DNA of 64,000 bases from Halorhabdus salina (lineage in GTDB: Archaea > Halobacteriota > Halobacteria > Halobacteriales > Haloarculaceae). Shown here one piece after another: positions 1-64,000 of this stretch. The position numbers and the translations under genes were made by a program. A model generated the notes under the pieces. The model saw only the letters and a program-made list of their open reading frames with translations, did no database searches and had not been told where the DNA came from. Numbering within the stretch: the first letter of the stretch is position 1; the number at the start of each line of letters is the position of its first letter. The DNA lies in the NCBI RefSeq assembly GCF_013839425.1, contig NZ_JACDNP010000002.1:249453-313452 (forward strand). Direction: 5' to 3'.

Positions 1-2
1 GG

Positions 3-149
3 GGTCATAGTCTTCCCCCCGACAAGGAGGTGGTTAGAAGATTCATTCAATATCAAGATGAGCCGATGGCTCGTGGTGGTAACATTCGTTCTATTACAGA
101 TTATTGGTGGGGCACTGATGGGGCCATGATCGATCCGAGGTATCGGTAA
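3..149 (+). CDS. C-terminal fragment of an unidentified protein, cut by the window start
   Basis: An open frame runs in from the left edge and stops at 147-149, giving about 48 residues ending in DPRYR. The other two forward frames are less convincing: one is broken twice in the first 40 bases. It converges with the primase-polymerase gene, leaving only four bases between the two stops. The residues include RRFIQYQDEP and ITDYWWGTDG, which I do not recognise. AT-richness matches the neighbouring element genes, so it probably belongs to the same integrated element. The start lies outside the window. Confidence 0.45.
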   Translation, partial: GHSLPPDKEVVRRFIQYQDEPMARGGNIRSITDYWWGTDGAMIDPRYR

Positions 150-153
150 TTAA

Positions 154-1581
154 CTAGCGATACACGTAGTTTTGCCTCTGCTCAGCAACGTCTGCTAATG
201 TGTTGAACTTCTCCTCGAGCATCTCATCAATCATCACAAGGTCGCTGGATAGATCGGTTCGAAGTTCCCAATTGATCCCCTCGTTCCCACCACGATTTTT
301 CTTAGTAAGATATCCAGCCTGACGGAGAATACGCAAGACCTTGCGAACTTGTTGTTCTCCAACACTGTCCTCTACCTCAAAGTGATCCTGCTCTTGGTAT
401 TTGCGGGTCAGCGCTTCAGAGACTCTTGACGCAGTAAATGGTGCCCCCTCTCCGATTCGGAAAGCAATCACTTCCAATATATCAGACGCCTTCTCATAGA
501 TGACGCCGCTTTGACTATGAGTGAGGGATTGTGGCCTTCCAACACCGGGATCCTCTGGGAGATATCTCTTTGCACTTGATAAGACGCTCTCCTTGTATGC
601 CTGACCCCGCCCCCTCCACTTTGGAGGGGCAATGTATTCCATCATCGCAACGGTCTCTTCCTTTGAGCCAGTATAGAACCAAATCTTCTGAGCTAATGCC
701 GTCTCAATCTTTGACCGATCTTCCCCATACTCCTGAAGGGTCGTGTTGGGCTCAACAGAGAGTTTCCCTTGCCCCCACCGAAGAAGTGCCTCCCCCTTCC
801 GGTCATTCGCAACACCAATCTTCTGTCGCAGAGTCGTAATATCGGCCTCGGTTGCTCTTTGGACGTTCTTTGGAAGGTCTACCTCCCCGCTTGAACGGGT
901 GGATGTAATCGAGGTTTGGTTTGACTGAGACGATTGGCTAGAGCTAGTTGACGGGTTGAGTTGGGGGTCCGACTTGAGTATTCCAATAAGCTCAGGTACA
1001 GATAGTTCTCTAAGGGGTGCATCGTTCTCGATTTCGTAATATCCCTCCTCTCGATTCTGACACTCGTGCCAGTCCTTATTACACTGCCAGAGCTGGCATC
1101 CTGGACCAACAACGTACTGCTTAGAGAGACGGGTTTCTCCAAAGGATCCTTGAGGATTTTCACTCCCAAACGCCCTCTCAGCGGCTTCTACAGATCTTTC
1201 TGGAACTTTGTAGTATAGATGAGTTCCATTATGCGGAGTTTGGACACGGAACGTATCAAATACCCCTCGATCACGGAGCTCCTCTACGAGTATCGGATTA
1301 GATGAATGTCTATAGCTATCAATATCAAAGACAAGTAGCCCGTCTCCGGCAATAACACCATAATTGAATCCTGCTCGAACCAGACCAGCTTGGCCCCCGT
1401 CAAACCTTAACCATCGGCCCCACATCTCAGCAGGGCTCTTACCCGCACGAGTGAGCCTGACTATCCGGTTCGACAGACTGATCGAAGACTCGCTTAATCT
1501 CTTACAAAGGGTTTTGAATCCACTCAATCGCTCAGCGCTAGCTTTACTTCTCTCGCTACGCTTGGTGTTTTTGCGGCTCAT
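154..1581 (-). CDS. Primase-polymerase (Prim-Pol) domain replication protein of an integrated element
   Basis: 475 residues. The N-terminal third looks like the bifunctional DNA primase/polymerase fold (AEP superfamily). A DxD metal-binding motif sits near residue 87 in LLVFDIDSY, and about 35 residues later THLYYK fits the family's catalytic His motif. The C-terminal part (about residues 365-445) reads as a winged helix, with VRKVLRILRQAGYLTKKN as the recognition and wing region. This combination is typical of replication proteins of archaeal plasmids and integrated elements, where the protein starts replication by making primers. Low GC compared with the core supports foreign origin. The middle, rich in Ser and Thr (about 215-235), is probably a linker. 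The family call is firm; the biological element is inferred. Confidence 0.75.
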   Translation of the reverse strand: MSRKNTKRSERSKASAERLSGFKTLCKRLSESSISLSNRIVRLTRAGKSPAEMWGRWLRFDGGQAGLVRAGFNYGVIAGDGLLVFDIDSYRHSSNPILVEELRDRGVFDTFRVQTPHNGTHLYYKVPERSVEAAERAFGSENPQGSFGETRLSKQYVVGPGCQLWQCNKDWHECQNREEGYYEIENDAPLRELSVPELIGILKSDPQLNPSTSSSQSSQSNQTSITSTRSSGEVDLPKNVQRATEADITTLRQKIGVANDRKGEALLRWGQGKLSVEPNTTLQEYGEDRSKIETALAQKIWFYTGSKEETVAMMEYIAPPKWRGRGQAYKESVLSSAKRYLPEDPGVGRPQSLTHSQSGVIYEKASDILEVIAFRIGEGAPFTASRVSEALTRKYQEQDHFEVEDSVGEQQVRKVLRILRQAGYLTKKNRGGNEGINWELRTDLSSDLVMIDEMLEEKFNTLADVAEQRQNYVYR

Positions 1582-1733
1582 AGCTTTCCATTGTCTTTAG
1601 GACCCGAGGCTCACGCTTAGATAGGGACGATAGACACAAATAAAGAGAGAGCCCGTCAATAATGTCCGGAACGTAATTTTATGATCTATTGATTTTTAGA
1701 TCGCGTAATCCCTCTTTTCTCTTTCCGAAGGTG

Positions 1734-3236
1734 CTAGGAAACTGCTCGTCGGCCTAATGTGAATACTAGTGCGGCTTCAATAATCGCTCCTGTCGCCGAA
1801 GTAACTACCCCTACGGTTTCCGCCTCCGGGGCTAAAGCCATATTTCCGTTTGAGAAGGTGAAGAGACGCCTCATTGAAAAGAGACTAACCCTAATTGCGC
1901 GACCCCAATTGACCTCGCCCGATAGGTCTAAATAAATTACAGAACCCGATTCTGTAGCAATCCCGAAATGCAAGAATAGGGCGGTAGAAATCGCCCAGAC
2001 CACCAATCCAAATTTAATTACCTGTCGGGGGCTCTCTCCATATTTCATGAGGCGCTTTATTGCCGCATAACGAACCCAGGGGAATAGAAGCTTGAGCTGC
2101 TTCCTACGGCACTCTTTTTCACGAATATTATGATAACGGGCAGATTCTGACCCGGGGCTGGCACGATAAGCAGTTTTGATCTCGGAGTAGGTTCCCTGAG
2201 CTGATTGCAGATGTTCAATTTGTTCGGAACTCCCGCGCGCCCACTGATTTAAACGAGCTTTGAGTCTGTAAACGAACCTTATCGGAGCTAACAATCTGAT
2301 ATATATCCACCAGAAGACCCCGCTCATTTGACTTTCAATTGGTGAATCTGGTGGCTCATCATCGTGAGAACGGGCATTTTCCGAGTTTAGAGGCCTGCTG
2401 GATTCAACTCCGAACATAGTGTCATCTGTGGTAATGACTCCGACCCCTCTGATCACCCAATCAGGCTCAGCGAGCCTATCAGCCTGATATTCTGACATCA
2501 ATTTAGTGCCAAGGTCAGTGTTCTCGTCTAGGGTAGCACCTGAGAAACGGGTATCAGTCAACTGTGCCTCTAAGAAATCGGTGGCAGTTATATCTGAGTC
2601 AGAGAATTTTGTCCCATCCAAATCGGCCGCTCGAAATGTACAATCTCTCAGAGTCGCATTTATAAAGCCACAATTGTCCAAATTACTCTGGAAGAATACT
2701 GTGTCAACAATCGTTGCGTCATGGAACTCTGCCCCACTCCCTCGGGCGTAATTCATTCTAGTGCTCGTAAGGGTTGCATCATGGAACGTGGTCTGAGGAA
2801 TCCTGCTTTGAGAAAATTTTGTTTGATTACATGACGCGCCATCAAAGCAGGCTTCTCTCAAATTTGCGTCACCGGAAAAGTCCGCCCGAGTCAGGTCAGT
2901 TTCACTAAAGTCCGCGTCCCGTAATAGGGCACCACTGAAACAGACATCTTCTAAGGTTGAACCACTAAAATTTGCTCCAGGGAGCTTTGCCCCCTCGAAA
3001 TCAAGATCTGAACCATCCTCGATATCGAAAAGCTGAACATTTGGGATTGGTTGATCATGCTCAGCTATTGCTTCATTTATTTTGTCGTGGGGCTTATCGG
3101 AAACCTCGGCATGCAGAATACAGTAATTCTCTTCAGATTCCTCCCAAGGAGATAGGCCACATTGTCTATTGTACCCATGGCTTGTATCCCGTGTTGCGGG
3201 GGAGAATGCACACGGAGGGCCATTGGGAATTGACAT
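1734..3236 (-). CDS. Pentapeptide-repeat protein with a pore-like two-helix C-terminal membrane domain
   Basis: 500 residues. The first 45 carry spaced Cys and His ending in YCILH, a start I know from haloarchaeal pentapeptide proteins and probably a small metal site. From about residue 75 to 245 come A(D/N)(L/F)xx pentapeptide repeats (for example DADFSETDLTRADF), which fold as a right-handed beta helix. The last 130 residues have two membrane segments around a re-entrant-looking stretch, laid out like a two-TM cation channel, but the usual TxGYG filter is not visible. It is transcribed away from the two-gene unit at 3344. A ligand-sensing channel or membrane effector is possible; the role is inferred. 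Confidence 0.65.
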   Translation of the reverse strand: MSIPNGPPCAFSPATRDTSHGYNRQCGLSPWEESEENYCILHAEVSDKPHDKINEAIAEHDQPIPNVQLFDIEDGSDLDFEGAKLPGANFSGSTLEDVCFSGALLRDADFSETDLTRADFSGDANLREACFDGASCNQTKFSQSRIPQTTFHDATLTSTRMNYARGSGAEFHDATIVDTVFFQSNLDNCGFINATLRDCTFRAADLDGTKFSDSDITATDFLEAQLTDTRFSGATLDENTDLGTKLMSEYQADRLAEPDWVIRGVGVITTDDTMFGVESSRPLNSENARSHDDEPPDSPIESQMSGVFWWIYIRLLAPIRFVYRLKARLNQWARGSSEQIEHLQSAQGTYSEIKTAYRASPGSESARYHNIREKECRRKQLKLLFPWVRYAAIKRLMKYGESPRQVIKFGLVVWAISTALFLHFGIATESGSVIYLDLSGEVNWGRAIRVSLFSMRRLFTFSNGNMALAPEAETVGVVTSATGAIIEAALVFTLGRRAVS

Positions 3237-3312
3237 CTCTTATCTACCCGAAAACAACCCCATCCTCCTAAACCCCTACCTTGGGAGATTATTTTCTAGC
3301 ACTCGCTACCAA

Positions 3313-3320
3313 CTTTAATA
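3313..3320 (+). promoter_or_regulatory. TATA box of the two-gene unit
   Basis: The AT-rich stretch CTTTAATA lies about 27 bases before the ATG at 3344. That is the spacing expected for a leaderless haloarchaeal transcript and favours this ATG over the TTG 12 bases upstream. Confidence 0.5.
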
Positions 3321-3343
3321 TGGTCGCATGATTGATTAGTCTC

Positions 3344-4522
3344 ATGGCCGTCTTCGAGGTTCCGAAGGAGCAACCTGAGGATGAAACCTATCCTGATGAA
3401 GCGATACGATCATCGTTTGATGATATCGAGGAATTCAACGAATACCTCACGTCGTACTACTTCCGGAATATAGATTCTGCTGACTTGCACCTAGTTCCCG
3501 GCGTAACCCAGCTTAGTAGCGATGAATTTGTGGAAAAGCTAGGTCGTCGGGAATGGCATATTGATGAAGAGTATGGGAGTGTAAAACGGATTAGCCACGA
3601 CCCATACGGGGAGGGGGGCCATGCCGGGGCATATTTTGCCAGAGATGACGATTCTGGATATTTCATACTTTACACCAATGAGCCCAAGCGAAAATACGTT
3701 GATAAGGTCATCATCTCAGATCTAAGAGTAACGTATCAGACTAACCGACTTCATGCTCCAGCCTATAGAATTGAAGATCTCGTAAATGATCTCACGACTG
3801 CTGATGATGACACCCCTCCAGCTGATGTCCCGTATGCTGACCAAGTTCATTTAAAGCGGTCTGAACGCTCTGAAATCAAATCTCAGAGGGACACGGATAA
3901 CAAGAGGACAATAAGTTACTGGGGCGACGATGCTGCTTCCATTGTGACTGAATTCCGGCGCGAATTTGGGGTTTTAGTAGATTCCATCAAGCTGAGATTT
4001 CCTGACTCAACAACTCCAACAGACCAATTGGTTTTCAAAATTGGCAGGAGTGGTGTATTAAAACTCATAAGGGGAGATTTGAACGATATGTTGGAAAAAG
4101 TAAATCCGATAATCGAGCAGACGCTCGACGTAAAGAGAGCGTATGATGATACGGAAACAGATCGAATCGAACTTGCTGGGACTGATACTGAGATCTCACA
4201 ATCCAGTCCTGCTTTGATCACTCCCGGAGACGAAGACCGATTCACGAAGGATGGGATCCAGGCATCACTCGATGCTCTCGGTAGCAAGAGCTTCATCCCG
4301 ATTGACACATATATTGAAACTGATCCATTATATTATAATACGACAATCTACCATGTCGGTAAGAGAATCTACTTCGATATCAGGGGCGATGGAGGTGCAC
4401 TCCGGATTTTCCCACGTGCCGGCGAAGAAGAGCTCAAGACTTTCTTCGGGGTTCTTGAGGCGGTTCAGAAAAACGCAATCAGCAGCGCTGAGACCCACTC
4501 CGTAACGGAGGTTGGTCAGTAA
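3344..4522 (+). CDS. Unknown protein, first gene of a coupled pair
   Basis: 392 residues, acidic and soluble, with no signal peptide or membrane segment. I do not recognise a family. The N-terminal 130 residues are rich in aromatics (EYLTSYYFRN, GAYFARDDDSGYFILY) and look like an alpha/beta domain. A charged linker lies at about 155-195. The centre has a VFKIGRSGVLKLIRGDL segment, and the end has a second beta-rich part (IYHVGKRIYFDIRG). The stop is followed after one base by the ATG of the next gene, so the two are co-transcribed and probably act together. The start is set by the TATA box at 3313. Low GC and position put it in the integrated element. A defence or element-maintenance role is possible but not shown. 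Confidence 0.6.
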   Translation: MAVFEVPKEQPEDETYPDEAIRSSFDDIEEFNEYLTSYYFRNIDSADLHLVPGVTQLSSDEFVEKLGRREWHIDEEYGSVKRISHDPYGEGGHAGAYFARDDDSGYFILYTNEPKRKYVDKVIISDLRVTYQTNRLHAPAYRIEDLVNDLTTADDDTPPADVPYADQVHLKRSERSEIKSQRDTDNKRTISYWGDDAASIVTEFRREFGVLVDSIKLRFPDSTTPTDQLVFKIGRSGVLKLIRGDLNDMLEKVNPIIEQTLDVKRAYDDTETDRIELAGTDTEISQSSPALITPGDEDRFTKDGIQASLDALGSKSFIPIDTYIETDPLYYNTTIYHVGKRIYFDIRGDGGALRIFPRAGEEELKTFFGVLEAVQKNAISSAETHSVTEVGQ

Positions 4523-4523
4523 G

Positions 4524-5630
4524 ATGAATGTTCAAGGTGCTGCCCACGGCTGGAAAGAGGCGAAATCCGAATTTGAGGAGGAAGTATCTAACCCAGAGGA
4601 GGAATTGGCCACTGATGACATTGAAGACTTAGACGAAGATAGTGACCGCATATCTCAGAAAATAGACGAATTTGAAGATGAGATCTCACTGTATGACCGT
4701 CGTTTCAACCTACGTGCTACCTTGACCTCTGCGTTTGAACACGGTGGAAAATTGTATTCCGAATGTGATTGGGAGCTGATTGAATCACTATCTTTCACAC
4801 ATCACGAATCGGGGCCTGCAGACCTCTTTGTTGCTCATAGCAACACCCACGGCACGATTATTCTGCTTGCTCTTGTCAAGGAAGAGAATACGACTGATAC
4901 GTACCACCGAATTCAGGACCTATGCGAGTATGTCGACGAGGAATTAGATAGCGTCCAAGATGAACTCTCAGTGGAAATTGATGAAGACAACATCGAGGGC
5001 GCTATAGCGACTACAGGGGTCAGCCCAGAGGCTGTGGCAGGCGAAATGGGGCAACTCAACGGGGAGAGCCCTGTTTCAGTTTGGGAACTTGAGAGCGGAA
5101 ACGATCAAAAAATCACCGTAATTGAGGATGTTGACGGGGTCAGCTGGTCCGGTCATACTCCGAACGGCACTCTCGGAAACTTATTGTCTGAAGGACAGGA
5201 AGTTGCCAATACTAAGCAACTGGGTATCAATATCTTCTACGATTCCCATCACCACCAACTGATACGTCATTTGCCCGCCTTCTTGCACAATAAACACTTC
5301 CATGATGATCGGAAGAATTTCTATTTCGATAAAGACGAGCTCATCCAATTCTTGCTACAAACAAAGGGTGATGTGAATCGTAACAGTGCCGGACCGCGTG
5401 CGAAGAACCTTATCGAGTGGTGGAGTCATGTCGGTATAATCACCGATGCATCGGATCCAGAAAATTACAGTGACGACGTAGACGTGTACTCTCTTCCAAT
5501 TAGTGTATTAACTGAAGAAAACATTGAGGGGCTGGTTACTAACTACAAGAAGAAAGTAGCGAGAACTCTCCTAAAGAAGGGAGTCCATGAGTCCATGGGA
5601 GAACCTCAGAACCCATCTGCGGAAAGTTAA
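4524..5630 (+). CDS. Unknown protein, second gene of the pair; possible nuclease-like N-terminus and helical C-terminus
   Basis: 368 residues, very acidic, soluble. Residues 1-55 are almost entirely charged and probably a coiled coil or disordered. Around residues 60-115, SECDWELIESL followed by GPADLFVAHSN and IILLALVKEE recalls the beta-strand order of PD-(D/E)xK nucleases (acidic residue, then E/V-x-K), but the catalytic triad is not clear. The last 120 residues look helical, possibly a winged helix (KNLIEWWSHVGIITDA). Translation is coupled to the preceding gene. No family is recognised by eye; the nuclease idea is a weak inference that a fold search could settle. Confidence 0.6.
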   Translation: MNVQGAAHGWKEAKSEFEEEVSNPEEELATDDIEDLDEDSDRISQKIDEFEDEISLYDRRFNLRATLTSAFEHGGKLYSECDWELIESLSFTHHESGPADLFVAHSNTHGTIILLALVKEENTTDTYHRIQDLCEYVDEELDSVQDELSVEIDEDNIEGAIATTGVSPEAVAGEMGQLNGESPVSVWELESGNDQKITVIEDVDGVSWSGHTPNGTLGNLLSEGQEVANTKQLGINIFYDSHHHQLIRHLPAFLHNKHFHDDRKNFYFDKDELIQFLLQTKGDVNRNSAGPRAKNLIEWWSHVGIITDASDPENYSDDVDVYSLPISVLTEENIEGLVTNYKKKVARTLLKKGVHESMGEPQNPSAES

Positions 5631-5765
5631 GTTTCCTAAGCTGGTTGCTGGTCCTTCTTAGAAGGCTTAATTAGTGCTCTCCAGGTATTCGTAGGAGAAT
5701 ACCAAAATGAATCGTTCGTGGTCTAACCGGCTGTTTGTACAACCGATGCTTAGGTGGTCGTAGTT
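5631..5765. promoter_or_regulatory. Edge of the AT-rich element: two inverted repeats and a palindrome before the RHH gene
   Basis: CCTTCTTAGAAGG (near 5653) is a perfect short palindrome after the unknown pair and could end transcription. GGTATTC and GAATACC form arms around a six-base loop near 5683-5702. TTGTACAA at 5735-5742 is a palindrome just before the ribbon-helix-helix gene and is a reasonable operator for that dimeric regulator. Base composition changes to GC-rich immediately downstream, so the boundary of the integrated element lies here. No tRNA is visible at the junction. Confidence 0.4.
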
Positions 5766-5942
5766 ATGCCCAAGATAAGCGTCGAGGTGCCCGCGGAGTT
5801 ACTCACCGACCTCGATGATCACGTCGGCGAAGACGGAAAGTTCGTGAACCGTAGCGAGGCGATCCGGGCGTCAGTCCGGAAGACGCTGGATCTCCTCGAC
5901 GAAATCGATCAGCGACACGGGAGGGTCGAGAATGAACACTAA
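5766..5942 (+). CDS. Ribbon-helix-helix (CopG/Arc-type) regulator
   Basis: 58 residues from the ATG at 5766; an in-frame GTG 12 bases upstream is less likely. The N-terminal strand KISVEVPAELL, a turn, then the helices NRSEAIRASVRKTLDLL give the whole RHH fold, which binds DNA as a dimer through the paired strand. The last 11 bases overlap the start of the transporter gene in another frame, so the pair is translationally coupled. The natural inference is that this protein regulates the transporter and itself, perhaps through the palindrome at 5735. Confidence 0.8.
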   Translation: MPKISVEVPAELLTDLDDHVGEDGKFVNRSEAIRASVRKTLDLLDEIDQRHGRVENEH

Positions 5943-6636
5943 CCAGGAGACGGTATCGATCCCGCTGCCGCAACTCGGTCTGATCGCGGTGTTCGTCACC
6001 GCATTAGTCACCTCCCAGGTTACCGCGAGCAAAGTCATTGGGATCGAGTTGCCGGTCTCGTTGCCATTCGTCGAGTCGATGATACTCGTTCCCGCAGCGG
6101 CGTTTGCCTATGCGGTGACGTTCTTCGCCTCCGATTGTTATGCCGAACTGTACGGCCGGCAGGACGCGACCCGGCTGGTCAACGTCGCCTTCGCAATGAA
6201 CCTCGTCTTGCTCGGTCTCGTCTGGCTGGCCATCGAAGCACCCATCTTCGCCAATTCGCCGGTCGACCAGTCGGCATTCTCGGACGTGCTCGGGTCCAGC
6301 ACGGGCATCGTCGTCGGGAGCATGCTCGCCTATCTCGTCAGCCAGAATCTGGATGTCTTTACCTTCCACTGGCTTCGGGACCGCACCGACGGGCAGCTGT
6401 TGTGGGTACGTAATCTCGGCTCGACGCTGACCAGCCAGGCGGTCGACACGGTGATCTTCATCACCATCGCGTTCATCGTCTTCAAGGGCGTGGCGTTGGG
6501 CGATGCACTCGGGTTGATCGTCGGCCAGTACCTGATCAAACTCGGCGTCGCGCTATTTGACACGCCCTTCGTCTATGCCGTCGTCGGATTCGTCCGGCGT
6601 CGCGACCGCTCGCCCTCGCCTGTGATGGGCGACTGA
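5932..6636 (+). CDS. Queuosine/archaeosine precursor transporter (VUT/YhhQ family)
   Basis: 234 residues with about six membrane segments. Family features are the early Q-V-T-A-S-K stretch in TSQVTASKVIGI, the SDCYAELYGR motif and the Q-N-L-D-V-F helix. Bacterial members import preQ0/preQ1 for queuosine. In Archaea the equivalent use would be salvage of preQ0 for archaeosine at tRNA position 15. The gene overlaps the RHH gene by 11 bases and uses its own ATG. The family assignment is strong; the exact substrate is inferred. Confidence 0.85.
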   Translation: MNTNQETVSIPLPQLGLIAVFVTALVTSQVTASKVIGIELPVSLPFVESMILVPAAAFAYAVTFFASDCYAELYGRQDATRLVNVAFAMNLVLLGLVWLAIEAPIFANSPVDQSAFSDVLGSSTGIVVGSMLAYLVSQNLDVFTFHWLRDRTDGQLLWVRNLGSTLTSQAVDTVIFITIAFIVFKGVALGDALGLIVGQYLIKLGVALFDTPFVYAVVGFVRRRDRSPSPVMGD

Positions 6637-6676
6637 TCGATCGACGCGCTCACGTGACTGAGCGGTCGCGTTCTGG

Positions 6677-7450
6677 TTACGTATCGACTGGATGGGCAAA
6701 GGCGTAGCGCGGTTTGACGTCGTCGACCCGGACCGTCAGCGTCTCGCCTTCGCTGACCCCCGAGACGAACAGCGTGAAGTCCTCGACTTTGGCGATCCCG
6801 TCGCCTTCCTGCCCTTCGTCAACGATGTCGACCTCGACGGTGTCGCCCTCACGAACGGGTGCCGTCAGGCGGCTCTTGCCGACGAGATAGAGTTCCGAGG
6901 AGGAATCCCGCGAGGCATCCGGACGCACCTCACGGACATACTCGAACTCCGCCTCGATATCGTCTGTCAGGTCGTCCAGATCGCGGCCGTCGAAAACCTT
7001 CACCGCGAGATCGCCACCGGCATCGAGGACGTCTAGTGCCACGTCCAAGGCCTGGCGAGCGAGGTGGACTGACCGGGCGTGATCCAGATCGTACTCGCCG
7101 GTGACGTTCGGGGCCATGTCCGAGAGCACGAGGTTGACCGACCCGACTGATTCGGTGATCGCTTCGATGGTCGAGTCGTCGGTGATGTCGCCACGGATCG
7201 TCTCGACGAGGGCAGCAGGGTCATCCAACGGGTCGATGCGCTGGCGATCGACGCCGACGACGCGGCCGCCCTCGCCGACGCGTTCGGCGGCCACCTGGAG
7301 CCACCCGCCGGGGGCCGCTCCGAGGTCGACGACCGTGCGGTCCTCGCCGAGCAAATCGGCGGTCTCGTCGAGTTGCTGGAGTTTGTAGGCCGAGCGGGCG
7401 CGATAGCCCTCCTGTTTGGCGCGGTTGTAGTACTCGTCTTTGCCGCTCAT
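6677..7450 (-). CDS. rlmE: 23S rRNA 2'-O-methyltransferase RlmE with C-terminal TRAM domain
   Basis: 257 residues from the ATG at 7450, where the protein begins MSGKDEYYNRAKQEG; the open frame extends upstream but is not conserved-looking. It has the FtsJ/RrmJ fold: K in RSAYKLQQLD, the SAM loop VDLGAAPGGWLQVAAE, D in VLSDMAPNVTGEYD and K in LAVKVFDGRDL complete the K-D-K-E type catalytic set. From about residue 195 a TRAM domain (VREGDTVEVDIVDEGQEGDG) would bind RNA, an arrangement usual in haloarchaea. The bacterial enzyme methylates U2552 in the ribosomal A loop. The downstream neighbour converges. Confidence 0.92.
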   Translation of the reverse strand: MSGKDEYYNRAKQEGYRARSAYKLQQLDETADLLGEDRTVVDLGAAPGGWLQVAAERVGEGGRVVGVDRQRIDPLDDPAALVETIRGDITDDSTIEAITESVGSVNLVLSDMAPNVTGEYDLDHARSVHLARQALDVALDVLDAGGDLAVKVFDGRDLDDLTDDIEAEFEYVREVRPDASRDSSSELYLVGKSRLTAPVREGDTVEVDIVDEGQEGDGIAKVEDFTLFVSGVSEGETLTVRVDDVKPRYAFAHPVDT

Positions 7451-7565
7451 GGCACTGTCACCTGGGGTTGTGCGCTGGTCTGTCTCGGTGCTGCAAACGA
7501 AAGTGCGATCATACCGGGAGAGACGCCGTGCAAGCGGAAAGGCACATCGAATGTGGCGTGCGTGT

Positions 7566-7715
7566 CTATTGAAACGATCCCCACAGCGCGTCGAGACCGA
7601 GGGTAACCGCCGACTGGACGGAATCAATCGAGCCCGGGTCACGAAGCCCGACGACCCCGTGCTCCACATCCCGCAACCGGAGTTCTACCCCCTGTTCGAG
7701 CGGCACCAACCGCAT
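7566..7715 (-). CDS. Possible small protein upstream of rlmE
   Basis: 49 residues from the ATG at 7715, ending in LDALWGSF followed by Gln and stop. The run VPLEQGVELRLRDVEHGVVG has a protein-like pattern and haloarchaeal codon choice, better than its complement. It overlaps the beginning of the decayed nucleotidyltransferase on the other strand only slightly. I do not recognise it. It could be a genuine short gene or the tail of a lost one. Confidence 0.35.
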   Translation of the reverse strand: MRLVPLEQGVELRLRDVEHGVVGLRDPGSIDSVQSAVTLGLDALWGSFQ

Positions 7716-8034
7716 CCGCCACGATATTGGCGCTGTCGAAGGCGTCGTCGTGTTCGGTACCGTCGCTCGCGGCCGGGCCGACCGCCAGAGTGACAGGTAC
7801 CTCTGGGTGCTCGCCGACGATCGCGCCGACCAGCACCGCGCCAACGAACTGGCGAAGGAACTCGGGACGGAGCGATTCGACGGCGACCGCTACGAGCTCC
7901 AGATCTTCGTCGAGACGCCTGAATCGGCCCGCGGCCACGCTGGCCGTCTCGAAGACGTGTTCACCGACCCAATCACGCTCGTCGACAGCGAGACGCTCCG
8001 AAATCGCAAGACAGAGGTGTTGCGCGGTGCCTGA
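7711..8034 (+). pseudogene. Decayed MNT-type nucleotidyltransferase
   Basis: The frame reads VVVFGTVARGRADRQSD followed by RYLWVLADD. This matches the nucleotidyltransferase signature GS/T-x-ARG-x(5)-SD-x-D-L-W-V, but the second catalytic Asp is missing (SDRYL where SDxDL is expected). No plausible start codon lies upstream in this frame, so the N-terminus is lost. The C-terminus is intact and overlaps the start of a second broken gene by eight bases, as in haloarchaeal two-gene units of this kind. Loss of the metal-binding Asp together with the missing start argues for a dead gene. Confidence 0.55.
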
Positions 8035-8181
8035 CGAACCAGACGACCTCGACGAGACCGTCGCGCACCCGAGGACGCGTTCCGGGAGCAACTGGGGCGG
8101 CCGGACTACGAGGCGTGGCTCGACCCAAACGATCATGATGCAATTCCCCGCTCGGAGTTGGACGAGCGGAGCGTGTCATAG
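8027..8181 (+). pseudogene. Frameshifted partner of the nucleotidyltransferase remnant
   Basis: A GTG at 8027 opens PDEPDDLDETVA in one frame. From about 8065 the coding sense continues in another frame as APEDAFREQLGRPDYEAWLD and runs to a TAG at 8179-8181. A single indel near 8060 would join them into one acidic protein of roughly 50 residues. It overlaps the preceding remnant by eight bases, so the two formed an operon before decay. The intact protein's function is not known to me. Confidence 0.5.
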
Positions 8182-8297
8182 AATCGTTCGCAGGTGCTCA
8201 GTAACGGGTTTGGGTCTTGGTCTGGATTCGGTCAGCGGTAGTTGCTGGCTCTGAAATTGTAGAAAAGTATATGGATTATGCAGCTGAACGATTGAAC

Positions 8298-8492
8298 GTG
8301 TCAGAACAGCCCTCCACAAGGTCAAATACCCTGGTCAGCACAGAAACCAAGATTACAGCAGTCTTCGTCATACTCGCTCTCGTATTGGTGTACGGCACAA
8401 CAGCTGTGACTGATAAGCAATGGGTTCACTTCGCCGTGCTCATCGGCGTTGGCGTCATCGTCCCGACATTCATCAACGAATGGCGTAACTAA
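8298..8492 (+). CDS. Small two-helix membrane protein
   Basis: 64 residues from the GTG at 8298, beginning MSEQPSTRSNTLVSTETK, with two hydrophobic helices (ITAVFVILALVLVYG and FAVLIGVGVIVPTFI) joined by a short loop. The start is chosen because AAGTATATGG at 8265-8274 is a good TATA box 28 bases upstream, while the upstream ATG at 8271 falls inside that box. No family is recognised. It stands alone between the decayed operon and the PCNA gene. Confidence 0.55.
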   Translation: MSEQPSTRSNTLVSTETKITAVFVILALVLVYGTTAVTDKQWVHFAVLIGVGVIVPTFINEWRN

Positions 8493-8796
8493 TCGGATTA
8501 CGAACTCGACAATTGGACAGACAGACCGTCCAAAGCGTTCTATGACACGCTCCGAGCAAGTTGGTTTCTCGGCAAACGAAGGAGACGTGACCGCCCGGAG
8601 TCCAGAGAACAAGGGAGTCGTGGCGGTCGCGGGCGACCAGATGACGACAGAATCGGATACCCTTTGATCGGTATGGCCGGATCGATGCGGAACGGTACAC
8701 CGCGCATCTGGCCACGGCCTTCGTTTCGTCAGTGACGTCGAGAATACTCCTTCGAACGCGCCAGACTGACAATCGTGCCCAGCGCAACATGAAGTC

Positions 8797-8804
8797 TTTT
8801 TAAA
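8797..8804 (+). promoter_or_regulatory. TATA box of the PCNA gene
   Basis: TTTTAAAT is centred about 29 bases before the PCNA ATG, so the transcript is nearly leaderless. No Shine-Dalgarno sequence precedes the start. Confidence 0.6.
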
Positions 8805-8829
8805 TGATGCGATCGTATCCGATTTCAAG

Positions 8830-9573
8830 ATGTTCAACGCCATCGTGAGCGCGGATACGTTGCGGACGGCGCTGGATTCCGTCAGCGTGCTAGTCGAGGA
8901 ATGTAAGCTCCGGCTGGAGGAAGACGGACTAGAGATCAGGGCCGTCGATCCGGCCAACGTGGGGATGGTCGATCTCTCGCTGTCGGCGGCAGCCTTCGAG
9001 TCCTACGAGACTGATGGGGGTGTCATCGGTGTGAACCTCTCGCGACTCGAGGACATCGCCGGGATGGCCGAGGCGGACCAGTTGATCCACCTCGAACTCG
9101 ACGAGGAGACCCGCAAACTCGAGATCGCCATCGACGGCTTGGAGTACACGCTGGCGCTGATCGATCCGGACTCGATCCGTCAGGAACCCGACCTGCCCGA
9201 CCTCGATCTGGCCGCCGAGATCATCCTCGAAGGGCGAGACGTTAACCGGGCCGTCAAGGCTTCGGACATGGTGTCCGATCACATCGCGCTGGGGGTCGAC
9301 GAGGCCGAAGATATGTTCTACGTCGATGCGGAGGGCGATACCGACGACGTTCACTTCGAACTCGGGCGCGAGGATCTGATCGATCTGACCGCCGGTCCGG
9401 CCCGATCGCTGTTCTCGCTGGACTATCTCAAGGACATGAACAAGGCGATTCCGAGTGACGCCGAGGTACGCATGGAACTGGGCGAGGAGTTCCCCGTGAA
9501 GATGCACTTCGACATCGCCGAGGGCCAGGGCACGGTCACCTACATGCTCGCCCCGCGCGTCCAGAGCGACTGA
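8830..9573 (+). CDS. pcn: DNA polymerase sliding clamp (PCNA)
   Basis: 247 residues, the normal length for an archaeal PCNA. It opens [19 protein letters not shown] and contains the two-domain clamp repeat, with the interdomain connector in the middle ([14 protein letters not shown]). The C-terminal [16 protein letters not shown] is the segment that forms the PIP-box binding side. Homotrimers encircle DNA and tether PolB/PolD, Fen1, ligase and other partners. The surface is highly acidic, as is usual in halophiles. A membrane protein gene and the large primase subunit follow on the same strand, giving a replication neighbourhood. Confidence 0.96.
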
Positions 9574-9705
9574 TCGCTGGGCCTCCCTGTTCATTCAGCA
9601 CGACTGTTCGTCCGGCCCGCGCTCGCAGGATCTTCGAATTCTCCCGTGCGACGTCGAACGCCCGTCTGACGCATCGTTTTGTGTAAGAAGTCCCAAAGTT
9701 CAGGT

Positions 9706-10311
9706 ATGCCGAGCCTCGGCGACGCCTATAGCGATTCCCGATGGGGAGATCGCGACCCCAGACAGATCTTGGGGGGGACTGCCGTCTTTGCCGCCGGAGC
9801 CATCGCAATCGTCGCTGCGATCGGGCTGGTGACGACGCCGCTGTCGGCTGTGTTCGACCTCGGTGAGACTGGTACCTACCGCGTCGCCGGGATCGTCGCC
9901 GGCCTGGGCGTGCCAGCCGCGTTCCTTGGTGTCGTTGCTGTACTCCCGACCTCGCGCCGCCAGCGCGTCGGGGTCGTCGTCGGGGCGGCGATCGCCGTGG
10001 GCGGCGTCGGGCTGTTTGCCCACGCCTACCCCACACACTGGACAGCGAGTTCCCAGAATTTGGCGTTTCCGACAGCCGTCGTCTATTTCGTCGGTGGGTG
10101 TCTCGCGCTCTGGTTCGTTTTCACGTCGATGGCCGGCGCGCACGTCCGGAACAATCCCCACGGAACGGTTCGACTGCGGGTTACCCGCCAGGGCGAAACC
10201 AGGACCGTCGAGGTGAGTCGCGACGACTACCAGCGATACGCTCGCGCGATCAGCGACGGCGGGGAAGAATCCCAAGTGATCCGGGAGATAGAGTCGAAAT
10301 ATGACGACTGA
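9706..10311 (+). CDS. Conserved haloarchaeal membrane protein (DUF7139-like)
   Basis: 201 residues from the ATG at 9706 (MPSLGDAYSDSRWGD); an upstream in-frame start is not supported. Four membrane helices cover about residues 20-140, followed by a soluble tail with TVRLRVTRQGETRTVEVSRD. Its position between PCNA and PriL and its shape recall the haloarchaeal family I know as DUF7139; I hold the family number loosely. No catalytic motif is seen. The tail could bind a cytoplasmic partner. Confidence 0.7.
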   Translation: MPSLGDAYSDSRWGDRDPRQILGGTAVFAAGAIAIVAAIGLVTTPLSAVFDLGETGTYRVAGIVAGLGVPAAFLGVVAVLPTSRRQRVGVVVGAAIAVGGVGLFAHAYPTHWTASSQNLAFPTAVVYFVGGCLALWFVFTSMAGAHVRNNPHGTVRLRVTRQGETRTVEVSRDDYQRYARAISDGGEESQVIREIESKYDD

Positions 10312-10385
10312 TACGGGATAGTGTCGATTATTTCCGGATGGTGCCGACCTCGGGTCGGCGGATACCGGGACATCACGACAATCAT

Positions 10386-10395
10386 CCGTATAAAT
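10386..10395 (+). promoter_or_regulatory. TATA box before priL
   Basis: CGTATAAATT lies about 90 bases before the chosen PriL start. The expected transcription start near 10415 gives a leader of about 65 bases. Confidence 0.45.
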
Positions 10396-10480
10396 TCCGT
10401 TGCTCGTCGCTAGTTCGACCGATCCGTTGTCGGGGTTACTCCCGAGGGTTTATTCGCCCGCGGTGGCAATCCTGCCGTCG

Positions 10481-11563
10481 ATGGAGCCACGCCACGCGCG
10501 ATATCCGTTTCTGGGCTCGGCCAGAAAGGCTGTCGAAGCGGCCGACGTCGATCTCGCGGCTGTCGCCCGTGAGAGAAGGTCAGCGGTCGATCGCGGTCGC
10601 GAGCGGATCCTCTCGGGGCTGTTCGAGGGGACGGTCGGCGAGACCCACCGCCGACCACGCGTGGAACTGCTCTCCTATCCGGTGGCCCGCGTGCTGGTCT
10701 CGCTGGTCGACCAGCCAGCCCTGACCCACCGATACGCCCGTGCCGAGGCCGCAGCGGCCCACGAGCGCTTTCAGGAGGATTTGACAGCCACACAGTTCCG
10801 TTCGACGGACGGACAGCAACTGACGCTTGCCACGTTGCTTTCTGAGTTTGATCTCCGCGGGGCGATCGAGCCGCGTGAGACGACCAGCCTGGACGATGCC
10901 GAGCGGTTTTCCATAGCAGTCGGGACCTATCTGGAACTTGCGGCCGGCCAATACGGCGACGACTGGCGACTGGTCAACCGATCGCTTGCCGACGGACGCG
11001 TCCCGATCGACCGCGAGGAGTTGCTCGAATTACTCCGGGCAGCCGTCGAAGAGCGGGTGCTGGACGGACTGCCCTTGAACGTGCCCGATCCGATCGCTGA
11101 CAGCCTCACCGAGGACGTCGAGGCCGTCAGCGAGCGCCTCGACGAACTCGATCTGACCCGGGACATCGACACTGTCGTGCCCGAACTGTTCCCGCCCTGT
11201 ATGACTGCCTTGCTCGATCAGGTCCAGAAGGGTGAACACCTCGCCCACCACTCGCGGTTTGCGATCACCTCGTTTCTGACATCGATCGGGATGACGACTG
11301 ACGATATCGTCGAGCTCTACGAGATAAACCCGGGCTTTGGCGAAGAGATGACGCGCTACCAGACCGATCACATTCGCGGCGAGACATCGCCGACCGACTA
11401 CTCACCGCCCGCCTGTGCGACCATGCAATCCTACGGCGACTGCGTCAACATGGACGACCTCTGTGAAGAGATTTCCCATCCTCTGTCCTACTACGAGGCG
11501 AAATTAGAGGATGCCGACGAGGAAGAAGTGATCGATTGGCGGGAGCGCGATGGCGACGAGTGA
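10481..11563 (+). CDS. priL: DNA primase large subunit PriL
   Basis: 360 residues from the ATG at 10481, which gives the family N-terminus MEPRHARYPFLGSAR; the frame's extra upstream residues look non-coding. The N-terminal helical half contains LLSYPVARVLVSLVD, a hallmark stretch. Four Cys for the iron-sulphur cluster are present: FPPC, PPAC, YGDC and DDLC, all in the last 135 residues. PriL pairs with PriS to make RNA/DNA primers, with the cluster domain supporting initiation. PriS is not in this window. Placement after PCNA is common in haloarchaea. Confidence 0.93.
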   Translation: MEPRHARYPFLGSARKAVEAADVDLAAVARERRSAVDRGRERILSGLFEGTVGETHRRPRVELLSYPVARVLVSLVDQPALTHRYARAEAAAAHERFQEDLTATQFRSTDGQQLTLATLLSEFDLRGAIEPRETTSLDDAERFSIAVGTYLELAAGQYGDDWRLVNRSLADGRVPIDREELLELLRAAVEERVLDGLPLNVPDPIADSLTEDVEAVSERLDELDLTRDIDTVVPELFPPCMTALLDQVQKGEHLAHHSRFAITSFLTSIGMTTDDIVELYEINPGFGEEMTRYQTDHIRGETSPTDYSPPACATMQSYGDCVNMDDLCEEISHPLSYYEAKLEDADEEEVIDWRERDGDE

Positions 11564-11599
11564 CCACCGGGAACAAGGAGACATCGATTCGAGCGAGCG

Positions 11600-11770
11600 G
11601 GGAGTGAAACGACTCGCGAGCCGCGAGGGCGAGCAAAGCGAGCCCTCGGAATGAGCGAGCGGGAGTGACTGTAGGGAGCGAGACGCGAGCCGTGAGGGTG
11701 AGCAGAGTGAACCCTCAGAACAAGCGAGCGAGGAACGAAGTGACTCGCGAGCCACGCGGTCGAACGGAGT
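11600..11770 (+). repeat. Two imperfect direct repeats of about 70 bases in a gene-free stretch
   Basis: Between PriL (stop 11563) and the small membrane gene (stop 11824) the sequence consists of variations on gagcgagc, actcgcgagcc and gag(g)gtgagcaaag. One copy runs about 11606-11668 and a second about 11680-11755. Both contain the order CGAGCC, CGAGGG, GAGCA, CCCTC, GAGCGAGC. All frames over it are arginine/serine-rich artefacts, so it is non-coding. The arms CGAGGG and CCCTCG can pair, so each copy can form a hairpin and might act as a bidirectional terminator. Confidence 0.5.
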
Positions 11771-11823
11771 GAGACCTCGTTGCTCGACGAGTGCCCGGTC
11801 ACGAGCGGAACAGTCTTCAATCC

Positions 11824-12042
11824 TCAACTCGCGTCGATATCTCCAAAGCGGCTGGAGATCCATAGCCCAGCACCCGAAAGGACGAATACGAACCCGAGCA
11901 GTGCGGCGACCAGCGCATATCCGCCGTTTTCAGTCATCCTACCGTTCGTCGAGAAAGACGTACTCAGGACCGCCAGGACACCGAGGAACGCCAACACGAC
12001 GGCGATAGAGACTCCGATCTGTAATTGCGTTTTTCGGTCCAT
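11824..12042 (-). CDS. Small two-helix membrane protein
   Basis: 72 residues from the ATG at 12042 (MDRKTQLQIGVSIAVV). Two hydrophobic segments (about 9-29 and 41-62) flank a polar turn with TNGRMTENGG. It resembles small haloarchaeal membrane proteins found near hjc (possibly DUF7472); I am not certain of that family. A longer upstream frame adds residues without a membrane-protein pattern and was rejected. Confidence 0.6.
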   Translation of the reverse strand: MDRKTQLQIGVSIAVVLAFLGVLAVLSTSFSTNGRMTENGGYALVAALLGFVFVLSGAGLWISSRFGDIDAS

Positions 12043-12251
12043 GCTGTGCTGAGCGTTCCGCGGGACGCCCGAAAAGCGCTTCGAAGCGCCGTTGACAGCC
12101 ACCGGTCCCCGTGTGATGTGGGGCCCCTAGAGACCCATGATTCGTATGGACGCATACCGGAGCCGAGCCGCAGCAAATCTTAAAGGACCGACATCCACCA
12201 TGCCCACGAGGACGATCGGATTCCACTCGCACCCGATCCGCGGTCGAGGCC

Positions 12252-12431
12252 GTCTACGTCGGTGACGTGGCCCGGGAGACCCGGCCAAAGCGCTACGCGT
12301 TTCCACTCTCGCGACTGGAACGGCGTCGGATAGAGGCCGTCGGAGGGTCACAATCCAGCGATAGAGACGAGCGGGGCGAACCAGCAATGAGCGGCGACAC
12401 GGCCGACGAGTACCGGATCGCCTTCGAGTGA
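12252..12431 (+). pseudogene. Start-less coding segment between the membrane gene and hjc
   Basis: One frame reads VYVGDVARETRPKRYAFPLS and continues acidic and basic to DEYRIAFE and a TGA at 12429-12431, with clear haloarchaeal protein character. Upstream the sense seems to move to another frame (HHAHEDDRIPLAPDPR), so a frameshift near 12240 is likely. A TTAAAG box near 12180 could have been the promoter. A very short protein starting at the GTG at 12267 is the alternative. Function unknown. Confidence 0.3.
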
Positions 12432-12435
12432 TCGG

Positions 12436-12876
12436 TCAGGCCTCGTCGCCGTCGAATTCTGTCAGGTTCGTCCGTTCACTTTCGCCAGTCAATTCCGCGA
12501 AGTCAGTCCCCTCGGCGAGTGCTGTTTCCTTCTTGACCCGATAGCTACCCGCGTCGGTGGTATAGAGATCAGCCGGGTGGAAGAAATACCAGTCTTCACG
12601 GTCAAAGCGAACACCGATGCGGGGTTTCGCGCCGAAGTTTCGCGCGAAGTAGACGAGATTTTCGACTTCCTGGCCGTCGAGATAGATCGGATCGCCGGCA
12701 CTGGATTTGGCCTCGACGGCGTAGAAGTCCTCCCCGTCGCCCGCGAGCACATCCGGGAGTTCCCGCTCGGTCGCAGAGCCGCTGGCGGGCGCTCGCATCA
12801 CCGCGAAGCCGGCCTCGTCGAGTTCGTTGACGAGTTCGCGCTCCCGGCGGTCACCTTTCGCGTTCGAGTTTGCCAT
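12436..12876 (-). CDS. hjc: Holliday junction resolvase Hjc
   Basis: 146 residues. The archaeal resolvase fold is shown by [17 protein letters not shown] at the N-terminus, then PDVLAG, and [10 protein letters not shown] with the E-x-K of the PD-(D/E)xK nuclease site; Glu in RERE completes the set. The enzyme cuts four-way DNA junctions symmetrically in recombination and fork repair. Length is a little above the usual 130 because of an acidic tail. Hel308, a helicase acting at stalled forks, is encoded nearby on the other strand. Confidence 0.92.
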
Positions 12877-12948
12877 TGTCGGGATCTGGCCGGCCGCGGT
12901 CTTGAACGCGTCGGCTGCCGTCCCGCAATGCCAGCGTGGCTGTCAGGG

Positions 12949-13815
12949 TCACGCCTCGTCCCGGACAGTCACGACCGGCACCGATGCCGTTCGGACTGTC
13001 TTCTCGGCGACGCTCCCCAGGAGGATCCGGTCGACACCCCGCCGGCCGGTCGTACCCATCACGACCGCATCACAGTCGTGGAGGTCGATCGCCGTGAGGA
13101 TTTCCTCGTCGGCCGTGCCACTCTGGACGTGAGTCTCGACGGCTACGCCACGCTTATCGGCCATTGTAGCAACGTCCGCGACCGCGTCCTGAGCGCCCTG
13201 GTCGAAGGCACCCTGTGTCACGCCCGAGCGAACGTCCGGCCCGAGTGCGGCCGTCTCGACCGCCGAGACGGCGTGGACGGTCGCCTCGACGGTCGCCGCG
13301 AGGTCGATACCGTGGCGGGCGGCCCGCGTTGCGCCCTCACTGCCGTCGGTCGGAAGCAGGATCCGCTCGTAGGGGAACGCGAACGTGTCGTCCTCTTGCA
13401 TTCGAGCCGTGAGGACGGGCACGTTCGAGAGTCGAACCACTTTCTCGGTGACGCTGCCAAGCAGGTACCGCGACAGTCCCTGGCGGCCGTGGGTCGGCAT
13501 CACGATCAGGTCGTAGTCGTATTCGGCGGCGTACTCGACGATCGTCTCGGCGGGACTGCCCTGGACGACGTCGGTCGAATACGTGACGTTCAGCGTCTCC
13601 AACGTCTCGCCCGCGTCGTTGACGATCCGTTCGCCCTGTCGGACGAGTCCGTCGACGACGCCTTCTTCGGTGAGCGTGACGCTGTGTTGCTCGGTATCGG
13701 CGACGTGCAGCAACCGGATCTCGCTGTCGAGATAGTGAGCGATCTCCCCGGCGTGGTGGAGAGCTTCGGCGTTCCCGGTTGTGTCGTCGACGGGGAGGAG
13801 GATCTCCTCGTACAT
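12949..13815 (-). CDS. Tandem universal stress protein (two UspA domains)
   Basis: 288 residues from the ATG at 13815 (MYEEILLPVDD); a second ATG 12 bases upstream also fits. Two UspA domains follow each other. The first is residues 1-140 with MPTHGRQGLSRYLLGSVTEK. The second begins at YERILLPTDGSEG and has MGTTGRRGVDRILLGSVAEK. Both G-x2-G-x9-G-S/T ATP-binding patterns are complete, so ATP binding is likely. Such proteins are numerous in haloarchaea and linked to stress survival; no specific role can be read here. Confidence 0.9.
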   Translation of the reverse strand: MYEEILLPVDDTTGNAEALHHAGEIAHYLDSEIRLLHVADTEQHSVTLTEEGVVDGLVRQGERIVNDAGETLETLNVTYSTDVVQGSPAETIVEYAAEYDYDLIVMPTHGRQGLSRYLLGSVTEKVVRLSNVPVLTARMQEDDTFAFPYERILLPTDGSEGATRAARHGIDLAATVEATVHAVSAVETAALGPDVRSGVTQGAFDQGAQDAVADVATMADKRGVAVETHVQSGTADEEILTAIDLHDCDAVVMGTTGRRGVDRILLGSVAEKTVRTASVPVVTVRDEA

Positions 13816-14027
13816 CTCATGTATCACGTTAGCGCGTTGCGCACATAAACGTCGACCACTGAGCGTCTGGAATTTCAGATCGGTTCGATGTCTGGCTGTT
13901 GGTCGTGGCTGTCATGGTCGCTGCTTGCGTCATAGTTGTCTTCTCAATCCGCGCCAGCGTGTTGCGTGCACGCTTGACCTGCGACAGAAACGCCTATGCC
14001 CGGCCCGCCCCCGTAGTTGAACTACGC

Positions 14028-16430
14028 GTGGCAAAACAAGCCGAGAGCGACGCCGGGGTGCCCGTGGCCGATGTCCTGCCCGATTTCGCCGACGCCTTTC
14101 CGTTCGACCGGTTCAACGCGATGCAGGCAGAGACGCTGCCGGCACTGCTCGAAACTGAGGACAACGTCGTCGTCAGCGCGCCGACCGCAAGCGGCAAGAC
14201 CGCCGTCGCCGAGGTCGCGATCTCGAAGACGATCGAATCTGGCGGCACGGCCCTGTTTCTCGCGCCGCTACGTGCCCTCACCAACGAGAAGGAGAGCGAG
14301 TGGGAGCGCTTCGAGGAGTTGGGCTACTCCGTCTACGTCGTCACCGGCGAGCGCGATCTCAACCCGCGCCGGGCCGAGCGCGCAGACGTCCTCGTCATGA
14401 CCCCCGAGAAGGCCGACTCGGCGACCCGCAAGCACGACTCCAGGCGGTACGGGTTCGTCACCGACGTCGACTGCGTGGTAATCGACGAAGTCCACCTGCT
14501 GGATGCCGACCGGCGCGGGAGTGTTCTGGAAGTCACGATCTCCCGTCTTCGGCGGCTCTGTGCCCCCCGAATCGTCGCTCTCTCGGCGACGATGACCAAC
14601 ATCGAAGACGTCGCCGAGTGGCTCGAGGCCCCGGCCGACGCCACCTTCGCCTTCGGCGACGAGTACCGTCCCGTCCCGCTGAATGCTGACGTCAAGACCT
14701 ACAGCCACGGTGACAACGCCTTCGCCGATAAGTACCGGCGACTCTATCGGGCGCTCGATCTCGCCGAACCACACCTTCGGGAGGATGGGCAGGCACTCGT
14801 GTTCGTCTCCTCGCGACAGGATACCGTCCAGGCTGCCAAGAAAACCCGCGACGAACTCACCGAACGGGATATTCCCGTCGGGGCGCGTGGCGACTACGAC
14901 TTTCACAACGACGCCTCAGATCTCAACAACAACACGCTTCGGCAGTCGGTACTGGACGGCGTCGGCTTCCATCACGCCGGTCTCTCCCGAGAGGACAAGA
15001 ACCGCGTCGAGCAGTGGTTCCGCGAGGGGAAACTGGCGATCCTCTTCTCGACGTCGACGCTGGCCTGGGGTGTCAACCTGCCCGCTCGCTGTGTGGTGAT
15101 CCGCGATACGAAACTCCACGACCCCCTGGAAGGAGAAGTGGACATGAGTCCACTCGACGTCTTGCAGATGCTGGGACGGGCCGGTCGTCCGGGCTACGAC
15201 GACCAGGGCTACGCCTGGGTCATCGCCGACCGGAGTGACGCTGACAAGTACCGGCGCTTGCTCCGGGATGGCAAGGAGATCGAATCCCGTCTCGCCGAGA
15301 GTTTGGATGCCCACCTCAACGCCGAGATCGCAATGGGGACAATTCGGGATCTGGATGATGTCCTCGACTGGCTGGAAACCACCTTCTATTACGTCCGGGC
15401 ACAGGCTGCTCCGGATCGCTACGAGGCGGCCGGATCGCTCCGGGAGCAAGCCTCCAGTGCCCTCCGCGGGCTGGTCGATCGTGGATTCGTCGAAATGGAC
15501 GACGACCTCCGTGTGTCGGCGACGCCGCTGGGTCGGCTCGCCTCGCGCTTCTACCTTCGGCTCGATACGGCCCGGCACTTCGCCGACCTCGCCGCGGCGG
15601 CGAGCGAGCAGGACCTCTCCGAGCGGGACGCCCTGACGGCCGTCGCTGGGGCTGGCGAGTTCGACAGCGTCAGCGCCCGGACCGACGAGCGCGACGCCGT
15701 GCAGGCGGTCCTGGGCGAGGCCAGCGAGCCAACCACCATCCTCGACGTGGATCTCGATGCCGGCCAGCGGAAGGTCCTGGCCATCCTGGAGGCGAGCATG
15801 CAGGGGACGACGCCGGCAGAACTCCAGAGCGACGCCTGGGTCATCCGACAGAACGCCAATCGCTTGCTTGCGGCGTTGCGTGCCTTCCTCGACGAGTTCG
15901 ACGGGTCACGCGGGGCCAACCTCGCACGGCGTGTCGAAGCCCGCGTCGAACACGGGATCGGAGCCGATGCAGTCGGCCTGACGGCGATCGATGGCGTCGG
16001 GTCCGGGCGGGCGAGCAAACTCGCCACAGAGGGACTGGCGACGCCCGCAGACGTCGTTTCGGCGGGCGTCGACGGCCTCGTCGAGGCGGGCCTGAGTGAC
16101 GGTGTCGCCGAGCGTGTCCGCGACAGCGCGGCCGAACTGCCAGCCATCGACGTCGAGTGGGCTGGCTTCCCTGATTCGATCCCCCACGGCGAGAACGAGA
16201 TGTGCGAAGTGACCGTCCACAACTCGGCTGGCGGCGCACGGGCTGGCGTCCGCGTCACGGTCAATGGCGTCGAGATGACGACAAGCGAGGCCTACCTCGG
16301 TGAGGAGACGCTTCCCGTCGGCGTCTTCGGCGGCGACACCGAAGCACTCGAATTTGCCGTGGAGGTCGCGTTCCCGGAACTCCCGATCAAGCCCGTCGTC
16401 GAGACGCGGACGGTCGAGGTTGGATACTAA
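14028..16430 (+). CDS. hel308: Hel308-type superfamily 2 DNA helicase
   Basis: 800 residues from the GTG at 14028 (MAKQAESDAGVPVAD). Motifs in order: Q-motif region FNAMQAETLPALL, Walker A APTASGKT, motif Ia APLRALTNEK, DEVH box, SATM (motif III), HHAGLS, and motif VI QMLGRAGRPGYD. A winged helix and ratchet follow, then a helix-hairpin-helix (LTAIDGVGSGRASKLATEG). The last 90 residues form a beta-rich domain (LPVGVFGGDTEALEF) whose sequence recurs at 19013. Hel308 unwinds lagging strands at stalled forks with 3'-5' polarity. The GTG start matches the family length; upstream in-frame codons look non-coding. Confidence 0.88.
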   Translation: MAKQAESDAGVPVADVLPDFADAFPFDRFNAMQAETLPALLETEDNVVVSAPTASGKTAVAEVAISKTIESGGTALFLAPLRALTNEKESEWERFEELGYSVYVVTGERDLNPRRAERADVLVMTPEKADSATRKHDSRRYGFVTDVDCVVIDEVHLLDADRRGSVLEVTISRLRRLCAPRIVALSATMTNIEDVAEWLEAPADATFAFGDEYRPVPLNADVKTYSHGDNAFADKYRRLYRALDLAEPHLREDGQALVFVSSRQDTVQAAKKTRDELTERDIPVGARGDYDFHNDASDLNNNTLRQSVLDGVGFHHAGLSREDKNRVEQWFREGKLAILFSTSTLAWGVNLPARCVVIRDTKLHDPLEGEVDMSPLDVLQMLGRAGRPGYDDQGYAWVIADRSDADKYRRLLRDGKEIESRLAESLDAHLNAEIAMGTIRDLDDVLDWLETTFYYVRAQAAPDRYEAAGSLREQASSALRGLVDRGFVEMDDDLRVSATPLGRLASRFYLRLDTARHFADLAAAASEQDLSERDALTAVAGAGEFDSVSARTDERDAVQAVLGEASEPTTILDVDLDAGQRKVLAILEASMQGTTPAELQSDAWVIRQNANRLLAALRAFLDEFDGSRGANLARRVEARVEHGIGADAVGLTAIDGVGSGRASKLATEGLATPADVVSAGVDGLVEAGLSDGVAERVRDSAAELPAIDVEWAGFPDSIPHGENEMCEVTVHNSAGGARAGVRVTVNGVEMTTSEAYLGEETLPVGVFGGDTEALEFAVEVAFPELPIKPVVETRTVEVGY

Positions 16431-16574
16431 CGGAACCTACGTGCTTCGGCTGTCAGTCGGCAACTCGTCTAGCCTGATGGACGTTTCCATCGGTCGGTTC
16501 GTACTCGGAAACTGGTAGTGCTCGTCGCTGTCGTACTCGGTTCTATGAGGATAGGAGCTATCGAGGAACTGGAT

Positions 16575-16943
16575 TTAGGTCGACGATCGAATGACCCTAT
16601 TCACTTCACCGATCACGAGCGTGACGATCAGACCGACAGCCATACCGACAGCGACCCCTCCAAAGAACGTCTTGGACGAAATCAAGACGATCGACACTGC
16701 CAAAAATATCATAATTCCGACCCCATATGGCCGGTAGAAGCATTCGAGTGTTTCGACGTAGGACATTCCAATGATAGCTCCTCCAGCGGCCCCACCCAGT
16801 GCGAGGGAAACAAGCGGAACCTCCAGCACTGTTTGATCGACCGCATCGAGAACGATGTACCCGACTCCAGCCGCAACAATGATGAGTCCGAGATAGAGCA
16901 CAAAGAATTGCCAGTCCTCGATTCGGTGTCGATACGCAGTCAT
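16575..16943 (-). CDS. Small four-helix membrane protein next to a Tat-secreted protein; possible immunity protein
   Basis: 122 residues from the ATG at 16943 (MTAYRHRIEDWQFFV). Four hydrophobic helices are visible, the second and fourth rich in Gly (LALGGAAGGAIIG, FFGGVAVGMAVGL). It has its own TATA (TATATATAG near 16965) 37 bases downstream of the secreted-protein gene and on the same strand. No family is recognised. GC is lower than the flanking core genes. Pairing of a secreted, hydrophobic, Gly-rich protein with a small integral membrane protein is the layout of a toxin and its immunity factor, but this is inference only. Confidence 0.6.
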   Translation of the reverse strand: MTAYRHRIEDWQFFVLYLGLIIVAAGVGYIVLDAVDQTVLEVPLVSLALGGAAGGAIIGMSYVETLECFYRPYGVGIMIFLAVSIVLISSKTFFGGVAVGMAVGLIVTLVIGEVNRVIRSST

Positions 16944-16980
16944 GGTATGTTTGAATATGTCTATATATACCAAAATATCT

Positions 16981-17736
16981 TTACAAGCGCCCAGGGTGGC
17001 CCAGGCTATAACCGACTGGAATCAAATTAGGCATTGTGACTCCGTAGCCAGTACCACCTTTGGCACCGCTCATCGTCTGTGTATGGCCAAGTGCACTTTT
17101 ATCAAATTCGATCGCACCGATGGTGTATTCCGTATAATCGGTCAATAGCGCGGCACCACCGATAACAAGAGTGACAGCAGCAGTAAGGGCGGCGGTAGCT
17201 GGGCCACCCAGCGAAGAGCTGCCGATAGCTGTGCTCAGCGCACCAATCACTGCGCTAGCACTCAGCTCGTCCAATTCGTCATGTAGTTCGAAGGCAATTC
17301 GGTCCCGTCTATGCGTGTAGTCATATGCACCGCACTCCCCATTCGTGTTCTTGTAGATATCAAATCGTTTGATTACGTCTTGATTATCGCCCATGGCTGA
17401 TACCTGTTTTTCGACAGTATCCTGTGACCTTACTCCTGTATTAGACGTCAATGATTGGTACTGTGGGCCGGATATCTGTGTCACTTGGACATTTCCTTGG
17501 TCAGTGTCTGCTTGCCCAACATAGCGGTCTTTCGTCCCATCGTTGTCGATCGTGACTGCTACAACAGCCTTACCTTTTTTATCAACAATCGTATTCAGTT
17601 CGAGTACTCGATATTTCCGTTCTTGTTTTGGAGAGTGGCTGCGCCGCTTTCGTGCAGCCCCAACACTGGAAAACAGCCCTGTTCCTGTTGCCACTGCACC
17701 CAGTTTTAACATCTCGCGTCGTGTCTTTTGTGACAT
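16981..17736 (-). CDS. Tat-exported protein with a Gly/Ala-rich hydrophobic core; halocin-like candidate
   Basis: 251 residues. Residues 5-28 (TRREMLKLGAVATGTGLFSS) are a canonical twin-arginine signal with an Ala-rich cleavage region. The mature part has a beta-rich polar section (about 40-125). Then comes a helix-prone stretch and a 40-residue hydrophobic segment (about 159-199) full of Gly, Ala and Ser. A Gly-rich tail (SGAKGGTGYG) ends the protein. There is one Cys in the mature part, so it is unlike the Cys-rich halocin C8 in sequence. Codon use and GC are poorer than the core. It may insert into membranes of other cells; function unproven. Confidence 0.6.
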   Translation of the reverse strand: MSQKTRREMLKLGAVATGTGLFSSVGAARKRRSHSPKQERKYRVLELNTIVDKKGKAVVAVTIDNDGTKDRYVGQADTDQGNVQVTQISGPQYQSLTSNTGVRSQDTVEKQVSAMGDNQDVIKRFDIYKNTNGECGAYDYTHRRDRIAFELHDELDELSASAVIGALSTAIGSSSLGGPATAALTAAVTLVIGGAALLTDYTEYTIGAIEFDKSALGHTQTMSGAKGGTGYGVTMPNLIPVGYSLGHPGRL

Positions 17737-17925
17737 ACAGATTGTATGAATGTTTGGATAGCATAAAAAATTTACTATTTAAAACTATATTTAATTCTAA
17801 TCGCCATATTCGATCTCAGGAAGTAGGTTTTTTGATTGGAACGCTCTTGAGAAGGAGATTGTTGATAGGGAGAGCTGCGACTAAAAGTCGAAGAGGGCAA
17901 GGGCACCGCGCCAGCGGTGCCCGAT

Positions 17926-18036
17926 ATGTTCCCAATAAGTCGATTCGTGTCGGAATCGGCTGCAGCGGACCTGCTGCAACAGGTTCGCTGGCGTGATGGT
18001 GTCGAGTGCCCCCGCTGCCGTTCTGACCTGACTGCC
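17926..18036 (+). pseudogene. N-terminal fragment of an IS1595-type transposase
   Basis: The frame starts MFPISRFVSESAAADLLQQV and continues RWRDGVECPRCRSDLT. This matches the N-terminal zinc-ribbon region of IS1595-family transposases, with one CxxC of the ribbon present. After about 37 residues the similarity stops exactly where the IS5-type inverted repeat begins (18034), and the frame closes at 18060. The other element therefore inserted into this gene, and the rest of the IS1595 gene is not found downstream. A perfect nine-base hairpin (GGGCACCGC, 17901-17922) precedes the start. Confidence 0.55.
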
Positions 18037-18870
18037 TTGTTGAATCCACAGAAGGCGTAGCGATCACTCCTTGATGGCCGAAAACGCCGTCTCGGCCATC
18101 CAGCGTTGCCCGTAGAGCCCGCTGTCCAACCGTGCGTTGTGGGCGTGGTCGTAATGCGCGAACACCCGGTGTTTGATCAGCGGTCGGACACCCTCTGAAC
18201 GGAGGGTGTCCCGCAGTGATTGATCGTCGTAGCCCTTGTCACCAGCGAGACTCTCAATCTCGTCGGTGTTGCGTAGCGCCACCTGACGGCCCACCTGAGT
18301 GTCGTGAGACCAGTGTGCCGAACAGTGGACGTCGAGGACGGCACACGAGTCCGTGTCAATGAGGGCCGTCGTTTTGAGCGTCCGTATGTGGCGATCCGAC
18401 CGATCGAGGTAATGGCTGGATGCCGCTTGCCGGTCGAAGAACGTAGCATCCACAGCGCCATGCTCGCCGGGATCGCAGGCGGCCGCCGAGCGGTCGAGCA
18501 GTTGGCGCCAGACACGGGTGGGCACCCGCTCGAAGGACCGCCACAGCGTCGAAGGTGCCGGGAACGCGGTGCGGGCCAACTGCAAGATGGCCCGAACTCG
18601 ATCCATCTCGCTCGCCCAATCGACGATTTCGCGGTAGGTTGCATCCATGTGAATCCGGAGAAAATGCAGCGTCAGATGCTTCCAATCGGCAAATCCGTGG
18701 CCAACCGGGTCGCTCACCACCGGCGTGGGGCTGGCAGCACAGCGCTTTTGAGCCAGCGATGCGGCTTGTTTAACGAAGCAGAAGAGGACTTCAGGCACAT
18801 TCACTCTCCCCGCTTCGCTTCCACCTTCAGAGCGACGCTATCCTGCTGCCATCATCGGATTCAACAGAGC
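18034..18870 (-). mobile_element. IS5-type insertion sequence, about 0.84 kb, probably defective
   Basis: Short imperfect inverted repeats bound the transposase gene. GCCTTGTTGAATCC at 18034-18047 faces GGATTCAACAGAGC at 18857-18870, so 12 of 14 positions agree. I see no clear target duplication. The transposase is missing its expected C-terminal end, so the copy is likely inactive. Confidence 0.45.
18064..18804 (-). CDS. IS5-family transposase, C-terminally truncated
   Basis: 246 residues. The DDE domain is visible: AVDATFFDRQ carries the first Asp, LAGDKGYDD the second, and RWMAETAFSAIKE the region of the Glu. Family members normally continue 30-40 residues beyond AFSAIK; here Lys-Glu is followed by TGA and, within 30 bases, by the element's inverted repeat. 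The N-terminal helical part (KHLTLHFLRIHMDATYREIVDW) is normal. A small deletion at the 3' end is the simplest explanation, so activity is doubtful. Confidence 0.7.
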   Translation of the reverse strand: MNVPEVLFCFVKQAASLAQKRCAASPTPVVSDPVGHGFADWKHLTLHFLRIHMDATYREIVDWASEMDRVRAILQLARTAFPAPSTLWRSFERVPTRVWRQLLDRSAAACDPGEHGAVDATFFDRQAASSHYLDRSDRHIRTLKTTALIDTDSCAVLDVHCSAHWSHDTQVGRQVALRNTDEIESLAGDKGYDDQSLRDTLRSEGVRPLIKHRVFAHYDHAHNARLDSGLYGQRWMAETAFSAIKE

Positions 18871-18871
18871 A

Positions 18872-18946
18872 GTAGAATTTGAAAGCGTTTGTACGATCAC
18901 CGCACGCAGTCGTGCAGTCATCTGGGCGATGCTCTTCAAATTCTAC
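18872..18946. repeat. Inverted repeat beside the IS5-type element
   Basis: GTAGAATTTGAAAG (18872-18885) and CTCTTCAAATTCTAC (18932-18946) are inverted copies separated by about 46 bases, beginning two bases outside the IS end. They could be the ends of a tiny element or the end of an older insertion. Confidence 0.4.
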
Positions 18947-19012
18947 TATAATCGAGCGGGTCCCGTGACCCATCAAGCATCGTTACTTTCGAATTCTGGA
19001 TTGGACCTGACC

Positions 19013-19129
19013 TTGCCCGTGGGCGTCTTCGGCGGCGACGCCGAGGAACTGGCCTTCCGCGTCGAGGTCGCGTTCCCCGAACTCCCGCTCTGTCCCGTGA
19101 TAGCGACCAGGTCGGTCGACATCGTGTGA
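19013..19129 (+). pseudogene. Remnant of a second copy of the Hel308 3' end
   Basis: The frame reads LPVGVFGGDAEELAFRVEVA and AFPELPLCPVIATRSV to a TGA at 19127-19129. The true Hel308 gene ends with LPVGVFGGDTEALEFAVEVA and AFPELPIKPVVETRTV. The DNA matches in the same orientation at roughly three positions in four by eye. Nothing of the rest of a helicase precedes it; similarity begins near 19013 just after IS debris. It is therefore a displaced or decayed paralogue end, not an independent gene. Confidence 0.75.
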
Positions 19130-19224
19130 TCGGCTGTGGGTTTCTGGCCTTTGCTCCGTCCCATGAACGGGCTTTCGTGATCCACACATATTATAACGGA
19201 TGAAGGAAACGTCTTGCCCGTACC

Positions 19225-19395
19225 ATGGAAGCCGATCCGGGCCGTTCCGAATCGAACGCAGTACCGCCGCGTGATACCCTCGCTCTCGTGTTGTTTGTCG
19301 GATTATATCTGGGCCGTGGAGTCGGCGTGTTCACGTTCGAGACCACACTCGAAGGGATGCTAGTCATCATCCTGTTATATCAGGTATTTTCGTGA
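19225..19395 (+). CDS. Small membrane protein of 56 residues
   Basis: The ATG at 19225 opens MEADPGRSESNAVPPRDTLA, followed by LVLFVGLYLGRGVGVF and a second hydrophobic run GMLVIILLYQVFS before the TGA. ATATTATAA near 19187-19195 is a good TATA box about 34 bases before the start. Two membrane segments are likely. No family is recognised. Confidence 0.45.
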   Translation: MEADPGRSESNAVPPRDTLALVLFVGLYLGRGVGVFTFETTLEGMLVIILLYQVFS

Positions 19396-20088
19396 ATATA
19401 CTACCTCGTATGCACTCCTCTCATCGAGATGATCACGACCGAATCTTCTCTCGGAGAGATGACTCTCGGTCGTCGCGACTCCAGAACTGCTGATCGTTCC
19501 CTGACTTCTCGTCGGTCAGCATTTCCCCCGCTTGGCGCTTCTCCGCAGGGTTGGCGTGCCTCATTTCGTGGTGGGCCCAAAAGCCCAGCCCAGAGCGGAA
19601 CTGCGAGGAGGGCGGGTGCACTGTTGACGCCGTGAGTTCGTCTACGTCGACGAGACGAGGGAGATACTTCGTGAATTCGCATTCAAACCTACCGTCATGA
19701 AAACTACCACGACGGGTTCGACCTCTCCACCAACCTCCAGACCGGACCGAGCCACACCCCGATATTGATGTCAGATCCGACTACGAATATACGTGGGCGA
19801 TGACACCGGGTTGGCTCGACCTCGAAATCACTAACTCAGTGTTTAAGGTTGATCTCTCCACTGGAGACAGTTGGACCCTTTATCCATCGGCGGACCCGTA
19901 GCTTACGGTGGACTCCGCCCTTCTAGCAAAACTGCTGACAGCCATCGTGGCCGATCGAATTCACCGGGGTCTTTGGAAGTGATCAGGGCCCGTTGATCGG
20001 GCGCAGTTTTCGTGTTCACGTGGTTCGATAGCGCTCGTATGTACTCGCGTTCGAAAATTATAACCGCACTTCGTGTCAATATTTACTC
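19396..20088. other. Gene-poor stretch with a multiply frameshifted remnant
   Basis: No intact gene is convincing here. A 62-residue frame on the minus strand (19433-19621) has some protein-like character (GFWAHHEMRHANPAEKRQAG) but no recognisable family. From 19628 to 19901 the plus strand carries coding sense that changes frame (next entry). The remaining part, 19902-20088, shows only a promoter-like AT-rich box (AAAATTATAA near 20055) for the next small gene. Confidence 0.4.
19628..19901 (+). pseudogene. Remnant of an unidentified protein with at least two frameshifts
   Basis: Protein-like sequence appears in three frames one after another. FVYVDETREILREFAFKPTV (about 19637-19700) is followed by ENYHDGFDLSTNLQTG (about 19699-19745), then DIDVRSDYEYTWAMTPGWLD and LEITNSVFKVDLSTG to a TAG at 19899-19901. 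The order and orientation suggest one gene broken by two indels. I cannot name the family. Confidence 0.35.
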
Positions 20089-20265
20089 ATGGATAGGAGT
20101 TCGGATAAACGGATTCAAGCGATTCTCGTTTTGGTGTGTTTGCTGGTTGGTATGAACCTCGTCTGGATCCATCGCGCGCTCGGTTGGGGAGCGGCGCTCA
20201 CTGGGATCGTACTCGGATTCGTCATTTCCATGGTCGCTTTCGTCGTTACGACGCCTCTGGACTGA
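20089..20265 (+). CDS. Small membrane protein of 58 residues
   Basis: Begins MDRSSDKRIQAILVLVCLLV and ends FVVTTPLD. Two hydrophobic helices are separated by NLVWIHRALGWG. The TATA-like AAAATTATAA lies about 30 bases before the ATG, which supports a leaderless transcript. It converges with the transducer gene. No family is recognised. Confidence 0.5.
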   Translation: MDRSSDKRIQAILVLVCLLVGMNLVWIHRALGWGAALTGIVLGFVISMVAFVVTTPLD

Positions 20266-20323
20266 TAGCAACAGCAATCGTCGGGAAAGACAGAGAATTA
20301 TCCGGAAAAACAGCCGCTTTCGA

Positions 20324-23300
20324 TCAGTTGTCGCCGGGGCTCGGCTCCGCGGCCTGGTCCGCGGTGTCGGCGGTCACCTCCGCGTTGCTCACTTCGAACT
20401 GCTCGACCAGTGCTTCGAGGTCGTCGGCGAGCCCGGCGACTGACCGGACATTCTCCGAAACCTGACTGAGCGAACTGGTCTGTTCCTCGGTCGCAGCCGA
20501 GACGTTGCTGGCCTCCGCGGCCGTTTCCTCGCTGACGCTGGAGACTTCGTCGACCATAGCCACGACCTCTTCGGTCGAGGCGGCCTGGTCGTCGGTGGCG
20601 TCGCTGATCTCCTGGACGCCGACTGCTGCTTGTTCGGCCGCCTCCTCGATCTCCTCGAAGAAGTCGATGGCGTCCTCGATCGTCTCCGACCCGCTCTGGA
20701 CCTTCTCGGCCATGCGCTCGATGTCGGTGACGGTCTCGTCCGTCCGGGACTGGATCTCCGTGATGAGGGACTCGACTTCCTCGGTCGCCTGGGCTGCCTC
20801 GCCAGCGAGGCCCTTGATCTCGTCGGCGACGACGGCAAAGCCCTCGCCCGCTTCGCCGGCGCGGGCGGCCTCGATCGAGGCGTTCAGCGCCAGCATGTTC
20901 GTCTGCTCGGCGATCTCGCTGATCATCCCGACGATCTCGTTGATCTCGTCCATCTCCGAGCGGAGGGTTCCGACGCCATCGACCGCCTCGGTTGCCTCCG
21001 CTTCGATCTCCCTAATCTCCGTCGAGGCCGCCCCGGCCTGCTCGCTTCCTTCCCGGGCACGATCGGCCGCCTCCCCCGCCGTCTCGGCCACGTCGACCGA
21101 CGAGGAGGCGATCTCCTCGACGGTCGCGGACATGTCGTTCATCTCGCTGGCGACTTCCTCTAGGTTCTCGGACTGTTCGTCGGCCCCGTTTGCGATCTCC
21201 TGGACAGACCGGGCGACATCTTCGCTGGTCTGCTCGATCTCGGTCGCACTCGTGGCCACCTCGTCGCTGGCGACGCTCACCTCCTGGGCGATCGACTGGA
21301 CGCGAGCGATGCTCTCCTCGACCGCGTCCAGTCCCTCTGCGATGTTCGCCAGCACGTCGCCGTACGCGCCCGGTCGATCGGTATCGAGCTCCTGGTCGAG
21401 TTTCCCCTCGCTGAGATCCCGACTCACGGCGCGCAATTGCTCGAAACTCGCCGATAGCTCGGCGAGTCCGGCGTCGAGTTCGGCCATCACCCGGCCGTAC
21501 TCGCCAGGGAGGTCGGTATCGAGGTCCTGATCGAGGTCGCCGTCCCGGAGGTTCCCGCTCGCCCGGCTGATCTCCCCAAAGCTGGTCCCCAGCTGGTCCA
21601 TCCCCGCTTGCAGGTCCTCCATGATCGCACCGAACTTCCCGGGAAAGTCCGTCTGGACCTCGTCGTCGAGGCGCCCCTCACCGAGTGACTCGCTGACAGC
21701 CTCGATCTGTTCGACCTGCCGGTTCAGATTCAGTCGCATCTCTTCGAAGGCCTCGACCATCTCGCCGATCTCGTCGTCGCCGGCCGAGATGTCCTCGCCG
21801 TTTTCGAACCGACCCTGGGACAGTGCAGTCGCCCGGTCACGGACCTGCTCGATCGGTTTCGAGATGTATCTGGCCGCGCCGTACCCGGCCACCGCAACCC
21901 CGAGGGCTGCGATGGCGAACACCAGCAGGATGAGGTTCCTGGCCGAGGCGGCCGTCTCGTCGAGGGCCACTCCCAGTGCCGCGACGGGACCGGTGACGTC
22001 TGACTCCGGAACGGTCGCGACGAGCGTGAACTGCTTCATCCCGAGATCGAGGGGTGCGTAGGCGACGTATCGCGTTTCGTTGTCCGACCCGTCGGTCTGT
22101 CTGGTGTACGTGGTCATCCCTGACTCGCCCGAAAGCATCTGGCTCCCGGCGATGTCCGCCAACTCACTGCCGTAGGCACCGTCCGCGACGGCCGCTCGCT
22201 CGGTGACCTGCTCGCGGTCCGGATGGCTGACGATCTCTCCGTCACCGTTGAGAACGTACAGGAAGCCGTTCTCACCGACCGTCACCCGGTCCGTGGTCTC
22301 GGTGACGATGGAGTAGTTGAACTTGGCGGCGATCACTCCCTCGAAACTCCCATCACGGTACACTGGGGTGGCGACGTACTGCTGTTCGTGTCCCTCACTC
22401 GTCTGGATTTCGCTGAAGTGGACCTGGTCTTGGCCGCCGCTTTTGGCCATCGTGAACCAGTCCGCCTCGGCGTAGGACTGGCTTTCGTTGGCTCCCGAGG
22501 TGACTTCCTCGCCCGAGCGGTCAGCGTGAATGATCTCGGATCCGTTCGGTCCCGCGAACGTGAGCTGGTCATAGGCCAGGCGTTCGTTCTCGCCGACGGT
22601 GATCGTCCGCGTCAGGAGGTACCGCTCGAAGGACCGTTCCATCTCGCGTTTGGCGTCTTCGAGAGCCGTCTCCTGGAGTTCGTGATAGTAGACGTTCGGT
22701 GCCAGGATCCAGTCAAAGGGCTCGTAGTAGGTGTAAGCGATGAACTTCGGGAGCTCGGGGTTGCCAGCCTGGGTCGTATCCTCCCAGAGATACTCGGCCA
22801 CGCCCCAGTCTTCGCCCGCCCGGATCGTGTCGCTGGACTGAATGTTGGATTTGACCTCCTCAAAGACGGTCAAGGTTCCCCCACTATCTTCCTTCAGGTT
22901 GTGGCCGTCCTCGAGGCTGTGGTGGACGATGATATTCGACTCAAGGTCAGTGATGTAGGCGTACCCGGTATCACCGATGTATCCCGGCTCGAACGCGTCG
23001 GCCATGGTGCCGTTCATCTGGATTCCATCGCCCGTTGTCCCGCCGATCAGCGCCTCGACTTTCCGTTCGACCTCGCGCTGTTGTGCAGGAGCTAACTCGT
23101 CGAATGCTCGGCCATCGTACTCCGCGTCGAGTATCTTCTGGACCGCACTGTCGATGCCGCTGTGCATCTGCAGCGCCATGTAGCCCAGTTGTGACTGGCT
23201 AGAATCCTGAATTAGTTCCAGTTCCCCTTCGCTTGCAGCCAGGTAGTTCTCCATAGCCGAGGCACTCGACAGCGATCGGACGTCGACCTGGCGCTGGTTG

Positions 23301-23503
23301 AACAGATTCTGGATCCCCTCCTGTCTGGCCGTCACACTATTGTTCAATTGGTCGGTGATCTCGTTTTCGAGGGACGCACCACTGCGGTCCTGAGCGTCCT
23401 GATTGAGCCGGTCCATCCCGTCAACCGCGAGAAATCCGACGCCGGACAACGGAATCAGCGAAATCGCTAAGAAGAGCGCGATGAGCTTGAGTCGAAGGTT
23501 CAT
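20324..23503 (-). CDS. Membrane chemotaxis transducer with Cache sensor, HAMP tandem and MCP signalling domain
   Basis: 1,059 residues. One membrane helix near residue 10-30 is followed by a large extracellular double-Cache-like sensor (to about 500) with [20 protein letters not shown] and [13 protein letters not shown]-type strands. A second helix ([18 protein letters not shown]) leads into HAMP ([14 protein letters not shown]) and at least two poly-HAMP copies, each with the QTDFPGKFG / DTDLPGEYG signature. The C-terminal half is the coiled-coil MCP domain, with the tip [20 protein letters not shown] for CheA/CheW binding. Small organic ligands are the usual signal for this sensor type; the ligand is unknown. 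No che genes lie nearby. Confidence 0.92.
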
Positions 23504-23717
23504 ACTGTCATTCGCCTGATGGGGTATTTAACCTCTTACGCCGAATTTTTGATTGCGATAATTGGTAGGTCGAATATACACCCCATCGCACACATTCAGC
23601 TTACGGGCCGCCAAACAGCTGTAGAGCGTCATAGACGCCGGCCAATATTTCCCTGAAATACCACAAGATATCTGTCAAATTCAGTGGCGCTCGCGTTACT
23701 GGGACGACCGAACTCAT

Positions 23718-24092
23718 TCACTCGGCCGGCTTGATCCGCACCGTCCCGCCGACGTCGAGGTCGGCCAGCGGACTCACGTCTGTGATCCGGGCCAGGGCCG
23801 CTACAGGGCTGGCCGCCCGCGGCGTCTCGTCGGTGCTCGCCGGGGTCGGCCCCCAGAGCAGCGCCAGCGCCTCCCCGGTCGCCCAGTAAGCAAGCGTGCC
23901 GACGGGTACTTCCTCGCTCGTCGTTTCGGGCTCGCCGTCCAGACTCGCGTCGAAGTACAGTTCGTCACCCCACCGGGTCGCCTGTCCCTCGACGGGCAAT
24001 GCGTCGGCAAGAGCATCTCGGAGGGCAGAGTTGTCGTCGAGCTATTCGGCGTCGAGTATCCGGCCGTCGACGGTGACTTGTAGGGCAGTCAT
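23718..24092 (-). pseudogene. Cyclophilin-like fold protein (TM1367 type) with an in-frame stop
   Basis: From the ATG at 24092 the frame reads MTALQVTVDGRILDAE, hits TAG at 24044-24042, then continues without any shift as LDDNSALRDALADALPVEG and a complete domain (GTLAYWATGEALALLWGPTP). Both sides of the stop match the haloarchaeal cyclophilin-like family of about 120 residues, so the TAG interrupts a once-intact gene at codon 17. Reinitiation at a downstream TTG (23999) would lose the first strand. Most likely a recent nonsense mutation; a base-call error cannot be excluded. Confidence 0.65.
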
Positions 24093-24129
24093 GGTCGTCA
24101 GTTCGACCGCCCCCTCTTTGACAGTATGG

Positions 24130-24771
24130 TTACAGCCGTTCGAGAAGCAGTTCCCGCAACTCCGCGACGTTCTCGGCGACGACATCCGGGATCGATCGGT
24201 CGATGTCGCTGTGCACGCCCGTGAATCCGATGGTGAACGCGCCGGCGGCTTTCGCGGCCGTCGCGCCGTTCGTCGAGTCCTCGATCGCGACGCAGTCGGC
24301 TGGATCCTCGCCGGCCAGCCGCGCGGCCCGCTCGTAGACGTCAGCTGCGGGCTTCCCACGTTCGACGTCTGCCGCGCTGACGATCGCGTCGAAATCGTCT
24401 TCCAACTCGAAGCGCTCGAGAACGACGTCGATCCAGTGGTGTGGTGAGGACGTCACCAGCGAGACGCTGTGGCCGTCCGCGCGAGCGTCCCGGAGCAGTT
24501 CCGGGACCCCCTCGACGACTTCGGCTTCCTCGCCGTATATCTGCCGGCCGGCGGCCTCGAACAGTTCGAGGAACGCCTCGCGAGAGATCGCCGCGCCGTA
24601 GTTGTCATCGAGGTAGTCGTATATCTCCCGATAGTACATCCCCGTCGTCTCTTCGGGCGGCACCGTCTCGTCTGGCACGACTTCGGGGTAGATGTCTTCG
24701 CTCTCGTGGCGCTTCCAGTGGGCCTCGGAGCTGACGATCACGCCGTCCATGTCACAGAGGACTGCAGTCAT
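24130..24771 (-). CDS. HAD-superfamily phosphatase (beta-phosphoglucomutase-like)
   Basis: 213 residues. HAD motif I is CDMDGVIV (nucleophile and acid/base Asp), motif II VTSSPH, motif III with Lys in ERGKPAADVY, and motif IV AIEDSTNGATAA. A helical cap lies between motifs I and II (residues 15-85), placing it in the class I, PGMB/phosphoglycolate phosphatase branch. The substrate is a small phosphate ester or sugar phosphate and cannot be read from sequence. It is transcribed toward the cyclophilin-like gene, 37 bases apart. Confidence 0.87.
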   Translation of the reverse strand: MTAVLCDMDGVIVSSEAHWKRHESEDIYPEVVPDETVPPEETTGMYYREIYDYLDDNYGAAISREAFLELFEAAGRQIYGEEAEVVEGVPELLRDARADGHSVSLVTSSPHHWIDVVLERFELEDDFDAIVSAADVERGKPAADVYERAARLAGEDPADCVAIEDSTNGATAAKAAGAFTIGFTGVHSDIDRSIPDVVAENVAELRELLLERL

Positions 24772-25355
24772 ACCCGATGGTTCGTTAGCGTGGACAAAGC
24801 CATGGCGATTTAGCCTCTGGAAAGATTACCCGCTGTGCGGCCCCGGTCGCCAGAGTCGGCCGCCTGTGCCCACGCCTCGACGCCCTCGGGGCAAACGCCG
24901 ACTGGATCGCCAAGCGTGAGTTACAGTGACGCATCACGTCGGTCTCGCGTAACGCTAGGGAGCGACGGGGACTGGGCTGGGCCGGCAGCGTGACACGCCG
25001 TTATCGAATCGAGGGCTAGCACGTCTCCAGTCGCGACACCGGTTATGCTAGACGCAGGATGTCGACATCGATTCCCACCGGACCGGGTCACAGAGACCGA
25101 CCATGCCATTCGGGGATACCGGAGAGAGCAGCCAGCGAGCGTATGCGCGATGGCGTCCACGTCGTCGCCGGGAGTATCCCACCTTCGACGGATCGCCGAT
25201 GCGTGAACACGAACAGCGTGGGCAGGTCCTAGTCATGGCCAAGCGCGATAAAATAAGATGTGGACTAGGCGGATTTCGCGAGGGTGTCACGCGTAGCGTG
25301 TCGAAACAGATGCCAGAAACGTTGCAAGGTGGACAACGGATGCTCGACCGGGTGG
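24772..25355. other. Gene-free stretch holding a relic of a NucS-like gene
   Basis: Neither strand has a credible intact gene. Frames here are Arg-rich. The only interpretable part is the relic at 25125-25250 described next. The rest shows nothing I can interpret. Confidence 0.5.
25125..25250 (+). pseudogene. Relic of the 5' end and upstream region of the NucS-like/zinc-ribbon gene
   Basis: CCAGCGAGCGT then ATG at 25143, followed by RDGVHVVAGS, a frame change, and FDGSPMREHEQRGQVLVMAK, repeats the start of the gene at 40053 (MHDGIHVVAGE, FDGSRVREHEQRGQVLVVVK). Even about ten bases before the ATG are shared. Similarity ends near 25250. It has a frameshift and no continuation, so it is a decayed partial copy. 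Confidence 0.7.
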
Positions 25356-26375
25356 CTACTCGCCGTACGTGTGGAAGTCGACCGCCTGTTCGAGCAGCTG
25401 GTCGGGAATCCCCGGGACCTCCTCGTCCCGGACTGGACCCTGTGACTCGGGCACGTCCGGATCGCGGGGGAAATCGCGAAGCGCGAAGTGGATGTCGATG
25501 CCGGCCTTCGCGCCTGCACCCAGCGCGATCGGCAACTGGTTGTGCCCCGGCGTCAGATCGCCGACGGCGTATATCCTCTCGACGCTCGTCCGGCCGTGAT
25601 CGCCGACCTCGACGGTTCCGTCTTCATTGATCTCACAGCCTAACTCCCGGGCGAGACCGTTGTTGTACTCCGCGCCGTACATCGCGAAGCCACCCTTGTA
25701 CTCGCGCGTCTCGCCAGTATCGAACTCCAGCGCTTTCAGCCACCCGTCCTCACCGTTCTGGACGCCACTCACGTCCGCCTCGATCACGTCAATCGGATGG
25801 TTCGCGAGGGTTTCCGCGGTCTCGTCGCTCCACTCCGTGTCGACTCCGCGGGTCAGCAGGTCCACCTCGTCGGTAAAGTTGAGCATGATCCCCGCGACGT
25901 GGGCCGCGCTCTCTCCATGGCCCATGACGTAGACCGGCTCGTCGACGAACATGTGGGCGTCACAGTGCAGACAGTAGTGAAGCCCGCGACCGGTCCGGGG
26001 CAGCGGGGGATCGGGCCGGACGTCGTTAAACCCCGTCGCGAGGACGACCGCGTCCGCGGCGAACTCGTGAGAGTTGCCTACGAGGGTGATTCCGTCACCG
26101 TTTCGCGAACAGGACGTCACTCGATCGCGATAGAAATCACAGCCGTAGGCTTCCAGTTGCTCGCGGCCCGTGCCGAGGAGATCCATCCCACTGTCGCTTT
26201 CCGGGATGCCGATGAGGTTGTGGACCTCTTGGATCATCGCCGCCCGGCCGCCGCCGACATCGACGATGGCGGTCCGGTGGCCGAGTCTGGTGGTGTACAG
26301 TGCGGCCGACTGTCCGGCGGGGCCGCCGCCGACCACGATCACGTCGTACTCGCTCGGGTCGTCAGTCTCGCTCAT
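25356..26375 (-). CDS. Thioredoxin reductase-like FAD/NAD(P)H oxidoreductase
   Basis: 339 residues. The FAD-binding GGGPAGQSAALYTTRLG motif is at the N-terminus. The redox pair is C-L-H-C within YCLHCDAHMF, about residue 135, and the NAD(P) motif follows (YVMGHGESAAH, with a Gly changed to His-Gly). VERIYAVGDLTPGHNQLP near the end closes the flavin site. This fits low-molecular-weight thioredoxin reductases, although C-x-H-C differs from the usual C-x-T/V-C. It is divergent from the peroxiredoxin-like gene, and a redox pairing of the two is plausible. Confidence 0.82.
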   Translation of the reverse strand: MSETDDPSEYDVIVVGGGPAGQSAALYTTRLGHRTAIVDVGGGRAAMIQEVHNLIGIPESDSGMDLLGTGREQLEAYGCDFYRDRVTSCSRNGDGITLVGNSHEFAADAVVLATGFNDVRPDPPLPRTGRGLHYCLHCDAHMFVDEPVYVMGHGESAAHVAGIMLNFTDEVDLLTRGVDTEWSDETAETLANHPIDVIEADVSGVQNGEDGWLKALEFDTGETREYKGGFAMYGAEYNNGLARELGCEINEDGTVEVGDHGRTSVERIYAVGDLTPGHNQLPIALGAGAKAGIDIHFALRDFPRDPDVPESQGPVRDEEVPGIPDQLLEQAVDFHTYGE

Positions 26376-26498
26376 GGCTATCGATGACAGCGCGTGCCAT
26401 CAAATAGCTAGGTACTGCGACAACCGGGTTACGGCATCCTCACCGGCTTACGCGCTGTCTACCGGGCGTTGATTGGGCCGGATCTAGAAGGAGTCAGC

Positions 26499-27044
26499 AT
26501 GAGTCAGCAGATCGTCCCCGACGAGGCCTTCGACTTCGAGTTACCGAACGTCGGCGTCGGACCCGATCCGTTATCGCTGTCGGCCGTGATCGGCGCCTCG
26601 GACTTCGCCGTCCTGCTCTTCCTGCGGGACTATCACTGCCCGAAGTGCAAGGCCCAGGTCGGCGAGATCAGCGAGCACGCCCGCCAGTTCAACGAGATGA
26701 AGACCGCTGTCCTGCCGATCCTGCCCGAACCCCGAGACAAGGCGGCCAGATGGCGCGAAAAGGTCGTCTCGGAGTTCCCGTTCCCGCTGCTGGCAGACGC
26801 CGAGAAGACGGTCGCCGAGCAGTACGACCAGCCGACGCGGTACGGACCGGTCGGGCAGCTCTCGGACCTGCTCGGGCGACTCCCCCAGAGTGTCGTGCTG
26901 GACACGCGCGGCGACGATGTCGACATGGTCTTCGAACACGCCGGAGACTCGATCGACGACCGCCCGACGCCAACGGAACTGATTGACACCGTCGAGGATG
27001 TCCAGGAGTCGTTCGTCTTCGACTGTTCGCTCGTGGAGTGTTAG
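26499..27044 (+). CDS. Peroxiredoxin-like (AhpC/TSA-type) protein
   Basis: 181 residues from the ATG at 26499, preceded by AGAAGGAG, a good ribosome site. The thioredoxin-fold signature FLRDYHCPKCKAQVGE has C-x-x-C, as in the PRX-like group 2 rather than the single peroxidatic Cys of classic enzymes. LPILPEPRDKAARW and FPFPLLADAEKTVAEQY are the following conserved strands. Reduction of peroxides or maintenance of thiols is expected. It is divergently arranged with the thioredoxin reductase-like gene and converges with the reductase at 27064. Confidence 0.8.
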   Translation: MSQQIVPDEAFDFELPNVGVGPDPLSLSAVIGASDFAVLLFLRDYHCPKCKAQVGEISEHARQFNEMKTAVLPILPEPRDKAARWREKVVSEFPFPLLADAEKTVAEQYDQPTRYGPVGQLSDLLGRLPQSVVLDTRGDDVDMVFEHAGDSIDDRPTPTELIDTVEDVQESFVFDCSLVEC

Positions 27045-27063
27045 GGGCGGAGAGGCAACGACG

Positions 27064-28431
27064 CTACGCGTCCAGCGCGTCCTGAAACGCGTACTCGACG
27101 GCCTTGTTCAGCGTCGGGTGGGCGTGGATCGTGTCGGTCACGTCCGTCACCGTCCCAGACCCTGCACGCATCGCCACCAGCACCTCGTGAATCATCGTCG
27201 AGGCCCCCTCGCCAAGCATGTGACACCCCAGAATTTCCCCGTCGGGGGCCGCGAGCACCTTCACGAATCCCCCGTCCAATTTCTTCGCCCGGCCCATCGG
27301 CGTCTCCGGGAGTGATTGCCGGCCAACGACGTACTCCCGATCGTCGGCCCGGAGTTCGTCCTCGGTTGCGCCGACGCCCGCGATCTGTGGCTCGGTGAAG
27401 ATCGCGTGGGGAATCGCCGAGAGATCGATCGCCCGACGCTCGTCGTGGACGATATTGTCGATCGCAATTCGGGTCTCGTAGTCGCCCGAGTGCTTGAACA
27501 TCGCGTTGCCGGCGATGTCGCCCTGCGCCCAGACGCCCTCGGCACTGGTCTGGAGCCGCTCGTCTGTCAGAATGAATTCACTTTCGTCGGTCTCGATCCC
27601 GGCCGCGGCGACGTCAAGCGTGTCCGTGTTCGGGCGGCGACCCGCTGCGAGGAGGAGTTTTTCGCCTTCGACGGTAATCGTCTCGCCGTCCTCGCCTTCG
27701 GCCTGCACCCGAACGGTCCCGTTGACCGACTCGACGCCGGTCGCCCGGTAGCCCGTGTGGACGCCGTGGCGCTCCCGAGCGATCTCGGTGAACGTCTCGG
27801 CCACCTCGGAATCCTCCCGGCCGAGCAGCGTCTCGCCCGTTTCGATGATCCGAACTGGCGTTCCGAGCGTCTCGAAGAAGTAGCCCAGCTCGACGGCGAT
27901 GTATCCGCCGCCGACAACCACCAGGCTCTCCGGTTGCTCGTCGAGGTACAGGGCCTCGCGGCTGCTGAGGAAATCGACCTCGTCCAGGCCGTCGATCGGC
28001 GGCACGACGGGGCGACCCCCGGCGGCGACGAGGACTTTCTCGCCACGGACGCACTCGCCGCCGACGGCGACGGTCCGCTCGTCGACGAAGACAGCCTCGT
28101 CGTTGTAGAGGGTAAGGTGCTCCTTCTCGCGATAGGCCTCTTCCATGCCCGCCGCGAGTCCCGACAGCGTTTCGTCCATATCGGCGACGATGGACTCGAA
28201 GTCGATCTCGTCAAGGGACGCATCGAGGAAGAACCGGTCGGCTTCGCGGACCTGCTGGGCAGCACTCGCGGCCTGGATGAGCATCTTCGAGGGATTACAG
28301 CCTCGATTCAGGCAGGTGCCACCCAGCGGTCCCTTCTCGATCAGAGCGGTCTCCAAACCGGCCTCGGCAGCGGCCGCGGCGACGTTATTCCCGGTGCCGC
28401 CGCCGATCACCAGTACGTCGTACTCGTCCAT
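27064..28431 (-). CDS. Flavin disulfide reductase, likely bis-gamma-glutamylcystine reductase (often labelled MerA or Lpd)
   Basis: 455 residues from the ATG at 28431. FAD motif LVIGGGTGNNVAAAAAEAG is followed by the redox-active GGTCLNRGCNPSK. The NAD(P) motif is VVVGGGYIAVELGYF, then AQGDIAGNAMF, and the dimer-interface HAHPTLNKAVEYAF with the catalytic His. There is no N-terminal mercury-binding domain and no C-terminal vicinal Cys pair, so a true mercuric reductase is unlikely. In Halobacterium the gene annotated merA was shown to be bis-gamma-glutamylcystine reductase, and this protein has that form. It overlaps the upstream HxlR gene by one base. Confidence 0.8.
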   Translation of the reverse strand: MDEYDVLVIGGGTGNNVAAAAAEAGLETALIEKGPLGGTCLNRGCNPSKMLIQAASAAQQVREADRFFLDASLDEIDFESIVADMDETLSGLAAGMEEAYREKEHLTLYNDEAVFVDERTVAVGGECVRGEKVLVAAGGRPVVPPIDGLDEVDFLSSREALYLDEQPESLVVVGGGYIAVELGYFFETLGTPVRIIETGETLLGREDSEVAETFTEIARERHGVHTGYRATGVESVNGTVRVQAEGEDGETITVEGEKLLLAAGRRPNTDTLDVAAAGIETDESEFILTDERLQTSAEGVWAQGDIAGNAMFKHSGDYETRIAIDNIVHDERRAIDLSAIPHAIFTEPQIAGVGATEDELRADDREYVVGRQSLPETPMGRAKKLDGGFVKVLAAPDGEILGCHMLGEGASTMIHEVLVAMRAGSGTVTDVTDTIHAHPTLNKAVEYAFQDALDA

Positions 28432-28808
28432 CACTCGGCCCCCGACGGCCCGAACTCGGCATCCCACTGCAGGAGTTCCGCGACCGCCGGCTCCAGGGCC
28501 GCACCCCGCTGGGTCAGCGAGTACTCGACGCGGACGGGTTGATCGCTGACGATCTCGCGGGCGACCAAGCCGTGGTCCTCCAGCGACGAGAGGCTCTCGG
28601 AGAGCATCTTCGAGGAAACGCCCGCGAGGGCACCTTTGAGCGCGCTGAAGCCCATCGGCCCCTCCTCTATGAGGTGGTAGACGATCCGGAGGTGCCACTT
28701 CCGGCCGGTGACGGCCTGGATCGCGTCGAACGATTCGCTCGGGTCGACGAACCGCGGCCGCGTCGTCGCCCCGGGATCGCGAACGGTCGTCTGCATGTCG
28801 GAACTCAT
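28431..28808 (-). CDS. HxlR-family winged-helix regulator
   Basis: 125 residues. The HxlR helix-turn-helix is intact: ITG-type start FDAIQAVTGRKWHLRIVYHL, then GFSALKGALAGVSSKMLSES and LEDHGLVAREIV, with the wing VRVEYSLTQRG. It lies immediately upstream of the flavin reductase (stop and start share one base), so it probably controls it in response to thiol or electrophile stress, as other HxlR proteins do. No Cys is present, so direct thiol sensing is unlikely here. Confidence 0.85.
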   Translation of the reverse strand: MSSDMQTTVRDPGATTRPRFVDPSESFDAIQAVTGRKWHLRIVYHLIEEGPMGFSALKGALAGVSSKMLSESLSSLEDHGLVAREIVSDQPVRVEYSLTQRGAALEPAVAELLQWDAEFGPSGAE

Positions 28809-29068
28809 GGTCTACCGGATACAGTGAGCGCAACCCCCCTTAAGCTCGCCCGGACGGGGAACGGTGACCCGGATCGGCGAAACAGTTAAATATGAGTTTC
28901 CGTCGTCTGTTTGTCGTCGGAAGACGATCCCTTTCAGAACGTGATGATCTCGTAGTCGTCGGCGACCAGCGACCGGATGCTCGGGTGGCCGTCGTGGTCG
29001 TCGAGGGTGACGACGCCAGCGAAATGACGGCCCCAACACAAAAGACAGGTGCTACCGAATATCACCGC

Positions 29069-29443
29069 ATGTCTGAACCGTTCGATGACGTCGTCGAGCA
29101 CGTGAAGGCCCACGCGGACGAGGCGTTGCAGGCCATCGTGGTCTACGACGAGACGCGCCATCGCGACGTCTATCGCCGCGAGGACGTCGACGCCCTCCAC
29201 GACTCGGCGCTGGAGGCGGAGGTCCTGGCGGACATCCGTGCGGACCGAAGACGCCGGGAGAGCCCGGCGGCCAGCGAGTACGAGGGCGAACATCGGGCGA
29301 GCGCTCACGTCTTCGACGAGCGAGTGATCTTGCACCTGCCGCGCGACATGGACTCGGGCACGATCCTCATCCTCGATACGGCCGCCGCTCGCAACCTTTC
29401 CGAGTTCGTTGCGGACATTCGCGATGACATCTACGGCGAGTAA
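29069..29443 (+). CDS. Conserved haloarchaeal hypothetical protein (DUF7522-like)
   Basis: 124 residues from the ATG at 29069 (MSEPFDDVVEHVKAHADEAL). Key stretches are VVYDETRHRDVYRREDVD and VILHLPRDMDSGTILILD. It is soluble and acidic, with no catalytic motif known to me. I associate it with the haloarchaeal family DUF7522 but cannot verify the number. The TnpB element begins directly after its stop codon. Confidence 0.65.
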   Translation: MSEPFDDVVEHVKAHADEALQAIVVYDETRHRDVYRREDVDALHDSALEAEVLADIRADRRRRESPAASEYEGEHRASAHVFDERVILHLPRDMDSGTILILDTAAARNLSEFVADIRDDIYGE

Positions 29444-29459
29444 ACTACCCTACCCTACT

Positions 29460-29640
29460 TCGCTCGGGGTCAAAGGACCCACTCGCTCGTTGAGGGTTCC
29501 GTCAGACGAGGTCTGACGACGTGCAGGCTGTGAGCCTGCACTAGGGCTTTCGCGTGGACTCCCGTTCTATGCCTCGGATGAGGCAGGAGGGTTGTACTCC
29601 CCGCTTACGTTCAGCGTCCCGCGATTCAAGCGCACGTCTA
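29460..29640 (-). ncRNA. Probable omega-RNA/right end region of the TnpB element
   Basis: TnpB guide RNAs overlap the 3' end of tnpB and run into the element's right end. Two stable hairpins lie here: GTGCAGGCT and AGCCTGCAC at 29521-29541, and GTCAGAC with GTCTGAC at 29501-29517. Then follow the bases CCCTCAACGAGCG and CCTTTGACCCC on the minus strand. The exact RNA end and guide cannot be fixed without transcripts or a second copy. Confidence 0.35.
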
Positions 29641-30844
29641 CGGGTGCGCCTCCGTCGTCTGCGTTTTGCCGACGCCGGAGATACTGCAAACCGATGTTCT
29701 TGGAAGCGTTGTAGTCGGCATGGTTCTGGTATCCGCACTTCTGACACTCGAAGTCCTCGCCGTGGCGGTTGTCGTCGTGGGTAAATCCGCAGGTCGAACA
29801 TCGCTTTGAGGTGTTCCGTGGGTCCACCTGGACGGCTTCGACGCCGTGTTCTTCGGCTTTGTATTCGACGTACTCGTAGAGGCGACGGAACGCCCACAGA
29901 TGATGCCACGACGCTTCTGGGACGTTCTCACGAATATCGGTCAGGTCCTCGAACACGATATGCGAACAGTCGTGTTCAACGGCTTCAGTCACGATCTCGT
30001 TGGCGACACGATGCAGGAATATCTCGAAGCGTCCGTCCGCTTTACGCTCAATACCTGCTATCGCGGCGTGTGCCGCCCGTGTTCCGCACTGCTGGAGGTC
30101 GCCACGCCGTTTTTCGTACTCTCGCTTCCAGTGGTTGAACTCGTCTGCAGACCAGAACCGTCCGGTCGAAGCGACCACGAGTTGATTCACACCGATGTCC
30201 ACACCGAGGACTGTTCTGTGCCCGGTCGTGGTGTCAGTGTCGTCGTCCTCTTTGAGCATCGACGCATGGAGAAACCAGTCGCCATCACGCCGGTGCAGCG
30301 TCGCCCGCCGAAACTCGTAGTCCTCGTCTGTGATGTACTTCGTCGGCGGGTTCTCCGAGTCATCGGGGAGAATGTAGTCACACTCGATACGCCCGTCCAC
30401 AGTTGATAACGAAACATAGTCGCGGTGGAACGTGGCGCTTCGCTTGTCGTAGATAGCGGTGTCAGCCGTGAACGTCGGACGAGACGTCTCTTTGTCGTTC
30501 TTGAGGCGTTCGACGCCGCTTTTGACGGCTTCGACGGCTTGACGAATCCCCTTCTGAACGAGATTCGCGGTCAACTCGGTTTCCTCGCGTAGTTGGTCGT
30601 ACAGGCCACATTCGGCCTTGGCTTTCGAGGTGACGTGGTAGCCGTCGTCGTCACCAGAAACGCCGCGCGTTTCTGGTTGGCAACCAGATTCCTCCGGAAT
30701 CTGGTGACGCCCGTGCCAGCACCATTCGCTCGCGGTGTTGGCGCAGTATTTGAATTGCTCGACAGTCTCTCGAAGGTGTTCACCCGCGCCTTCGGGCGTG
30801 TCGAGCTTGATAACGGCGGTACGACGGTACTCCACTTTTTTCAC
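29567..30844 (-). CDS. tnpB: TnpB RNA-guided nuclease of an IS200/IS605-type element lacking TnpA
   Basis: 425 residues. RuvC-I Asp lies in LGVDIGVNQLVVA, the Glu in HIVFEDLTDIREN, and the final Asp in NHADYNASKNIG. A four-Cys zinc ribbon is present (CSTCGF and CQKCGY). The N-terminal wedge/REC part (residues 1-180) is of normal length. TnpB cuts DNA guided by the omega-RNA made from the element's end. No TnpA (Tyr transposase) gene is next to it, so it cannot move alone unless helped in trans. All catalytic residues seem intact. Confidence 0.9.
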   Translation of the reverse strand: MKKVEYRRTAVIKLDTPEGAGEHLRETVEQFKYCANTASEWCWHGRHQIPEESGCQPETRGVSGDDDGYHVTSKAKAECGLYDQLREETELTANLVQKGIRQAVEAVKSGVERLKNDKETSRPTFTADTAIYDKRSATFHRDYVSLSTVDGRIECDYILPDDSENPPTKYITDEDYEFRRATLHRRDGDWFLHASMLKEDDDTDTTTGHRTVLGVDIGVNQLVVASTGRFWSADEFNHWKREYEKRRGDLQQCGTRAAHAAIAGIERKADGRFEIFLHRVANEIVTEAVEHDCSHIVFEDLTDIRENVPEASWHHLWAFRRLYEYVEYKAEEHGVEAVQVDPRNTSKRCSTCGFTHDDNRHGEDFECQKCGYQNHADYNASKNIGLQYLRRRQNADDGGAPVDVRLNRGTLNVSGEYNPPASSEA

Positions 30845-31080
30845 ATATATACGTGTATTTACTTAATAATTGGGAGTTAGCAGGCAATAGTCTGGTGGCT
30901 GGTCAGTACTGAGTCGGCTTCTGCTCACGGCTTCGCCGTTCGCACGGCCCGAGGGATCTCCGATCCCTCGCTGTCCTCTCCACCCTACTCACTTGTGCTT
31001 CCGACGTATCGGAATACCGACACTCCTTGAGGGTGGGGCCTCCGCCTCGAATTAGGTGAAGACGACTGGAAATGGCGTAG
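30845..31080. other. Structured gene-free region upstream of tnpB
   Basis: An AT-rich promoter for tnpB (ATATATACGTGTATTTACTTAA region) lies at 30845-30870. CGAGGGATC and GATCCCTCG at 30950-30970 form a perfect nine-base stem with a three-base loop, and ACGGCTTCGCCGT nearby forms another. This may contain the left end of the element. No gene is seen. Confidence 0.4.
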
Positions 31081-31509
31081 TCACATCCTACCTGAATCCG
31101 CCATCGTGGCGGAGTTTTTCGTCATGATGAGCCCACTCGCGAGCATGAGCGCCGCGAGGGTGACCATTCCGGCGTCCCAGCCCATCCCGGCGGTCATCGC
31201 ACTCCCGCCCATGCCGGTGTCCATCCCCATGCCCATTCCGTTGCCGTCGTCCAGCATGTCGGTCGCCAGCAGCGCCTGGTTAGCGAGCATGACGACCGAA
31301 TAGCCGATCATCAGCGGGCCACTCGCTTGACCCAGGCGGTCGGCAGACGGCGTGAGCAGGACGGCCCCGTGAACGATGACGACGACGCCCAGGCCGAGCA
31401 TGAGCCACCCGCTGGTCACCATCTCGCTTCCCCCAGTCGCGCTCCACACCGAGTACGTCCCGGACGCGAACGCGATCGCCGCGCCGTACAGCCGCGTGTT
31501 CGACACCAT
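31081..31509 (-). CDS. Four-helix membrane protein with a Met-rich loop
   Basis: 142 residues with four membrane helices. Between the third and fourth helix lies a Met/Gly-rich stretch around residues 90-115 (GMGMGMDTGMGGSAMTAGMG). Such methionine motifs bind Cu(I) in copper proteins, but the topology and partners are unknown. No family is recognised with certainty. The gene stands alone, converging with none, and is the first core-like gene after the TnpB element. Confidence 0.6.
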   Translation of the reverse strand: MVSNTRLYGAAIAFASGTYSVWSATGGSEMVTSGWLMLGLGVVVIVHGAVLLTPSADRLGQASGPLMIGYSVVMLANQALLATDMLDDGNGMGMGMDTGMGGSAMTAGMGWDAGMVTLAALMLASGLIMTKNSATMADSGRM

Positions 31510-31873
31510 GCCCGAGTGGACGCCCAGACTCCCTAAAGAGGTACGCGAACTGTCAACGGGGTTTCCTCGGGGTAACGCCGGAGCCTATGGGGCGGCCGGT
31601 TCAAGCGAAGTCGATGACGACCAACCGCTCCTACGACCTCCTGAACGTTATCGACACGATTCACCCGTTCCCCACCTTTTGCGAGGCCTTCAAGCGGGCC
31701 TGTCAGGCGTTCCGCCGGGATGTCTCGACGATGAGTTGCTGCGTGGAGTGACTCAGCGGAGTCGAATCGGAGACGAGCACTGTCCACTCTTCGCCAGGGG
31801 GTAGTTACGGGATGGTAGCCGTCTTACCTGGCCGTAAGAGAGATTGATATTGCTAGATGGCCCTGTTTGACAC
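31510..31873. other. Intergenic stretch with one possible small gene
   Basis: The plus strand has one protein-like frame at 31614-31751 (next entry). The rest is short non-coding sequence upstream of the gene at 31874, without a clear promoter other than the AT-rich GATATTGC near 31845. Confidence 0.4.
31614..31751 (+). CDS. Possible 45-residue protein ending in a Cys pair
   Basis: The ATG at 31614 opens MTTNRSYDLLNVIDTIHPFP, continues TFCEAFKRACQAFRRD and ends STMSCCVE before TGA. Composition is protein-like, with four Cys in 45 residues. There is no recognised family and no neighbour to support it, so it could be a relic. Confidence 0.35.
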   Translation: MTTNRSYDLLNVIDTIHPFPTFCEAFKRACQAFRRDVSTMSCCVE

Positions 31874-32248
31874 ATGACACAGGAGCACCGCGGCGACGGC
31901 TGGACAGCAACGGTCGAGGATGGCGCGATAATCTTCGAGTTCCTGCCGGGCATGGAACTGGAAGCGTTCGGCGAGGAAGCCTACGAGACATACGAGAGAT
32001 TTCTCGACCGGGGCGACGTCGAGAGCCTGGTGACGGTGGTCAAACTCGACGATCCATTTACCGAGGACGTCTTTGCCGTCTGGGAACGGACGGCCGAGCG
32101 GGCCACCGAAGCGGGCCTCCAGCGATGGGCCGTCGTCGCCGACGGTATCAAGGCCATCTCGTTACGCGGCAAGATCGACACTGGCGGGCTGGAGACCGAA
32201 ACGTTCGAGGACCGAACCGAGGCGGTCGAGTGGGCGACAGACACCTGA
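31874..32248 (+). CDS. Small conserved haloarchaeal protein, STAS/SpoIIAA-like
   Basis: 124 residues. Alternating strands and helices (GAIIFEFLPGMELEAFG, SLVTVVKLDDPFTEDV, RWAVVADGIKAISLRG) suggest the SpoIIAA/STAS-like alpha/beta fold used in regulation. No phosphorylatable Ser in the typical place is clear. It precedes a TauE/SafE permease by about 120 bases but has separate-looking spacing. The fold call is an inference from pattern only. Confidence 0.6.
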   Translation: MTQEHRGDGWTATVEDGAIIFEFLPGMELEAFGEEAYETYERFLDRGDVESLVTVVKLDDPFTEDVFAVWERTAERATEAGLQRWAVVADGIKAISLRGKIDTGGLETETFEDRTEAVEWATDT

Positions 32249-32370
32249 ACTGGTGTCGATCACGGCGCTCGCGAGCCAGGCCCACCTGCGTCGCGTGACG
32301 GGTGCGTAGCAGGCGAGTCCCTTTCGTCCGGGTGAGTATCGTTTATGATCCCGCGTCAAAACTATGAGGT

Positions 32371-33156
32371 ATGTTATCGGCGTTCACGCCCGAGTTGATC
32401 GTCGCCTTGACCGTCGTCATCATCGTCGCCGGGGCGGTCAACGGCCTCGCCGGGTTCGGGTTTGCCCTCGTGGGAACGATGGCCCTGGCGACTGTCGTCG
32501 ATCCGACAACCGCGGTCGTATTCATGATCGCGCCGATCCTGGGCGTGAATCTCTCGCTGCTTCGTGACCTCTCGATCGCGGACCTGCAGACGTGCGGTCG
32601 GCGGTTCACGCCGTTGATCCTGGCAGCGCTCGTGGGCACGGTCGCCGGGCTGGTCGTTCTGGAACGCGTGCCACAGGGGCCACTCAAAGTCGGCCTGGGC
32701 GTCCTCTCGCTTGGCTTCGTTGCGGTTTCCCAGCACGTGATCGAGATTCCGGGCCTCGACCGCGCCAAAGAGGGCTGTTTCGTCGAATCGACGCGGGGGA
32801 TGGTCGCCGTAGGAGCCGTCTCGGGACTCCTCTTCGGCGGGACGAACGTCGGCGTCCAGTTGGTCGCGTATCTGCGCAGCTGTGACCTCTCTCATGGCGT
32901 GTTCGTCGGCGTCGTCGCACTGGTCTTTCTGGGACTCAACGGCGTCCGTATCGGGGCCGCGGGCGCGCTCGGCCTGTACCCCAGCTTTGGGCTCGCGCTC
33001 GCTTCGGCTGTCGCCGTGGTTCCGGCCATCGCCGGCGTGGCTCTCGGCAAGCGATTGCGGGCTGTCGTCGACGAACGCGGCCGGCGGGTGGTCGTCCTGG
33101 GATTGCTGATCGTGATCGGCGTTCGACTGGTCCTCGGCGGATTCGGGATCGCGTGA
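32371..33156 (+). CDS. TauE/SafE-family permease
   Basis: 261 residues, about eight membrane helices in two halves. The N-terminal half begins VNGLAGFGFALVGTMALA, and the repeat is AVSGLLFGGTNVGVQLVAYL, the G-rich helix-loop of the sulfite exporter TauE/SafE family. Members export sulfite, sulfoacetate or related organic anions. The substrate here is not identifiable. A second family member lies at 37041. Start ATG at 32371, just after a TTATGATC promoter-like box. Confidence 0.8.
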   Translation: MLSAFTPELIVALTVVIIVAGAVNGLAGFGFALVGTMALATVVDPTTAVVFMIAPILGVNLSLLRDLSIADLQTCGRRFTPLILAALVGTVAGLVVLERVPQGPLKVGLGVLSLGFVAVSQHVIEIPGLDRAKEGCFVESTRGMVAVGAVSGLLFGGTNVGVQLVAYLRSCDLSHGVFVGVVALVFLGLNGVRIGAAGALGLYPSFGLALASAVAVVPAIAGVALGKRLRAVVDERGRRVVVLGLLIVIGVRLVLGGFGIA

Positions 33157-34036
33157 AGGAGTTCTTGAAGACAGCGAGATGGTGATAGCTATTCGGTGTT
33201 GACCCACGGTGCGAAAGGCGATTAGTGTCCGTATTGCTCTCCAGGGAACCGCTCGAGAGAGCACTGTGAAGCAACCCCAATCAATCATCTTGTTTTATGG
33301 ATGTGAGTGATCAGCAAACGGTTCGAATGGGTGTTTGACAAAGAAAACAGCCTGAAAGCCCCGGCTCGGTCGCGTGTCGTCACTCCGTTCCTCCCGCTCA
33401 CTCGAATCGTTGCCTCTCTTCGGTCGGCAACGCGGGTCCCGATCGCTGAGCGACATCTCGTCGTTCGCTGCTCGCGGCTGTGCCGCTCGCTCTTTCCGTG
33501 GCCTCCCTCTGGTCGGCCACGTACCGCTCACTCGAGAGGGGTCACTCAGGCGACTCCGTTTCACCGCGACCGAGCGGCCCCTTTCGATCCCACCCGTTTC
33601 GGCTGGTCACCCAGGTTACGCGGGCGGAGATGAAAGGGGCGGCCGTCTCCGCGAACCCGGCCGAGGCAAGCACTGGACCGAGCGAAGCGAGGGAAGCGCG
33701 CAGCGAGGCCTGGGAGCGGAGACGGCCGGGGCTTTCTGGCTGTCTTCGGTACGCCTTGAATATGCAGCAGTTACGTATACCACTCAAATTCGCAAATCAG
33801 GTGCTCAGTGTGAGGCAGCGACCCACCTGGGTGCGCTGGGCTGATAACCTTCCTCGGTCAGTCTGATTGAGCCAGTGCACGATTCGGGTGTGTGTCCGTC
33901 AGCGAGTGGACTGCTTCCCGTGGTATGGGGTAGATCCCCCAGAAGGCATCGACAATATCCCGGCGACTGCAGCACCGACCACGCTGGCGGCGTGCATAGT
34001 GCCGGCTTTCTTTTTGCTGGCTCCCGGAGAGTGGGT
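33157..34036. other. Gene-free 0.9 kb with an inverted-repeat-bounded segment
   Basis: No real gene is present; frames over it are Arg/Ser-rich and lie over repeats. The segment 33347-33743 is bounded by inverted repeats (next entry) and is composed of ctcgctcactcg-type motifs. The part 33744-34036 leads to the Usp gene and shows no feature I can name. Confidence 0.5.
33347..33743. repeat. Inverted-repeat-bounded non-coding segment, about 400 bases
   Basis: ACAGCCTGAAAGCCCCGGC at 33347-33365 faces GCCGGGGCTTTCTGGCTGT at 33725-33743; 18 of 19 positions pair. The interior is GC-rich with repeats of cgagcg and ctcgcgg and no gene. The layout is that of a MITE or a decayed IS. I cannot see a target duplication. 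Confidence 0.55.
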
Positions 34037-34468
34037 ATGGCACCCACCCACGTCCTCGTCCCGCTCGATGGCTCGCCGCTCGCGAGCAAGTCACTCCGAC
34101 ACGCACTGGAAAACTACGACTGTGAGATCACGGTGCTCAACGTCCTCACGCCGATCGGGAATGAGATGAGCGAGGGCGGGGTTCGAGAGCACACGGACGA
34201 GCGCGTCGCCGACGCTGAGGCCAGGGCCGAGGAGTTGATTGGGGAGGCCAGCGAGGCGGTTGGAGCGGATGGACAGCGTATCGAGACGGTGATTGAGACC
34301 GGCGACCCAGCCGAGGCCATCGTCTCGTTTGTCGAGGAGACCGACGTGGATCACGTGGTTATGGGCGGCCACGGCGGCGACGATATCGGCCTGGTCTCGC
34401 GGTTACTCGGGACCGTGGCGACGACAGTCGTCAGCGAAGCGCCGGTAACAGTGACCGTCGTCCGGTGA
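34037..34468 (+). CDS. Single-domain universal stress protein
   Basis: 143 residues from the ATG at 34037 (MAPTHVLVPLDGSPLASK). One UspA domain, with the ATP-binding motif in VVMGGHGGDDIGLVSRLLG and a final VTEAPVTVTVV-type strand (here SEAPVTVTVVR). The G-x2-G-x9-G pattern is slightly altered (GGHGGDD). The frame extends about 54 codons upstream with poor coding character, so this start is preferred. Nothing nearby gives a specific role. Confidence 0.85.
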   Translation: MAPTHVLVPLDGSPLASKSLRHALENYDCEITVLNVLTPIGNEMSEGGVREHTDERVADAEARAEELIGEASEAVGADGQRIETVIETGDPAEAIVSFVEETDVDHVVMGGHGGDDIGLVSRLLGTVATTVVSEAPVTVTVVR

Positions 34469-34482
34469 CGGCGAGACGGCCG

Positions 34483-35091
34483 TCAGGACTCCGTTGTTCG
34501 ATCGCCAGCGACCTGTTCCCAGAAGACGGCGTCCAATCGTTCGTCGTGGTCGGCGTCGAGGTACTCGGCCTTCGTGAGGTTGGCCTCCTCTAAGAGCGCG
34601 GCGGCTTCGCCCGCCCAGACGTAGAAGCCGATCAACGATTCCCGGCGCATCTCCTCTAAATCGACGGAGTGAAACACCGAGACGGTCCCGCCGCCCTCGC
34701 GGTTGAGCTGGGATTTCTCCAGGAGGCCCAGGTCGACGAGTTCGGTGAGATAGCTCCGGATCGTGCTCTCGTCGTACTCGAGTTCGGCGGCCACCTCTCC
34801 CGGCGAGAGCGGCCCCTCCCCGATGACACACAGGCAGATGTCCAGTCCGGCCTTTGGCAATCCAAACGCATCGAGCAACACCTCCCGGAGCGCTGGGGGT
34901 TCGACGTCCATCTTCGCCTCGTCAACGCGCTCCATGGCCTCGCCGTGGCAGGTCATGCCGCCCTCGCAGTCCTGCATCGAGAGGACGACGTTCTGGCAGT
35001 CGGTACACTGGTAGATCGCGTAGGGCCGATCGGAAAGATCGCCATCGGACGGCGTCTCGGCACGGAATTCGCGTTCGTCTCCCTCACTCAT
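34483..35091 (-). CDS. Winged-helix regulator with N-terminal zinc ribbon
   Basis: 202 residues from the ATG at 35091 (MSEGDEREFRAETPSD). A Cys-rich module YQCTDCQNVVLSMQDCEGG with a later C-H is a likely zinc ribbon. A helix-turn-helix follows (GPLSPGEVAAELEYDESTIR, SYLTELVDLGLLEK), with a GGGTVSVF wing. The architecture resembles haloarchaeal regulators of redox or energy genes. Targets are unknown; the small winged-helix gene at 35144 lies just upstream on the same strand. Confidence 0.75.
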   Translation of the reverse strand: MSEGDEREFRAETPSDGDLSDRPYAIYQCTDCQNVVLSMQDCEGGMTCHGEAMERVDEAKMDVEPPALREVLLDAFGLPKAGLDICLCVIGEGPLSPGEVAAELEYDESTIRSYLTELVDLGLLEKSQLNREGGGTVSVFHSVDLEEMRRESLIGFYVWAGEAAALLEEANLTKAEYLDADHDERLDAVFWEQVAGDRTTES

Positions 35092-35143
35092 CAGTATGTG
35101 AATGCGTGTCGCGTGGGTTCCCCAAAGGGGTTTCGGGCAGCCG

Positions 35144-35401
35144 CTACTCGTAATCGACATCGACGATCAGCGGGCCACACTCGACGTCGAGGTCGAGGAA
35201 CTCACGCCCGGTCACCGTCGGTCGAAATCCACCCTCCATCGGTGCGAGTAACTCACAATCGACCAGTCGCTCCAGTCGGTCGGCGATCGCCGCCTCCTCG
35301 CGATCGAGTCGGTCAGTGAGCGCAGTTGCGGTCACGACGCGCCCAGTATCGTCGCGGAACGCGACGGCGGCGGCGAGCACCGGGCAATTGGGATCGTCCA
35401 T
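35144..35401 (-). CDS. Small winged-helix domain protein
   Basis: 85 residues. TATALTDRLDREEAAIADRL then LVDCELLAPMEGGFRPTVTG forms a helix-turn-helix with wing, a minimal DNA-binding fold. It lies between the zinc-ribbon regulator and the membrane protein gene, all on the minus strand with short gaps (52 and 24 bases), so the three may form one transcript. No ligand domain is present. Confidence 0.65.
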   Translation of the reverse strand: MDDPNCPVLAAAVAFRDDTGRVVTATALTDRLDREEAAIADRLERLVDCELLAPMEGGFRPTVTGREFLDLDVECGPLIVDVDYE

Positions 35402-35425
35402 GCTATGTAGTGTATTCTCGCTCGA

Positions 35426-35857
35426 TCAGACCAGTCCGGCACCGAGAACGGCCCCGAGGACGGCCCCGTAGACCAGGTGGAAGAACAGGAACAGGCCGAC
35501 ATCCGTCGGTTCCGGGTCCAGCGCAAGGACGACGTTCATCCAGAAGCCGGCGGCCCCAATGAACAGGACGAACCCGTAGGCCAGTCCCGCACCGAGCGCG
35601 GTCACCAGTGTGACATCGCCGAACCCGAGGGTCGGAAGGACGGCCGCGAGCACGACACCGCCGCCAGTTCCGTAGAGCATGTGGAGGACCATCCCCTGGG
35701 GGACGTAGGCGTCGGGTTCGTCGTCGCCGACGTATTTGGCCCAGAACAGCGCCGTGGGCGGTGGCGAGTCGTCTCCGAGCGCCATCATGAAGACGGTCAT
35801 GACGACCGTCGCGAGCAGCCCGCCGACCAGTCCGCCGAGGAGTGTGAGTTCGACCAT
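35426..35857 (-). CDS. Four-helix membrane protein in a regulator operon
   Basis: 143 residues from the ATG at 35857 (MVELTLLGGLVGGLLATVVM). Four membrane helices with polar residues at PPPTALFWAKYVGDDEPDAY and QGMVLHMLYGTGGG; His in HLVYGAVLGAVLG is in the last helix. Family not recognised. The first gene of a possible three-gene transcript with the two winged-helix proteins downstream. Confidence 0.65.
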   Translation of the reverse strand: MVELTLLGGLVGGLLATVVMTVFMMALGDDSPPPTALFWAKYVGDDEPDAYVPQGMVLHMLYGTGGGVVLAAVLPTLGFGDVTLVTALGAGLAYGFVLFIGAAGFWMNVVLALDPEPTDVGLFLFFHLVYGAVLGAVLGAGLV

Positions 35858-35911
35858 GGGTGTAGGGTGTGCTCGGTCACCCGATTCACGTGCTGAGAGG
35901 AAACGTTCCAC

Positions 35912-36155
35912 TACAAAACCGGTTTCTGAGGTGGCGGAAACGGGATCACGGTCGGGTAATCGGCATCCGCCGGGGCGTGTGGTCGTACTATCGGGAGTTT
36001 ACACGAAGGATTGTTTGGGCTGAAAAGTTGGAAATATTCTGATACTGTTAGCTTTTGGCGCGCAAGATACAGAGGATGTATTCAGCACGACGGGTTCCTT
36101 TTATTCATACTGAGGATGTTGAACCAGCCACTCGGTACAGGATGCTTACCAAACG
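35912..36155. other. Short gene-free AT-rich stretch
   Basis: I see no gene, hairpin or promoter I can defend. Base composition is markedly AT-richer from 36000 to 36390 than in the flanks. Confidence 0.4.
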
Positions 36156-36344
36156 TCACTGGTCTCCGATGAAGTCCGAGACAACGTTGACGATAATCCA
36201 CACTGGAAGGAGGTACATTAGCAAAATTGCGACGATCCCAATTGCATCTAATACTTGACTGTCGGAGGTTCCGGAAGCTGTCTGAATGAAAATCAAAACC
36301 ACGAACCAGAGCGTGAGAGTTTGGACCAATTCAGTTCTATCCAT
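36156..36344 (-). CDS. Small two-helix membrane protein
   Basis: 62 residues from the ATG at 36344 (MDRTELVQTLTLWFVVLIFI). Two membrane segments joined by GTSDSQVLDAIG; the second reads VAILLMYLLPVWIIVNVV. Local GC is low compared with the core, as in other small membrane genes of the accessory parts. No known family. Confidence 0.55.
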   Translation of the reverse strand: MDRTELVQTLTLWFVVLIFIQTASGTSDSQVLDAIGIVAILLMYLLPVWIIVNVVSDFIGDQ

Positions 36345-36482
36345 CGCATCTGAGGGGTGAGATTGTGGGCGCAAGTACTTTCTGATCAATGGACTCCCTG
36401 TATTGAACGTCCCTCTCGACTATCCCAGCAGGTTACGTCAGTGTGAGCGATACTTTTCTATTGGTGGTGCCTCAGACCACCC

Positions 36483-37040
36483 GTGACCCGACTCGACATG
36501 CTCGACCGCGAGGAGATTCCGGAGGCCTACCAGCACCTCTTCACCGAGGACTATCTCGGCGACCGGCACATCTTCCGCGTGTGGGCGCACAACCCCGAAG
36601 TGCTCGAAGCCACACTGGAGTACCTGAACACGCTGTACGATCAGCTGACCCCACGGCTGAAAGAGCTCGTCATCCTCACCGTCGCCCGAACCCATCGGGC
36701 GCGCTACGAGTGGCATCAACACGTCGATATCGCCCGGACTCGGGGCGTCGAAGCCAGTGAGATGCGGGCCATCGGCGGTGACGACTTCTCCGGCTTCGAC
36801 GACGAGGAGTACGTCCTCCTGCAGTACGCCCGCGCGGTGGCGAGCGGTGACGTGACCGACCAGATCCACGACGCGCTGGCGGCCGTCTACGATCCCGGCG
36901 AAATCGTCGCCGTTGGCCTCATCGTGGACTTCTACGTCGGCCTGTGTAACTACGTCGCGTCGGTCGATCTGCCCTTCGAGGGTGGCGAGTTCGTCGGCTG
37001 GACGCCGAGCGACGACCGGATCGCCGAGTTCTTCGAATAG
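36483..37040 (+). CDS. Carboxymuconolactone decarboxylase (CMD)/AhpD-like protein
   Basis: 185 residues from the GTG at 36483. The helical CMD fold is shown by LTPRLKELVILTVARTHRARYEWHQH. In this family, AhpD-type peroxidases have a CxxC in the equivalent place; here there is none, so a thiol-peroxidase role is unlikely and decarboxylase-like chemistry is possible. QYARAVASGDVTDQIHDAL is the second conserved stretch. It abuts the TauE/SafE gene (stop 37040, start 37041), so the two are co-transcribed. Confidence 0.8.
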   Translation: MTRLDMLDREEIPEAYQHLFTEDYLGDRHIFRVWAHNPEVLEATLEYLNTLYDQLTPRLKELVILTVARTHRARYEWHQHVDIARTRGVEASEMRAIGGDDFSGFDDEEYVLLQYARAVASGDVTDQIHDALAAVYDPGEIVAVGLIVDFYVGLCNYVASVDLPFEGGEFVGWTPSDDRIAEFFE

Positions 37041-37994
37041 ATGGAGGTGCCAGTGGAGCCGAACCGATTCGTCGCGCTGGGCACAGTCGCGTCTACGGCA
37101 ATGGTCGCTATTTCTGGCCAACTCCCGTCGATCGCGGCGTTTCCGACCGACCAGTTTCTCGCCCACTGGTGGGTGTTCCCGGCCTCGATCGTCTTCTCGA
37201 TGGTCGCGCTGGCTGCGGGCGTTTCGGGCGCACTCTTTTTCAGCCCCTTCTTCATGCTGGCTGTGGGGCTCGCACCCGCCCAGGCGATCGGAGCCGGCCT
37301 CCTGACGGAGGTCTTCGGGATGGGAAATGGCCTCCGGTCGTACGTCAAACAGGGCGTCGTGGACTTCCGGACGGCGAAGTGGTTGCTCGCGGGCGCGGTC
37401 CCGGCCGTCGTCGTCGGCGCACTGCTCGCCCATCAGGTCGATCCGACGCTGCTCAAACTCGTCTTCGGCGCGGGACTGATCGGCCTCGGGGCGTTCCTCG
37501 TCTACTACGACCCGCCTGACGAGTGCGAACCCGGCGAGTGCGAAAACGAGTTCCTCGAAGCGAAGAACTCCGGCCGTGGCACGACGACGATCGAGGCCGC
37601 CGACGGCGAGACGTTCACCTACGACACCTGCTGGCGGCCGCCGGGGCTCAGTCTCTCGACGGTCGGCGGTTTCATCACCGGCCTCATCAGCGCCGGCCTG
37701 CCTGAGATCGTCACCACACAGTTGATCGTCCGGTGTCGGCTGCCCCCGCGGGTCGCCGTCGCGACGAGCGTGTTCACGCTGGGCATCGCCGCCGGTGCGG
37801 GCGCGCTGGTACATGCGCTGTCGGCTTCGCCGGTGTGGTACGTCGTCGCCTGGTCGATCCCCGGCGTGCTGGTCGGGGGAACGATCGGAACCCGCGTAGC
37901 CAAGCACGTCCCGAGCGATCTGATGGAGATCGGCCTCGGGATCGTCTTCGGGCTCGTCGGCGCGCTCGTGCTGGGCGTCGAGCTGGTGGCGTGA
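37041..37994 (+). CDS. TauE/SafE-family permease with a soluble insert
   Basis: 317 residues. Membrane segments in two halves: VALAAGVSGALFFSPFFMLA and, after the insert, GGFITGLISAGLPEIVTTQL. An insert of about 45 residues (about 160-205) holds CEPGECENEF and TYDTCWRPPG, a Cys cluster that might bind metal or form a disulfide. Members of this insert type occur in haloarchaea. Substrate is likely an anion such as sulfite, thiosulfate or an organic sulfonate. The CMD-family gene directly upstream shares its transcript. Confidence 0.78.
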   Translation: MEVPVEPNRFVALGTVASTAMVAISGQLPSIAAFPTDQFLAHWWVFPASIVFSMVALAAGVSGALFFSPFFMLAVGLAPAQAIGAGLLTEVFGMGNGLRSYVKQGVVDFRTAKWLLAGAVPAVVVGALLAHQVDPTLLKLVFGAGLIGLGAFLVYYDPPDECEPGECENEFLEAKNSGRGTTTIEAADGETFTYDTCWRPPGLSLSTVGGFITGLISAGLPEIVTTQLIVRCRLPPRVAVATSVFTLGIAAGAGALVHALSASPVWYVVAWSIPGVLVGGTIGTRVAKHVPSDLMEIGLGIVFGLVGALVLGVELVA

Positions 37995-38065
37995 TCCGGT
38001 GACCAGCTCTGCCCTTACTTCGACGTGAGCTAGCATTATCCGTGCGGGCAGCGAAGACAGTCCGT

Positions 38066-38926
38066 ATGAGTGATGATTTCGATCTGAACGCACCTGAATT
38101 GACCCCCGAGGACCTGCTCGTCCTCGAGGACCCGCGATTCGACGCCGACAGCGTCGCTTTGGTGACTGGCGCAGCCTCGGGCATCGGCCAGGCGACAGCG
38201 GTCGCACTCGCGGCAAACGGCCTGACAGTCGTCGGGGCCGACGTAGACGAAGCCGGCCTCGCCGAGACCGGCGACCTGATTGCCGACTTCGATCTCCCGG
38301 GTCCGTACCACCCCGTCGAAACTGATCTGACTGACGACGATGACGTCGATGCGGTCGTCGAGGCCGCCGCCGAGGCCGGTGACCTGCGCTACGTCGCCAA
38401 CATCGCGGGGATGCAACACATCGATACGATCGCGGAGTTCCCGATGGACAAGTACGACCTCCTGACGGACATCATGTTGCGCGCGCCGTTCTACACCGCA
38501 AAGCGCGCCATGCCACACATCCAAGACACGGATGACAGCGTCGGTGCCATCGCAAACATGTCCTCAGTCCACGGCCACTACGCCACCCAGGCCAAGCCGG
38601 CCTACATTACCGCCAAACACGGGTTGACTGGCCTGACGCGGGCGATCGCCGCCGAGGGCGGGGGCACGCTCCGGGGCTTTTCGGTCTCGGTCGGCTACGT
38701 CCTGACACCATTGATGGTCAACCAGATCCAGGACACCGCCGCAGAGCGCGGGATTAGCGAGCAGGAGGTCGTCGAGGACGTGATGCTTGGCCAAGCCCGC
38801 ACGAAGGAGATGATGACGCCTGCCGACGTGGCGAACCTGTTCGTCTTTGGCTTTTCGAGCCACGCCAGCCACCTCAACGGCGGCGATCTGTTGTTCGACG
38901 GCGGCTACACCCACACCTATGAATGA
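38066..38926 (+). CDS. bdhA: 3-Hydroxybutyrate dehydrogenase-like SDR (BdhA)
   Basis: 286 residues from the ATG at 38066. NAD motif TGAASGIGQATAVALA, then ANIAGMQH (NAG variant), Ser in ANMSSVHG and YITAKHG for the catalytic Y-x3-K. The substrate region (VLTPLMVNQIQD, QARTKEMMTPADVANL) resembles D-3-hydroxybutyrate dehydrogenases. It sits 23 bases before a patatin-like gene, the arrangement of bdhA with phaZh1 in Haloferax mediterranei. It would oxidise released 3-hydroxybutyrate to acetoacetate. The SDR call is certain; the substrate is supported by context. Confidence 0.82.
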   Translation: MSDDFDLNAPELTPEDLLVLEDPRFDADSVALVTGAASGIGQATAVALAANGLTVVGADVDEAGLAETGDLIADFDLPGPYHPVETDLTDDDDVDAVVEAAAEAGDLRYVANIAGMQHIDTIAEFPMDKYDLLTDIMLRAPFYTAKRAMPHIQDTDDSVGAIANMSSVHGHYATQAKPAYITAKHGLTGLTRAIAAEGGGTLRGFSVSVGYVLTPLMVNQIQDTAAERGISEQEVVEDVMLGQARTKEMMTPADVANLFVFGFSSHASHLNGGDLLFDGGYTHTYE

Positions 38927-38949
38927 GCGGACTGTAGGACAGACTACAG

Positions 38950-39915
38950 ATGTGTGAGACGACAAACGTGGCCATCGCCTGCCAGGGCGGCGGCAGCCAC
39001 ACGGCCTTTACCGCGGGCGTCTTAGAGGAGTTGCTGCTCGAATGCGACTGGGAGGATGAGTTCGAACTCGTTGGAATCAGCGGAGCCTCCGGCGGGGCGT
39101 TCAACGCCTTAGCGGCCTGGTACGGCCTCGTGACCGACGGTCCGGAGCGGGCGGCCGATCTCGTGGACGCCGTCTGGGACGACCTCGCGGCCAGCGAGTA
39201 CAGCGATCGCATGCTCAACTCCTGGCTGACGAGCGTCAACAAACTCGCCGCCAGCGGCTTCCCGCTCCCGCAGGTCAGCCCCTATCAGGTCCCCGGCAAG
39301 GAAATCGGGAAGGAACGCATCAGAGAGGTTCTGGAAGCCCACATCGACTTCGAGGCGATTCCCGACTACTGCCGGCTGAATACGCCCGAGTTGGTCGTGG
39401 GCACGGTCAACGTCAACGCCGGCGTCTTCGAGACGTTCGTCGACGAGGACGTCACGGTCGAGGCCATCCTCGCGTCGGCTGCCGTCCCCAACGCCTTCGA
39501 GGCCGTCGAGATCCACGGCCACTACCACTGGGACGGCCTCTTTTCCCAGAACCCACCTGTGGGCGACATGATGCACCAGCCACCGGAGCGCAAACCGGAC
39601 GAACTCTGGATTATCCAGATCAACCCCCAGGAATTTACGGGCGAACCCACGAGTTTAGAGGCGATTGCCGACCGGCGCAACGAGCTCTCGGGCAACATCT
39701 CGCTGAACCAGGAACTGGGGTTCATCGAGCAGATCAACGACTGGGTCGAGGACGGCAAACTCCCGGCCGAGGAGTTCTCGAAGACCGATATCTACCGGAT
39801 CGAGATGGGAAGAGACTATCACTGTTCGACGAAACTCGACCGCGATCCCGACTTCATCGCCGAGTTGATCGACCTCGGTCGCGAGCAGGGTGCTGACGTT
39901 CTCGCCGAACGGTGA
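38950..39915 (+). CDS. phaZh1: Patatin-like PHA depolymerase (PhaZh1 type)
   Basis: 321 residues. Patatin hydrolase features: the Gly-rich oxyanion loop CQGGGSHTAFTAGVL, the GISGASGG lipase box with Ser47, and Asp195 in HWDGLF. These are the positions I recall as catalytic in H. mediterranei PhaZh1 (Gly16 region, Ser47, Asp195). That enzyme is bound to polyhydroxyalkanoate granules and degrades native PHA. No signal peptide, as expected for an intracellular enzyme. The 3-hydroxybutyrate dehydrogenase is directly upstream. PHA synthase genes are not in this window. Confidence 0.82.
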   Translation: MCETTNVAIACQGGGSHTAFTAGVLEELLLECDWEDEFELVGISGASGGAFNALAAWYGLVTDGPERAADLVDAVWDDLAASEYSDRMLNSWLTSVNKLAASGFPLPQVSPYQVPGKEIGKERIREVLEAHIDFEAIPDYCRLNTPELVVGTVNVNAGVFETFVDEDVTVEAILASAAVPNAFEAVEIHGHYHWDGLFSQNPPVGDMMHQPPERKPDELWIIQINPQEFTGEPTSLEAIADRRNELSGNISLNQELGFIEQINDWVEDGKLPAEEFSKTDIYRIEMGRDYHCSTKLDRDPDFIAELIDLGREQGADVLAER

Positions 39916-40021
39916 TGCTCGATATCTCAATGATCCGGGCCGGACGATTGTGACATCTTTGTCTGCCGAAGTGATTGTGGAATGTATTTTCCAGCAGGAT
40001 ATTTCAATAGCTCCCCCGATC

Positions 40022-40030
40022 GTTTAAAAC
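40022..40030 (+). promoter_or_regulatory. TATA box of the NucS-like gene
   Basis: GTTTAAAAC lies about 27 bases before the ATG at 40053, fitting a leaderless start. Confidence 0.55.
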
Positions 40031-40052
40031 AGAGAACGCGGCCAGCGGGCGT

Positions 40053-40808
40053 ATGCACGATGGCATCCACGTCGTTGCCGGGGAGTGTACGACTACCTTC
40101 GACGGCTCGCGTGTCCGCGAGCACGAGCAGCGCGGTCAAGTCCTAGTCGTCGTCAAGCCCGACAACACCGTGTTGGTCCACGACGCCGACGGCTATCAGC
40201 CGATTGCCTGGCTCACCCGCGCCGAGACAGTGACGATCGACGGTACACACCTCGTTGCCAGCGACGGGGACCAGCGTCTCGAAGTCACTATTCACGACGA
40301 AACGGCGAGCGGTCGCTACCCCGCAAGCGCTGCCGGAACGCCAGTGGGCGAGTGCCCGGACTGTGGCGATGCGCTCGTCCGGGTCGCCGACGCGGTGGTC
40401 TGTACCGGGTGTGACGCCCGGTTTGGGATCCCGGGGGACGCCGAAGTTCTCGACACAGACTGCGATTGTGGCCACCCGCGAATGGGCGTCGAACGGGGCC
40501 GGGCGTTCGAGGTCTGTGTCGATCGGGACTGTGAATCGATGGACGAGGCCGTCACCGAGGTCTTCGACCGCGAGTGGGACTGTCCGAACTGCGAGGGCGA
40601 CCTCCGGATCCTTCGCCGGGGCGGGCTGTTGGCGGGATGTGAACACTACCCCGACTGTGACACCGGCTTTGCGTTCCCGGCCGGCGTCGTGGTCGGGGAG
40701 TGTGACTGTGGACTCCCGTTGTTCGAGACCGCCGGCGGGAAGCGCTGTCTGGATGCAACCTGTGAAGCCTGGCACACTCCCGAGCAAGCGGCACCGACGA
40801 ACTCCTGA
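40053..40808 (+). CDS. NucS/EndoMS-like N-terminal domain fused to topoisomerase-type zinc ribbons
   Basis: 251 residues. The first 100 match the DNA-binding N-terminal domain of NucS/EndoMS: GQVLVVVKPDNTVLVHDADG and YQPIAWLTRAETVTIDG. The nuclease domain of true NucS is not present. Instead come several C4 zinc ribbons (CPDCGDALV, CTGC, CDCGHP, CPNCEGDLRI, CDCGLPLFE), the last ones like topoisomerase I zinc fingers. It probably binds single-stranded or flap DNA. It lies just before endA. A degraded partial copy is at 25125. Confidence 0.8.
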   Translation: MHDGIHVVAGECTTTFDGSRVREHEQRGQVLVVVKPDNTVLVHDADGYQPIAWLTRAETVTIDGTHLVASDGDQRLEVTIHDETASGRYPASAAGTPVGECPDCGDALVRVADAVVCTGCDARFGIPGDAEVLDTDCDCGHPRMGVERGRAFEVCVDRDCESMDEAVTEVFDREWDCPNCEGDLRILRRGGLLAGCEHYPDCDTGFAFPAGVVVGECDCGLPLFETAGGKRCLDATCEAWHTPEQAAPTNS

Positions 40809-40859
40809 TCACCGACGGAGGACCGTAGCCCCTTTGGCCCCGCGTTAGAACCTCAGTAC

Positions 40860-41903
40860 ATGGAACTGGTCCTCGAAGACGGCGTCGTCCGTGGCAACGG
40901 CGCGGCCCGCGAGCAGTTTTACGACTCGCGAGGGTACGGCCGGCCGGTCGCGGAGGGACTCGAACTGGCTCCCGTCGAGGCAGCCCATCTTCTGTATCGG
41001 GGTGACGTCGTGTCCATACAGGACGCGATGAACGGAGATGCCCTTGATTTCCGGGCGCTACTCTCTTCGGCTGCTGTCTCCGAGATCGATTTTCTCGTTT
41101 ACAAGGATCTGCGGGACCGTGGGTTCTACCTCTCGCCGGCACGGGAGGGCTGGGTCGAGGATCCTGCCGGTGTGGATTTCGTCGTCTATCCTCGCGGGAA
41201 CGGTCCCTGGGACGACGAGGTGGCCTATCGTATGCGAGCCATCAGCGAGCGGACGGCCGTTTCGGCGGCGTCGCTCGGCGAGGGTGTCCTGGCGGTCGTC
41301 GACGAGGAATCGGCGATCACGTATCTCGAAACCGATCACCCGGCGATTGAAGGCAGCTCCGACATCGACCCCCCAACGGGTGTCGCTGCCGACCTGCTCG
41401 GTGATCGGGTTCTGGTCTGGGAACCCCCGTCGAGGCTCTACCACGAGGGGTTCTACGGACAACCGCTCGACGACGACACAGGCAAGCCGCTACAGCTTTC
41501 GCTGGTCGAGGCCGCATCCCTGGCCGGGCGTGACGTCCTCGATGTCGCCGGGGGCGAGGACGCGATCGTCGAGTGTGGCCGTGACGTCGAAGGGGAACGA
41601 TTTGACCGCCGACTGGCAGTCTACCGCACTCTCCGCGAACGCGGCGTCGTGCCCAAGACGGGCTACAAGTTCGGCGCGGATTTCCGGACCTACGCCGACG
41701 TCGATAACGTTGACTCACTCGGCCACTCCGAGTTACTCCTTCGAGTGTTGCCCGCCGAGCACGCCTTCACACCACGGGATATTGCGCTGGACGTGCGCCT
41801 CGCTCACGGCGTCCGCAAGCGGATGGTGTTCGCGCTGGTCGCGGCCAGTCACGGCGAAGAGACCCGGATCGAGTGGCTCGAAGTCGGCCGACTGACGCCG
41901 TGA
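40860..41903 (+). CDS. endA: tRNA-splicing endonuclease EndA
   Basis: 347 residues, the double-length form with two EndA repeats. The C-terminal repeat carries the catalytic Tyr in GYKFGADFRTY, His in LGHSELLL and Lys in AHGVRKRM; the N-terminal repeat (YKDLRDRGFYLSPAREG) lacks them. This is the fused type seen in haloarchaea, acting as a homodimer on bulge-helix-bulge introns of tRNA-Trp, tRNA-Met and 23S rRNA precursors. The tryptophanyl-tRNA synthetase gene follows. Confidence 0.95.
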   Translation: MELVLEDGVVRGNGAAREQFYDSRGYGRPVAEGLELAPVEAAHLLYRGDVVSIQDAMNGDALDFRALLSSAAVSEIDFLVYKDLRDRGFYLSPAREGWVEDPAGVDFVVYPRGNGPWDDEVAYRMRAISERTAVSAASLGEGVLAVVDEESAITYLETDHPAIEGSSDIDPPTGVAADLLGDRVLVWEPPSRLYHEGFYGQPLDDDTGKPLQLSLVEAASLAGRDVLDVAGGEDAIVECGRDVEGERFDRRLAVYRTLRERGVVPKTGYKFGADFRTYADVDNVDSLGHSELLLRVLPAEHAFTPRDIALDVRLAHGVRKRMVFALVAASHGEETRIEWLEVGRLTP

Positions 41904-41914
41904 GGGATGGAAAA

Positions 41915-41923
41915 CCATTAAAG
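41915..41923 (+). promoter_or_regulatory. Probable TATA box of the trpS transcript
   Basis: CCATTAAAG is about 28 bases before the ATG of the leader ORF at 41947, so the mRNA probably begins at or near that ATG. Confidence 0.5.
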
Positions 41924-41946
41924 CCTCCTGGTGGAGACGTACGCAC

Positions 41947-42027
41947 ATGGCGTCCACTTCCCCCGACGTTCGCCGCTGGCATCCCTGGGAAGTGGACAGT
42001 GTCGCCGTCGCCGGCTGGCGGGCCTAA
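41947..42027 (+). CDS. Trp-containing leader peptide upstream of trpS
   Basis: A 26-residue ORF beginning MASTSPDVRR, with Trp at positions 11, 14 and 24 (WHPWE and GWRA). Three Trp in 26 residues is far above chance for a normal protein. It starts at a position expected for a leaderless mRNA. TCGCCC and GGGCGA form a hairpin (42032-42046) five bases after the stop, and trpS begins 77 bases after the stop. The arrangement suggests that ribosome stalling at Trp codons affects the hairpin and trpS expression. The sequence pattern is observed; the mechanism is inferred. Confidence 0.45.
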   Translation: MASTSPDVRRWHPWEVDSVAVAGWRA

Positions 42028-42031
42028 CTCG

Positions 42032-42046
42032 TCGCCCGGCGGGCGA
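42032..42046 (+). terminator. GC-rich hairpin between leader ORF and trpS; possible attenuator
   Basis: TCGCCC-GGC-GGGCGA forms a six-base stem with a three-base loop. It lies five bases past the leader stop codon. A short pyrimidine-rich stretch follows. It could affect transcription or translation of trpS. Confidence 0.35.
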
Positions 42047-42104
42047 TGCTCCCTCCGCTTTCTCGGCCCGGCTTCACGCAGTAATCACCTAAGATACGAC
42101 AGCA

Positions 42105-43715
42105 ATGACGCGAGACACACACCCCGACGACGAATCGACTGACAGCCAGCAGGAAGGAGTGACGGCCCCGCATCTCCGCACTGACGGCGGCCCAGCCGCC
42201 GGCCCAGACGACACGACGCTTGACCCGTGGGGCTCCTCGACGGTCGCTGATTACCGGAATCTCTTCGAGGAGTTCGGCATCGAGGCGTTCGACGAACTAC
42301 TCGCCGAAGTGCCCGATCCGCACTATCTGATGCGCCGGGGCGTCATCTTCGGCCACCGGGATTACCGGCCGGTCGCCCGCGCGATGCGCAACGGTGAGCC
42401 CTTCGCGGTGCTCTCCGGGTTCATGCCCACTGGGGACCCCCACATCGGTCACAAACTCGTCTTCGACGAGATCATCTGGCATCAACAGCAGGGCGGAGAC
42501 GCCTACGGCCTGATCGCCGATCTGGAGGCTCACGCCGCCCGCGGGCTCACCTGGGACGAGATCGACGAACACGCCCGGGATTACATCCTCTCGCTGCTCG
42601 CGCTGGGCTTTGATCCCGAGGAAGGGACGCTCTACCGGCAATCAGAGAACCGAGAACTGCAGGATCTGGCCTTTGAACTCGGCGCGGAGGCACGCTTCGC
42701 CGAATTCGAGGGGATCTACGGCTTCGACGGCGAGACCGACGTCAGCCACATGCAAAGCGTCGTCACGCAGATCGGTGACATCCTCTACCCCCAACTCGAA
42801 GAGCCAAAGCCGACGGTCATCCCTGTCGGCCCCGACCAGGACCCCCACATGCGACTCGCGCGGGACGTGGCCGCCCGGATGCGGTACTTCGGCGTCACCG
42901 AGGCCTATGCCTCCTTCGAGACTGACGACGACGAGCGCGAACTGCTTGCCGAGGCCTACGAGACCCTTTCCGAACAGCATCCTGACCAGACCGTCCGGTG
43001 TGGCGACGCCGCCACGTACCTCGACAACGAGCGGGATCGCGACGCGAACGACCCCGACGCGATGACCATCGATCGGGTTATCACGATGCTCCGGGAGGCT
43101 GGCAAGGAACCCCTCCGACCCCGGGTTCGGTTCCTCGATCGAAACGCCACCGAGACGGCCTTCGAAGGGCTGATCGAGGCCATCGACGGCGAGAAGCGCG
43201 TCTACGACGAACACATCGACGCCTTCGAACTGGACCACGCCGACGCCGAGGAACTCGCCCGCGAGGTCGAACTCGAACACGGCGGCTACGGCTTCCTGGC
43301 CCCATCGTCGATCTATCACCGCTTCATGACAGGCCTCACTGGCGGGAAGATGTCCTCTTCCGTTCCGGCGAGTCACATCAGCCTGCTCGACGAGTCCGAG
43401 GAGGGCTACGACAAGGTCAAAGCGGCGACGACCGGGGGCCGGGAGACGGCCGACGAACAGCGCGAAAAGGGCGGCAAACCGGACGAGTGCCCGGTCTACG
43501 AGCTGTACGCCTACCTGCTTGCGGGCGACGACGACGAACTCGCGACCGAGGTCTACGAGGAGTGTGCCGGCGGCGAGCGGCTCTGTGGCGGCTGTAAGGA
43601 ACAGGCCGCCGAACTGATGGCACAGTTCCTCGAGGACCACCAGGAGAAACGCGACGAATGGGCTGATCGGCTGGACGAACTCGACATTTCGTTTGATTCG
43701 GATCGCAAGCGGTGA
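42105..43715 (+). CDS. trpS: Tryptophanyl-tRNA synthetase
   Basis: 536 residues. Class I motifs: PTGDPHIGH (HIGH) near residue 108 and KMSSS near residue 412. An N-terminal extension of about 60 residues and the insert near residue 310-400 are as in archaeal/eukaryal-type TrpRS, with NRELQDLAFELG and VGPDQDPHMRLARD as conserved active-site segments. The C-terminal CGGCKEQAAELM carries two Cys. It attaches Trp to tRNA-Trp, whose haloarchaeal precursor needs EndA, the gene upstream. A Trp-containing leader ORF precedes it. Confidence 0.95.
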   Translation: MTRDTHPDDESTDSQQEGVTAPHLRTDGGPAAGPDDTTLDPWGSSTVADYRNLFEEFGIEAFDELLAEVPDPHYLMRRGVIFGHRDYRPVARAMRNGEPFAVLSGFMPTGDPHIGHKLVFDEIIWHQQQGGDAYGLIADLEAHAARGLTWDEIDEHARDYILSLLALGFDPEEGTLYRQSENRELQDLAFELGAEARFAEFEGIYGFDGETDVSHMQSVVTQIGDILYPQLEEPKPTVIPVGPDQDPHMRLARDVAARMRYFGVTEAYASFETDDDERELLAEAYETLSEQHPDQTVRCGDAATYLDNERDRDANDPDAMTIDRVITMLREAGKEPLRPRVRFLDRNATETAFEGLIEAIDGEKRVYDEHIDAFELDHADAEELAREVELEHGGYGFLAPSSIYHRFMTGLTGGKMSSSVPASHISLLDESEEGYDKVKAATTGGRETADEQREKGGKPDECPVYELYAYLLAGDDDELATEVYEECAGGERLCGGCKEQAAELMAQFLEDHQEKRDEWADRLDELDISFDSDRKR

Positions 43716-43836
43716 CGGCCCGTAGCGGCGGTGGCCATCGAGTTCGAACCACGCACTGACTGTCGGGTGCCCGGACGCCCGAGTACCGCGACGAAACGAG
43801 GATAGCGATTTAGCGCCGTGTAGATAATTATTGAAT

Positions 43837-45233
43837 ATGGATGGTTCGGTTCGGATGCTTCACGTCGACGACGATCCCCACTTCGCCGAGGTCGTCGCCG
43901 AGTTACTGAGAAATCACAGCGCTCGCTTCGACGTGGTGATCGAGTCGGACCTGGAGGCCGTTCTCGGTCAGTTGTCGACCGAATCGTTCGATTGTGTCGT
44001 CAGTGACTACCAGATGCCCAGGATCGACGGCCTGCAGTTGCTAGACCGGGTTCGGTCGGCCTATCCAAATCTCCCGTTCGTCCTGTTTACAGGTAAGGGC
44101 AGCGAGGAGATCGCCAGTGAGGCAATCGCCGCCGGCGTCACTGATTACGTCCAGAAGGGGACGGGCACCGAACGGGTGGCGATCCTGGCCAACCGGATCG
44201 AGAACGCGGTCGAGCAGCGACGCGTCGAACAGCGATTGCAGGACAGCGAACGATCGGTACGCCGCAAGGATCGGATGCTGGAGGCCATTCTCGAACACGT
44301 CCCGATCCACGTCTACGCCAAGGACGAACAGGCCCGCCACACCTGGATCAGCGACTACGGCCTGGGTAATCCCGAGCAAATCGGCAAGACGGACGCCGAG
44401 TACTTCGACGCCGAGTGGGCCGAGGAAACCACCCGCGAAGAACGCGAACTCATCGAGACAGGCGAGCCGATCATCGACCAGGAACGCTACGATCCGGAGC
44501 GGGACGTGTGGGTCCGGAACACGAAAATCCCCTGGCGCGACGAGGACGGCGAGGTGACGGGCCTGATCGGGGCGAGCTGGGACGTGACTGAGCAAAAACA
44601 GACCCAACAGGAGCGCGCCGCTATCGCCAGTTGGTCGAGGCACTCCGGACCGCTGTCTCTCACGAGATGCGAAATCCGCTCCAGCTGGCGGCCGGCCGCC
44701 TGGAACTGGTCGGTGAAGACCGTGAGAGCGAGCATCTCTCGACGGTGGCACAGGCCCACGACTCTCTGGGAACGCTCATCGAGCAGACAGCTGCACTCGC
44801 AGAAGCCGGTGAGCCGGTCGGAGCGACGACGACCGTTGCCGTCGGGGATGGCGCGCGACGAAGCTAGAGTGGAATCAATGGGGCGGGGTCGCTGGTCGTC
44901 GACGGCGATCACACGATCGAGGCCGAAACAAGTCGATTCGATCAACTTCTCGAGGAACTACTGAGAAACGCCGTGGTGCACGGCGGCCAGGAACCGACAG
45001 TGACTGTCCGGAAGACCGACCGGGACTTTGCCGTGACCGACGATGGGCCGGGACTGCCAGAGATAGACCACGATCGGGTGTTCGATGTCGGATTCACGAC
45101 CGAGCTGGACCGAGACGGCTACGGACTCGCGATTGCCCGGACGATCGCCGAGGCACACGGCTGGTCGATCACTATTGGCGAGGGGAGCGACGGCGGTACT
45201 CGAGTCGACGTACGGACGCAAGCCGACGGGTGA
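43837..45233 (+). pseudogene. Response regulator-PAS-histidine kinase gene broken by a frameshift and a nonsense codon
   Basis: From the ATG at 43837: receiver domain (residues 1-120; Asp in CVVSDYQMPRIDG, Lys in QKGTGTER), then PAS (HVPIHVYAKDEQARHTWIS). Near 44615 the sense passes to another frame, where VSHEMRNPLQLAAGRLEL is the HisKA box. The kinase core is then stopped by a TAG at 44865-44867 and resumes in the same frame: LLEELLRNAVVHGGQE (N box) and DDGPGLPE, GYGLAIARTIAEAHG (G boxes), ending at TGA 45231-45233. Repairing one indel and one codon (probably TGG to TAG) gives a complete protein. Confidence 0.8.
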
Positions 45234-45317
45234 AATCCGGCTGTCCTCGCCCAGTGCCCTCGGGCCGTCGCTCGCGTGGAACGACTTGCTTAAGATTCAG
45301 GCCCCCCAGGCGTGGGT

Positions 45318-46130
45318 ATGGCGCCGTCGCTCGATCCGGAGCAACTCGACCGCTACTCCCGACAGATCGTCCTCGAATCGGTCGGCCCGGACGGTCAGGA
45401 CCGACTGCTCGATAGCGCTGTGCTGGTCGTCGGCGTCGGCGGACTGGGCTCGCCAGTCATCCAGTACCTTGCGGCCGCCGGTATCGGCCGACTGGGGCTG
45501 GTCGATGGCGACGTCGTCGAGCGATCGAACCTCCAGCGACAGATCATCCACGGGATCGACGACGTCGGACGGCCGAAAGTCGACAGTGGCGCGGAATTCG
45601 TCGCCGATCTCAACCCCAACGTCACGGTCGAGACCGATGAGACGGCACTTTCGGCCGAGAATGCCACGGAGCTGATTGAGGGCTACGACGTGGTCGTCGA
45701 CGCCACGGACAACTTTCCGGCACGCTTTCTGGTCAACGACGCCTGCACGCTTACGGGCACGCCGTTCGTCCACGGGGCAGTCTATCGCTTCGAAGGGCAG
45801 GTCACGACCTTCGACGGGACCGGGCCCTGCTATCGATGTCTGTTCCCGTCGGCACCACCGGAAGATGCGATCCCCGACTGTGCGACTGCCGGCGTCCTCG
45901 GCGTCGTACCGGGGACGATCGGGACGATCCAGGCGACCGAGACCATCAAGCACCTGCTGGAGATCGGCGAGTCCCTCAATGGCCGGGTGCTCCATTACGA
46001 CGCGAAGACGATGGACGTCGAGTCCGTCCCGCTGAAAGCCCGCCCGGAGTGTCCGATCTGTGGTGACCAGCCGGCCGTCGACTCGATTCAGGCGATCACC
46101 TACGAAGGCGACTGTGCGATCCCGGAGTGA
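45318..46130 (+). CDS. ubaA: SAMP-activating E1-like enzyme UbaA (ThiF/MoeB family)
   Basis: 270 residues from the ATG at 45318. ATP-binding VGVGGLGSPVIQYLAAAG, D-x-D-x-V in GLVDGDVVERSNLQRQ, and the arginine finger region are present. Zinc ligands are CYRC and CPIC. The catalytic Cys is in IPDCATAGVLG. In Haloferax volcanii UbaA adenylates the small modifiers SAMP1-3 for protein conjugation and for sulphur transfer to molybdopterin and tRNA thiolation. No SAMP gene is adjacent. Confidence 0.9.
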   Translation: MAPSLDPEQLDRYSRQIVLESVGPDGQDRLLDSAVLVVGVGGLGSPVIQYLAAAGIGRLGLVDGDVVERSNLQRQIIHGIDDVGRPKVDSGAEFVADLNPNVTVETDETALSAENATELIEGYDVVVDATDNFPARFLVNDACTLTGTPFVHGAVYRFEGQVTTFDGTGPCYRCLFPSAPPEDAIPDCATAGVLGVVPGTIGTIQATETIKHLLEIGESLNGRVLHYDAKTMDVESVPLKARPECPICGDQPAVDSIQAITYEGDCAIPE

Positions 46131-46279
46131 GTGGCGAGTACTATCAGAACTGAGTCTCACGAACCTGTCTCGGTATCGGCCACTGAGTCGATTTCGACCG
46201 GCACTCCGCGATAAGTATCACGACCGATATTCAGACAGATACGCTTTTGGGTTCGTTGCCACGAGTTTTGAGTGAACCG

Positions 46280-46642
46280 ATGGTATCGTCAGTGAGACAC
46301 CGTATTCCGATCAGGCTCGAACGCCCCGGCTACGTCGAGTTGGTGTTCTCGATTGTGATTATCTGGGGCTTTGCGGACGTGGTTTCGACGCTCCTCGCAG
46401 CGGCCACTCTCGGCTCGGTCGCCGCCGAGGCCAACCCCTGGATCAGAGTACTGCTGGCGACCGAACCGCTGGCAGTGATCGCCCTGAAAGGGGCGGTCGT
46501 GCTGTACGTCGGCGTCGTGTTGCTCGTCTGTCGGGACCTGATCGAGCAGGTTCCAGGCTGGCGCATCTGGTTTCTGGGCGTGATCGCAGTGGGAACAGCC
46601 GTCGTCTGCCAGAATCTCTCGGTGGTCGCGGCGACGATCTAA
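46280..46642 (+). CDS. Membrane protein, DUF5658-like
   Basis: 120 residues from the ATG at 46280. Three membrane helices: ELVFSIVIIWGFADVVSTLL, AVIALKGAVVLYVGVVLLV and IWFLGVIAVGTAVVCQNLSV. The pattern of a D in the first helix followed by E-x-N-P (EANPWIR) and a Lys in the second is the shape of DUF5658 proteins, whose function is unknown. Confidence in the DUF number is moderate. It converges with the small winged-helix-like gene at 46644, leaving one base between stops. Confidence 0.6.
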   Translation: MVSSVRHRIPIRLERPGYVELVFSIVIIWGFADVVSTLLAAATLGSVAAEANPWIRVLLATEPLAVIALKGAVVLYVGVVLLVCRDLIEQVPGWRIWFLGVIAVGTAVVCQNLSVVAATI

Positions 46643-46643
46643 G

Positions 46644-46940
46644 TCAAAATCCGAATTGGTCGCGAACGCGGTCCAGGAGCGATGCGGACTGATCGTCCGT
46701 CTCCGGCCCGATCACGCCCTCGTCGGGGACGATGATCGTCCGGCCGTCGTCTTCCTCGGTGGCTTCGATCAGGTCGTCGGCTTTGAGGTCGGCCAGGGCC
46801 GTTTCCAGGCGGTCGATATCGACCGCGGCACGCGACCGAATCTCGAAGACAGTCATGCCGTCCTCAGCGCGTTCGGCAAGCGCATCGAGTACCGCGACCT
46901 CCGTCTCGTCACGCTTGCGGTACTCCGGCTTGACTTGCAT
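46644..46940 (-). CDS. Small winged-helix protein, DUF6432-like
   Basis: 98 residues. Opens MQVKPEYRKRDETEVAVLDA, then helix-turn-helix DGMTVFEIRSRAAVDIDRLE and LADLKADDLIEATEEDDGR, with a wing. The haloarchaeal family I know as DUF6432 has this start. Probably DNA-binding. Divergent from the gene at 47093. Confidence 0.7.
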   Translation of the reverse strand: MQVKPEYRKRDETEVAVLDALAERAEDGMTVFEIRSRAAVDIDRLETALADLKADDLIEATEEDDGRTIIVPDEGVIGPETDDQSASLLDRVRDQFGF

Positions 46941-47092
46941 AGCTCTCTGTTCGAGGCGATAGGACTTACGCTTGTTCCCGCCGAGGCCGAACAGGGAGCA
47001 CAGAGACCGATCGACAGCGTCCTCGTTCGAAGGAGTATCGACAACTCTGCCAAGCAGTACGCTTTTAACCGATAGGCGGCGACTTCATGGCA

Positions 47093-47809
47093 ATGGGTAT
47101 CAAGTGTTCGCTGTTCGGACACGCGTTCGGTGAGGCAGCCGTCGAGCGCGAGCGCGAAGAGCAAGGGAGCGAAGTCGTCAGTACGATCCGGGAAGTCGAG
47201 ACGTGCGAGCGCTGTGGTGAAACGCGCGTCGTCTCCGAGAACAAGGAAGTAACGACCGTCGAAACGCCTGACGACGTCGCGTTGGGAGAGACTGACCCCG
47301 AAGCAGAGGTAGACACCGAAGACGCGACCGAGGGCGGGTCCGAAATCGTCGACGCAGAAGCGGGTGAACCCCTCGAAACCGGCGATTCCGGGGGCGAAGA
47401 GACAGCCGTCGAACCGCCGACGTCGGCGGCCGAAGACGACGGTGTCATCCTCGAAGACGACGAAACCGAGCAAGCAGGTCGGGAACCGGGAGAGTGGCCC
47501 GAGGAAGACACGGATGGACCAGAAACCGAACCGCCGGTAGACCTGGAACCACCAGAAGAAGAGCTGTCCGTCCCAGCCGAGTCGTCCCCGGTCGACGACC
47601 ACACGGAGTCAACAGACTCGGCCGTCTGGTCGGAGACGGCCCCTGATCTGGACGGGGAACAGTCCAGTGAGACAACAGTTACCGTCCCGGACGGGCAGTT
47701 CCAGTGTAGCGAGTGTGAGTTTAGCACCCCGGTCGAATCCTCGTCACTCCGAGCGGGCGATTATTGTCCAAAGTGCCACCGGGGCACGCTCGTCCACGAG
47801 GCTGAGTGA
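47093..47809 (+). CDS. Zinc-finger, acidic-linker protein (DUF7093-like)
   Basis: 238 residues from the ATG at 47093 (MGIKCSLFGHAFGEAAVERE). An N-terminal C-x(4)-H and later CERCGETRVV give a first metal site. A long acidic linker (about residues 65-195) is rich in Glu, Asp, Pro and Thr. The C-terminus holds FQCSECEFSTPVE and YCPKCHRGTLV, a four-Cys ribbon. Likely a nucleic acid- or protein-binding scaffold. DUF7093 is my recollection of the family; function unknown. The next gene follows on the same strand. Confidence 0.7.
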   Translation: MGIKCSLFGHAFGEAAVEREREEQGSEVVSTIREVETCERCGETRVVSENKEVTTVETPDDVALGETDPEAEVDTEDATEGGSEIVDAEAGEPLETGDSGGEETAVEPPTSAAEDDGVILEDDETEQAGREPGEWPEEDTDGPETEPPVDLEPPEEELSVPAESSPVDDHTESTDSAVWSETAPDLDGEQSSETTVTVPDGQFQCSECEFSTPVESSSLRAGDYCPKCHRGTLVHEAE

Positions 47810-47857
47810 TCGTACCGACGCGAAAAGGGTAAACCCCCGCTTCACGAACGGACCTCC

Positions 47858-48253
47858 ATGCGCGAGTACAAGATGCGACGGGGCGAATATCTCGAAGAGC
47901 GCGTCCCGGATATGCGGGCGAAAGTCGAAGAGTTTTTCGGCCCCATCGCCGGCACTGAACCGTACAACGACACGGAGTTGCTCATCGTCGAGGATCCGGA
48001 TAATCCCGTCTTCGAGCGAGTAACGGTCGGGACTGTCCCCTTCGACAGCAAGAAAGACAAGCTCGCACTCGACATCGAAGAACGACCCGCCGAGGAAGTC
48101 ATCGCTGCGGGCGATGTCGAAGCCGCCGAAGAGGCTGTCGCGATCAAAAATGACTTCCTCGAGGAGTCAACCGGTCGTGACGCGAAAGCACGCCGGGATT
48201 CGATGAAGCGAGACGTCGAAGACGACGCTGACGCACCCGACGACATCTCGTAA
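47858..48253 (+). CDS. DUF5611 family protein
   Basis: 131 residues. It starts MREYKMRRGEYLEERVPDMR, the typical opening of DUF5611 proteins. Acidic alpha/beta protein with VEDPDNPVFERVTVGTVPFD in the middle and a charged tail. No catalytic residues are known for the family. It sits between the zinc-finger protein and the divergently ending sepF gene. Confidence 0.8.
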   Translation: MREYKMRRGEYLEERVPDMRAKVEEFFGPIAGTEPYNDTELLIVEDPDNPVFERVTVGTVPFDSKKDKLALDIEERPAEEVIAAGDVEAAEEAVAIKNDFLEESTGRDAKARRDSMKRDVEDDADAPDDIS

Positions 48254-48254
48254 T

Positions 48255-48614
48255 CTACCGGCCGAGGCGTTCGCGACTGATCGCGACCCCCGATGGGGAG
48301 ATGATCAATTGGTCGTCGTCTTTCTGGACGATGTCGCCGCCAACCTCGTTGGCGACCTGTTTGAGTTCGTCGCTGATATGTTCCATCGTCCGATCTTTGG
48401 TCGTATGGCGCGTGATATCAGCGATTACGATATCACCGTCGTAGACCGCATCCTTAATCTCGATAACGTCCTGTTTCTCGCCGATCCGGGCGATCCGTAC
48501 CTCTCGCTGGGCGGTTTCTGCTGTCGTGTCGACGTCTGCGGCGTCGAGTTCTGCGTAATCGTCTGTCCGCCGAGAGGTGCCAGTGCCGCCGAGAATCTTG
48601 CTCATCAGTCCCAT
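48255..48614 (-). CDS. sepF: Cell division protein SepF
   Basis: 119 residues from the ATG at 48614 (MGLMSKILGG). The N-terminal amphipathic helix (GLMSKILGG) is the membrane anchor, followed by a linker and the SepF core with REVRIARIGEKQDVIEIKDA, YDGDIVIADITRHTTKDRTM and GDIVQKDDDQLIISPSG. In haloarchaea SepF anchors FtsZ2 rings to the membrane and is essential for division. It converges with the DUF5611 gene, one base between stops. Confidence 0.9.
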   Translation of the reverse strand: MGLMSKILGGTGTSRRTDDYAELDAADVDTTAETAQREVRIARIGEKQDVIEIKDAVYDGDIVIADITRHTTKDRTMEHISDELKQVANEVGGDIVQKDDDQLIISPSGVAISRERLGR

Positions 48615-48832
48615 AGGCGTGTGAGCGGCCGGAACGGGTTTAGGCTTTACGTCAGACACACCGGCAGGACACGCAAGCCGTCCAGCTGCATCCACGTTAG
48701 CTGATAGCAGGCGCCAAGCCCCTACCCTCGAGGAGACGTTCGAGAATCGAAGATTCTCGTGATCCCAGAACTCACCGAGTGCTGGTGTGGGAACGAATCA
48801 CGAAGTGATTTGTCAACGCCGGCATCGTCTGC

Positions 48833-49810
48833 TTATGCGACTTGCTCCGGGACGGTCCGGAACGCCTGGCTTCGATCAGCGTCCTCGTCAGTGTCGCCGA
48901 CCGCACTGGCGGCGTAGAACGCCGTCTCCGGATCGCCGGTGCGTCGCCAGTGGTAATAGGTCTTGGCGACGAGCCACAGCCGCCGAGTTTTCGACAGTGA
49001 GGCGTCCTCGTTCAAGACGTCGTACTCGATAGCCCTGATCCGCCGATGGTGTTCAGCATAGAGGACCGCCGAAAGCAGGACGGCGAACTGTGCGTCCGAC
49101 GGCAAATACCTGATCCCCGCGACGCCGTGGCGGTACAGCGACTCTGTCCGGGTGAGGGCGGTCCGGATCGCCCCAGCGACGTCCTCGTCCATCTCGCCAC
49201 GACGGAGCTGTTCCTCGGTGACGTCGAAGCGCTCTAAAGTCTCCCGGGGAAGGTACACCCGGTCGTACTCACAGATGTCCTCCCGGACGTCACGGACGAA
49301 GTTCGTCAACTGGAAGGCTTCGGCCAGCGACCGGGCGTGAGGGTCGGCACGGTCGCGTTCGGTCACATCCATGACCGTCATCATCATATTGCCAACGGCG
49401 GCAGCCGACCCACGCATGTACTCGGTCAGTTCCTCGTAGGTCTCGTATCGGGCTTTCTCGATATCTTGCTCCATTGCATCGACGAACACGTCTATCTCGT
49501 CGGGGTCAAATCCGTTGCGCTCGGCCAGCGTCCGAAACGCGTCGAGGACCTCCTGCTCGTCTGCCGAGAGCTCCGAGGTATCCACTATCTCACCTTTCGC
49601 CGCGGCTCGAATTGCGTTCAGTTTGCGCCGCTGCTCGTCGACAGGCGGGGGATCCTCCTGGTCGACGACCTCGTCTGCGATCCGGAAGAACGCATACAGT
49701 ACGTACGTCGCTTCTCGGGTCTGATTTGGCAACAGCCTCGTCGCGACGTAAAACGTCGTTCCGGTGCGGCGATGAATCGCTTTACTGGTTGTGATAGGTT
49801 CCGGTGACAT
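48833..49810 (-). CDS. crtB: Phytoene synthase
   Basis: 325 residues. Head-to-head prenyl synthase fold with the first Asp-rich motif in FFRIADEVVDQED and the second in NFVRDVREDICEYDRVYLP. GNMMMTVMDVTERDRADPHA is the helix between. It condenses two geranylgeranyl-PP to phytoene, the start of bacterioruberin and of retinal for rhodopsins. Other carotenoid genes are not in the window. The start region overlaps by 29 bases the end of a coding-looking frame on the same strand. Confidence 0.92.
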   Translation of the reverse strand: MSPEPITTSKAIHRRTGTTFYVATRLLPNQTREATYVLYAFFRIADEVVDQEDPPPVDEQRRKLNAIRAAAKGEIVDTSELSADEQEVLDAFRTLAERNGFDPDEIDVFVDAMEQDIEKARYETYEELTEYMRGSAAAVGNMMMTVMDVTERDRADPHARSLAEAFQLTNFVRDVREDICEYDRVYLPRETLERFDVTEEQLRRGEMDEDVAGAIRTALTRTESLYRHGVAGIRYLPSDAQFAVLLSAVLYAEHHRRIRAIEYDVLNEDASLSKTRRLWLVAKTYYHWRRTGDPETAFYAASAVGDTDEDADRSQAFRTVPEQVA

Positions 49811-50046
49811 CGAGATCTATCGTGACAGTGACGGTATTAGCATCCGTCGTTTGTAAGGGTACCGACAGTCCCAATTTGATACTTATGTCGTCGTACGTTA
49901 TTTGGCCGAGTATCAGTATAAACAGCATACCCAACCAGTTTGGGGACGCCGTCCAGTCTGGCACTGCCTGACGGAACTGGACAGTTGCGTCTCCGTCAAG
50001 AAAGCCATTGGCACCGAACAGTATCGACGCCCGGTTTCGCCGCGAC
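49782..50046 (-). other. Coding-looking C-terminal segment upstream of crtB
   Basis: One frame reads SILFGANGFLDGDATVQFRQ then NWLGMLFILILGQITYDD and ends in TVTIDLDVTGTYHNQ. It has a membrane-like segment and beta-prone tail. No convincing start exists, since upstream residues are Arg/Ser-rich. It may continue the gene at 50047-50283 after a frameshift, giving one membrane protein with an outside beta tail. No family is known to me. Confidence 0.35.
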
Positions 50047-50283
50047 TCACGACGAATCGTCGACCTGGGGCGGATTGAGAAACAGCCCATCGAACAGCAC
50101 CGCCCCAGTGAGGACGGAAGCAAAAACCATCGCCACGTGGGTCGGTACCGATACGACGACGCTCAACAGCGCAGCCATGAAGAACACCAGCGGAACGGTG
50201 GCGAGATATAAATCGTACCGGGAGGCCGGACCGATTGGTCCCTGGGTGACGATCCAACTCCGGGGAGAGTCACTCACAGCCAT
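50047..50283 (-). CDS. Small two-helix membrane protein
   Basis: 78 residues from the ATG at 50283 (MAVSDSPRSWIVTQGPIGPA). Two membrane helices (LATVPLVFFMAALLSVVVSV and HVAMVFASVLTGAVLFDGLF) then NPPQVDDSS and stop. The following coding-looking segment in another frame may be its lost C-terminus. Transcribed toward crtB. Confidence 0.5.
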   Translation of the reverse strand: MAVSDSPRSWIVTQGPIGPASRYDLYLATVPLVFFMAALLSVVVSVPTHVAMVFASVLTGAVLFDGLFLNPPQVDDSS

Positions 50284-50587
50284 CTGTGTCCACCTCGTAT
50301 ACGAGTACACACGGTCTCCTCTAAAAGATTCTGTAAGACTTCAAACAAACACACTCGAAATGCTTCTGAGGGTTCCATGGAGGCCACGCTAATGTGATAA
50401 AGATATATTAGAATCTATCTCATAACTTATCGAGGTATTATCTCTCCTGTCCTCTCTGTAGCGCCGTCAAATAGTCGACTGCTGTCCACGGATTGGGGAA
50501 GGAAGACAGTCGAGTTACTCACGTGACGCTCTCCGGCCGGTGATTCTCCGTCGACCGGTCTTTATGATCGGCGGCACAACCTGGAGT
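50284..50587. other. AT-rich intergenic region with the epimerase promoter
   Basis: No gene is seen. An AT-rich part (50390-50450) likely holds the promoter for the minus-strand membrane gene or an unknown start. CTTTATGAT at 50560-50568 is a TATA-like box about 24 bases before the epimerase ATG at 50588. Confidence 0.45.
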
Positions 50588-51475
50588 ATGACTGAGACAA
50601 TCGTTGTTACGGGTGCGCTCGGCGGTGTGGGCAGTTGGGTCGTCGAGACACTGCGGGGAGAGTACGACGTCGTCGCCGTCGATCTGACACTCCCGGAGAC
50701 GACCGACGTCGATGGCGTGGACTTCCAGGCGGTCGATCTGACCGAGCAGGGACCAGTCTGGGAGACCATCCTCGACGCGGATCCGACGGCGGTCGTTCAT
50801 TGTGGGAACATCCCACACGAAGAGGATCACGCTGGCGGGGACGTCTACGAGAACAACGCCACGAGCTCGTATCACACGCTGGAAGCGGCCGGCCGCGCCG
50901 GAGCGGACGTCGTCTGGGCATCGAGTGAAACTGTCTACGGGACCCACTGGCCCGAACCGGAGTTGCCGGCGTCACTACCCGTGACCGAAACACACCCGGT
51001 CAAGCCGTGGAACGGCTACGAGACCTCGAAGCTCGCAGGCGAGGCAGCGGCCACTCGCGTGGCGAATGCCTTCGACGTCTCCGTGGCCTCGCTGCGTGCC
51101 TCCTGGGTCCAGTATCCCGGCCGATACGAGGTGACGCCGCTCCGGGAACAGTTCGACTTCGAGAGTGCCGGACGCTTCGGGAATTTCTGGTCGTACATCG
51201 ACGTGCGGGACGTCGTCTCGCTCGTCGAGGCGGCACTGGACACTGCGTTCGAGGGCCACGAAGTGGTCAACGCGTTCGGCCCCGACAACTTCCTCGGCGT
51301 CGAAACGGCGCGAGCGATCGAGGCGGGATTCGGATCGCTGCCGGAGGAGTGTGACCTGACGGGCGACCAATCGGCGTTCTCGACAGCAAAGGCTGCGTCA
51401 CTCCTGGGTTGGGAACCGGAACACTCCTGGAAAACGGCCGAAGACGAATCGATTCGCGGGCCGGACTTCGTCTGA
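50588..51475 (+). CDS. NAD-dependent epimerase/dehydratase (extended SDR)
   Basis: 295 residues from the ATG at 50588. NAD motif VVTGALGGVGSWVVETL, then VHCGNIPHEEDHAGGDVYEN. Catalytic Ser-Ser in WASSETVYG and YETSKLAGEAAA (Y-x3-K). The binding residues fit sugar-nucleotide or uronate dehydrogenase-like enzymes. The substrate cannot be read. TATA box directly upstream; convergent with the RNase gene. Confidence 0.82.
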   Translation: MTETIVVTGALGGVGSWVVETLRGEYDVVAVDLTLPETTDVDGVDFQAVDLTEQGPVWETILDADPTAVVHCGNIPHEEDHAGGDVYENNATSSYHTLEAAGRAGADVVWASSETVYGTHWPEPELPASLPVTETHPVKPWNGYETSKLAGEAAATRVANAFDVSVASLRASWVQYPGRYEVTPLREQFDFESAGRFGNFWSYIDVRDVVSLVEAALDTAFEGHEVVNAFGPDNFLGVETARAIEAGFGSLPEECDLTGDQSAFSTAKAASLLGWEPEHSWKTAEDESIRGPDFV

Positions 51476-51496
51476 CCCGGTCCCGAGTCGGCGCGA

Positions 51497-52813
51497 TCAG
51501 TCCTCTTCGACGACTTCGATGCCGCGGTTGTTGACCGCCGCGGGGTCGAGACCGACCTCTTCGAGGAAGCCCTTGTACTCGCGTTCACACTGTTCGGCGT
51601 CCTGTTGTTTGTCGCTGGCGCGATCACACAATGCCACGAGGTCTTCGGGCACATCGTTGGTGTGGACGATCCAGTGGTTGATGAGATCCGAGAGGCGGCG
51701 GATGGGCGAGGTGAAGTGGCCGTAGATCTCGAAGTTCAGCGCGTGATGCCCGCCGAAGGGGTCGTTCATGTACTTCGCGCGAGGCATGACCTTCATCACG
51801 GCCCACTGGATCTTGTCCAGTTGGCGCTGGGGGGCATCCTCGAGCGTGGCGTTGACCGCCATGCGGGGGTCGTCCCAGGCCCCGCCGGGGATCGACACGC
51901 CATCGAGGTCCTGTATCTCCTGGAGTGCTTCGCTCCACTCGTCGGGGCTGGGCTGGGGGTGGACGCGGTACATCGCCTCGACACCCCGGTCCCACATCAG
52001 GACGTGCGTGACAGCCTTGTTTGCCTTGAGCATGCACTCCTCGATGATCGTGTGGGCGCGATCCCGACGGGGGTTCAAAACCAGGCTGCCGTCTTCTTTG
52101 CGCTGCTCGTGCATCCGGTCGGCCAGGTCCCAGACCGCCTGCGTCTTCTCGGCAAGATCGACCGACTGGTCTTCGAGAACGTCCTCGGCCGTTTCGGGTT
52201 CGTCCAGCAGGCGTTCGGCCTCGGTGTAGGTCAGCCGCGCGTCGCTGCGGATGACCGATTTGTAGATCTCGATGTTCTCGTAGCCCAAATTCTCGGGATC
52301 TAAGTGCATCTCGACGGTGTGGGCCAGGCGATCCTCGTTGGGGACCAGCGAGCAGACTGTTTCGGCGAGAATCGGCGGCAGCATGTGGACGGTGTAGCCC
52401 GGGAGGTAGACGGTGTTCGCCCGCTCGACGGCCGACCGCCACATCGCCGTGTCCGGATTCACGTAGTGGGTGACGTCAGCGATGTGGATCCACAGGACGA
52501 TCTCGTCGTCGCGATGTTCGATCGAGATGGCGTCGTCGAAGTCCTGGGCGTCGATCGGGTCAGTCGTCCACGTCGTGAGGTCCCGGAGGTCCCGGCGCTC
52601 GTCGATCTCGTCTTCGATCTCCGAACCCACGTTCTCGGTCCGCTCCTTGGCTTCCTCGATGACCTCCGGGGGGAACCCGTCGGGAATCTCGAACTTCTCG
52701 AAGAGTTCCTCGCGTTTGTTCTCCAAATGGCGGGCCATCTCCTCGTCGATCTCGACGGGGCCCTGCCCCTCCGGCGTCCCGGCCTCGGCCTGGGCGTCCT
52801 CTTGGGCGGTCAT
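51497..52813 (-). CDS. Ribonuclease II/R-family exoribonuclease (RNB domain)
   Basis: 438 residues from the ATG at 52813. RNB catalytic region: WTTDPIDAQDFDDAISIEHR with the Asp cluster, then IADVTHYVNPDT, the VCSLVPNEDRLAHTVEM segment and HFTSPIRRLSDLINHW. There is no cold-shock or S1 domain, so it is shorter than bacterial RNase R. In haloarchaea an RNase R of this type degrades RNA in the 3'-5' direction and replaces exosome functions. Frame upstream of the ATG has no family support. Convergent with the epimerase gene. Confidence 0.9.
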   Translation of the reverse strand: MTAQEDAQAEAGTPEGQGPVEIDEEMARHLENKREELFEKFEIPDGFPPEVIEEAKERTENVGSEIEDEIDERRDLRDLTTWTTDPIDAQDFDDAISIEHRDDEIVLWIHIADVTHYVNPDTAMWRSAVERANTVYLPGYTVHMLPPILAETVCSLVPNEDRLAHTVEMHLDPENLGYENIEIYKSVIRSDARLTYTEAERLLDEPETAEDVLEDQSVDLAEKTQAVWDLADRMHEQRKEDGSLVLNPRRDRAHTIIEECMLKANKAVTHVLMWDRGVEAMYRVHPQPSPDEWSEALQEIQDLDGVSIPGGAWDDPRMAVNATLEDAPQRQLDKIQWAVMKVMPRAKYMNDPFGGHHALNFEIYGHFTSPIRRLSDLINHWIVHTNDVPEDLVALCDRASDKQQDAEQCEREYKGFLEEVGLDPAAVNNRGIEVVEED

Positions 52814-52929
52814 GCCATCCGGTACGGTCAGCCGGTAGGTAGGCGTTTCGACGGCGACTGGCTCAGGCTGCTGTCGGTCGGACTGGTGTTCCCGGCAACT
52901 ATTTCCGCCTATCGGCCTAATAGCCACAC

Positions 52930-53592
52930 ATGAGGCGTCGAAACCTCCTCGCGCTTCTGGGCGGCGCTCTCGGAGCAGGCCTCGCGGGGTGTTCGGACGT
53001 GAATGAAGACGACGATGGAAGTGCCGAGTCGGCACCGACTGGAAACACCGCTTTCGAGCCGGACAACTACACGGTTGAGAACGCCTCCGACCTGCCGACG
53101 GCCGAGTGGAACGACAGTGAATGGAACGATAGCGAATGGAACGACAGTGACTGGAACAACAGTGACTGGAATGACAGCGACTGGAATGACAGCGACTGGA
53201 ACGATAGCGAATGGAACGACAGTGACTGGAATGACAGTGACTGGAACGACAGCAACCAGACTGGCGGATTCACCGAAACGGAGTTCGAACTCTGTCCGGG
53301 CACGGCAGAGGGGATCGAGATCGTCAACCACACGGTTGGGCCGGGGCCGAACGAGACGTACTACGTTGAGGGGACTGTCCGGAACGACGGTCCAGCCACC
53401 CGCTGTTCGTACGTCCTACTCGAAGTCATCTTTCCCGACGAACGACGCGAGACGGAATCGATGTTCATGGGCGATCTCGAACCCGGGGAGACCGGCTCTT
53501 TCATTCTCGGTCCCATCGATCTCAGCGACGCGGATCACGATCCCGACAGGTACAACATCTACGTGACGAACGAAACCTGGGACGACGACTGA
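52930..53592 (+). CDS. Tat lipoprotein with ten tandem WNDS repeats
   Basis: 220 residues. MRRRNLLALLGGALGAGLAGC is a Tat-type signal ending in a lipobox, with Cys21 as the lipidated residue. An acidic spacer follows, then ten W-N-D-S-D/E pentapeptides (one W-N-N-S), and a C-terminal beta domain (YYVEGTVRNDGPATRCSYVL) of the FxLYD/CARDB-like type. Each repeat holds an N-x-S sequon, and more N-x-S/T sites occur outside. The repeat part is likely a glycosylated stalk on the cell surface. Divergent from the RNase gene. Confidence 0.85.
   Translation: MRRRNLLALLGGALGAGLAGCSDVNEDDDGSAESAPTGNTAFEPDNYTVENASDLPTAEWNDSEWNDSEWNDSDWNNSDWNDSDWNDSDWNDSEWNDSDWNDSDWNDSNQTGGFTETEFELCPGTAEGIEIVNHTVGPGPNETYYVEGTVRNDGPATRCSYVLLEVIFPDERRETESMFMGDLEPGETGSFILGPIDLSDADHDPDRYNIYVTNETWDDD
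53107..53256 (+). repeat. Ten 15-base tandem repeats
   Basis: The unit tggaacgacagtgac repeats ten times with third-position changes and one Asn for Asp (ggaacaacagt). It encodes the W-N-D-S-x array of the lipoprotein. Slippage could change copy number between strains. Confidence 0.9.
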
Positions 53593-53724
53593 CTCGTGGA
53601 CTCGGTCCTGTACTGTGGTTCGACCCTTCTCCGTCAAGTGATTGACTAGGGGCGGACGCTTGCGGGACGACCGCCTTGGGCGGGGAACGGTCGATTTAAC
53701 CCCAGCCGTCGCCAGTGGTCGGGT

Positions 53725-54222
53725 ATGAACGTCAAGTCCCGTCACCACCTCCGGTCGGACGCCGTCGACGAGATCGAAACCGCTCTCGCCGATCACCTCG
53801 GCGTCGAAATCGCCGCCGATACCTACGAGAAAGTCACCTTCGAGGACAGCGACTGGGAAGTCGTCCTCGTCGACGGGGAGCCCGCTGTCTTCTACGTTCC
53901 CGACGAGGGCGACGACCCTGACGCGCCGTTCCTCACGGTCCGGGGTGCCAACGACCACCCGCCGGCGACGAACGTCGTCACGGTCGACGCCGGCGCGATC
54001 GAGTTCGTCTCCAACGGTGCCGACGTGATGCGCCCCGGCATCACCGAAGCTGACGAGTCGATCGAGGCAGGGGATCTGGTCGTCATCGCGGAGGAGGTTC
54101 ACGGCAAGGCACTGGCCGTCGGTCGGGCCCGCGTCGACGGCGCGGAGATGGTCGGCAAGGAGGGCAAAGTCGTCGACACGGTCCATCACGTTGGGGACGA
54201 CCTCTACGAGTTTTCGGGCTAA
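53725..54222 (+). CDS. PUA-domain RNA-binding protein
   Basis: 165 residues from the ATG at 53725. N-terminal alpha/beta domain (LRSDAVDEIETALADHLGVE), then the PUA domain from about residue 80: NVVTVDAGAIEFVSNGADVM, RPGITEADESIEAGDLVVIA and GKALAVGRARVDGAEM. This is the archaeal MCT-1/Tma20-like family linked to translation initiation or recycling. The PUA call is firm. It is followed by the ribokinase gene. Confidence 0.88.
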   Translation: MNVKSRHHLRSDAVDEIETALADHLGVEIAADTYEKVTFEDSDWEVVLVDGEPAVFYVPDEGDDPDAPFLTVRGANDHPPATNVVTVDAGAIEFVSNGADVMRPGITEADESIEAGDLVVIAEEVHGKALAVGRARVDGAEMVGKEGKVVDTVHHVGDDLYEFSG

Positions 54223-54292
54223 GTGAACGCTCCGGTACGACACACGGCGCTTCGAGGGGAAGGATTATTTCGCGAGACAGAGATATCATACC

Positions 54293-55216
54293 ATGAGTCA
54301 CATCTATGTCGCCGGAAGCATCAATCAGGATATTACGGCGCGTGTCCAGCGGCGACCGCGGCCAGGCGAGACGATCGCTGGCGAGTCAGTGTCGTTCGGG
54401 CTCGGTGGAAAAGGGGCCAATCAGGCGGTCGCAGCCGCACGATCGGGTGCATCCGTCGAACTGATCGGAGCCGTCGGTGGCGATCGGTTCGGCGAGGAGC
54501 TGCTGGCCGACCTCGACGGGGAACACGGACTCTCGACTGCACACGTCAGGCGTGTCCCAGATAGCTCGACCGGGGTCGCACTCATCACCGTCGATTCGGA
54601 CTCCGAAAACGCCATCGTCGTCGTTCCTGGGGCCAACGCCACACTCGCCCCGGAACACATCGCGGACGTCGAGATGAGCGACGGGGCCGTCGCCCTCTCC
54701 CAATTCGAGGTGCCACAGCCGACGATCCGGGCGTTCTTCGAGCAAGCACAGTCGCGGGGCGTGACCACAGTGCTGAACCCGGCACCGGCCGACGACGTCC
54801 GTGACGACCTACTCGAACTCGTCGACTATCTCGTCGTAAACGAAACGGAGGCCCTGTTCTACAGCGATGGGGACGCCAACAGCGGACTCTCGACGGCCGG
54901 ACTGGAGGCGACGGCCGCGGATCTGCGCGCACACGACGAGCAGGTTGTCGTCGTCACGCTCGGCAGGGCGGGCGTGTTCGCGAGCACGCCATCGGAGACA
55001 ATCGAACTAGACGCCTACGCTGTCGATCCCGTCGATACCACCGGGGCGGGAGACGCGTTCGTCGGTGCGTTCGCCACGGCAATCGGTGATGGCCTCGCTC
55101 TCCAAGACGCACTCGATACCGGGACTGCCGCCGGGGCACTCGCGACGACCGAGGCCGGAGCCACACCGTCGCTGCCGACGCGAGCAGCGATCCAGAACAT
55201 CCGTCAGGACTCTTGA
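54293..55216 (+). CDS. rbsK: PfkB-family sugar kinase, likely ribokinase
   Basis: 307 residues. GSINQDITARVQRRPRPGET and GLGGKGANQAVAAARSGASV are the N-terminal PfkB and substrate-binding parts. VDTTGAGDAFVGAFATAIGD is signature 2 with the catalytic Asp. GGKGANQA is the hallmark of ribokinase. It phosphorylates ribose to ribose-5-phosphate. The nucleoside hydrolase gene follows by 57 bases on the same strand, which would supply ribose. A TATA-like GGATTATTT is about 30 bases before the start. Confidence 0.85.
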   Translation: MSHIYVAGSINQDITARVQRRPRPGETIAGESVSFGLGGKGANQAVAAARSGASVELIGAVGGDRFGEELLADLDGEHGLSTAHVRRVPDSSTGVALITVDSDSENAIVVVPGANATLAPEHIADVEMSDGAVALSQFEVPQPTIRAFFEQAQSRGVTTVLNPAPADDVRDDLLELVDYLVVNETEALFYSDGDANSGLSTAGLEATAADLRAHDEQVVVVTLGRAGVFASTPSETIELDAYAVDPVDTTGAGDAFVGAFATAIGDGLALQDALDTGTAAGALATTEAGATPSLPTRAAIQNIRQDS

Positions 55217-55273
55217 AACCCTCAGCAGACCGCGTAACGCAAGATACCTAAGTCGAGGGTCGGAACCTGCGAC

Positions 55274-56239
55274 ATGGCAGATCGCGTCATCATCGACACC
55301 GACACCGCGACCGACGACACGCTGGGTATCTTGCTTGCGGTCTTATCGGATCGGGTCGACGTCGAAGCGCTAACGATCGGGGCCGGCAACGTCGCCTTCG
55401 ATCGCCAAGTCGAAAACGCAAAGTACACCCTGCAACTCGCCGACATCGCTGAGAAGATCCCCGTCTACGAGGGGGCACGAACACCGCTGGTCAAAGAGCA
55501 CGACCACGCCACAGAGATCCACGGCGAGGGTGGCCTCGGTCCTGCTCTCGTCCCCGAGACTGACGTCCCTTCAGCCGAGGGGTTCGCCCCCGAGTACATC
55601 GTCGAGGCGGCTCGCGAATACCCTGGTGAGATCACCCTCGTCTGTCTGGCTCCACTGACGAACGTCGCGCTCGCCTTGGAACGCGAGCCACAGTTGGGTG
55701 ATCTCCTCGCAGACGTCGTCGTGATGGGCGGGAACGTCCACACACCTGGCAATGTGACGCCAGCCGCCGAGTTCAATTTCTGGGTCGATCCCGACGCCGC
55801 AAAGATCGTTCTCGACGAACTCGACGTCACGCTGGTCGACTGGGGACTCACCCTGCGGGACGGCACGCTCGATACGGCCGCCGAGGATCAGATCGTCGAT
55901 GCCGCCGCTGATTCCCGATTCGCTGCATTCTACGAGACGATTTTCCAGCCGGATTCTGAAGGGGTCGAGGAAGATTCCCGCTGGGAGGGGACGGCCCAGC
56001 CGGACGCGCTCGCGACCGCTGTGGCCGTCGCCCCGGAACTGATCGCGGAGCGTGGTACCTACGCGGTCGACGTTGACGAACGCGAGGGGCTGACCCGAGG
56101 GGTCACGGTTACCGACACCAACGGCATCACCGACCGCGACCCACGGACCGACGTAATCGAGGCTGTGGATACGGACGGTTTCCGGCAACTACTGGTCGAG
56201 ACGCTCGTCTCGGGCGATGCTGATCGATCGATCGAGTGA
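55274..56239 (+). CDS. Inosine-uridine preferring nucleoside hydrolase
   Basis: 321 residues. The calcium-binding N-terminal cluster D-T-D-x4-D-D is in IIDTDTATDDTLGILLAV. Further conserved parts: VCLAPLTNVALALEREPQL, VVMGGNVHTPGNVTPAAEFNFW (Asn/Glu/Asn of the active site), then a C-terminal Asp in QPDALATAVAVAPEL. It hydrolyses ribonucleosides to base and ribose; ribokinase upstream can use the ribose. Base preference is unknown. Confidence 0.9.
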   Translation: MADRVIIDTDTATDDTLGILLAVLSDRVDVEALTIGAGNVAFDRQVENAKYTLQLADIAEKIPVYEGARTPLVKEHDHATEIHGEGGLGPALVPETDVPSAEGFAPEYIVEAAREYPGEITLVCLAPLTNVALALEREPQLGDLLADVVVMGGNVHTPGNVTPAAEFNFWVDPDAAKIVLDELDVTLVDWGLTLRDGTLDTAAEDQIVDAAADSRFAAFYETIFQPDSEGVEEDSRWEGTAQPDALATAVAVAPELIAERGTYAVDVDEREGLTRGVTVTDTNGITDRDPRTDVIEAVDTDGFRQLLVETLVSGDADRSIE

Positions 56240-56527
56240 GAGGACGAGGGCGCGCTCACGATCGGAGCAGTATCGGCGACAAGACTCGGTATCCATGATA
56301 CAGTCGTCGCTACGGTACGCGTCGCCACCGCGTTTCCGAATCCGAAGTACCTACAGGATCTTGTCGTCGTGATCGAGGCGAACGTCAAGACGGAACGGAC
56401 CGACGCGACAGTTCCTGAGTGGGATCCCTTCAAGCGGTTCCAGATACGCATCCGGTTCCGCCACGAAACTCAGTCCATGGTGAGAACGGTAATCCCCGAA
56501 AGGGGAACGGTGGCACGTCTTCAAACA
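56240..56527. other. Gene-free stretch after the nucleoside hydrolase
   Basis: No intact gene. A plus-strand frame (56369-56527) upstream of the membrane protein has no start with good context and lacks clear protein character. I see no hairpin or promoter I would defend. Confidence 0.4.
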
Positions 56528-56731
56528 ATGACACCGCTCGGAATTCTCACTGGATTGTTCTTCCTGTCAATGGGACTCGCTGCGTTGTATCGCCCCAAAC
56601 TACGGGGACCCAGAGACGTGAGCCTCATTTCCGGGGATGTCGGTTCGGGAGAGGGAGTCGGTGCGTACGCGAGCGGAGTATTTCTGACCTTGCTGAGACT
56701 GGGATTCCGCTACCTTGGTCTGCGGTATTGA
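56528..56731 (+). CDS. Small protein with an N-terminal membrane helix
   Basis: 67 residues from the ATG at 56528 (MTPLGILTGLFFLSMGLAAL). One clear membrane helix at residues 3-20, then a linker and a hydrophobic C-terminal part (AYASGVFLTLLRLGFRYLG) that could be a second helix. No known family. It converges with the fragment described next. Confidence 0.4.
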   Translation: MTPLGILTGLFFLSMGLAALYRPKLRGPRDVSLISGDVGSGEGVGAYASGVFLTLLRLGFRYLGLRY

Positions 56732-56765
56732 ATCGGCAATAGGAACTCTCGCTGGCGGCAATACT

Positions 56766-56994
56766 CTACGTCGAAACGCTGTCTTCGTCGTCCTCGACCA
56801 CTCGGTGCTTAGTGTTCTCGAGGGTGACTCGGAGGGCATACGGCAGTACAATCGCGCCACTGACGGCAATTCCAAGAGCGCTCCAGCGGACGATGCCATC
56901 GAAAACGACGATCCCGAAGATGCCAATTTCGGCTGGGCCCAGAGGCCAATCAGTACCTGCACGCGACGATCGTAGAGCGGATATTCGTCAGTCA
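56766..56994 (-). pseudogene. Start-less membrane-protein fragment
   Basis: On the minus strand one frame gives PAEIGIFGIVVFDGIVRWSA, LGIAVSGAIVLPYALRVTLE and NTKHRVVEDDEDSVST to a TAG at 56766-56768. Two membrane helices and a charged tail give good protein character, but there is no ATG and an upstream stop closes the frame near 57000. Likely the 3' part of a lost gene. Confidence 0.4.
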
Positions 56995-57114
56995 GGGAGG
57001 CAGTAGGTGATCACACTACAGTAAAACCGGGCATCCAATCAGGTCGGTGTTCAAATACGTAGTGCAGCCGCTATCGAACACGTCACGCACGTCGAAAAGA
57101 GCGGACCGTCGGCG

Positions 57115-57468
57115 TCAGCCGAACAGTTCGCCGAGACCTTCGCCGTCGGCCTCCTCGTCATCGTCGTCGCCGGCTTCTTCTTCTTCCCCAGCGGCTTCTT
57201 CGTCGTCGTCGGCTTCCTCAGCCTCGTCGTCGCCACCCTCGTCGGCGGCTTCGACTTCGCCGCCGGCAGCGCCGCCCGTCGCGGCGGGCACGGCAGCGGC
57301 TTCCTCGACGGCCTCGTCGATGTCGACATCCTCGAGTGCGGCCACGAGGGCCTTCACGCGGGATTCCTCGACGTCGACGCCGGCAGCGTCGAGCACGTCC
57401 GTCAGGTTGTCTTCGTTGATCTCTTCGCCAGTTTCGTTCAGGATGAGTGCTGCGTAAACGTATTCCAT
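57115..57468 (-). CDS. rpl12: Ribosomal protein L12 (P1, archaeal stalk protein)
   Basis: 117 residues. N-terminal dimerisation domain [20 protein letters not shown], then an Ala/Gly hinge and the acidic tail ending GLGELFG, which binds translation factors. It is the last gene of the L1-L10-L12 operon, 17 bases after the L10 stop. Confidence 0.96.
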
Positions 57469-57485
57469 TGGTGTATCCTCCGTAG

Positions 57486-58535
57486 TTATCCGAACATCTC
57501 GCCGAGTGCGTCGCCGCCGTCATCGCCGTCCTCGTCGTCTCCGTCGTCTTCCTCGGCGTCGGCTTCGTCAGCCTCGTCGGCGTCGTCGCTATCCTCGGCA
57601 TCGCTGTCTTCGTCTGCCTGTTCCTCAGTGGCTTCAGCAGCGACCGCGACGTCCTGAAGGTCCTCCGGGAGGGCCTCCTCGTCGTCGATCTGGCTCGCGA
57701 GTGCGCGAACCTGTGCGTCGGCCTTGCTCACGAGGTCGTCGGCCAGGTCCGGGCTCTCGATAGAGGCCTGCAGGCCGAGGCTCTTTGCCTCGCCGCGGGC
57801 CGTCTGGAGCAGTGCCGGGCCCGTCTCGGCCGTCGGGAAGACGGCATTGATCGAGAGGTTCCGGGCACGACCGGCCGCGGCCTGGACGTCGCTGCGGTAC
57901 TGATCGATGTCCAGTTCGAGGTCTTCGGGCTCGAAGAGGACGCCCTCGGCGTGGACGGCACGCAGGTCCAGCCCGACTTCCTTGGGCTCGATGCCGAGTT
58001 CGGCGAGGACGTTTGCGAGCTCGGCCGACACTTCGCCGCCGGCTTCGAGCACCGTCGAATCCTCGAGGACCTTGATCGAGCCTTCTTGAATGCGGGCGTT
58101 GGCGCCGACGCTCTGCAACTCGCCAACGAACGGCCCGGGGTCGATCCCCGTGTCACCCTCGGTGATGACGATGTCGTTGGGAGCAATCTCGCCGGCATTG
58201 ATTGGGGCCGACGTCTTCGAGGCCTCCAGTTGCTGGTAGAGCCCGAAGGGATTGTCGTTGGTCCCGATCAGCCCGACGTGGCCAGAGATGTACTGAACGA
58301 GGTCTTCGAGGCCCTCGTCGACCTCCTCTAAGGCGCGCTCGACCAGCGTGTTCCGGCTGACGCGCAACTCCGCGGTGCCATAGAGGTTCCGGCGCATATC
58401 CTGGAGTTGCTGGCTGGGAATTCCCGTCAGGTCGACGATGCCGACGCTGTCGTAGGATTCGAGCGTCGCGACGAGGTCGTCGATTTCTTCGCGCTTCCAC
58501 TCGGGAATCGTCTCGGTCTTGCGCTCGGCGCTCAT
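57486..58535 (-). CDS. rpl10: Ribosomal protein L10 (P0, stalk base)
   Basis: 349 residues. [20 protein letters not shown] opens; the RNA-binding head includes [20 protein letters not shown] and [13 protein letters not shown]. The C-terminal acidic tail ends in DALGEMFG, as in L12. It anchors L12 dimers on the ribosome and binds 23S rRNA near L11. It starts one base after the L1 stop, so translation is coupled. Confidence 0.96.
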
Positions 58536-58536
58536 C

Positions 58537-59175
58537 TCAAGCCACCTCCACGGCGGGGCCCATGGTGGTCTTGATGTACACCGAGTCGAGGTTCAGCGGT
58601 CCTTTCTCCAAGTCGGCGTGGAGCCGGCGCAGAATGACGTCGATGTTGTCTGCGATGTCCTCGGCGGACATGTCCTCGGCGCCGACGCGCGTGTGGAACG
58701 TCCGCCGGTCGCCGCTGCGCAGCTGGACCGTGTTTTTCATCCGCTCGACGATTTCGACGACGTCGTCGTCGGGCTGGAGTGGCTCGGGCATCTTCCCGCG
58801 CGGACCGAGCACGGTCCCGAGATACCGACCGATGTCCTGCATCATCGACGCTTCGGCGATGAAGAAGTCGGTGTCGTCGGCAAGGTCCTTGGCCTGGTCG
58901 TCGTCGTCGCCGAGGTCTTCGAGATCGTCGCCGTCGAGGACGTCGTCGGCGACCTCCTCGGCACGGATCGCGGTCTCGCCGTCGGCAAAGACAACGATAG
59001 TCGTCTCCTGGCCAGTACCAGCCGGAAGAACAATACTCTCATCGATACGATTCGACGGATCGTCAAGGTCTATGTCGCGCAGGTTGACTGCGAGATCCAC
59101 CGTCTCGGTAAATTTCCGATCCGGTGAGTCTTCGAGTGCGCGAGAGACTGCATCTTCTATGTCCTGATCTGCCAT
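58537..59175 (-). CDS. rpl1: Ribosomal protein L1
   Basis: 212 residues. [20 protein letters not shown] start; the L1 motif [14 protein letters not shown] with the RNA-binding face and [19 protein letters not shown] are conserved. It forms the L1 stalk near the E site and, in Archaea, represses its own mRNA. First gene of the operon; GGAGGT lies 4-9 bases before the start. The leader carries two stem-loops (next entry). Confidence 0.96.
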
Positions 59176-59184
59176 TGTTCACCT

Positions 59185-59270
59185 CCGTAGTGCGCCATCT
59201 GGCTTCTACGGGTCAGTGAAACAGGCGGCTTGCCTGTCTCGACCGAAGCAACGCCGAAGCGACACTTAAA
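59185..59270 (-). promoter_or_regulatory. Promoter and structured leader of the L1-L10-L12 operon; probable L1 autoregulatory site
   Basis: On the minus strand TTTAAG (59265-59270) is the TATA box, so transcription starts near 59242 and gives a leader of about 67 bases. GAGACAGGC pairs with GCCTGTTTC (59218-59240) and CCGTAG with CTACGG (59185-59211), enclosing AAGCCAGATGGCGCA. In related haloarchaea the leader mimics the L1 site of 23S rRNA. I infer the same; the exact binding loop is not proved. Confidence 0.55.
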
Positions 59271-59364
59271 CCCGTCGAACCGTCAAGACGGCAGGTACCG
59301 TCGATCTACCGCCGATTGCCGTCGACCACGGAGCTTTTCCCCGTGCTCACGTATCTGTAGCCCG

Positions 59365-61035
59365 ATGCGCATCCGGACGACGCTTCTCGGCGTGTTACTC
59401 CTCGTTGCAGTCGTTCTCTCGGGGACGATCTTCGCCGGCTTCACGATGCACAAGGAGGGCGTCGTCGATCAGGAGCGCGAGGATGTCCAGCGAACCGCGT
59501 CGGTCGTGGCCAATCGGATCGACGCACGCCTCACGACAACGGTCGAAGCTGTCGAGCTGTGGGAAGCGAACATCGCCGCCGGGGACGGTGATCCTGCTGG
59601 CCGGTTCAATGCGCTCACTACGTTCCTCAACCGAACCGCATTCGATCGAGCCGGAATCTATTCGAAAGACGGTGACCTCGCCTCTATCTCCGGCTCGGGT
59701 CTGACGCCCGAGGACTTCCGAACGCTGGTCGGGCACAACTACGCTGGCGAACCGTTCGTCGACCAGGCACTTGCCGGACACGTCTATATCAGTCAACCGA
59801 CGCGGTCGCTGACCGACCAGTACGTCGTCAGGATCGCAGCCCCCATCCAGAACCAGGGGGACGCTATCGCCGGAGTCTTCAGCGGGACATTCGAGATTGG
59901 CAACGGATCGCTGTTGGGCGACGTGCCCACCGTGGGCCACGACGCCGACCGGATTCAGATCACAGCCAACGAGACAACGCTACTGGCGGCACCGTCATTC
60001 GAGGGTGATGCGCTCACGGCGAACGCGACTGTCGAGCGGACCGGCTGGACGGTCGGTGTCGAACGACCCCGGTCGACGATCGCCGACAGACTCACATTGG
60101 CGACGACCTTACAATTCGGCGGCGTCGTCGTCGCACTGCTCGCCGTCGGGTTCGTCGGACTCTGGGTCTCACAGACGACGTTGACTCGCATTCGGGACCT
60201 TCTCGATGCGTCGGCGGCCCTCGAATCCGGCACGTATCGAACTGACCTCGACCTCGGCGATATCGATGAGTGGCGACAGCTAAGCGAGCGGTTCAACTCG
60301 CTGGCCAGGACACTCGAACAACGAGACTCCCAGTTACGCGTGCTCAATCGCGTCCTCAGACACAACCTGCGCAACGACATGAACGTGATCACAGCCCGCG
60401 CCGAGCGGGTATTGGCTGACGACGACACGCCAGCGTCAGTCCAGGCAGATATCGAACAGATCCACGAGACGGCAACTCGACTTATCAACACAAGCGAACA
60501 TGCCCGGACACTGTACGATGATCTGCTAGCGACACCAAAGCAGGCGATCGAGCCCGTCGACGTCACGGCGGTCGTCGAACAGCGGACCGCGATGCTCGCC
60601 GCAGAATATTCCGAGAGTACGATCGAAACCAACCTCCCCGAGCACGCCTGGGCGCTCGATTCCACGACACTCCCAATCGTGGTCGAGGAGATCGTCCGGA
60701 ATGCGATCGTCCACAACGACTTACCAGAAGCTGAGCGAACAGTAACCGTCTCCGTCGAGCCAGAACAGGACCCGACTGACTACGTCGATACCGAGCGCGA
60801 GACGCGGATCGTCGTCGCGGATAACGGCCCCGGGATGCCGATGGTCGAAGAAGCGCTGCTGACTGATCAACTCGAAGAAACGTCAGTCGAACACGGCAGC
60901 GGCCTAGGCGTGTGGTTAGCCAACTGGCTGATCGACCAGATCGGCGGGGTCGTGTCGGTCTCGACGGGCATCGACCGGGGAACCACTGTCACGATCCACC
61001 TTCCAGCCCCCGGGACTCCACCGACGGACGAGTGA
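59365..61035 (+). CDS. Sensor histidine kinase with extracellular Cache-like domain
   Basis: 556 residues from the ATG at 59365. Two membrane helices (TLLGVLLLVAVVLSGTIFAG and GGVVVALLAVGFVGLWVSQT) enclose an extracellular sensor of about 220 residues, followed by HAMP. HisKA box is NRVLRHNLRNDMNVITARAE. The N box is VEEIVRNAIVHNDLPE, G1 VVADNGPGMP and G2 SGLGVWLANWLIDQIGG. Both kinase parts are complete. It lies between L1 and L11 on the opposite strand, starting 190 bases from rpl1. Signal unknown; no response regulator adjacent. Confidence 0.88.
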   Translation: MRIRTTLLGVLLLVAVVLSGTIFAGFTMHKEGVVDQEREDVQRTASVVANRIDARLTTTVEAVELWEANIAAGDGDPAGRFNALTTFLNRTAFDRAGIYSKDGDLASISGSGLTPEDFRTLVGHNYAGEPFVDQALAGHVYISQPTRSLTDQYVVRIAAPIQNQGDAIAGVFSGTFEIGNGSLLGDVPTVGHDADRIQITANETTLLAAPSFEGDALTANATVERTGWTVGVERPRSTIADRLTLATTLQFGGVVVALLAVGFVGLWVSQTTLTRIRDLLDASAALESGTYRTDLDLGDIDEWRQLSERFNSLARTLEQRDSQLRVLNRVLRHNLRNDMNVITARAERVLADDDTPASVQADIEQIHETATRLINTSEHARTLYDDLLATPKQAIEPVDVTAVVEQRTAMLAAEYSESTIETNLPEHAWALDSTTLPIVVEEIVRNAIVHNDLPEAERTVTVSVEPEQDPTDYVDTERETRIVVADNGPGMPMVEEALLTDQLEETSVEHGSGLGVWLANWLIDQIGGVVSVSTGIDRGTTVTIHLPAPGTPPTDE

Positions 61036-61165
61036 ACGACGAACGCTGCGCTTCGTGAGTGTCCTGAACGGGTACAGCAAGCGAGAAATGAAAAGAGCCC
61101 CGGCTTTCCAGCACACGCACACGCCAGCCATCAACAGGGATCGGCTGGGCGTCGCAGGCCTGAGT

Positions 61166-61642
61166 CTACTCGGCCAATGCGTCGTCGTAGGCCCCGTCGT
61201 CGATCTGTGCGGCGACCTCGCGAGGGTCGTCGCCCTCGATGGTGACGCCCAGGGAGACACAGGTCCCGACGATCTCCTTTGCGGCTTCCGTCAGCTCGTA
61301 GGCCAACAGGTCGGGGTGTTTCTGCTCGGCGATGGTTTTGACCTGCTCGATGGAGAGGTCGGCGACGAACTCATCGGCGGGTTCACCGCTGCCGGTCTCG
61401 AAGCCGGCTTCGTCTTTGACCAGCGCGGCCGTCGGCGGGACGCCCACGTCGATCGAGAACGAACCGTCTTCCTCGTACTCGACGGTGACGGGGACCTCAG
61501 TACCGTCGAAGGCCGCTGTCTGATCGTTGATGTCCTGTACGACAGCCTGGACGTCGACCGGCGTCGGGCCGAGTTCGGGGCCGAGCGGCGGCCCGGGATC
61601 GACCTGGCCGCCAGCGACGAGAACCTCGATCGTTTCAGCCAT
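61166..61642 (-). CDS. rpl11: Ribosomal protein L11
   Basis: 158 residues. ETIEVLVAGGQVDPGPPLGP is the N-terminal signature with the Gly-Pro factor-binding turn. The C-terminal rRNA-binding domain has LTEAAKEIVGTCVSLGVTIE. It binds the GTPase-associated centre of 23S rRNA. It is separated from L1 by the kinase gene. A TATA-like TTCTTAAC (minus strand) is about 28 bases before the start. Confidence 0.95.
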   Translation of the reverse strand: MAETIEVLVAGGQVDPGPPLGPELGPTPVDVQAVVQDINDQTAAFDGTEVPVTVEYEEDGSFSIDVGVPPTAALVKDEAGFETGSGEPADEFVADLSIEQVKTIAEQKHPDLLAYELTEAAKEIVGTCVSLGVTIEGDDPREVAAQIDDGAYDDALAE

Positions 61643-61769
61643 ACCAGTGAATCCGTCGGCGCAGAGTTAAGAATTGCTTTTCGATACTGGCACCGTCACT
61701 AGTTGACGGGGGCGTGGACGATCGATGCGAAACCGCCGCCGATGGCCGCTTGCACGCGGCCGAGATGAC

Positions 61770-61970
61770 TCACTCGACGACGATCCCGTTCCGGGTGAGG
61801 AAATCACTGGCCCGCTTGATCTCGACCGGGCTACCGATAATCCGGACGCTGGCGTCCTCGTGACGGACCGTCACTGTAAACCGCTCAGTCAGGGTTGGCC
61901 CGACGGTTTCGAGGGTGTCGGCCGGGAGCTGAATCTGGGTACTATCCCGGAGGCGGGCGGCGGTTGACAT
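61770..61970 (-). CDS. VNG_1110C-family small protein
   Basis: 66 residues: MSTAARLRDSTQIQLPADTL, then FTVTVRHEDASVRIIGSPVE and a helix. Small beta-rich acidic protein. In Halobacterium the neighbouring genes of the L11 and drg region include VNG_1110C, and position and shape here match. Function unknown. Confidence 0.7.
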   Translation of the reverse strand: MSTAARLRDSTQIQLPADTLETVGPTLTERFTVTVRHEDASVRIIGSPVEIKRASDFLTRNGIVVE

Positions 61971-62080
61971 CGGTACAGTTCTCGCCGTGGCGGCCTATGA
62001 GTGTGACGAAGTCCGGATCCGGAGCGATCTCCCGCCCCGGACGGAAGCCCTTTTGAAGGGCGACGGCCGAAGATTCGACG

Positions 62081-63193
62081 ATGGGCCTTGAGGAGGAGAT
62101 CCGGGAACTCGAGGAGGAGATCGCATCCACCCCCTACAACAAGTCGACCGAGGAGCACATCGGCCGCCTGAAGGCCAAGCTCGCCGAGAAAAAAGAGGAG
62201 TTCGAAAAGCGCCAGTCCGGCTCGGGCGGTGGGTCAGGGTACGCTGTCGAGAAGACCGGCGACGCCACGGTGGCCCTGGTTGGCTTTCCCAGCGTCGGTA
62301 AGTCCACGCTGATCAACGCCCTCACCAACGCCGACAGCGAAGTCGGGTCGTATGACTTTACGACGTTGGACGTCAATCCGGGGATGCTCCAGTACAACGG
62401 CGCGAACATCCAACTACTCGACGTTCCCGGATTGATCGAAGGGGCCGCGGGCGGCCGGGGCGACGGTAAAGCAGTGCTGTCGGTCGTCCGGACGGCCGAT
62501 CTCGTGCTGTTCGTCCTCTCGGCCTTCGAGATCGGTCAATACGAGCGCCTCAGCGAGGAACTCTACAAGAACAAGGTTCGGCTGGATGTCGAGCCCCCCA
62601 GAGTCAGCGTCCGCAAGAAACACAAGGACGGCATCAGCGTGAATGCGTCTGTCGACATCGATCTCGACGAACAGACGGTAAAGAGCGTCCTCCGGGAACA
62701 CGAGTTCGTCAACGCCGACGTGACCATCGGCGAGCAGATCGACATCGACCGGCTGATCGACGGGATCATGGACAACCGCGAGTATCTGCCCTCGCTCGTC
62801 GCCGTCAACAAGGTCGACCTGATCGATCCCAGCTACGTCGACACCGTCACGGCGGATCTCCGCGAGGTCGGCGTCGATCCCGATGACGCGATTTTCATCA
62901 GCGCCGAGAAGGAGAAGGGCCTCGAAAGCCTGACCGAGCGCATCTGGGACGGACTCGGACTCATCCGGATCTACATGGACAAGCCAGGCCGGGGCGTCGA
63001 CTACGAGGAGCCGCTGATCCTCACCGAGGGTGACACCGTCGGGGATGCCTGTGAGAAGATCGGCGGGCGCTTCGACGATCGCTTCCGCTTCGCGCGGGTC
63101 TCCGGTGAGAGTGCGGCCCACGACGACCAGCAGGTCGGCCGGGATCACGAACTTGCCGACGAGGACGTCCTCCGGATCGTCGTCGATCGGTGA
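62081..63193 (+). CDS. drg: Developmentally regulated GTP-binding protein Drg
   Basis: 370 residues. G1 GFPSVGKSTLINALT, G2 TTLDV, G3 LLDVPGLIEGAAGG, G4 NKVD, G5 ISAEKEKG. N-terminal helical pair (EEEIRELEEEIASTPYNKST) and a C-terminal TGS domain (IRIYMDKPGRGVDYEEPLIL). Drg GTPases bind polysomes and are nearly universal in Archaea and eukaryotes. TGS is intact. Confidence 0.95.
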   Translation: MGLEEEIRELEEEIASTPYNKSTEEHIGRLKAKLAEKKEEFEKRQSGSGGGSGYAVEKTGDATVALVGFPSVGKSTLINALTNADSEVGSYDFTTLDVNPGMLQYNGANIQLLDVPGLIEGAAGGRGDGKAVLSVVRTADLVLFVLSAFEIGQYERLSEELYKNKVRLDVEPPRVSVRKKHKDGISVNASVDIDLDEQTVKSVLREHEFVNADVTIGEQIDIDRLIDGIMDNREYLPSLVAVNKVDLIDPSYVDTVTADLREVGVDPDDAIFISAEKEKGLESLTERIWDGLGLIRIYMDKPGRGVDYEEPLILTEGDTVGDACEKIGGRFDDRFRFARVSGESAAHDDQQVGRDHELADEDVLRIVVDR

Positions 63194-63197
63194 GTCG

Positions 63198-63659
63198 ATG
63201 CCGACGAGCGACGTCCCACGGAATCGCCTCCTCGCCGTCCTCTCGCTGTCGGTCGTCCCCTGGACGGGGCTGCTCACCGGTGGGTACGTCACGCTGGTTA
63301 TGCCGTGGGGACTGCACGATCCGTTCGGCCCCCACATCACACTCCTGCCGGACTATCTCGCAGCCACCGGAAGCGGTCCGCCACCCTTCCTGTTCGCCTG
63401 GCCGCTCGGTGTCGGGATCTACGGGCTGACACTGGTGAGCGCGCTCGGCGAGACGTTCGACCGTGGAGATCCGCGGGTCACGGGCGGGTTACTCGTGCTG
63501 GTCGGCGTGACCCAATTGACGGTTGCCTGGGGGTTCCTGCGCCGTGGTGAGTACGCGCTCGTCGCTCCACTGGGGACCCTCGCCGCCTGGACGCTCGCGT
63601 GGTGGTTCTACTGGCCGGACTTGCGATCGATCGCCCGCTTCGAGCGCCACCGGGACTGA
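63198..63659 (+). CDS. Membrane protein, TIGR04206-like
   Basis: 153 residues from the ATG at 63198, four bases after the drg stop, so probably co-transcribed. Four membrane helices: RLLAVLSLSVVPWTGLLTGG, LFAWPLGVGIYGLTLVSALG, GLLVLVGVTQLTVAWGFL and LGTLAAWTLAWWFYWPDLRS. I associate it with the haloarchaeal family TIGR04206 on the basis of position next to drg and topology. Function unknown. Confidence 0.7.
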   Translation: MPTSDVPRNRLLAVLSLSVVPWTGLLTGGYVTLVMPWGLHDPFGPHITLLPDYLAATGSGPPPFLFAWPLGVGIYGLTLVSALGETFDRGDPRVTGGLLVLVGVTQLTVAWGFLRRGEYALVAPLGTLAAWTLAWWFYWPDLRSIARFERHRD

Positions 63660-63721
63660 CACACCGTCACGTGCCGTTCGGCGCCGGCACGTTTTTCGGC
63701 GACCCGCCCGTCCAATCGCAC

Positions 63722-64000
63722 ATGGATGGCACGCTCGATCACGTCATGATGCGCGTCGAGGACTTGGAGGAATCGCTTGCGTGGTACAAGTCCCACCTCG
63801 GCTACGAGGAGATCGGTCGCTGGGAGGCCGAGACGTTCACGAACGTCCACCTTGCCCCCTCGGGCGTTCACGAGGACGGGGCAACGCTGGAACTGACCTA
63901 CAACCACGACGGTCGCTCCTACACGATGGGCGACGCCTGGGGCCACATCGCTGTTCGCGTCGAGGACGTCGAGGAGGCCTACTACGAACTCATGGACGAG
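63722..64000 (+). CDS. Glyoxalase-fold (VOC) protein, cut by the window end
   Basis: 93 residues to the window edge from the ATG at 63722. MDGTLDHVMMRVEDLEESLA and WYKSHLGYEEIGRW open the first beta-alpha-beta3 unit. His in DHVMMRV and Glu in ATLELTYNHDG are the metal ligands of lactoylglutathione lyase-type enzymes, and the second unit begins GHIAVRVEDVEEAYYEL. Lactoylglutathione lyase or a related lyase/dioxygenase are the options. The gene continues beyond the window. Confidence 0.8.
   Translation, partial: MDGTLDHVMMRVEDLEESLAWYKSHLGYEEIGRWEAETFTNVHLAPSGVHEDGATLELTYNHDGRSYTMGDAWGHIAVRVEDVEEAYYELMDE

Follow-up and report, generated by a model that had tools for sequence, protein, structure and literature searches.

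Can a ribosome reading a short upstream open reading frame (ORF) control the gene of an aminoacyl-tRNA synthetase in an archaeon? The question is raised by a locus of Halorhabdus salina, contained in the 64,000-nucleotide stretch of DNA that was analysed as a whole (the window, from whose first letter all coordinates are counted and on whose forward strand all its features lie), where an ORF with three Trp codons precedes trpS1, the gene for tryptophan--tRNA ligase (TrpRS). Leader-peptide attenuation is textbook knowledge in Bacteria. According to a transcriptome paper of 2014 (PMC4247193), attenuators and riboswitches were without direct in vivo support in Archaea, and no report of such a leader system in Archaea was found in the open-licence literature, the only literature covered. 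In this study we compare the locus with its counterparts in other haloarchaea and find that the likeliest reading, to which we assign a probability of about 0.72, is ribosome-mediated attenuation of an archaeal TrpRS gene, in which a shortage of Trp-tRNA would cause readthrough into trpS. All of the evidence on the leader is comparative and computational, with no transcript, ribosome-profiling or expression data behind the attenuation reading.

The trpS1 leader of Halorhabdus salina

The leader ORF MASTSPDVRRWHPWEVDSVAVAGWRA has 26 codons and occupies 41947..42027, with its ATG at 41947 and its TAA at 42025-42027, and its Trp codons 11, 14 and 24 start at 41977, 41986 and 42016. The gene proposed to be controlled, trpS1, follows at 42105..43715 (NCBIfam, 1023 bits, and Pfam), and the upstream neighbour endA (tRNA splicing endonuclease, 40860..41903; NCBIfam) stands outside the switch. 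BRE/TATA promoter elements of the leader transcript, GAAAACCATTAAA, were assigned at 41910..41922 by consensus match, without transcription start data. At many of the compared loci endA is directly upstream of trpS, and where a leader is present the trpS promoter lies between both genes.

The first-pass annotation of this DNA had described the 26-codon ORF with its three Trp codons, a TATA-like block upstream of it, a hairpin and trpS, all of which are in the sequence as described. It had proposed looking for the ORF and its Trp codons in relatives, and the comparison bears it out, the ORF and a Trp codon being kept in 6/6 congeners (where the ORF has identical length) and in 100/100 aligned leaders. 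Two of its details did not fully survive. While three Trp codons are present in the window, only codon 11 (41977..41979) is conserved in the genus: it is invariant there and aligns with the second W of the W-R-W found in relatives, whereas Trp14 (41986-41988) is Arg in all six congeners and Trp24 (42016-42018) is either Trp or Arg. A three-Trp sensor in Halorhabdus salina was thus dropped, and codon 11 is taken as the conserved sensor codon; with this single conserved Trp codon the Halorhabdus leaders are a weaker sensor than the W-R-W of their relatives. The hairpin TCGCCC-GGC-GGGCGA is likewise present at 42032-42046, but it is a local pairing that is not conserved, and it was abandoned as the switch in favour of two other helices (A and B, below) that comparative pairing supports.

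Counted from the start of the ORF, AT content in 100 leaders peaks at -30 to -26, A is enriched at -36 to -33 and WW peaks at -11, a spacing that the haloarchaeal BRE/TATA/WW (-10 element) consensus fits (PMC4983044). Leaderless transcripts are the commonest haloarchaeal type, at 72% (PMC4983044), and among the leaders compared there is no AT-rich TATA position between the leader and the start of the downstream gene. The annotation had held that transcription starting downstream of the ORF would refute its proposal; the conserved promoter is instead upstream, and the leader transcript is inferred, from sequence alone and without mapped 5' ends, to start at the first base of the ORF, which would then probably be read from a leaderless 5' end. 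A block resembling GCGAACGCTTTTTGCG, conserved upstream of trpS1 genes that lack the leader and operator-like in appearance, was rejected as a candidate, since it fits a haloarchaeal BRE plus TATA box.

Distribution and linkage to TrpRS genes

The TrpRS loci of named haloarchaea were compared first, before any model searches, and the same arrangement, with a hairpin loop that holds the Trp codons, was found in other genera, including Halorientalis pallida (leader peptide MAASDGWRWRWQNPPEADSLVTPAAR, then the stop) and Halapricum hydrolyticum (MASTSTDRWRWCWQAPEVDSLAAVTRRA, then the stop). Two covariance models were then built, R1 from 20 leaders and R2 from 100. R1 has matches in 164/391 genomes of Halobacteria and R2 in 165/391, or 158/391 at E<1e-5 (about 40% of the sample), although covariance-model E-values are rough. 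The positions of TrpRS genes were not given to the search, yet 98 of the 100 fetched leader matches sit directly upstream of one (trpS1 or trpS2). The leader-bearing gene is trpS2, a divergent TrpRS paralog about 34% identical and of the same enzyme family, in most of the fetched matches and the main trpS1 in a minority. The leader is present in 131 of the 135 genomes with trpS2, as against 27 of the 256 without it (Fisher p=2e-70, a value that ignores kinship, related genomes not being independent). Genomes of the window's genus are without trpS2 and carry the leader on trpS1. The four trpS2 genomes that lack the leader were read directly, and three of them have only a plain promoter upstream of trpS2.

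In a sample of 247 genomes across the phylum, 14 genomes matched, all of them already among the matches in the class Halobacteria, a search by leader model that is blind to analogues of other sequence. The Halorhabdus salina genome itself contains a single match to the leader model and none elsewhere, for example at the Trp biosynthesis genes. A further model, R3, restricted to the 3' half and aimed at leaders with other sensor codons, was run on 80 genomes and recovered the Trp leaders plus the few acetyltransferase and ABC cases already known, which implies that the module is essentially TrpRS-specific. No Rfam family reached its gathering score, either in the window or in the ten relatives examined, so that no known RNA family, T-box included, is matched.

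Several side observations concern the wider occurrence of these leaders. Leaders built in the same way, most of them lacking a Trp run (e.g. MRVASHPNMCGRHTEK and MSAPNASAGRSRERTVRSAA), precede GNAT acetyltransferase genes (L238, G272 C7:117609; L244=L218, G062 C2:2009705; L245, G243 C1:968841; L231=L173, G187 C72:66819), where the module may be reused with another sensor; one of the GNAT proteins weakly resembles antibiotic N-acetyltransferases. Another, MSATGLGPVLWHGSTVADSALA, is upstream of an ABC exporter gene (ABC_membrane, MsbA/SmdB-like; L243, G296 C1:1344111, minus strand) in a genome that also has a trpS2 leader. Three genomes hold two leader-TrpRS copies (trpS2-like) with one leader each (G368, L185/L200; G253, L206/L207; G248, L208/L210). 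The combination of trpS2 and leader is also found on plasmids, among them pHME505 of Haloferax mediterranei (113 bits) and pHl5678-2 of Haloferax larsenii (104 bits). The Haloferax mediterranei trpS2 has the tag E6P09_RS17035, and its leader lies at L254:3828-3965. Large plasmids carry trpS2 in several haloarchaea (L254-L259), some near integrase, transposase or universal stress protein genes, and in Halobaculum marinum (L259) trpS2 is without a leader. The plasmid location and these neighbouring genes suggest that trpS2 is mobile.

Two mutually exclusive helices and the proposed switch

Helix A is formed by codons 2-6 of the ORF paired with the segment 3' of the Trp codons, which places the Trp codons in its loop. 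In the window its 5' arm GTCCACTTCCC (41952..41962) pairs with the 3' arm GGGAAGTGGAC (41987..41997), an arm that pairing and covariation assign to helix A and helix B in common. Among the aligned leaders 95.7% of the helix A cells are paired and both sides have changed in 7/10 pairs; double-change cells number 99, against 33 in shuffles, and controls with the arms slid are 34-48% paired. The alignment was fitted to the model, though the arms are nearly gap-free.

Helix B joins the same 3' arm to the tail, GCTCMCT-YCGYTTYTC, and is lengthened by AGT...GCT pairs. In the window it takes the form of a long hairpin, in which 41988-42006 pairs with 42042-42062 and which competes with helix A: the left side of the extension, AGTGTCGCC (41998..42006), pairs with the right side, GGCGATGCT (42042..42050), and the tail segment TCCGCTTTC (42054-42062) pairs with the 3' arm. 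The conserved tail as a whole, GCTCCCTCCGCTTTCTC (42048..42064), is the proposed termination or processing tract, on the grounds of pairing and U enrichment, and the 3' end of the element is this U/C-rich tail near 42064 and not trpS. Contiguous pairing of at least 7 bp between a leader's own arm and tail is found in 90/100 leaders. It averages 8.0 bp, compared with 7.55 +/- 0.10 after an exchange of arms and tails between leaders (the maximum of 200 exchanges being 7.85, so that the observed value is above 200/200 permutations) and with 4.5 bp for shuffled tails. Extension positions 4 and 9 covary, with 69 paired where 53 and 46 are expected. Folding of the full sequence gives helix A in 89 and helix B in 10 of the 100 leaders, and once the 5' arm is removed helix B is the minimum-energy fold in 99/100. 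The leader thus has two mutually exclusive, covarying helices, with the caveat for helix B that the exchange test does not remove shared ancestry.

Between the two sides of the extension lies the apical part of hairpin 2, GGGCCTAACTC (42020..42030), a conserved loop that holds the stop codon TAA. In most relatives the loop resembles GGGCNTMACCC, and the CAGT and GCTC blocks are invariant. The apex GGGC-N-T-M-A-CCC is kept even where it is not the stop codon, and it may be a binding site or structural motif.

The effect of ribosome position was modelled with a footprint that extends from the P-site codon by 13 nt on its 5' side and 16 nt on its 3' side. Helix A is predicted in 91/100 leaders without a ribosome. 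Helix B is predicted in 97/100 when the first Trp codon occupies the A site, and helix A in 85/100 for a ribosome that has reached the stop codon of the leader. When the stall is at the first Trp codon, the 5' edge of the ribosome is at a median of nt 5 of the transcript and the 5' arm (about nt 6-15) therefore lies under the footprint, while 7 nt remain between the 3' edge and the 3' arm. In the window a stall at Trp11 fits this geometry, whereas one at Trp14 would cover the 3' arm. Switching of the leader structure by a ribosome halted at the regulatory codon is therefore shown in silico only.

The mechanism that we propose from these predictions would begin with a transcript start on or beside the leader AUG, and the ORF would thus be read from a leaderless 5' end. 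Given ample Trp-tRNA, the ribosome would pass the Trp codon or codons and reach the leader stop codon, helix A would form behind it, and the U/C-rich tail would be left single-stranded; at the exposed tail, about 45 nt before trpS, transcription would end or the RNA would be cut, the cutting probably by the aCPSF1/FttA machinery. If low Trp or inhibition of TrpRS made Trp-tRNA scarce, the ribosome would stall on a Trp codon and its footprint would mask the 5' arm, the free 3' arm and the tail would pair as helix B, and the tail would be hidden, allowing readthrough into trpS. Stalling and termination at the tail are here inferences, as is the sign of the response (stalling gives more TrpRS), which rests on the physiology of Trp-tRNA shortage and on the position of the Us inside helix B. 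Conditional transcription termination is the likeliest output, a detail in which our reading departs from the first-pass annotation.

The tail bears on this output without deciding it. A T run of at least 4 occurs in the tail of 25/100 leaders, against 0/100 in a control segment, and the tail is U-enriched; since such a run is present in only 25/100 and the window has just TTTCTC, termination at the tail is not established. Intergenic terminators of Haloferax consist of a T stretch plus a TC dinucleotide (PMC7237163), a motif that the U/C-rich tail resembles, and U tracts are a binding site of the termination factor aCPSF1 in Methanococcus (PMC8716108). An unlikely possibility, kept as a rival, is that the same sensor has another output, the leader governing the translation or stability of trpS mRNA, through ribosome access or tail processing, and not termination. 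The weakness of the T runs in most tails would agree with it, and the narrow distance from GCTC to the start of the downstream gene (median 58 nt, IQR 55-61) could suit coupling to translation. It sits poorly, however, with the exact sequestering of the U-enriched tail by helix B, and the switch has no obvious complementarity to the trpS start region in the few leaders inspected by eye.

The response could also have the opposite sign, with helix B as terminator and helix A as antiterminator, so that stalling would lower TrpRS. This was kept as a rival because a hairpin can terminate in Haloferax, where isolated hairpins are able to do so and one tested hairpin stopped 59% of transcripts (PMC7237163), and helix B is a very stable, long, GC-rich and terminator-like stem that ends in a U/C tract. 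The Us of helix B are nevertheless within the stem and not 3' of it, and less TrpRS during a shortage of Trp-tRNA would make little physiological sense; we regard the reversed sign as improbable.

Inferred translation of the leader and comparison with known systems

The proposed attenuator further depends on translation of the ORF, which is inferred from comparative evidence only. An in-frame start (88 ATG, 12 GTG) is found in 100/100 aligned leaders, each of which has one or more Trp codons in the loop, usually as W-R-W, and at least two Trp codons are present in 90/100. Between the start and the 3' arm, TGG is distributed over the three frames as 230:37:9, with Trp making up 16.7% of residues. 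The start was picked to maximise Trp, but 96/100 starts are at one of two fixed positions of the model. The Trp codons of W-x-W remain constant, and the codon between them changes (Arg, Gln, Cys, Pro or His). Loop lengths go in steps of three (20, 23, 26, 29, 32, 35) in 92/100 leaders, and off-phase loops occur in 5 of the 9 leaders with a stop before the 3' arm, compared with 3 of the 91 others (p=8e-5); such a loosening of phase after an early stop is expected of a translated frame. The commonest position of the leader stop is the apex of hairpin 2 (52/100). Coding constraint on the leader ORF is thus met as far as comparison can establish it.

This evidence also counts against a structured RNA that a protein reads, for instance TrpRS or some other RNA-binding protein, and whose ORF would be incidental. 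Such an RNA would explain the conserved apical loop and the invariant blocks, but the universal in-frame start and Trp codons, the triplet-phased loops and the relaxation of phase after an early stop all need translation, and there is no Rfam match; we give the idea very little credence. A functional Trp-rich microprotein encoded upstream of trpS would account for the conservation of the ORF but is scarcely credible, as residues beyond W-x-W are not conserved, in nine leaders the stop comes directly behind the Trp codons, and the common C-terminal ADS/VDS is only a consequence of the RNA arm. The control of TrpRS by charged tRNA-Trp through a leader ORF, as the first-pass annotation had put forward, hence gains strong support from the Trp codons, the in-frame loops, the covarying two-state RNA and the near-perfect linkage to TrpRS, while its mechanism remains without experimental proof. 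Those defining features of ribosome-mediated attenuators that can be tested on sequence are present in the leader, the transcript start upstream of the ORF and the conditional terminator standing apart as inferences from the promoter consensus and the tail.

Among bacterial ribosome-mediated attenuators, the haloarchaeal leader is by analogy most like that of trpRS1 in Streptomyces coelicolor, an auxiliary, indolmycin-resistant TrpRS whose ribosome-mediated leader is said, after Vecchione and Sello in 2010 (a study that PMC4787780 cites), to answer low Trp-tRNA. In both a leader with Trp codons can stand before an auxiliary TrpRS, the haloarchaeal trpS2 also being a second TrpRS. Unlike the Streptomyces system, which has a bacterial RNA polymerase and an intrinsic terminator, the haloarchaeal one has a putatively leaderless ORF, no bacterial-type terminator and another architecture, and no homology between them is established. 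With E. coli trpL it shares a leader peptide with Trp codons and exclusive hairpins switched, as predicted here, by ribosome position. The E. coli trp attenuator has a 3:4 terminator hairpin followed by a U run, whereas the haloarchaeal tract of U and C forms part of the alternative helix, the gene encodes TrpRS and no biosynthetic enzyme, and the host belongs to the Archaea. The T-box leaders of Firmicutes also control aminoacyl-tRNA synthetase genes by tRNA charging, but the proposed haloarchaeal sensor is an ORF plus a ribosome, with no tRNA-binding T-box. Within the Archaea, TrpY represses the trp operon of Methanothermobacter, and DNA-binding proteins are the means of archaeal Trp regulation that PMC6737238 describes; like the proposed leader, TrpY is an archaeal control that answers tryptophan, but it is a repressor acting on DNA at promoters and the haloarchaeal element is an RNA leader.

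We would put forward only tentatively, and with rather less than even confidence, the broader idea that this is the Archaea's own form of leader-peptide attenuation, in which a leaderless ORF senses Trp-tRNA and a U/C tract is hidden from or exposed to the 3'-end-cleaving terminator aCPSF1/FttA in place of a bacterial hairpin, and in which the module with other sensor codons before acetyltransferase and ABC-exporter genes suggests an inducible inhibitor-resistance regulon. The occurrence of the leader in about 40% of the sampled Halobacteria genomes, together with the covariation and the coding evidence, makes the question of archaeal attenuation directly testable, and Haloferax is usable for the test, as the trpS2 on pHME505 of Haloferax mediterranei carries the leader. 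If the attenuator reading is true, it would need coupling of transcription and translation in archaea and would give them a sensor of tRNA charging, and it would offer a natural test of regulated archaeal termination.
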